A stretch of 19,911 nt of DNA from a bacterium. Lineage in GTDB: Bacteria > Vulcanimicrobiota > CADAWZ01. Positions 1 through 19,911 of the stretch are shown piece after piece (position 1 is the first letter of the stretch; each line of letters opens with the position of its first letter). Below the pieces are notes generated by a model, which searched no databases, was not told the origin of the DNA, and worked only from the letters and a program-made list of their open reading frames with translations. Both the position numbers and the translations under genes were made by a program. Location of the stretch: NCBI GenBank assembly GCA_024409025.1, contig JAKSUM010000002.1, positions 1 to 19,911 of the forward strand, written 5' to 3'.

Positions 1-278
1 AGCGTCGGGCATTTTTCCCGCGCGAGTAACCCATTTTCTGCCGGAGTTTTTCCCAAAAAGTCTATAAATTCTCGGTATTTGTCCATATATTCTGCAGGAA
101 GCCTGTTTCTTGATATATATTCCCGGATATAGTCTTTTTCCATCTGGGATGCTCCCAGATTGGCTATTCGTTTACAGCATACATTACAATTTTCGCATGG
201 ATTGCCGTCATATGATGGGAAAAAGGAATTAAGATTCTCATAAAACGCCGTTATGATTTCATATATCCTGTCGTCCAT
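1..278 (-). CDS. YkgJ-family cysteine-cluster protein (partial, C-terminus missing)
   Basis: The reading frame starts at the ATG at 278-276 and runs off the left edge, so only about 92 N-terminal residues are present. They contain a C-x2-C-x2-C-C cluster (C28, C31, C34, C35), which is the signature of the YkgJ/UPF0153 family. Those proteins are thought to bind zinc or an Fe-S cluster and have no settled biochemical role. The start overlaps the end of the upstream sugar kinase gene by 20 bp, which suggests translational coupling and places it third in the EF-G/kinase operon. The remaining cysteines expected further along lie outside the window. A further Cys just before the edge (KCP) fits the family. 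Family assignment rests on the cluster and its position near the N-terminus. Confidence 0.75.
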   Translation of the reverse strand, partial: MDDRIYEIITAFYENLNSFFPSYDGNPCENCNVCCKRIANLGASQMEKDYIREYISRNRLPAEYMDKYREFIDFLGKTPAENGLLAREKCPT

Positions 279-1203
279 GTATTGCTTTCTCCGTTACTAT
301 ATATTTAAGCATTTTATTGACGTCGGCAGGCGATGCAAGAGCATACATGCTGTTGCATGCGCAGGCAAGTCCGGCTGCTCCGGATTTTCTGAATGCTTCT
401 TGCGGAGATGTGCCTTTCATTCTTTCGGAAATATAATATGCGAACATAGTGTCTCCGCAACAGCAGCACAGGCCTTCTTTTTTGATAATCTGCCTGTTTC
501 TGTAAATTTTGTTTCCGCAGAAAAGCAGAGCGCCCTCATATCCGCCGGATATTATTATTTCCCTTCCTTCATGATTAAATCCGAATGCTTCTATTACATC
601 GTTTATTGATTCGGGAATTGAGCTTAGGGCAGGGGATATTTCCGATAGATTGGCCTTTAAGAACCTGAAGCGTGTATTTAAAGCCTTTTTTATGTCGGCA
701 GGAGACGGATCTAAGGCAAGCAGGGCACCGCGTTTTGCCGCCTCTTCATCGATAAGCTCATAAAAGCTTTTTCCCATTCCTTCAGGAAGAGATCCTCCGG
801 TGTGGAATATATCTCCTTTTGAACAGTGCTGGAGAGCCCAGCTTAATATTGTTTCCTCCTCTGCTTCCGGAAATGACGGGCCTTTTGAGTTGAACTTGTA
901 CCTGATGCCTTCGGAGTCCTCAAAGATTCTGTTCTCCCTTGTCTCTCCGCTTAATTCATACGAGCTGAAAGGTATTCTGTGTTGTTCAAGGAGCTTTAAC
1001 AGCTCTCTTCCCCTAAGGCCGCCTTCCGTGACGAGGGCAGTTGTCCTCATTCCGGCATATATAAGGGCTCTTGAAACATTCACCCCTTTTCCGCCGGGAT
1101 AATGCTTCTCCTCTTCAAGACGGGATATTGTTCCCGCTTTTATTGACTTGGTTTTTGCATATACGTCTATTGCCGGATTAGGGGTGAATGTTACTGTCTT
1201 CAT
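259..1203 (-). CDS. PfkB-family sugar kinase, 1-phosphofructokinase type
   Basis: This 314-residue protein has the usual length of the FruK/LacC branch of the PfkB (ribokinase) family, which phosphorylates fructose-1-phosphate or tagatose-6-phosphate with ATP in the cytoplasm. The N-terminal TPNPAID and the substrate motif GGKGVNVSRAL (GGKG at 37-40) are typical of that branch. The C-terminal ATP/anion-hole motif is odd. Where the family has GAGD, this protein has four consecutive cysteines followed by Gly-Asp (C246-C249, G250, catalytic D251). The catalytic Asp is kept but the first Gly of the motif is lost. The start lies 6 bp after the EF-G stop, with no clear ribosome binding site, so coupling to EF-G translation is likely. 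The stop is TGA and overlaps the next gene. No PTS or transcription regulator gene is adjacent, so the true substrate cannot be told. Confidence 0.85.
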   Translation of the reverse strand: MKTVTFTPNPAIDVYAKTKSIKAGTISRLEEEKHYPGGKGVNVSRALIYAGMRTTALVTEGGLRGRELLKLLEQHRIPFSSYELSGETRENRIFEDSEGIRYKFNSKGPSFPEAEEETILSWALQHCSKGDIFHTGGSLPEGMGKSFYELIDEEAAKRGALLALDPSPADIKKALNTRFRFLKANLSEISPALSSIPESINDVIEAFGFNHEGREIIISGGYEGALLFCGNKIYRNRQIIKKEGLCCCCGDTMFAYYISERMKGTSPQEAFRKSGAAGLACACNSMYALASPADVNKMLKYIVTEKAIHGRQDI

Positions 1204-1209
1204 GATTTG

Positions 1210-3282
1210 TTATTTCTTTTTTGAAGCGGCTTCCTTTATGACTTCTTCCGCCATAGATTCCGGAAGAGGCTCATAGCGGTGGAATTCCATTGAGAAGTTG
1301 GCTCTTCCGCTGCTGAGGCTTCTGAGGGATGTCGCATATCCGAACATTTCCTTGAGCGGCACTGTCCCGTTGATTTTCTGAGAGCCTTTTCTGAATCTTC
1401 TCATGCTGGAGATTTTTCCTCTTCTTCTGTTTACGTCTCCTATGATGTCTCCAAGATACTCGTCAGGCGAGTTGATCTCTATTTTCATTATGGGCTCGAG
1501 CAGTACAGGCGATGCATGTCTGAAAGCATCCTTGAATGCCATTGAGCCGCATGTTCTGAATGCCATTTCCGATGAGTCGACTGCATGGTAGGAGCCGTCG
1601 AGAAGCACTGCCTTGACATCGACAACAGGATATTTCGCAAGCGTTCCTTCGTTGAGCGCATCGACAATGCCTTTTTCTATTGCCGGTATGTATTCCCTTG
1701 GGACTACGCCACCCTTGACAACCTCGCTGAACTCGAATTCTTTTCCGGGATTCGGCTCGATTCTGATGACGGCATGGGCATACTGGCCTTTTCCGCCTGA
1801 CTGCTTTGAATACTTCATGTTTGACGTGGCTTCCGTTGTTATTGTCTCTCTGTATGAGATTGACGGCTGGCCTGTCTCGACATTGACCTTGAATTCTGTT
1901 CTGACTCTGTCTATGATGATTTCAAGGTGAAGCTCGCCCATTCCGGAGATGATGGCTTCTTCTGTCTCTTCATCAAAATGGAATGTGAATGAGGGATCTT
2001 CAAGCAGAAGTTTTTTCAGTGCTATTCCGAGCTTGTCCCTCTCCTGTCTGGAGTTTACTACCGCCTTGACACTTATTACTGCGGGAGGTACGGTAATGTT
2101 TTCGAGCATGATAGGGGCGTCAACTGCACAGAGCGAATCTCCTGTTGTCGTTACCTTCATTCCGATGAGGGCAATGATGTCGCCTGCTGAAGCCTCTTCA
2201 ACTTCTTCCCTGTCCTTTGCGAATATGCGGAGTATTCTGCCTATTCTTTCTTTTTTCTTTTTTGTTGAATTCCAAATTGTGTCTCCGGTCTTTATCGTGC
2301 CGGAGTAAATTCTTACGAATGTCTGCTGGCCTACAAATGGATCATGTATGATCTTGAATGCAAGACCTGCGAACGGGGCTGAAGCAGTGGGCTGGCGGAC
2401 AAGATTCTTTTCCCTGTCATCAGGATCGGTTCCGACTATTTTTCCTGCCTGTATAGGATCGGGGAGATAGTCAACGATGGCATCGAGGAGAGGCTGTATG
2501 CCGATGTTTCTGTAGGCTGCTCCACAGAATACAGGCGTGATATGGCCTTTCTGTACGCATTCGGCTGTTATTTTTCATATCAGCTGTGGGGTTATTGCCT
2601 CGTCGTTTCCGTCAAGGAACATCTCGAGCAGTTCGTCATTATATTCTGCGATTTTTTCAATGAGGATTCCGCGGTATTTTTTTGCGTTTTCCATAAGGAA
2701 ATCGGGAATATCAACTATATCATTGTGGCCTTCCTTGTAGGATATAAGCTTCATGTCAACGAGATCCACCATGCCGCAGAAATCTTCGCCGTCATACCAC
2801 GGAATCTGATATCTGACGGGATTTGCTCCAAGCATGTCGTCCATCATCTCCACGCAGCGGTCGAAATCCGCTCCTTCGAGGTCCATTTTATTTACGAATG
2901 CAATATGTGGAGTCCCGAATTTCTGAGACTGGTTCCATACTGTTTCCGACTGTGGCTGGACTCCTCCTACCGCACAGAATACGGCCACAACTCCGTCAAG
3001 TACTCTGAGAGATCTCTCAACTTCAAGCATGAAGTCCACATGTCCGGGGGTGTCTATGAGGTTAAGCCTGTGTTCACGCCAGTTGCAGCATATTGCTGCC
3101 GAGGCTATGGTGATGCCTCTTTCCTGTTCCTGTTTCATAAAATCCATTGTAGCTTCGCCGTTATGGACTTCGCCGAGCTTGCGGAGGAATCCGGTGTAGA
3201 ATAGTATGCGCTCGGATACGGTTGTTTTACCTGCGTCGATATGGGCTATAATGCCGAAATTTCTTGTTTTGTTAAGTGACAT
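1210..3282 (-). pseudogene. fusA: Elongation factor G, full length but interrupted by one in-frame TGA
   Basis: EF-G is the GTPase that moves tRNAs and mRNA through the ribosome. In some bacteria a second copy acts in ribosome recycling. From the ATG at 3282 to the TAA at 1210 the frame has 690 codons, the normal EF-G length, with no frameshift. G-domain motifs are intact: AHIDAGKT (13-20), DTPGH (77-81) and NKMD (131-134). Codon 236 (2575-2577) is TGA. It lies in the helical insert of the G domain, just before the conserved ITPVFCGAA strand. The rest, covering domains II to V, is intact and well conserved. If TGA stops translation, only a 235-residue fragment is made. There is no rpsL, rpsG or tuf beside it, so this is probably not the str-operon copy. 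The gene has a consensus promoter but no strong Shine-Dalgarno. It could be a recent nonsense mutation in a paralog, a sequencing error, or a readthrough site. Confidence 0.85.
2575..2577 (-). other. In-frame TGA inside the EF-G gene (codon 236)
   Basis: The minus strand reads CTG ATA TGA AAA ATA at this point. Frame before and after is the same, and sequence similarity to EF-G continues on both sides. By my alignment from memory, E. coli EF-G has Lys here and Thermus a hydrophobic residue, so the position is variable. A one-base change from AGA or CGA (Arg) would give the TGA. No selenocysteine is expected at this site. Confidence 0.8.
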
Positions 3283-3333
3283 GTAATTATTTTCTTTCTT
3301 ACTTTTCTTTTGTTGTGATAAATATAATTTGTT

Positions 3334-3362
3334 ATTATACTATTTTTTGAATTTTTTGTCAA
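3334..3362 (-). promoter_or_regulatory. Sigma-70-type promoter of the EF-G operon
   Basis: On the minus strand TTGACA (3362-3357) is followed by exactly 17 bases and then TATAAT (3339-3334). Both hexamers match the consensus perfectly. The -10 element lies about 50 bases before the EF-G start codon. No transcription factor site is obvious beside it. A promoter this strong suggests that the EF-G, kinase and YkgJ-type genes are well expressed. Confidence 0.85.
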
Positions 3363-3490
3363 ATCAGGGTGCTGTCTATTTGAAATTCTACGGCTGGAAT
3401 GTCGGACTTTAAGCTGTTCATTGTTTGTATGGGACATAAAAATTAAGTGGTTTTTCGGTACATGGATTAAGAATTCCATATTGTATTATA

Positions 3491-3519
3491 TTGATTTAAA
3501 ATAATATATTTGATATAAT
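3491..3519 (+). promoter_or_regulatory. Probable promoter of the first RTX gene
   Basis: TTGATT (3491-3496), a 17-base spacer and a perfect TATAAT (3514-3519) lie just before the gene. A GGAGG ribosome binding site follows at about 3539-3543, eight bases ahead of the ATG at 3552. The surroundings are very AT-rich, so the -35 match is weaker evidence than the -10. Confidence 0.65.
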
Positions 3520-3551
3520 AAAAGCAAATATATTTTTCGGAGGCATTCAAT

Positions 3552-5348
3552 ATGAATATATCCAATTCGGCTAACGCATCCGCTCTTACGGGTGCAGTGG
3601 TATATACTGCTCAGAAGACTTCTCCAGATCAGTCTGCAGTTCTTCCCAATATTCCTGAAGGGGCTTCCTTCTCATCTGACAGCATATCTCTTAGCGATGC
3701 GGCGGGAGTGGAGCTTGCCGCCCAGTCTGAAGCTCTGACTGAAGGAGGAAATTCAATTTCCTTTGATTCCTTTTTGTCTGATGTCTTGGTTCCTGCCAAG
3801 CAGGAAAAGATAGTTTTGAAGGGTACTGCGGAAGCCGACAGCTGGTCTATATCCAGAAAGGATGACGGGACATATGACGTGTCTCTTAATGGAGAGATAA
3901 CCAATTATTCTGAGGAAGATGCAAAAAGGCTTGTATTTAATTTGGGATCCGGAAATAATATTTTTGAAGCTGCCGAGAATGTTGGAATAGATCTTACTGT
4001 AAATGCGGGCAACGGCGACAACAGAATTACTGGCGGATCCGGAAATGACACTATATTTGCAGGTAAGGGCAATAATGTTATAGACGGCGGAGCCGGAAAT
4101 GACAGAATTACCGCAGGGAATGGCCATAATGTAATAAACGGCGGAGACGGGAATGACGTCATAAAGGTTAGAAACGGGAATAATTCAATTAGCGGCGGAG
4201 CCGGTGATGACATTATAAACGCAGGAACCGGAAATAATGAGATCCATGGTAATGACGGAGATGACATAATCAGAACTGCCGGCGGAGATTCCAAGCTTTA
4301 CGGAGAAGGCGGAAACGACTATATTGAAGGCGGATCCGGCAATGACGTAATATATGGCGGCGATGGCAATGACGTTATATACGGGCTTGGTGGCAATGAT
4401 TCCATATACGGAGGCGACGGCAACGACTATATTGACGGCGGAGCCGGCGATGACAGGATATACGGCGGAGCCGGGAAGGATATACTTTCCGGAGGCAGAG
4501 GCAAGGATGTAATATCCGGAGGAGCCGGCAAGGATGTAGTCATTGATGATGCCGCAGATATTTCGGATGCGGAGAGAAAGTCAAGCAAGATCTATGAGCT
4601 ACCTGCTGAAGGAACTTTTGGGTCCTCTGTAAGGGCAGATGACAGATCGAGCGCGAATTTCATAGAAAGGCTTGATTCGGATAAAACTACTCTATCGGCA
4701 CTTCCTTCCGGAAAAGCTATTCTTGAGGGAATTGACAAATCCGGACATACCGTAACTGTAAAGCAGGAGCCTGATGAGTATAAGAATGGCGGAGCGGCAC
4801 CTGTCAATTTTGAGGACTCGATCGTTAAAAGTGACGGATCTGCAAATGTCGGTTCAGATTCTAAAGTAAATATCAATCCTTCCTTCTCACTTAACGGATA
4901 TTCCAAGGATGCTGCTCCTCCGTCAGTTGTTTTAGGTCATGAGCTTGTACATGCCTATAATAATGCGACAGGCACAAATCTTAACGGATACTCGACGACA
5001 TTTAATAATAGTGACGGAACAAAGCACACTGCCGCCCCTCTGAGCACGGGTGTATTGCCAGGTTTATATGCCGGATATCAGGATGCTCTTGAACAGGCTG
5101 CAGGAGGAGTTATGGAAAAGGCTGGCGAGCTTCAGGCTGTCGGACTTCCTATGAATGCCGAAAATCTGGTTCATATTGATTTAGTGGATCATGGCTTTCG
5201 AGTCTCTTTCCCTAATGTTAATGAAGCCGGATTCTCTGCTGTTTCATACCCTGACGGAACAGTATCTCTTAACAACCCTGAGGGAATAAGCGAGAACGCT
5301 CTCAGAAGCGATCTCGGTCTTGCCCCCAGAGAGACCTACGGAAGATAA
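3552..5348 (+). CDS. RTX beta-roll protein with C-terminal M91-like zinc metallopeptidase domain (RTX-1)
   Basis: The 598-residue protein has three parts. Residues 1-87 are Ser/Ala-rich with no signal peptide. Residues 88-135 form a module shared with the other two RTX proteins here. Residues about 131-335 are a long run of GGxGxDxI-type nonapeptides, the calcium-binding beta-roll of type I-secreted proteins. The C-terminal ~220 residues carry HELVH at 463-467 followed by AYNN, a distal ELQAVGLP (E526, candidate third zinc ligand) and a tail NALRSDLG. This order (NPSFS, HExxHAY, QAVGLP, ENxxRxDLG) resembles family M91, known from the type III effectors NleD and HopH1, which cleave host proteins. 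What substrate this one cuts is unknown. No ABC/HlyD/TolC exporter is in the window. The gene is monocistronic, with its own promoter and terminator. The M91 call comes from motif memory. The HExxH and beta-roll are seen directly. Confidence 0.8.
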   Translation: MNISNSANASALTGAVVYTAQKTSPDQSAVLPNIPEGASFSSDSISLSDAAGVELAAQSEALTEGGNSISFDSFLSDVLVPAKQEKIVLKGTAEADSWSISRKDDGTYDVSLNGEITNYSEEDAKRLVFNLGSGNNIFEAAENVGIDLTVNAGNGDNRITGGSGNDTIFAGKGNNVIDGGAGNDRITAGNGHNVINGGDGNDVIKVRNGNNSISGGAGDDIINAGTGNNEIHGNDGDDIIRTAGGDSKLYGEGGNDYIEGGSGNDVIYGGDGNDVIYGLGGNDSIYGGDGNDYIDGGAGDDRIYGGAGKDILSGGRGKDVISGGAGKDVVIDDAADISDAERKSSKIYELPAEGTFGSSVRADDRSSANFIERLDSDKTTLSALPSGKAILEGIDKSGHTVTVKQEPDEYKNGGAAPVNFEDSIVKSDGSANVGSDSKVNINPSFSLNGYSKDAAPPSVVLGHELVHAYNNATGTNLNGYSTTFNNSDGTKHTAAPLSTGVLPGLYAGYQDALEQAAGGVMEKAGELQAVGLPMNAENLVHIDLVDHGFRVSFPNVNEAGFSAVSYPDGTVSLNNPEGISENALRSDLGLAPRETYGR

Positions 5349-5368
5349 AAAAAATTGTAAGCAGCACT

Positions 5369-5440
5369 CATATAAATCCTGACGGGACTCGCAATGTCGG
5401 ATGCGGTTCAAATATAGAATATAATCCTTCCCCCATTAGG
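5369..5440 (+). pseudogene. Decayed fragment of an M91-like domain
   Basis: One frame here, different from that of the preceding gene, reads DGTRNVGCGSNIEYNPSP. The intact RTX-1 protein has DGSANVGSDSKVNINPSF just before its HExxH site. The DNA shares blocks such as GACGG, AATGTCGG and AATCCTTCC. There is no start codon, ribosome binding site or active-site motif. I read it as the remnant of a duplicated RTX/metallopeptidase gene whose remainder was deleted. The match is short, so chance is not fully excluded. Confidence 0.55.
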
Positions 5441-5454
5441 CAATTAATAAATAT

Positions 5455-5490
5455 AAAAAAAGCCGCAGTATTTTCTGCGGCTTTTTTTTT
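5455..5490 (+). terminator. Rho-independent terminator after RTX-1
   Basis: A perfect stem AGCCGCAG / CTGCGGCT (5461-5468 and 5475-5482) with a 6-base loop is preceded by an A run and followed by an uninterrupted T tract. The symmetric A and T flanks could let it work in both directions. It separates RTX-1 from the S46 peptidase operon. Confidence 0.92.
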
Positions 5491-5507
5491 AAGGTGCACC
5501 TTAAAAA
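5486..5507. promoter_or_regulatory. 22-bp perfect palindrome, possible operator
   Basis: The core AAGGTGCACCTT (5491-5502) is self-complementary, and the flanking T and A runs extend perfect symmetry to 22 bp with no loop. It starts in the T tract of the RTX-1 terminator and lies about 100 bases before the S46 peptidase start. A zero-loop palindrome is more like a dimeric protein binding site than an RNA hairpin. No regulator gene is adjacent, so its use is unproven. Confidence 0.45.
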
Positions 5508-5605
5508 TAAAAAAAATAATTAAGGGATTTTAGGCTTTTCTTGTCGAATATCTTAAATTCACGATGTTTTATTATCTTTTATCAGCTTTTTGAAAGGATA
5601 TTTTT

Positions 5606-7675
5606 ATGCTTAAATTTTTCGCCCAGCTTCTCGTCGGAGCTTTTGTTCTTGGAATAACCTCAATTCCTGCTTTTGCGGCTGAGGGAATGTGGACTTTCGA
5701 CAATATACCCGTAAAGGCAATTAAGCAGAAATACGGCTTTGAGCCCACACAGGAATGGATTGACAACGTGCGTCTTTCAAGCGTCAGGTTTAATGACGGC
5801 GGAAGCGGATCCTTTATAACGCCTACTGGTCTTGTCATAACCAACCATCATGTTGCGGTAGGTCAGCTTCAGAAGATGTCCTCGGAAAAAAAGGACTATG
5901 TCAAGGACGGTTTCTATGCTTCTTCTGTCGAAAAGGAAGTCCCTTGCAAGGATTTGGAGCTTAATGTTCTTGTTGATATGGAAAATGTCACGTCAAGGGT
6001 TCAGGCTTCATGCAATGGTCTAAAGGGCGGAGACGCTGTTAAGGCAAGAAAGGCTGAGATTGCCAAGATAGAAAAAGAGGGACTGAAAAAGACAGGGCTT
6101 CTTTCGCAGGTGGTTTCCCTTTATGGAGGCGGAGAATACTGGCTTTATTCATATAAAAAATATCAGGATGTCAGACTAGTCATGGCTCCTGAAAAGCAGG
6201 CTGCTTTCTTTGGCGGCAGCAGTGATAATTTCACATATCCCAGATATGATCTCGACTATGCCGTATTCAGGGTATATGAGAATGGCAAGCCTCTTGAAAA
6301 TAAGAATTATATGAGAATGAATCCTGAAGGCGCAAAGAACGGTGAGCTTGTCTTCATAACAGGACATCCCGGAACCACCCTCAGGGATCTCACATATTCT
6401 CAGGTACTGTTCAACAGGGACGTAAAGTATCCGGTCAGACTTGATTCAATAGATTCGGCCCTTAAGGCTCTTTATGAATATTCGGCAATAGGTCCGGAGC
6501 AGAAGAGAAGGGCAGCCACCAATATTTTCTATCTTGAGAATTCAAAGAAGGCCCTTGGCTCGGAATATGAAGGCCTGAAAAAAGCTGAATTTACGGATAT
6601 CCTCAAAAATAAGGAAGCCGAGCTTATTAAGAAGATTGATGCGGATCCTAAGCTTAAGAAGGATACGGGCAGCGCTTTTGAGGATGTCGAAAAGGCTATG
6701 AAGCTCTATGGAAGCAGGTATGAGAAGATTGCCTATTCATATATAGTCGGATACAGGCTTCCAAAGACGGCCTTCAGCATTGTGTTCTACGCAATGGAGA
6801 CTGTGAAGCCTGACGGGGAAAGGATAAACGGATATCATGATTCGCAGCTTGAGACATGGAAATATGTAAACTTCTCTCCGGCTCCTGTCTATGATGATCT
6901 TGAAAAGGCAATGCTTAAATGCGAGCTTGAGGAAACTCTCAAAAAGCTCGGTCCGGATGATCCTGTCGTAAAAATCGCGCTTGACGGAAAGACTCCTGAA
7001 GCCCGGGCGGAGGAGCTTATATCCGGAACAAAGCTTAAATCCGTTGAATACAGAAAGCAGCTTGCTGAAGGCGGAATGGATGCTGTCAGAAACAGCGAAG
7101 ATCCTCTTATTAAGTTCGCCCTTAAGCTTGCCCCTATAGTCCAGTCTAATATTAAATGGTCTGAAAAAAATGTCGAATCAGTCCTTGTTCCGGCAAAGGA
7201 AAAGATAGCCGCCGCAAAATTCGCAGTATACGGAAAGAGCGTATATCCTGATGCCACATTTACCCTCAGACTCAGCTATGGTGAAGTAAAAAATTACGAG
7301 ATGAACGGCACGTTTGCTCCGCCTTACACGACATTCTACGGACTTTTTGACCGCTGGCTCGGATTTGGCGGCGAAGGTGACTGGACTGTTCCTGAGTCGA
7401 TAAAGAAGAATGCTTCGAAGATCAATCTTTCGACTCCCTTAAATTTTGTTTCGGATAATGACATAACAGGCGGAAATTCAGGTTCTCCGGTCGTCAATGC
7501 AAAGGGAGAGGTTATCGGAGTTGTTTTTGACGGCAATATAGAGAGCCTTCCCGGAAGATTCGTTTACGATGAAAAGGCTAACAGGGCTGTTTCTGTACAT
7601 GCCGGCGGAATCATCGAGTCAATGAAGAACGTATACGGAGCTGAAAAGCTTGTTAATGAAATATTAGGAAAATAA
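5606..7675 (+). CDS. Family S46 dipeptidyl-peptidase (DPP7/DPP11-like), exported
   Basis: Family S46 enzymes are periplasmic serine exopeptidases that release dipeptides from the N-terminus of oligopeptides and feed amino-acid-using, often asaccharolytic, bacteria. The 689-residue length is normal. A signal peptide of about 24 residues ends in AFA before AEG. The chymotrypsin-type triad can be placed: H82 in TNHHV, D217 in DLDYAVF, and S625 in GGNSGSP. Eighteen residues after the Ser is G643 (VVFDG). In the family this position is Gly in DPP7, which prefers hydrophobic P1 residues, and Arg in DPP11, which prefers acidic ones. I therefore infer a DPP7-like preference. The gene opens a co-directional run and ends TAATAA, 19 bp before the adenosine deaminase gene. 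The ribosome binding site (AAAGGAT) is moderate. Confidence 0.93.
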   Translation: MLKFFAQLLVGAFVLGITSIPAFAAEGMWTFDNIPVKAIKQKYGFEPTQEWIDNVRLSSVRFNDGGSGSFITPTGLVITNHHVAVGQLQKMSSEKKDYVKDGFYASSVEKEVPCKDLELNVLVDMENVTSRVQASCNGLKGGDAVKARKAEIAKIEKEGLKKTGLLSQVVSLYGGGEYWLYSYKKYQDVRLVMAPEKQAAFFGGSSDNFTYPRYDLDYAVFRVYENGKPLENKNYMRMNPEGAKNGELVFITGHPGTTLRDLTYSQVLFNRDVKYPVRLDSIDSALKALYEYSAIGPEQKRRAATNIFYLENSKKALGSEYEGLKKAEFTDILKNKEAELIKKIDADPKLKKDTGSAFEDVEKAMKLYGSRYEKIAYSYIVGYRLPKTAFSIVFYAMETVKPDGERINGYHDSQLETWKYVNFSPAPVYDDLEKAMLKCELEETLKKLGPDDPVVKIALDGKTPEARAEELISGTKLKSVEYRKQLAEGGMDAVRNSEDPLIKFALKLAPIVQSNIKWSEKNVESVLVPAKEKIAAAKFAVYGKSVYPDATFTLRLSYGEVKNYEMNGTFAPPYTTFYGLFDRWLGFGGEGDWTVPESIKKNASKINLSTPLNFVSDNDITGGNSGSPVVNAKGEVIGVVFDGNIESLPGRFVYDEKANRAVSVHAGGIIESMKNVYGAEKLVNEILGK

Positions 7676-7694
7676 TAAAAAGGAGGTATTGTAA

Positions 7695-8918
7695 ATGAAG
7701 GTAAAGACAAATGCGACTCCCATGAATATAGATACTGAAGAGCAGATTTATAAGGATATACTTGCTCTCCCTAAAACCGATCTCCATTGTCATCTTGACG
7801 GTTCTCTCCGTCTTGATACCGTTGTCGATCTTATAAACAAGCAGGGAGGAATGTATCCGGTTGACAGAGAGCAGCTGAAATCGCAGCTTGTAATGGATGA
7901 TATGATTTACTCTGCTGACAAGTCACTTGAAAGATACCTTAAGGCATTCGGCATCACTTGCTCTCTTATGCAGGACGAAGAGTCTCTTGAGAGAATTGCT
8001 TTCGAGCTTGCCGAGGACGCCGCAAATGAAAACGTAAAATATCTTGAAGTCAGATTTGCCCCTATACAGCACACAAATAACGGCCTTTCAATGGAGCAGA
8101 TTACTTCTGCTGTCTGCAGAGGGCTTGCAAGGGCTGAGGAAAAGTATGACATAGTAACAGGCGTCATAATATGCGCAATGCGCCATTATGTCCCATGCGG
8201 AATAGAGGACAACCTTCTTAAATCCCTTCCTTATACGGACAAGGTTACCGCATCGGTTCTTATGGCTATAGAGACCGCCAAGCATGCGGTTGATATGGCA
8301 AAGCAGGATCATCTTATCGTAGGATCCGATCTTGCAGGCGGAGCGATTAACAATCCTGCTAAGAGGTATCAAGCCGCTTTTGATATTGTTACTGCCGGAC
8401 ATGTGCCGATCACCATCCATGCAGGAGAGGCTTTCGGACCTGAGAGCATACAGCAGGCTGTCGTTGACAATCATGCTAAGAGAATTGGACATGGCACGAA
8501 CCTCTACAAAGACGAGCTTCTTATGACATTTGTAACAAATGAGAGAGTTCCGCTTGAGGTCTGCATAACAAGTAATCTTCAGACAAACATTGAGTTTACA
8601 AGGTATGAGGATCATCCTCTGAAAAAATATATGGAAAACAGACTGAGGACGACCATTTGCACTGATAACCGCCTTATGTCGAATACAACAGTGACTAAGG
8701 AGCTCTATATTGTCGCAAAGGCATTCAATATTGATATCGATCATATCAAGATTCTCATTTCCCATGGATTTAACAGTGCGCTTTACAACTGCTATTTCCC
8801 TGAATCGAACAATTCATATAAGGCTATGAGAAAGCTCAGATCCAGAGTAAATAAGGAATTGAATTACAGGGATGCCCTTGACAGTGTAAACGAATCATAT
8901 AACAAGCGTTTCGAATAA
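7695..8918 (+). CDS. add: Adenosine deaminase
   Basis: The enzyme hydrolyses adenosine or deoxyadenosine to inosine plus ammonia in purine salvage, in the cytoplasm. Metal and catalytic residues are all visible: H31 and H33 in LHCHLDGS, H242 and E245 in HAGE, H266 in IGHG, and D324 in TDNRLMS. The residue after the metal-binding Asp is Asn (N325) instead of the Asp of the mammalian enzyme. TDN variants occur in bacterial members, so I do not take this as inactivation. At 407 residues it is about 60 longer than typical, with extra sequence at both ends. A strong AGGAGG (7681-7686) sits 8 bases before the ATG, and only 19 bp separate it from the S46 gene, so the two are probably cotranscribed. 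Both enzymes would supply nitrogen from scavenged nutrients. Confidence 0.93.
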   Translation: MKVKTNATPMNIDTEEQIYKDILALPKTDLHCHLDGSLRLDTVVDLINKQGGMYPVDREQLKSQLVMDDMIYSADKSLERYLKAFGITCSLMQDEESLERIAFELAEDAANENVKYLEVRFAPIQHTNNGLSMEQITSAVCRGLARAEEKYDIVTGVIICAMRHYVPCGIEDNLLKSLPYTDKVTASVLMAIETAKHAVDMAKQDHLIVGSDLAGGAINNPAKRYQAAFDIVTAGHVPITIHAGEAFGPESIQQAVVDNHAKRIGHGTNLYKDELLMTFVTNERVPLEVCITSNLQTNIEFTRYEDHPLKKYMENRLRTTICTDNRLMSNTTVTKELYIVAKAFNIDIDHIKILISHGFNSALYNCYFPESNNSYKAMRKLRSRVNKELNYRDALDSVNESYNKRFE

Positions 8919-8925
8919 TATGCAG

Positions 8926-8958
8926 ATTGCCCGTCGGCAAGACTTGCCGGCGGGCAAT
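8926..8958 (+). other. Strong intercistronic hairpin between add and the Ro60 gene
   Basis: TTGCCCGTCGGCAA (8927-8940), a 3-base GAC loop and TTGCCGGCGGGCAA (8944-8957) form a 14-bp stem with one G-T pair, extended by one A-T pair. No T tract follows, so it is not a standard terminator. It may set relative expression or protect the 3' end of the upstream mRNA. It is too small to be a typical bacterial Y RNA, though it directly precedes a Ro60 gene. Confidence 0.7.
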
Positions 8959-8988
8959 TGACGGATATAAAGAAAGTGTAGTCTGAAA

Positions 8989-10308
8989 ATGTCAAAGCTG
9001 AATGTGCCTGGCAAACAGGCTGTCCATGCTACTTTTGAAGGAGCTAAGGCCGTTGCCCTGTCTCCGATTCAGGAGCTCAGAAGAACCGTAATGGCATGCC
9101 TTCTTTGGGAGAGCGGTTTTTATGAGTCCGGAAAGGATATTGCCGATCGCATAGCCTCTCTCGTTCCCTTGGTAAAGGAAACAGGCGATCTTGAAAAGAC
9201 AGTGATTGAGGCAAGAAATGACATGCATCTCCGCCATGTTCCGCTTTTTCTCATAAGGGAGATGGCAAGGCATGATAATCATAAGGGAGCAGTTGCCTGT
9301 CTTCTTGAAAAGACCATACAGAGGCCTGACGAGCTTGCGGAGTTTATGGCTATTTACTGGAAGAATGGAAGATGCCCGATATCTGCTCAGGTAAAGAAAG
9401 GGCTTGCTGCCGCTTTCAGAAAATTTGACGAGTACCAGCTTGCAAAATACAACAGAAAGGCTCCTATAAGACTTAGGGATATTCTGTTTTTAGTCCATCC
9501 AAAGCCTGAAAATAAGGGACAGGAGGATATGTGGAGGAGGCTTGCGGAAAGCCGCCTTAATCCCCCTGATACTTGGGAGAGGGCTCTTTCTTCCGGATGC
9601 GGAAAGAAAGAGACTTGGACGAGAATGCTGTCTGAAAAAAAACTTGGCAGTCTGGCTCTTCTCCGCAACCTTAGAAATATGATGGATGCGGAAGTTGATT
9701 TTGAACTTATAAATTCGGCTATTCTTGCAATGAGTGTTGACAAGATTCTTCCTTTCCGTTTTATAGCGGCGAAGCAGTCGGCAGAAGAATTTGCCCCTGC
9801 CCTTGAAAAGTCTATGCTTAAGTCTCTTGAAGGGACAGCAAAGCTTAAAGGGAGAACTATACTTCTTGTTGACGCCTCTGGATCGATGTATTCGTATGTC
9901 TCTTTCAGGGCTGCAATGTCACGTTTTGACGCATCTCATGGTCTTGCCGTACTTCTCAGGGAAGTATGCGAAAATGTCTCGATATATACTTTTTCCGAAT
10001 ATATAAAGAAGGTTAAAGACGCCAGAGGCTTTGCACTTGTCAGTAATATATCCGCATCACAGCCTGCCGGAGGCACGAAGCTTGGGAAGGCTGTCGAATT
10101 TATAAACAAAAATGAGGACTATGACAGGATTATCGTTCTGACTGACGAGCAGACGGAGGATGCTGTTCCTGATCCTAAGAAGTCCTTGGCTTATATGATA
10201 AATATTGCATCCAGTGCAAATGGGGTTGGGTATGGCGCTTGGACGCATATTGACGGATGGTCGGAGTCCGTCGTTAAATATATATCCGAAATGGCAAAGG
10301 AATTTTAA
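8989..10308 (+). CDS. Ro60/TROVE-domain RNA-binding protein (Rsr-like)
   Basis: Ro60 proteins are ring-shaped RNA chaperones. They bind misfolded non-coding RNAs and Y RNA. The Deinococcus homolog Rsr works with PNPase in RNA decay and stress survival. This protein has an alpha-helical repeat region (about 1-285, TROVE) and a C-terminal von Willebrand A-like domain. The metal site (MIDAS) is complete: D295-x-S297-x-S299 in LLVDASGSM, T363 in GGTKLG and D386 in LTDEQ. At 439 residues it is shorter than human Ro60 (538) and Rsr, with the loss in the helical region. There is no strong ribosome binding site (GAAAG only). The next gene begins 7 bp after its stop, so they share an mRNA. No rtcB, rtcA or PNPase gene is adjacent and I found no Y RNA. 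Confidence 0.88.
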   Translation: MSKLNVPGKQAVHATFEGAKAVALSPIQELRRTVMACLLWESGFYESGKDIADRIASLVPLVKETGDLEKTVIEARNDMHLRHVPLFLIREMARHDNHKGAVACLLEKTIQRPDELAEFMAIYWKNGRCPISAQVKKGLAAAFRKFDEYQLAKYNRKAPIRLRDILFLVHPKPENKGQEDMWRRLAESRLNPPDTWERALSSGCGKKETWTRMLSEKKLGSLALLRNLRNMMDAEVDFELINSAILAMSVDKILPFRFIAAKQSAEEFAPALEKSMLKSLEGTAKLKGRTILLVDASGSMYSYVSFRAAMSRFDASHGLAVLLREVCENVSIYTFSEYIKKVKDARGFALVSNISASQPAGGTKLGKAVEFINKNEDYDRIIVLTDEQTEDAVPDPKKSLAYMINIASSANGVGYGAWTHIDGWSESVVKYISEMAKEF

Positions 10309-10315
10309 TTTTTAA

Positions 10316-11350
10316 ATGAAGAAAACAGTGCTTTTTTTATCCCTTGAGGATGTTATCGCTGCCGGGGGCGCGGATATGGATTCCGCAGTCAGCGATATTC
10401 GCAAGGCTTTCCTTCTCTTTTATGAAGGCAAAATAGTTAACCCTTTAAAAACAAGCCTGAAGAGTCCTTTCTCTGAGCTTGAAAGTTCTGCGGGTCTTGT
10501 CAACTGCATGCCTGCTTATGTGCATACAGATGGCGGAAATGACATATTTTCATGTAAAATTCTTGGGGCAATGCCTGATAATGTTAAGCTCGGACTTCCA
10601 AGGGCGACAGGGCTGATTGTTCTTTTTGATGCTGAAAGAAAGACTCCTGAGGCAATTATTGATGCTCAGGTTATAAGCGCTATGAGGACGGGGGCCGTTT
10701 CATCGCTTGCTGCCGAGAAGTTCATGCCTGAGAATATTGATTCGATAGCGCTTGTCGGTGCCGGCGTCAATATGAGGACGCAGCTTATGGGGATTTCAAA
10801 GGCAAGACCTTCAATAAAGAGGGCTCATGTTTTCTCAAGAGCAGCAAGCAAGTATGATTTTGCAGAGAAAATGTCTGCGAGATTAGGCATAGAGGTTATT
10901 CCTGAGACTGATTGCGCAGAGATGGTCAGGAATTCAAGGGCGGTCGTAACCTGCCTTCCTAACATCACGTCTCCAGTTGTTAAAGACGAGTGGATTGGCG
11001 AAAAGGGCATGACCTGCTTTAATATTGGCTGTTATGAGATGGAGACTTCAATATTGGCAAGGATGGACAGGATTGTTGCCGATATGTGGGAGCAGGGGAA
11101 GCACAGGGGAGCCCAGACGCATGCGAAAGCCTTCCTTCAGGGGGTAATCACTGAAAGCAGGATCGAGGATCTTGCTCCGGTTCTTGCAGGAGAAAAGCCT
11201 GGCAGGGTATCTGAGGATGAAAATATATTTTTTAATCCTACAGGTCTTAGCTTTGAGGATGCCGTTGTTGCTGACAGAATATACAGGACGGCTGTGTCAC
11301 AGGGGATAGGAAAAGAGCTTGTTCTTTGGAATGACAGTTCCTGGATATAG
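10316..11350 (+). CDS. Ornithine cyclodeaminase/mu-crystallin family protein
   Basis: This NAD(P)-dependent family includes ornithine cyclodeaminase, alanine dehydrogenase and ketimine reductases. The 344-residue protein shows the substrate part with K81 and GLPRATGLIVLFD, then SAMRTGAVSSLAA (R124), then a Rossmann nucleotide-binding turn GAGVNMR (148-154). The segment that carries the catalytic Asp in true ornithine cyclodeaminase (GxDxPGKxEL) reads IGCYEMETSIL here, so lysine or ornithine cyclisation should not be assumed. The ending (FEDAVVADRIY and GIGKELVLW) recalls, from memory, proteins annotated as tyramine oxidase subunit B. It begins 7 bp after the Ro60 gene with no good ribosome binding site, which suggests coupled translation. 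Its link to Ro60 is unexplained. The reaction is not known. Confidence 0.82.
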   Translation: MKKTVLFLSLEDVIAAGGADMDSAVSDIRKAFLLFYEGKIVNPLKTSLKSPFSELESSAGLVNCMPAYVHTDGGNDIFSCKILGAMPDNVKLGLPRATGLIVLFDAERKTPEAIIDAQVISAMRTGAVSSLAAEKFMPENIDSIALVGAGVNMRTQLMGISKARPSIKRAHVFSRAASKYDFAEKMSARLGIEVIPETDCAEMVRNSRAVVTCLPNITSPVVKDEWIGEKGMTCFNIGCYEMETSILARMDRIVADMWEQGKHRGAQTHAKAFLQGVITESRIEDLAPVLAGEKPGRVSEDENIFFNPTGLSFEDAVVADRIYRTAVSQGIGKELVLWNDSSWI

Positions 11351-11397
11351 TATATAATATTGTGATTGTTTAACATGATTAGGCTTGGAGGGGGTTT

Positions 11398-12336
11398 ATG
11401 GATAAGATAGCGGTGCTTATACCATGCTATAACGAGGAAAAAACTATAGAAAAGGTTGTTAAAGATGCCATAAAGGCTCTTCCAGACGCTGTTATATATG
11501 TTTATGACAATAATTCAAAGGATAAGACCGCTGAATTGGCTGAGAAAGCAGGAGCTGTAGTCAGGCATGAATATGTTCAGGGAAAAGGTAACGTCATCAG
11601 GAGGATGTTCAGGGAGATTGATGCCGAATGTTATATTATGATTGGTGATGACACTTATCCTATTGAATCTGCTCCTGAAATGGTTAAATGCGTTATTGAA
11701 AGACATGCTGACATGGTTGTCGGGGACAGGCTGTCAAGCACATATTTTCAGGAGAACAAGAGGCCTTTTCATAACTTCGGGAATTCTTTGGTCAGGGCAA
11801 GCATAAATAAGTTTTTCGGGTGCAACATAAAAGACATAATGACGGGCTTCAGGGCTTTCAGCTATGACTTTGTCAAATCCTTTCCTGTACTTTCCGGAGG
11901 CTTTGAGATTGAGACTGAAATGACTATTCATGCGGTGTATAATAACATGCAGATTGAAAATGTCGTAATAGAATACCGTGACAGGCCCGAAGGCAGCGTC
12001 TCTAAGCTTAATACATATTCAGACGGTTTTAAGGTGCTGTTTACTATTTTTAACCTGTTCAGAAATTATAAGCCGCTTGCCTTTTTCGGAGGTTTTGCCC
12101 TGCTTTTATGCCTTCTCTCAATAGGCTTTGTCATACCTGTAATAATGGATTATGCGACGACAAGGCTCGTGTACAAGCTTCCAACATTTGTAACATGCGG
12201 ATTTGTTATGCTGGCGGCGATACATTCGTTCTTCTCAGGCCTGATTCTTTCAAATCAGGCAAAATCTGACAGACGAAGCTTTGAAATTTTCAGAAATCTG
12301 ATTCATGAGTCAAAGAAGAGGCTTCTTAATAGATAG
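11398..12336 (+). CDS. Membrane-anchored family 2 glycosyltransferase (dolichol/polyprenyl-phosphate type)
   Basis: Residues 1 to about 220 are a GT-A glycosyltransferase domain. It begins IAVLIPCYNEE, has the DNNSKDKT nucleotide-sugar loop, and a D84-D85 acidic motif (GDDTYP) for the metal-sugar nucleotide. Two hydrophobic segments follow (about 225-250 and 260-285), then a basic tail. This is the layout of enzymes that move a hexose from a nucleotide sugar to polyprenyl phosphate at the inner membrane, such as dolichol-phosphate mannosyltransferase-like and GtrB-like proteins. The donor sugar cannot be told. A strong GGAGGGGG site precedes the ATG. The gap to the preceding gene is 47 bp. 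It is last in the run and ends at a strong terminator. No other cell-envelope sugar gene is adjacent. Confidence 0.88.
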   Translation: MDKIAVLIPCYNEEKTIEKVVKDAIKALPDAVIYVYDNNSKDKTAELAEKAGAVVRHEYVQGKGNVIRRMFREIDAECYIMIGDDTYPIESAPEMVKCVIERHADMVVGDRLSSTYFQENKRPFHNFGNSLVRASINKFFGCNIKDIMTGFRAFSYDFVKSFPVLSGGFEIETEMTIHAVYNNMQIENVVIEYRDRPEGSVSKLNTYSDGFKVLFTIFNLFRNYKPLAFFGGFALLLCLLSIGFVIPVIMDYATTRLVYKLPTFVTCGFVMLAAIHSFFSGLILSNQAKSDRRSFEIFRNLIHESKKRLLNR

Positions 12337-12375
12337 CGTTCAGGCTGTTTTTCCCGATTTAGAGCATTGAATTAT

Positions 12376-12410
12376 AAAAAAGCTCTTGGCACAATGCCAA
12401 GAGCTTTTTT
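12376..12410. terminator. Bidirectional rho-independent terminator
   Basis: A perfect 16-base inverted repeat (AAAAAAGCTCTTGGCA, 12376-12391, and its complement 12395-12410) with a 3-base loop sits between the convergent glycosyltransferase gene and the RTX-2 gene. The A/T ends provide a T tract on both strands, so it should stop transcription from either side. Confidence 0.93.
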
Positions 12411-12424
12411 GTTATAATCTTATT

Positions 12425-13816
12425 TTAGGAGGCAGAGCTTTCTTTTGAAGAGCTGCTTGATGAGGCGTTGTCGCTTGGCTTGTTTTCAGATACCTGTTTT
12501 GAGAGATCATAATTATTGCCTTCGCCGCTTACTTTATTGTCTCCCCTGAGGGTCAGAGTGCTGTCATTTTTTTCTGTTTTGACATTATTTGTTCCGCCGT
12601 TTATGACTGTCTGATCCTTATCTGTTTCCTTGGATATGCCTATGGAATTGGAGTTTCTGCCTGTGTTTATGTCGTTTTTTCCACCGTTAACAATAATTGA
12701 GTCTTTCCCGCTTCCTGCTGTGACATCGTTTTTGCCGTCATTAATTTTTAATGTGTCGTTTCCTCTGCCGGTATCGACTTTATTGTTTCCGCCGTTAATT
12801 ACGACTTCATCGTTGTCCTTTGTGGAGGGAGTTATAGGGTTCATGTTAGTCCCTATTATATTGGGATTGATGTAGGGCCTTGGGTTTATGCCTCTGTCAT
12901 TATCAAAAATGCTCTCGTTTCCGGTTTTTATATCATTGTTACCGTCTTCTGCATATACATAGTCATTGCCGTTCCCTGTATTTACTTTGTTATCGCCGCC
13001 GTAAATATATGCGCTGTCTTCTCCGTCGCCTGTTTTTACTTTGTTATCTCCGCCAAATACTACAACGCCGTCATTGCCATCGCCGGTATTTACATTGTTT
13101 TTGCCGTCATTTACGATTACAAAATCATCGCCGTCTCCGGTATCGATGTCATTGACTCCGCCATGAGTAACAACGCTGTCATCGCCGGCTCCTGTTTTTA
13201 TGCTTGATGAATCGGCATTAATGTCTATGTCATTGTTGCCGTCTCCTGTCTGGATGTTTACTCTTTCAGCATCCTCTGCGGTTATGTCATTGTTTCCGTT
13301 TCCTGTTGTGACGATGCTTCTGCCGTTTCCGAGATCTATCTTATTGTCGCCTTCTCCTGCCTCTATGACTGTCGTCGCGTCGATTCCTGAGAGATCTATT
13401 TCGTCATTTCCGTCTCCGGCATTGATTTTTACTCCGTTTCTGAGCTCTTCCTTGCTGTATGTCTGCTCTTCGCCGTTTACTGTGAATGTGACGCTTCCGT
13501 CTTCATTTGTTCTTGCTGTGATTTCGTCTTCTCCATCAGTGCCGTTGATTTCAATCATTTCTTCCAGCATTTCTTCGGACATTGTGAAATCATCGCATTC
13601 CTGCTCAAACTGCTGCCATTCTTCGCTTGTCTTGCCTGTTCCGCCATGAAGCTTATCTTTGAGATCTTCGATATTGGCATCCGCTTTTTTGCCTGCGAGC
13701 TGCGTGTCAAGAGATATTTTTCCGTTTTGGAGAAGTTCGAGCAGCTCCTGCATCTCTCTGGCTCTCTGAAACTGCTCTATGTAGTTGGATATGCCCATAA
13801 GATTAGAATAATCCAT
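12425..13816 (-). CDS. RTX-like beta-roll protein without a protease domain (RTX-2)
   Basis: The 463-residue protein starts with about 90 mostly helical, charged residues (LLELLQ, MLEEMIEI). It then has the module shared with the other two RTX proteins (about 90-130, NEDGS, VNGEE, YSKEE). Residues about 131-435 are degenerate repeats of the GDGNDxIxI / GGxNxVxTG type in units of roughly 18-20 residues. A non-repetitive Pro/Asn-rich linker sits near 290-325. It ends in a low-complexity tail rich in Ser (SSSSSSKESSAS). There is no signal peptide and no HExxH. Many calcium-ligand Asp positions are Asn. It may be a structural or adhesive surface protein, or a protease paralog that has lost its catalytic end. 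AAAGGAG precedes the ATG by 8 bases. The 240-bp gap upstream is AT-rich with a lone -10-like TATAAT (13861-13856) and no convincing -35. Confidence 0.78.
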   Translation of the reverse strand: MDYSNLMGISNYIEQFQRAREMQELLELLQNGKISLDTQLAGKKADANIEDLKDKLHGGTGKTSEEWQQFEQECDDFTMSEEMLEEMIEINGTDGEDEITARTNEDGSVTFTVNGEEQTYSKEELRNGVKINAGDGNDEIDLSGIDATTVIEAGEGDNKIDLGNGRSIVTTGNGNNDITAEDAERVNIQTGDGNNDIDINADSSSIKTGAGDDSVVTHGGVNDIDTGDGDDFVIVNDGKNNVNTGDGNDGVVVFGGDNKVKTGDGEDSAYIYGGDNKVNTGNGNDYVYAEDGNNDIKTGNESIFDNDRGINPRPYINPNIIGTNMNPITPSTKDNDEVVINGGNNKVDTGRGNDTLKINDGKNDVTAGSGKDSIIVNGGKNDINTGRNSNSIGISKETDKDQTVINGGTNNVKTEKNDSTLTLRGDNKVSGEGNNYDLSKQVSENKPSDNASSSSSSKESSAS

Positions 13817-14015
13817 TTTTAATGCTCCTTTAATTTTATTTTATAACCCTATACTATTATATGTCATATTTTGTTTTGTTTATATTAAAAAAATGTTAAA
13901 TATGTTGCTTTTTTTCTTGTATTGTTGCATGTTTGTTTTTTTTGTGGAAATGTCTGTGTTTGAATGGTTTTGACAGGCTTATTGTATTTTTATAAGTGTC
14001 TTGTTAATGTTCTTT

Positions 14016-14047
14016 ATAAAAAAAAGAGGCATAATTTAATGCCTCTT
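14016..14047 (-). terminator. Rho-independent terminator after RTX-3
   Basis: Read on the minus strand, AAGAGGCAT / ATGCCTCTT (14047-14039 and 14032-14024) form a 9-bp stem with a 6-base loop, followed by a long T run. It lies 10 bases past the RTX-3 stop codon and separates it from RTX-2 downstream, so those two genes are transcribed separately. Confidence 0.9.
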
Positions 14048-14056
14048 AGCGTTCAA

Positions 14057-15619
14057 TTAATATCTTGTTCTTTGATCTATGCCGAGATCTTTTCTGAATG
14101 CGTTTTCAGTAAGAAGCTCCGGATTTGCGGATGTTTTTGTTCCGTCAGGATGCTTTGTCTCTATTCCGCCCGGTATCGGCAGACCTACTGCCTGATGCTC
14201 TGCTGCCTTTACGAGGGTGCCGTCTTTTCTTTTAAGCATGCCCGGCTGCATTGTTCCTGTGACGTCGTTATATGCATGGACTCCTTCATGGAAAAGCACT
14301 GTTGACGGAGGAGCGGTATTTTCGCCCTGAACAAGTGAGAATGACGGATTTAGTAATATTTCAGCATCGCTTCCTTTGCCTCTTTTGCCTTTTTCGCTTA
14401 CGTACTTGTCCTCATAATGTTTGGATGTCGCACTTGCATATCCGTTGGCATCTCCAGTTTCCTTTATGGATGTTTTCTTTTTAGCCTTATCAAGCTCGGA
14501 GAGAAGCTTGGTGCCGCTTTCAGTGCCCTTATATGTCTCAATGTCTGATTCTATTCTCATTTTGAAAGCGTCATCGCCCTCTATTTTTATTGAAGATCCT
14601 AATGAGGACTTTGCATCACTGTCGTAAAGGCTTATGTCGGCTCCTTCTGCTTTTATATTTTTTCCGTTTCCGTCATCTATTATTTTTCCGGATCCTGATG
14701 TTTCTATTTTATCATCGCCTTTTCCGCCTGAGATTATATTTTTACCGCTTCCCGCTTTGATTTCGTCATCGCCTTTTCCGCCGTCAATATAATTTTTGCC
14801 ATTTCCTGCGGTGATTTTGTCATTGCCGTCAAGACCGTATATTACGTTATTTCCGTTACCGGCAGTGATTGTATCTGTTCCTGCTCCGCCTTGTATATAG
14901 TTGTTGCCGTTACCGGCTTTTACTGTGTTTTCTCCGTTTCCGGCATATATTTTTGTATTTCCGTTACCTGTTGTTATTGAATCGTTGCCGTTACCTGTAT
15001 GTATTGTTCCGGATGCATTGCCTATTTCTATTGTATTATTGCCGTTACCTGCGACTATAGTGTTATATTCGTTTCCGTCAGCTCCGGCAGAAATGGCATT
15101 GTCGCCGTTACCGAGAGATATGTTTGTCCTGTATGATCCTACGGCCGTAACGCTGTTATTCCCGTCTCCTGCTTTGACTATGTTTCTTCCATAGCCTAAA
15201 TTTATATCGTTATCGCCTTCTCCGGCATTTATAATAAGAGTTGCTCCTATTGATGAAAAGTCTATTGAGTCGTTTCCGTCTCCGGAGCTTACTCTGAAGC
15301 CGTTCATTGCCTCTTGGCTGTCATATACGGTTTCTTGACCGTTGACGCTTACTGTTATGCTTCCGTCTTCATTGCTCCAGGCTCTTATTGCATCGTCTCC
15401 GCCTGTTCCGGTTATCTGGTTCATTGCATTGGCTATTTCCGGAGACTGTATATATTCGTCCGTGCTTTCCATAGCCGTCTGAATATCTGTCAGGGTTGTA
15501 TTTGCAGGCCCGTAATTATTGTTGGCTATTGCTGTTTTTTCGTACTCTGCGATTTTCAATGCATTTGGCTTTTGTATCGCAATATTATTCATGTTTGAGA
15601 GTATGCTGGAAAAATTCAT
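14057..15619 (-). CDS. RTX beta-roll protein with C-terminal M91-like zinc metallopeptidase domain (RTX-3)
   Basis: I chose the ATG at 15619 because AAGGAG (15635-15630) lies 10 bases upstream. The frame is open 14 codons further but without a ribosome binding site. The 520-residue protein parallels RTX-1: N-terminal 70 residues without a signal peptide, a shared module (about 72-118), an Asn/Gly/Asp beta-roll (about 112-325), then a protease-like domain. The latter has LLNPSFSL, HEGVH at 444-448 followed by AYNDVTG, EHQAVGLP (E474), and a tail TENAFRKDLG. Spacing from HExxH to the distal Glu is 30 residues against 63 in RTX-1, which has an insertion there. The repeats often read GNGNN in place of the classical GxGND. 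An exporter is not in the window. The protease assignment is by motif. Secretion by a type I system is inferred from the beta-roll only. Confidence 0.8.
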   Translation of the reverse strand: MNFSSILSNMNNIAIQKPNALKIAEYEKTAIANNNYGPANTTLTDIQTAMESTDEYIQSPEIANAMNQITGTGGDDAIRAWSNEDGSITVSVNGQETVYDSQEAMNGFRVSSGDGNDSIDFSSIGATLIINAGEGDNDINLGYGRNIVKAGDGNNSVTAVGSYRTNISLGNGDNAISAGADGNEYNTIVAGNGNNTIEIGNASGTIHTGNGNDSITTGNGNTKIYAGNGENTVKAGNGNNYIQGGAGTDTITAGNGNNVIYGLDGNDKITAGNGKNYIDGGKGDDEIKAGSGKNIISGGKGDDKIETSGSGKIIDDGNGKNIKAEGADISLYDSDAKSSLGSSIKIEGDDAFKMRIESDIETYKGTESGTKLLSELDKAKKKTSIKETGDANGYASATSKHYEDKYVSEKGKRGKGSDAEILLNPSFSLVQGENTAPPSTVLFHEGVHAYNDVTGTMQPGMLKRKDGTLVKAAEHQAVGLPIPGGIETKHPDGTKTSANPELLTENAFRKDLGIDQRTRY

Positions 15620-15653
15620 GTGCTGTCGTCTCCTTGATGGATATTTTATTATA

Positions 15654-15682
15654 ATTATCACGTTTTACCTGATTTTAGTCAA
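15654..15682 (-). promoter_or_regulatory. Probable promoter of RTX-3
   Basis: On the minus strand TTGACT (15682-15677), a 17-base spacer and GATAAT (15659-15654) precede the gene, giving a leader of about 30 bases that contains the AAGGAG site. Each hexamer has one mismatch to consensus. Confidence 0.7.
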
Positions 15683-15735
15683 GTCTTAAAAATAATAACA
15701 GTCCGTCTTTAAATGCTTACGCAAATTCGGTGGAT

Positions 15736-15778
15736 GTGACTTATACACCATGTCTAAAGCCAAGGGTGTATAAGGCAC
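15736..15778. repeat. Inverted repeat upstream of the RTX-3 promoter
   Basis: CTTATACACC (15740-15749) and GGTGTATAAG (15765-15774) are perfect complements around a 15-base loop. Beyond one mismatch, GTG and CAC extend the pairing to 13 of 14 positions. It lies about 55 bases upstream of the RTX-3 -35 element and past the end of yvcK. No T tract follows on either strand, so it is not a standard terminator. It could be an operator or the end of a small mobile or repeat element. Confidence 0.6.
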
Positions 15779-15785
15779 AATTGAT

Positions 15786-15826
15786 AAGAAGCTAAGGATT
15801 CCCCGTGTTTTTGTTCCATTCGGATG
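15786..15826 (-). pseudogene. Decayed fragment of RTX/M91-like C-terminal coding sequence
   Basis: This stretch aligns with 14111-14152 of the RTX-3 gene at about three quarters of its bases with one single-base gap, including an identical 12-base TGTTTTTGTTCC. On the minus strand it encodes HPNGTKT where RTX-3 has HPDGTKT, then loses frame. It has no start codon and lies between yvcK and RTX-3. I read it as the leftover 3' end of a further family member. The match is short. Confidence 0.55.
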
Positions 15827-15851
15827 GCAAATCTTTATTTAATGAGGTTTA

Positions 15852-17174
15852 TCAGCTTGCTGTATGGCCTTTTCTCGTTGCGGCTGCCTTCATTATTACT
15901 TCGGCAAGTAGGGAGGGGTTATGCCTGATTTTTTTTCCTGTCTCTCCAAGGACCGGAGCTTCTATAACTTCGGCTCCCAGTTTTTTTATTTCTTCCGTAT
16001 CCGGAATTACGAATACTGAGCCTTCTTCCTTATATTTGCCGTCATTGTCGGCCGGTATTTCAGTATTTATAATAACAGCATCCGCAATGCCGTTAATTGA
16101 GTTTTCATATAATGCTTTTAAATGATCTGACGCCTTAAATTTTGATGTTTCTCCGCTCTGGGTCATTATATTGCATACATATATTCTGAAGGCTTTTGCA
16201 TTTTTGATTTCTTCGGAAATTCCGTTGACTTTCAGATTAGGAAGTATGCTTGTATATAGCGAACCCGGCCCTAAAATTATCAGATCGGCTTCTTTTATGG
16301 CATGTATGACTTCCGGAAGAGGCTTGCATTTCTCCGGCTTCAGGTAAACTCTTTTTATATCTCCGTTTTCCTTAGGTATTGACGATTCGCCCTCTATAAT
16401 TCTGCCTGAATTCATTTCCGCGCACAGTACGGTATTTTCAAGAGTGGATGGATATACCTTTCCTTTTATGCTTAGGATATCTCCGGACATTTTTACCGCT
16501 TTCTGGAAATCATCTCCGGCTATATTGTTCAGCGCTGCCAAAAAAAGATTTCCGAAGCTGTGACCTTCGAGTCCGCTTCCAGATTCAAATCTGTATTGAA
16601 ACAGGGAGGAAAGGGTTGATTCGTCATTTGACAGGGCTACAAGACAGTTTCTTATGTCCCCTGGCGGCAGCATTCCGAAATCTGTCCTAAGTCTTCCTGA
16701 GCTTCCGCCGTCATCAGATACTGTAACTACTGCGGTTATATTGTTTGTGTATGCTTTTAGTCCCTTCAGGAGAGTTGACAGGCCTGTTCCGCCGCCTATT
16801 GCTACGACTTTTGTGCCCATATCCAGTTTTCTTTTTTCATATATTACTTCGACAAGCTTTTTGCTTTCATAGGGCACAATCACACTGTATATTGATTGAA
16901 ACAGCCTTTTGTTTGACATAAGCATAAGATATATTCCGGCTGTGCATATTGCTATGTCAATCCAGAAGGATGATATTTTCACCTTGAATATTGACATAAG
17001 AAAGTCTCTTATTGCCAGTTCGGCTGTTACTGCTGTTCTTGCATCTATGAGAAGAAAGAAGCCGAAGACGAATATTATTATGCCTGAGCTTGAAAGAAAT
17101 ATCCATCTTTTAACTTCCATTCCAGGAGAAAGCCATTTTTTGATGCTGTCGAAAATGTTTTTGAGATATATCAT
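15852..17174 (-). CDS. yvcK: YvcK/CofD-like gluconeogenesis factor with N-terminal membrane segments
   Basis: YvcK proteins bind UDP-sugars and are needed for growth on gluconeogenic carbon sources and for normal cell wall synthesis in Bacillus. They resemble CofD but do not make F420. The core starts near residue 120 with VVAIGGGTGLSTLLKGLK (GGGTG at 127-131) and continues with TVSDDGGSSGRLR and MLPPGDIRNCL. The first 120 residues are extra compared with the Bacillus protein. They contain two hydrophobic helices (about 25-44 and 70-88) after a WLSPGMEVKRW segment, so the enzyme is probably tethered to the inner membrane. This longer form occurs in some other bacterial lineages. The start is 9 bp after the rapZ stop, with no clear ribosome binding site, so the two form an operon. 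The stop is TGA followed at once by TAA. No whiA follows. Confidence 0.9.
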   Translation of the reverse strand: MIYLKNIFDSIKKWLSPGMEVKRWIFLSSSGIIIFVFGFFLLIDARTAVTAELAIRDFLMSIFKVKISSFWIDIAICTAGIYLMLMSNKRLFQSIYSVIVPYESKKLVEVIYEKRKLDMGTKVVAIGGGTGLSTLLKGLKAYTNNITAVVTVSDDGGSSGRLRTDFGMLPPGDIRNCLVALSNDESTLSSLFQYRFESGSGLEGHSFGNLFLAALNNIAGDDFQKAVKMSGDILSIKGKVYPSTLENTVLCAEMNSGRIIEGESSIPKENGDIKRVYLKPEKCKPLPEVIHAIKEADLIILGPGSLYTSILPNLKVNGISEEIKNAKAFRIYVCNIMTQSGETSKFKASDHLKALYENSINGIADAVIINTEIPADNDGKYKEEGSVFVIPDTEEIKKLGAEVIEAPVLGETGKKIRHNPSLLAEVIMKAAATRKGHTAS

Positions 17175-17183
17175 TTTCTTATG

Positions 17184-18095
17184 CTAATATTTTATTTCCC
17201 TGTATTCCGCATAAGCCCTGTAGCCGGCCTCTTCAAGCGACTTTGCCAGCTCGTTTGCAATGACTACGGATCTGTGCTTCCCTCCTGTGCAGCCGACTGC
17301 AATTGTCAGGTTTGATTTGCCTTCCCTTATATATTTAGGAATCAGGTATTTATTGAATTCAAGAAACTTTCCCAGAAATTCTTTTGTCTCTTCAAATTTT
17401 AGCACATATTCCTTTACAGGGGCATTGTTGCCGGTAAGATGGCGCAAATCCTCTATGTAGTATGGATTTGGCAGGAATCTTACGTCGTACACGATGTCAG
17501 CGTCAAGCGGGACTCCGTATTTGAATCCGAAAGCAACCACAGTTATATTTAAAGTGTTTACCGTGCTGGCTGAAACTCCAGCTGCGGATACGAGCTTTAG
17601 CTTAAGCTTGTTTGGAGCAACATTTGAAGTATCTATTATTTCGTCTGCCATTCCTCTTATTTCTTCAAGAAGCTTTCTTTCGTATGTTATGCCGTCGAGA
17701 AGCCTTCCTTTGGGGGCAAGAGGATGCCTTCTTCTGCTTTCGCTGAATCTTCTTACAAGTATTTCGTCTGATGCTTCAAGAAAAAGGATTTGGCAGGAGA
17801 ATCCGCATTCGGGTATTTCCATGAGCGCGCTCTGCAGCTCTTTAAAGAATTTCCGTCCTCTGATGTCTATGACAAAGGCGATCCTGTTCATATCTGATGA
17901 AGCGCAAAGCTGCACGAATTTAGGAATAAGGGCAGGCAGCAGATTGTCAACACAGAAATAGTCCATATCCTCAAGACATTTTAGGCATAGGCTTTTGCCT
18001 GCTCCAGAAAGGCCGGTTATAACGAGAATGCTGCCCGGATTTTCCGGAAACGCCTGTTTTTCCTGTCTTGCTTCCTTTTCGTTTATTTCTTCCAT
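17184..18095 (-). CDS. rapZ: RapZ/YvcJ-family nucleotide-binding protein
   Basis: In E. coli RapZ is an adaptor that presents the small RNA GlmZ to RNase E and so controls glucosamine-6-phosphate supply. In Bacillus YvcJ is a nucleotide hydrolase. The 303 residues have a Walker A P-loop GLSGAGKS (28-35), DNLLPALIP, and the C-terminal hallmark GCTGGKHRSVVIANELA. About 20 residues precede the usual N-terminus. An AGAGGTGAT ribosome binding site stands three bases before the ATG. It is first in the rapZ-yvcK operon, a pairing known from Bacillus and many others. Whether an RNA partner exists here is unknown. Its promoter should lie in the AT-rich region holding the 9-bp repeats. Confidence 0.93.
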   Translation of the reverse strand: MEEINEKEARQEKQAFPENPGSILVITGLSGAGKSLCLKCLEDMDYFCVDNLLPALIPKFVQLCASSDMNRIAFVIDIRGRKFFKELQSALMEIPECGFSCQILFLEASDEILVRRFSESRRRHPLAPKGRLLDGITYERKLLEEIRGMADEIIDTSNVAPNKLKLKLVSAAGVSASTVNTLNITVVAFGFKYGVPLDADIVYDVRFLPNPYYIEDLRHLTGNNAPVKEYVLKFEETKEFLGKFLEFNKYLIPKYIREGKSNLTIAVGCTGGKHRSVVIANELAKSLEEAGYRAYAEYREIKY

Positions 18096-18123
18096 AATAT
18101 CACCTCTCTTGGCATTGCCTCAA

Positions 18124-18150
18124 ATTATTAATATTATTAATATTATTAAT
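18124..18150. repeat. Three tandem copies of a 9-bp AT-rich unit
   Basis: ATTATTAAT occurs three times with no mismatch, ending 28 bases before the rapZ start on its upstream side. On the minus strand each copy offers a TAATAAT or TAATAT, close to a -10 hexamer. Gain or loss of a copy would shift promoter spacing by 9 bp. Confidence 0.75.
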
Positions 18151-18159
18151 TCATCTGGG

Positions 18160-18231
18160 GCTTTTTCCCTTTTGATTTCAGCCTTGCTTACTTAAAAAAG
18201 CTCTTATATTAATTAATGCAAGGGAAAAAGC
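18160..18231. repeat. 12-bp inverted repeat in the rapZ/gspF divergent region
   Basis: GCTTTTTCCCTT (18160-18171) and AAGGGAAAAAGC (18220-18231) are perfect complements separated by 48 bases. They sit between the divergent rapZ and gspF-like genes, where both promoters must lie. It could be a paired regulator site or a long-loop RNA stem in either leader. The purine-rich arm raises the chance of coincidence. Confidence 0.5.
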
Positions 18232-18278
18232 GGTAAAAAAGATAATTATTTGAAAAAATATTTTTTTGGTGGTTTGAA

Positions 18279-19448
18279 ATGCCGTTATTTGAATACAGGG
18301 CCTATACACAGGCTGGCAAGACATTATCCGGAATTATTGATGCGCAGTCCAGAAAGCATGCGCATGAAAAGCTGAAATCCAAAGGTCTTTTTCCTCAGGA
18401 GATAAGGGCTGACAGCAGCATTATTTCTGTTTCTGCCATAAATTCCGAGAGGCTGTCTTTTGCGCTTATGCAGCTTGCTTCTCTGTTGAAGGCTGGAATT
18501 CCTATAATAAAGGCTATCGAGTCCGTTGTCTCACAGGTTGAATCAAAAGATATGGGCAGGGCTCTTGTCAGAGTAAAATCATTAATCGAGGAAGGGAAAA
18601 GCTTTGCTTCTGCCGTTGAAGAGGTTAATGTTTTTCCGCCGCTTCTGGCAAAGATGGCTGCTGCCGGAGAGGCGGTTGGCAATCTTGAGCTTATTCTTGA
18701 AAAATATGCCGGTTTTTTGGAGAAGGAATCGGAATCTGCAAAAAAAATAGCGGGAGCCATGGTTTATCCTTCTGTGGTTATGACGGCCTGCGCTGTTCTG
18801 ATACTGTTTGTAATATCATATATAACTCCTGTAATTTCCGGTATATTTGATTCTTTTGGCAAAGAGCTTCCTTTTGTCAGTAGAATTGTAGTGGCTTTTG
18901 GCTTTTTTATAAAGAATAACATTTTAGCCATTATTATTTGTCTTGCAGGAGGGATTTTATGCTTTATCAGGCTTGTGCCTAAGAAAATAAAGGATGCCTT
19001 AAAGCTGTCAATGCCCTATGCAGGAAAGGCTTATAGGATGATGATGTATTCCCGATGGGCAAGGACTCTTGCTCTTTTGCATGGAGGAGGCGTTTCTCTT
19101 TTGAAAGCCTTAGAGGCTGCAAGAGCCGTTATAGACAATGAGGAAATCGAGAAGGAGCTTGCCGCTGCCGAAAGGGATGTTGAAAAAGGCAAATCATTGT
19201 CTGTGGCTCTTTGCCGTTATTTTCCGGCTCTTATAACGAATATGGTGGAGACCGGACAGCAGACAGGAGAGCTTGAAAAAATGCTTAATTCTGCCGCAGA
19301 ATTTTATGAAAAGGAAGCTGACAGGAGAATATCCGTCTTCCTTAAGATGTTTGAGCCTGCTATGATTATTGCTTTAGGTCTTATTGTCGGATTTATTGTT
19401 ATATCCGTACTTATGCCTATTTTTGAAATTAATTCTCTTGTAAAATAG
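18279..19448 (+). CDS. gspF: Type II secretion / type IV pilus inner-membrane protein F (GspF/PilC family)
   Basis: The family forms the inner-membrane platform of type II secretion systems and type IV pili and works with the GspE/PilB ATPase. The 389-residue length is typical. The N-terminus PLFEYRAYTQAGKTLSGII and the KLKSKGLFPQEI segment are characteristic. Two T2SSF repeats follow (about 60-185 and 260-385), each with LLxxGxPLxxAL-like sequence, GKSF/GKSL and MxxxGExxGxLE-like elements. Predicted membrane helices are at about 165-188, 213-232 and 360-383. The ribosome binding site is GGTGG. GspE, GspG and pilin genes are not visible nearby, so whether it serves secretion or pili is open. 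The next gene is 83 bp on and probably cotranscribed. It could be the start of a cluster beyond the window. Confidence 0.92.
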   Translation: MPLFEYRAYTQAGKTLSGIIDAQSRKHAHEKLKSKGLFPQEIRADSSIISVSAINSERLSFALMQLASLLKAGIPIIKAIESVVSQVESKDMGRALVRVKSLIEEGKSFASAVEEVNVFPPLLAKMAAAGEAVGNLELILEKYAGFLEKESESAKKIAGAMVYPSVVMTACAVLILFVISYITPVISGIFDSFGKELPFVSRIVVAFGFFIKNNILAIIICLAGGILCFIRLVPKKIKDALKLSMPYAGKAYRMMMYSRWARTLALLHGGGVSLLKALEAARAVIDNEEIEKELAAAERDVEKGKSLSVALCRYFPALITNMVETGQQTGELEKMLNSAAEFYEKEADRRISVFLKMFEPAMIIALGLIVGFIVISVLMPIFEINSLVK

Positions 19449-19531
19449 CTCCTGCAGGCAGGTTAAGCAGGAAAAACAGATAGGGAATAAGAATTTTTCA
19501 ATTTGATAATTTTACGAATCGAGGCTTTTTT

Positions 19532-19885
19532 ATGTTTGATTCTTTAATGCAGCTGCTTCCTGTCAATATGGATAAACTTGAAAAGACAAAAGATGTGGCT
19601 GGACTGAAAAAAATACTTGTTACATATAAAGACAATGACAAGAGGATGAAAGCCGCTTATGCTCTTGGGAGAATCTCTGGAGATGCTGCAGAAAGCGCAG
19701 AGGCTGTTCTTGTTGATTTTGCCCGCAATGAGTCAAACGGCGAGCCTATGAGGATACACTGCATTCTCAGCTTGGGCAAACAGCAGACTGAAACCAGTGA
19801 AGACGCTCTGATAAGCTTTTTATCCGATTCTTCTGAAGATATAAGGGCTGAAGCTTTAAAATCCTTATCGGATTTTGAAGAATAA
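19532..19885 (+). CDS. Small HEAT-repeat-like protein
   Basis: The 117-residue protein is built of amphipathic helix pairs. Phrases such as MKAAYALGRISGD, MRIHCILSLGKQQ and IRAEALKSLSDFEE fit HEAT repeats of about 30 residues, a fold used for protein binding and with no enzymatic function. It lacks a signal peptide and membrane segments. GAGG stands 7-8 bases before the ATG. It follows the gspF-like gene in the same direction, which may mean a role with that membrane complex. I do not know a named family for it. The window ends 26 bases after its stop, and no terminator is visible. Confidence 0.75.
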   Translation: MFDSLMQLLPVNMDKLEKTKDVAGLKKILVTYKDNDKRMKAAYALGRISGDAAESAEAVLVDFARNESNGEPMRIHCILSLGKQQTETSEDALISFLSDSSEDIRAEALKSLSDFEE

Positions 19886-19911
19886 TCCGATCAAAACTGT
19901 TGCAATTAAAA

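Follow-up and report, generated by a model that had tools for sequence, protein, structure and literature searches.

An EF-G gene broken by a single in-frame TGA raises the question of whether the codon is read through in some way, has disabled the gene, or is a fault of the assembled sequence. In the present study, this question was addressed for the window, i.e. the whole stretch of 19,911 nucleotides that was analysed, which is contig C112 of a bacterial assembly of 1.46 Mb in 256 contigs that is 69% complete. The EF-G comparison took in 57 relatives, giving 58 genomes together with this one (G000); G001, G002 and G003 belong to the same family and G004 to the same order.

The interrupted EF-G gene and its neighbourhood

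The initial annotation had described one collinear EF-G gene of 690 codons with a TGA only at codon 236, lying under a consensus promoter in a window whose other genes lack internal TGA and only two of which end in TGA, and these observations were confirmed (Table 1). When the whole frame was searched with an X at the stop, GTP_EFTU, domain 2, and domains III, IV and C were found in order; the 235-residue piece gave a partial GTP_EFTU match, and the 316-residue piece, counted from the first start codon past the TGA, has domains III, IV and C. The sequence on both sides of the TGA is one EF-G. The RGITI motif stands at residues 55-59, and column 236 is variable, with 7 residues among 13 homologues. 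None of the 14 other window genes listed from the ORF table has an internal stop of any kind, and pfkB and yvcK are the two that end in TGA among the 13 that end inside the window. Restart of translation at the ATG overlapping the TGA was dismissed, as this ATG is in another frame.

Table 1. Positions of the EF-G gene, its parts and adjoining features in the window
Feature	Position	Strand	Basis
Putative solo EF-G paralogue, 690 codons plus TAA, one interruption	1210..3282	-	Frame reading; P0002, the 99% identical copy without interruption, scores over the TIGR00484 cut-off
TGA in frame at codon 236, next base A	2575..2577	-	Frame reading
Open N-terminal part of 235 residues; GTPase domain lacking its last part	2578..3282	-	PF00009 matched over profile positions 2-151 of 188; 2-187 when the whole frame is read
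C-terminal part past the stop; from its first ATG/GTG/TTG codon, at 2160, 316 residues with domains III, IV and C	1210..2574	-	Sequence and domain search
Promoter-like site TTGACA-17-TATAAT	3334..3362	-	Pattern scan; similar site 5' of the ortholog in 4/4 relatives (2/4 by eye)
pfkB-family sugar kinase, adjoins EF-G	259..1203	-	PF00294

The promoter-like site 5' of the gene matches the consensus at 12 of 12 positions. A scan of 2.6 kb returned 7 promoter-like sites against 3.9 expected by shuffling, and among the scanned sites only this perfect match stands out. TTGACA with a near-consensus second hexamer was also recognised 5' of the ortholog, by script pattern in G001 and G004 and by eye in G002 and G003. 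The ortholog is adjoined by pfkB in G001 and likewise in G002, there after inserted genes (by eye), while the G003 contig is cut, so that the upstream side alone is visible. Motifs of S12, S10 and EF-Tu were found neither in the window nor at the ortholog in G001, G002 and G004; thus, the window EF-G is not in the str operon, the usual location of EFG I according to PMC3150367.

Several other features of these regions were observed. In G002, a detached EF-G 3' piece (residues 621-684, 88% identical) lies on the minus strand at C5:68949-69140 (about 5950-6141 of locus L163), approximately 2 kb from the whole gene, and other frames occur between EF-G and pfkB; this piece would be a partial duplication or an insertion scar. 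The window itself encodes three glycine/asparagine-rich repeat proteins, recognised by eye, at 3552-5348, 12425-13816 and 14057-15661; the first and the third carry PF00353 RTX repeats and a C-terminal Peptidase_M91 domain, and the second has no Pfam match. A TROVE-domain protein is encoded at 8989-10308, with a Ro60-type vWA match slightly below its cut-off.

UGA as a stop codon in this genome

Several lines of evidence bear on how UGA is read. The gene for RF2, prfB, was recovered in pieces, chiefly on C213 and C109; it is split between contigs, and none of its 4 matches is over the curated cut-off. At the start of prfB on C213 (L158, 1470-1560), AAAGGAG is followed by CTT TGA C and the frame goes on at +1, an arrangement that PMC12421855 gives as the UGA frameshift site of prfB. 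The C213 match was flagged with one TAA, which probably precedes the slip site and falls in the +1 frame. A sample of 24 of the 256 contigs, with the window among them, amounted to 133,439 bases and gave 101 long frames, all called mechanically; the 92 ends of long frames in it comprised 45 TAA, 25 TGA and 22 TAG. A scan of the same contigs for frames split by single stops, not by frameshifts, returned 21 candidate stops, which were judged by eye except for that of EF-G. Twelve of them, the EF-G stop included, coincide with an open frame of a different phase; of the other nine, eight resemble ordinary gene ends and one is antisense to rpsG and rpsL.

A UCA anticodon was observed in none of the 30 tRNAs of the assembly, 29 of which were read by ARAGORN and the thirtieth, a Leu tRNA with a TAG anticodon, by eye. 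The search for tRNA-Sec returned six matches, none over the cut-off, in a test whose control exceeded the cut-off in just 5 of 14 control genomes; the best match sits on tRNA-Ser(tga). No gene was recognised as SelB among nine PF00009 matches, part of which were identified, in this 69%-complete assembly. A reassigned UGA code, such as table 4, is not what the prfB pieces, the TGA terminators and the tRNAs indicate. Thus, given the prfB pieces with their UGA frameshift site, the use of TGA as a terminator, the lack of a UCA tRNA among those present and the tRNA-Sec matches below the cut-off, UGA behaves as an ordinary stop in this genome, though the assembly lacks about a third of the genome.

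EF-G copies and the placement of the window gene

The importance of the interruption depends on whether the window gene is the only EF-G of the cell, in which case the initial annotation held that recoding would be required. The ortholog has no stop across codon 236 in any of the three same-family genomes (82, 81 and 80% identical to the window EF-G) or in the same-order genome (66%); that of G003 ends at a contig edge past residue 538, with codon 236 covered. Each of G001-G004 has at least three EF-Gs, which fall into a str/S10-region copy, an EFG-II type and the window type. In all four relatives, the EF-G of the str operon is encoded by a different gene from the window type; the two are approximately 48% identical. 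By comparison with these relatives, the window gene is not the housekeeping fusA. The suggestion of a second EF-G is in keeping with these four relatives, and the notion of an only EF-G, set aside on the paralogue searches, the contig ends and the relatives, gives no support to a need for recoding.

Another fusA in a str operon is present in all four relatives. In this genome, rpsL (PF00164) and rpsG (by eye) are found on C38, a contig that ends 71 bases past rpsG, and the distance from rpsG to the start of the fusA frame in G001-G003 is about 140 to 320 bases; the str fusA is not seen here because C38 ends before it would start. Ribosomal protein L3 was likewise not found in this assembly and was found in 14 of 14 control genomes. 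The missing str fusA is most plausibly due to a gap in the assembly rather than to the biology of the organism. The EFG-II type is represented in this genome by a fragment on C210, a partial EF-G that groups with the EFG-II type in a quick tree. On the 5' side of this fragment, an S1 RNA-binding domain (PF00575; L015, 7340-7529, minus strand) is joined to it in frame at the end of the contig, in the place expected for the GTPase domain. This S1 piece has a single occurrence in the assembly, and the join is probably one of assembly rather than a real fusion.

A close counterpart of the window gene was found in a collection of 5.8 billion proteins, in which the 8,000 candidates sharing most words were scored and the best 120 considered. 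The top match, P0002, is an uninterrupted EF-G of 690 residues from a single contig of 10,884 bases of another source (code lgn); it is 99% identical to the window EF-G, with eight residue differences besides the stop. When twelve outgroups were compared, one of these eight sites was clearly derived in the window EF-G, and two or three were ambiguous; in the quick tree, the window end branch is 0.00087 and that of P0002 0.013. In a second search of the same scope, made with the 235-residue piece, the truncated form is absent among the 120 matches listed, the best of which is 80% identical; this is weak evidence, since the window's own 235-residue piece is likewise not among them, and the collection may not hold this assembly.

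For family placement, P0002 was used rather than the interrupted window frame, and its score of 933.4 bits against TIGR00484 (EFG I) is over the cut-off of 659.4; an EFG-II type paralogue also passes (756.6), so this model does not separate the types. A link to the Bacteroides EF-G2 was rejected, P0002 scoring 473.5 bits against NF058620, where the cut-off is 1000. PMC3150367 describes a three-residue KDG insertion in switch I for spdEFG1, reports some members without it, and describes EFG II as lacking the RGITI motif. No KDG was seen by eye before RGITI in the window EF-G, in an alignment that contained no spdEFG1 reference; RGITI is present, and the EFG-II type paralogues form a separate branch. 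The three EF-G types separate in the quick tree, and the window type groups with EF-Gs of Spirochaetota, Bacteroidota, Chlorobiota and Ignavibacteriota, apart from the relatives' str copies. This tree had 45 rows, none a named spdEFG2 reference, and a long-branch warning on the EFG-II rows; it took in 26 of the 79 named loci L049-L127, chosen by number, together with 3 of the 25 loci L023-L047, from which a crude filter on motifs had removed the others. None of the 79 named loci, many of which are short, showed an S12, EF-Tu or S10 motif, and one showed the S7 pattern. Among four str loci used as controls for these motifs, S12 and S10 were recovered in all four, EF-Tu in one and the S7 pattern in none, and S7 was not relied on.

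On these grounds, the best description of the window EF-G would be a solo, EFG I-like paralogue. It resembles EFG I in that P0002 passes the TIGR00484 cut-off, in its RGITI motif and in its near full-length alignment to solved bacterial EF-Gs; however, it is not beside str genes and stands apart from its own relatives' str copies in the tree. An extra EF-G outside the str operon is also known from the EF-G1A/EF-G1B pair of P. aeruginosa, but PMC3832671 gives that pair as 84% identical, compared with approximately 48% for the window type and the relatives' str copies. The relatives have at least three EF-G types, one of them solo with a consensus-like promoter that is conserved, which is a modest clue to a possible division of labour among EF-Gs.

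Readings of the codon-236 TGA

Herein, we favour, with a probability of about 0.5, a private nonsense mutation of very recent origin as the source of the TGA, in a solo EF-G paralogue that is spare, because the relatives have two other EF-G types, UGA behaves as an ordinary stop and a near-identical copy is uninterrupted. The paralogue would be transcribed from its consensus promoter, and ribosomes would terminate at codon 236 to yield a 235-residue fragment. Having neither the end of the GTPase domain nor the later domains, such a fragment would make this a null allele, and normal translocation would be carried out by the str-operon fusA that the contig ends before. A long history of decay was discounted: codon positions 1, 2 and 3 show identities to G001-G003 of 0.85-0.86, 0.90-0.91 and 0.42-0.44, respectively, no sign of decay is visible before or after the TGA, and there is little private change on the window branch. 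What counts against a real mutation is this same paucity, so little private change that a nonsense mutation would look like an error, and an error is nearly as likely. If the consensus base is wrong, the living organism has an uninterrupted gene. This would fit the existence of P0002, the little private change, the intact promoter and motifs, and a fragmented, 69%-complete assembly of metagenome type that contains an odd join such as that of the S1 domain and the EFG-II piece at the end of C210. However, a consensus base is normally backed by most reads, and the 133,439 sampled bases yielded no second gene recognisably broken by one stop, in a survey that judged most candidates by eye and covered single stops only; a base error is quite conceivable, if slightly less probable than a recent nonsense mutation. 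Both the recent nonsense mutation in a second EF-G and the base error, as offered by the initial annotation, thus survive side by side, whereas the required recoding that it raised for an only EF-G is unsupported. The further proposal that AGA or CGA at codon 236 in reads or close relatives would make the TGA a sequence error is too strong a rule, since an intact near-identical copy fits a strain-level nonsense mutation and a base error equally. In metagenome-assembled genomes, nonsense alleles at the strain level and errors of assembly similarly show one disrupting codon with intact flanks; the window EF-G differs in being otherwise fully preserved.

Reading of the UGA as sense is less credible in each of its forms. 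In leaky readthrough, a near-cognate tRNA would read the UGA at a low level, and the amount of full-length EF-G would be tied to the level of RF2. The UGA is followed by A, a context quoted in PMC5289835 as prone to misreading by tRNA-Trp in E. coli; many inserted residues might be tolerated at the variable column 236, and the remainder of the gene and its promoter are intact. Low-level readthrough is thus possible as judged from the codon and its context, but any fresh nonsense mutation would have the same appearance, and since neither the near-identical copy nor any ortholog among the matches listed has a stop at 236, there is no sign of selection for readthrough, which we consider improbable as an explanation. 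It is very improbable that, by way of this leaky context at a variable position, the paralogue is a low-dose product tied to the RF2 level; if true, scarce RF2 would increase readthrough and a second translocase would appear. Programmed recoding by selenocysteine, a suppressor tRNA or a genome-wide reassignment of UGA is scarcely credible. Its support is the intact flanks of the stop and nothing else, and against it stand the prfB pieces with their own UGA frameshift site, TGA as the terminator of 25 of 92 frames, the 30 tRNAs without a UCA anticodon, the tRNA-Sec search with 0 of 6 matches over the cut-off, the nine partly identified PF00009 matches without a recognised SelB, and the sense residue of the relatives at codon 236. 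The view that a global code change is unlikely therefore holds on the prfB, terminator and tRNA evidence, and no suppressor tRNA with a UCA anticodon is among the 30 tRNAs of this 69%-complete assembly.

Thus, the stop at codon 236 appears to be a single mutation of an ordinary kind or an error in one base, without any novel reading of the code, and it matters only if it is real and read through. In a partial assembly, a lone in-frame stop means little, even in a gene that looks essential, until paralogues and near-identical copies have been checked. EF-G matches with an internal stop were found in at least 3 of the 58 genomes, namely G000 and two others of the same phylum, G009 (C174) with a TAA and G034 (C11) with a TAG.
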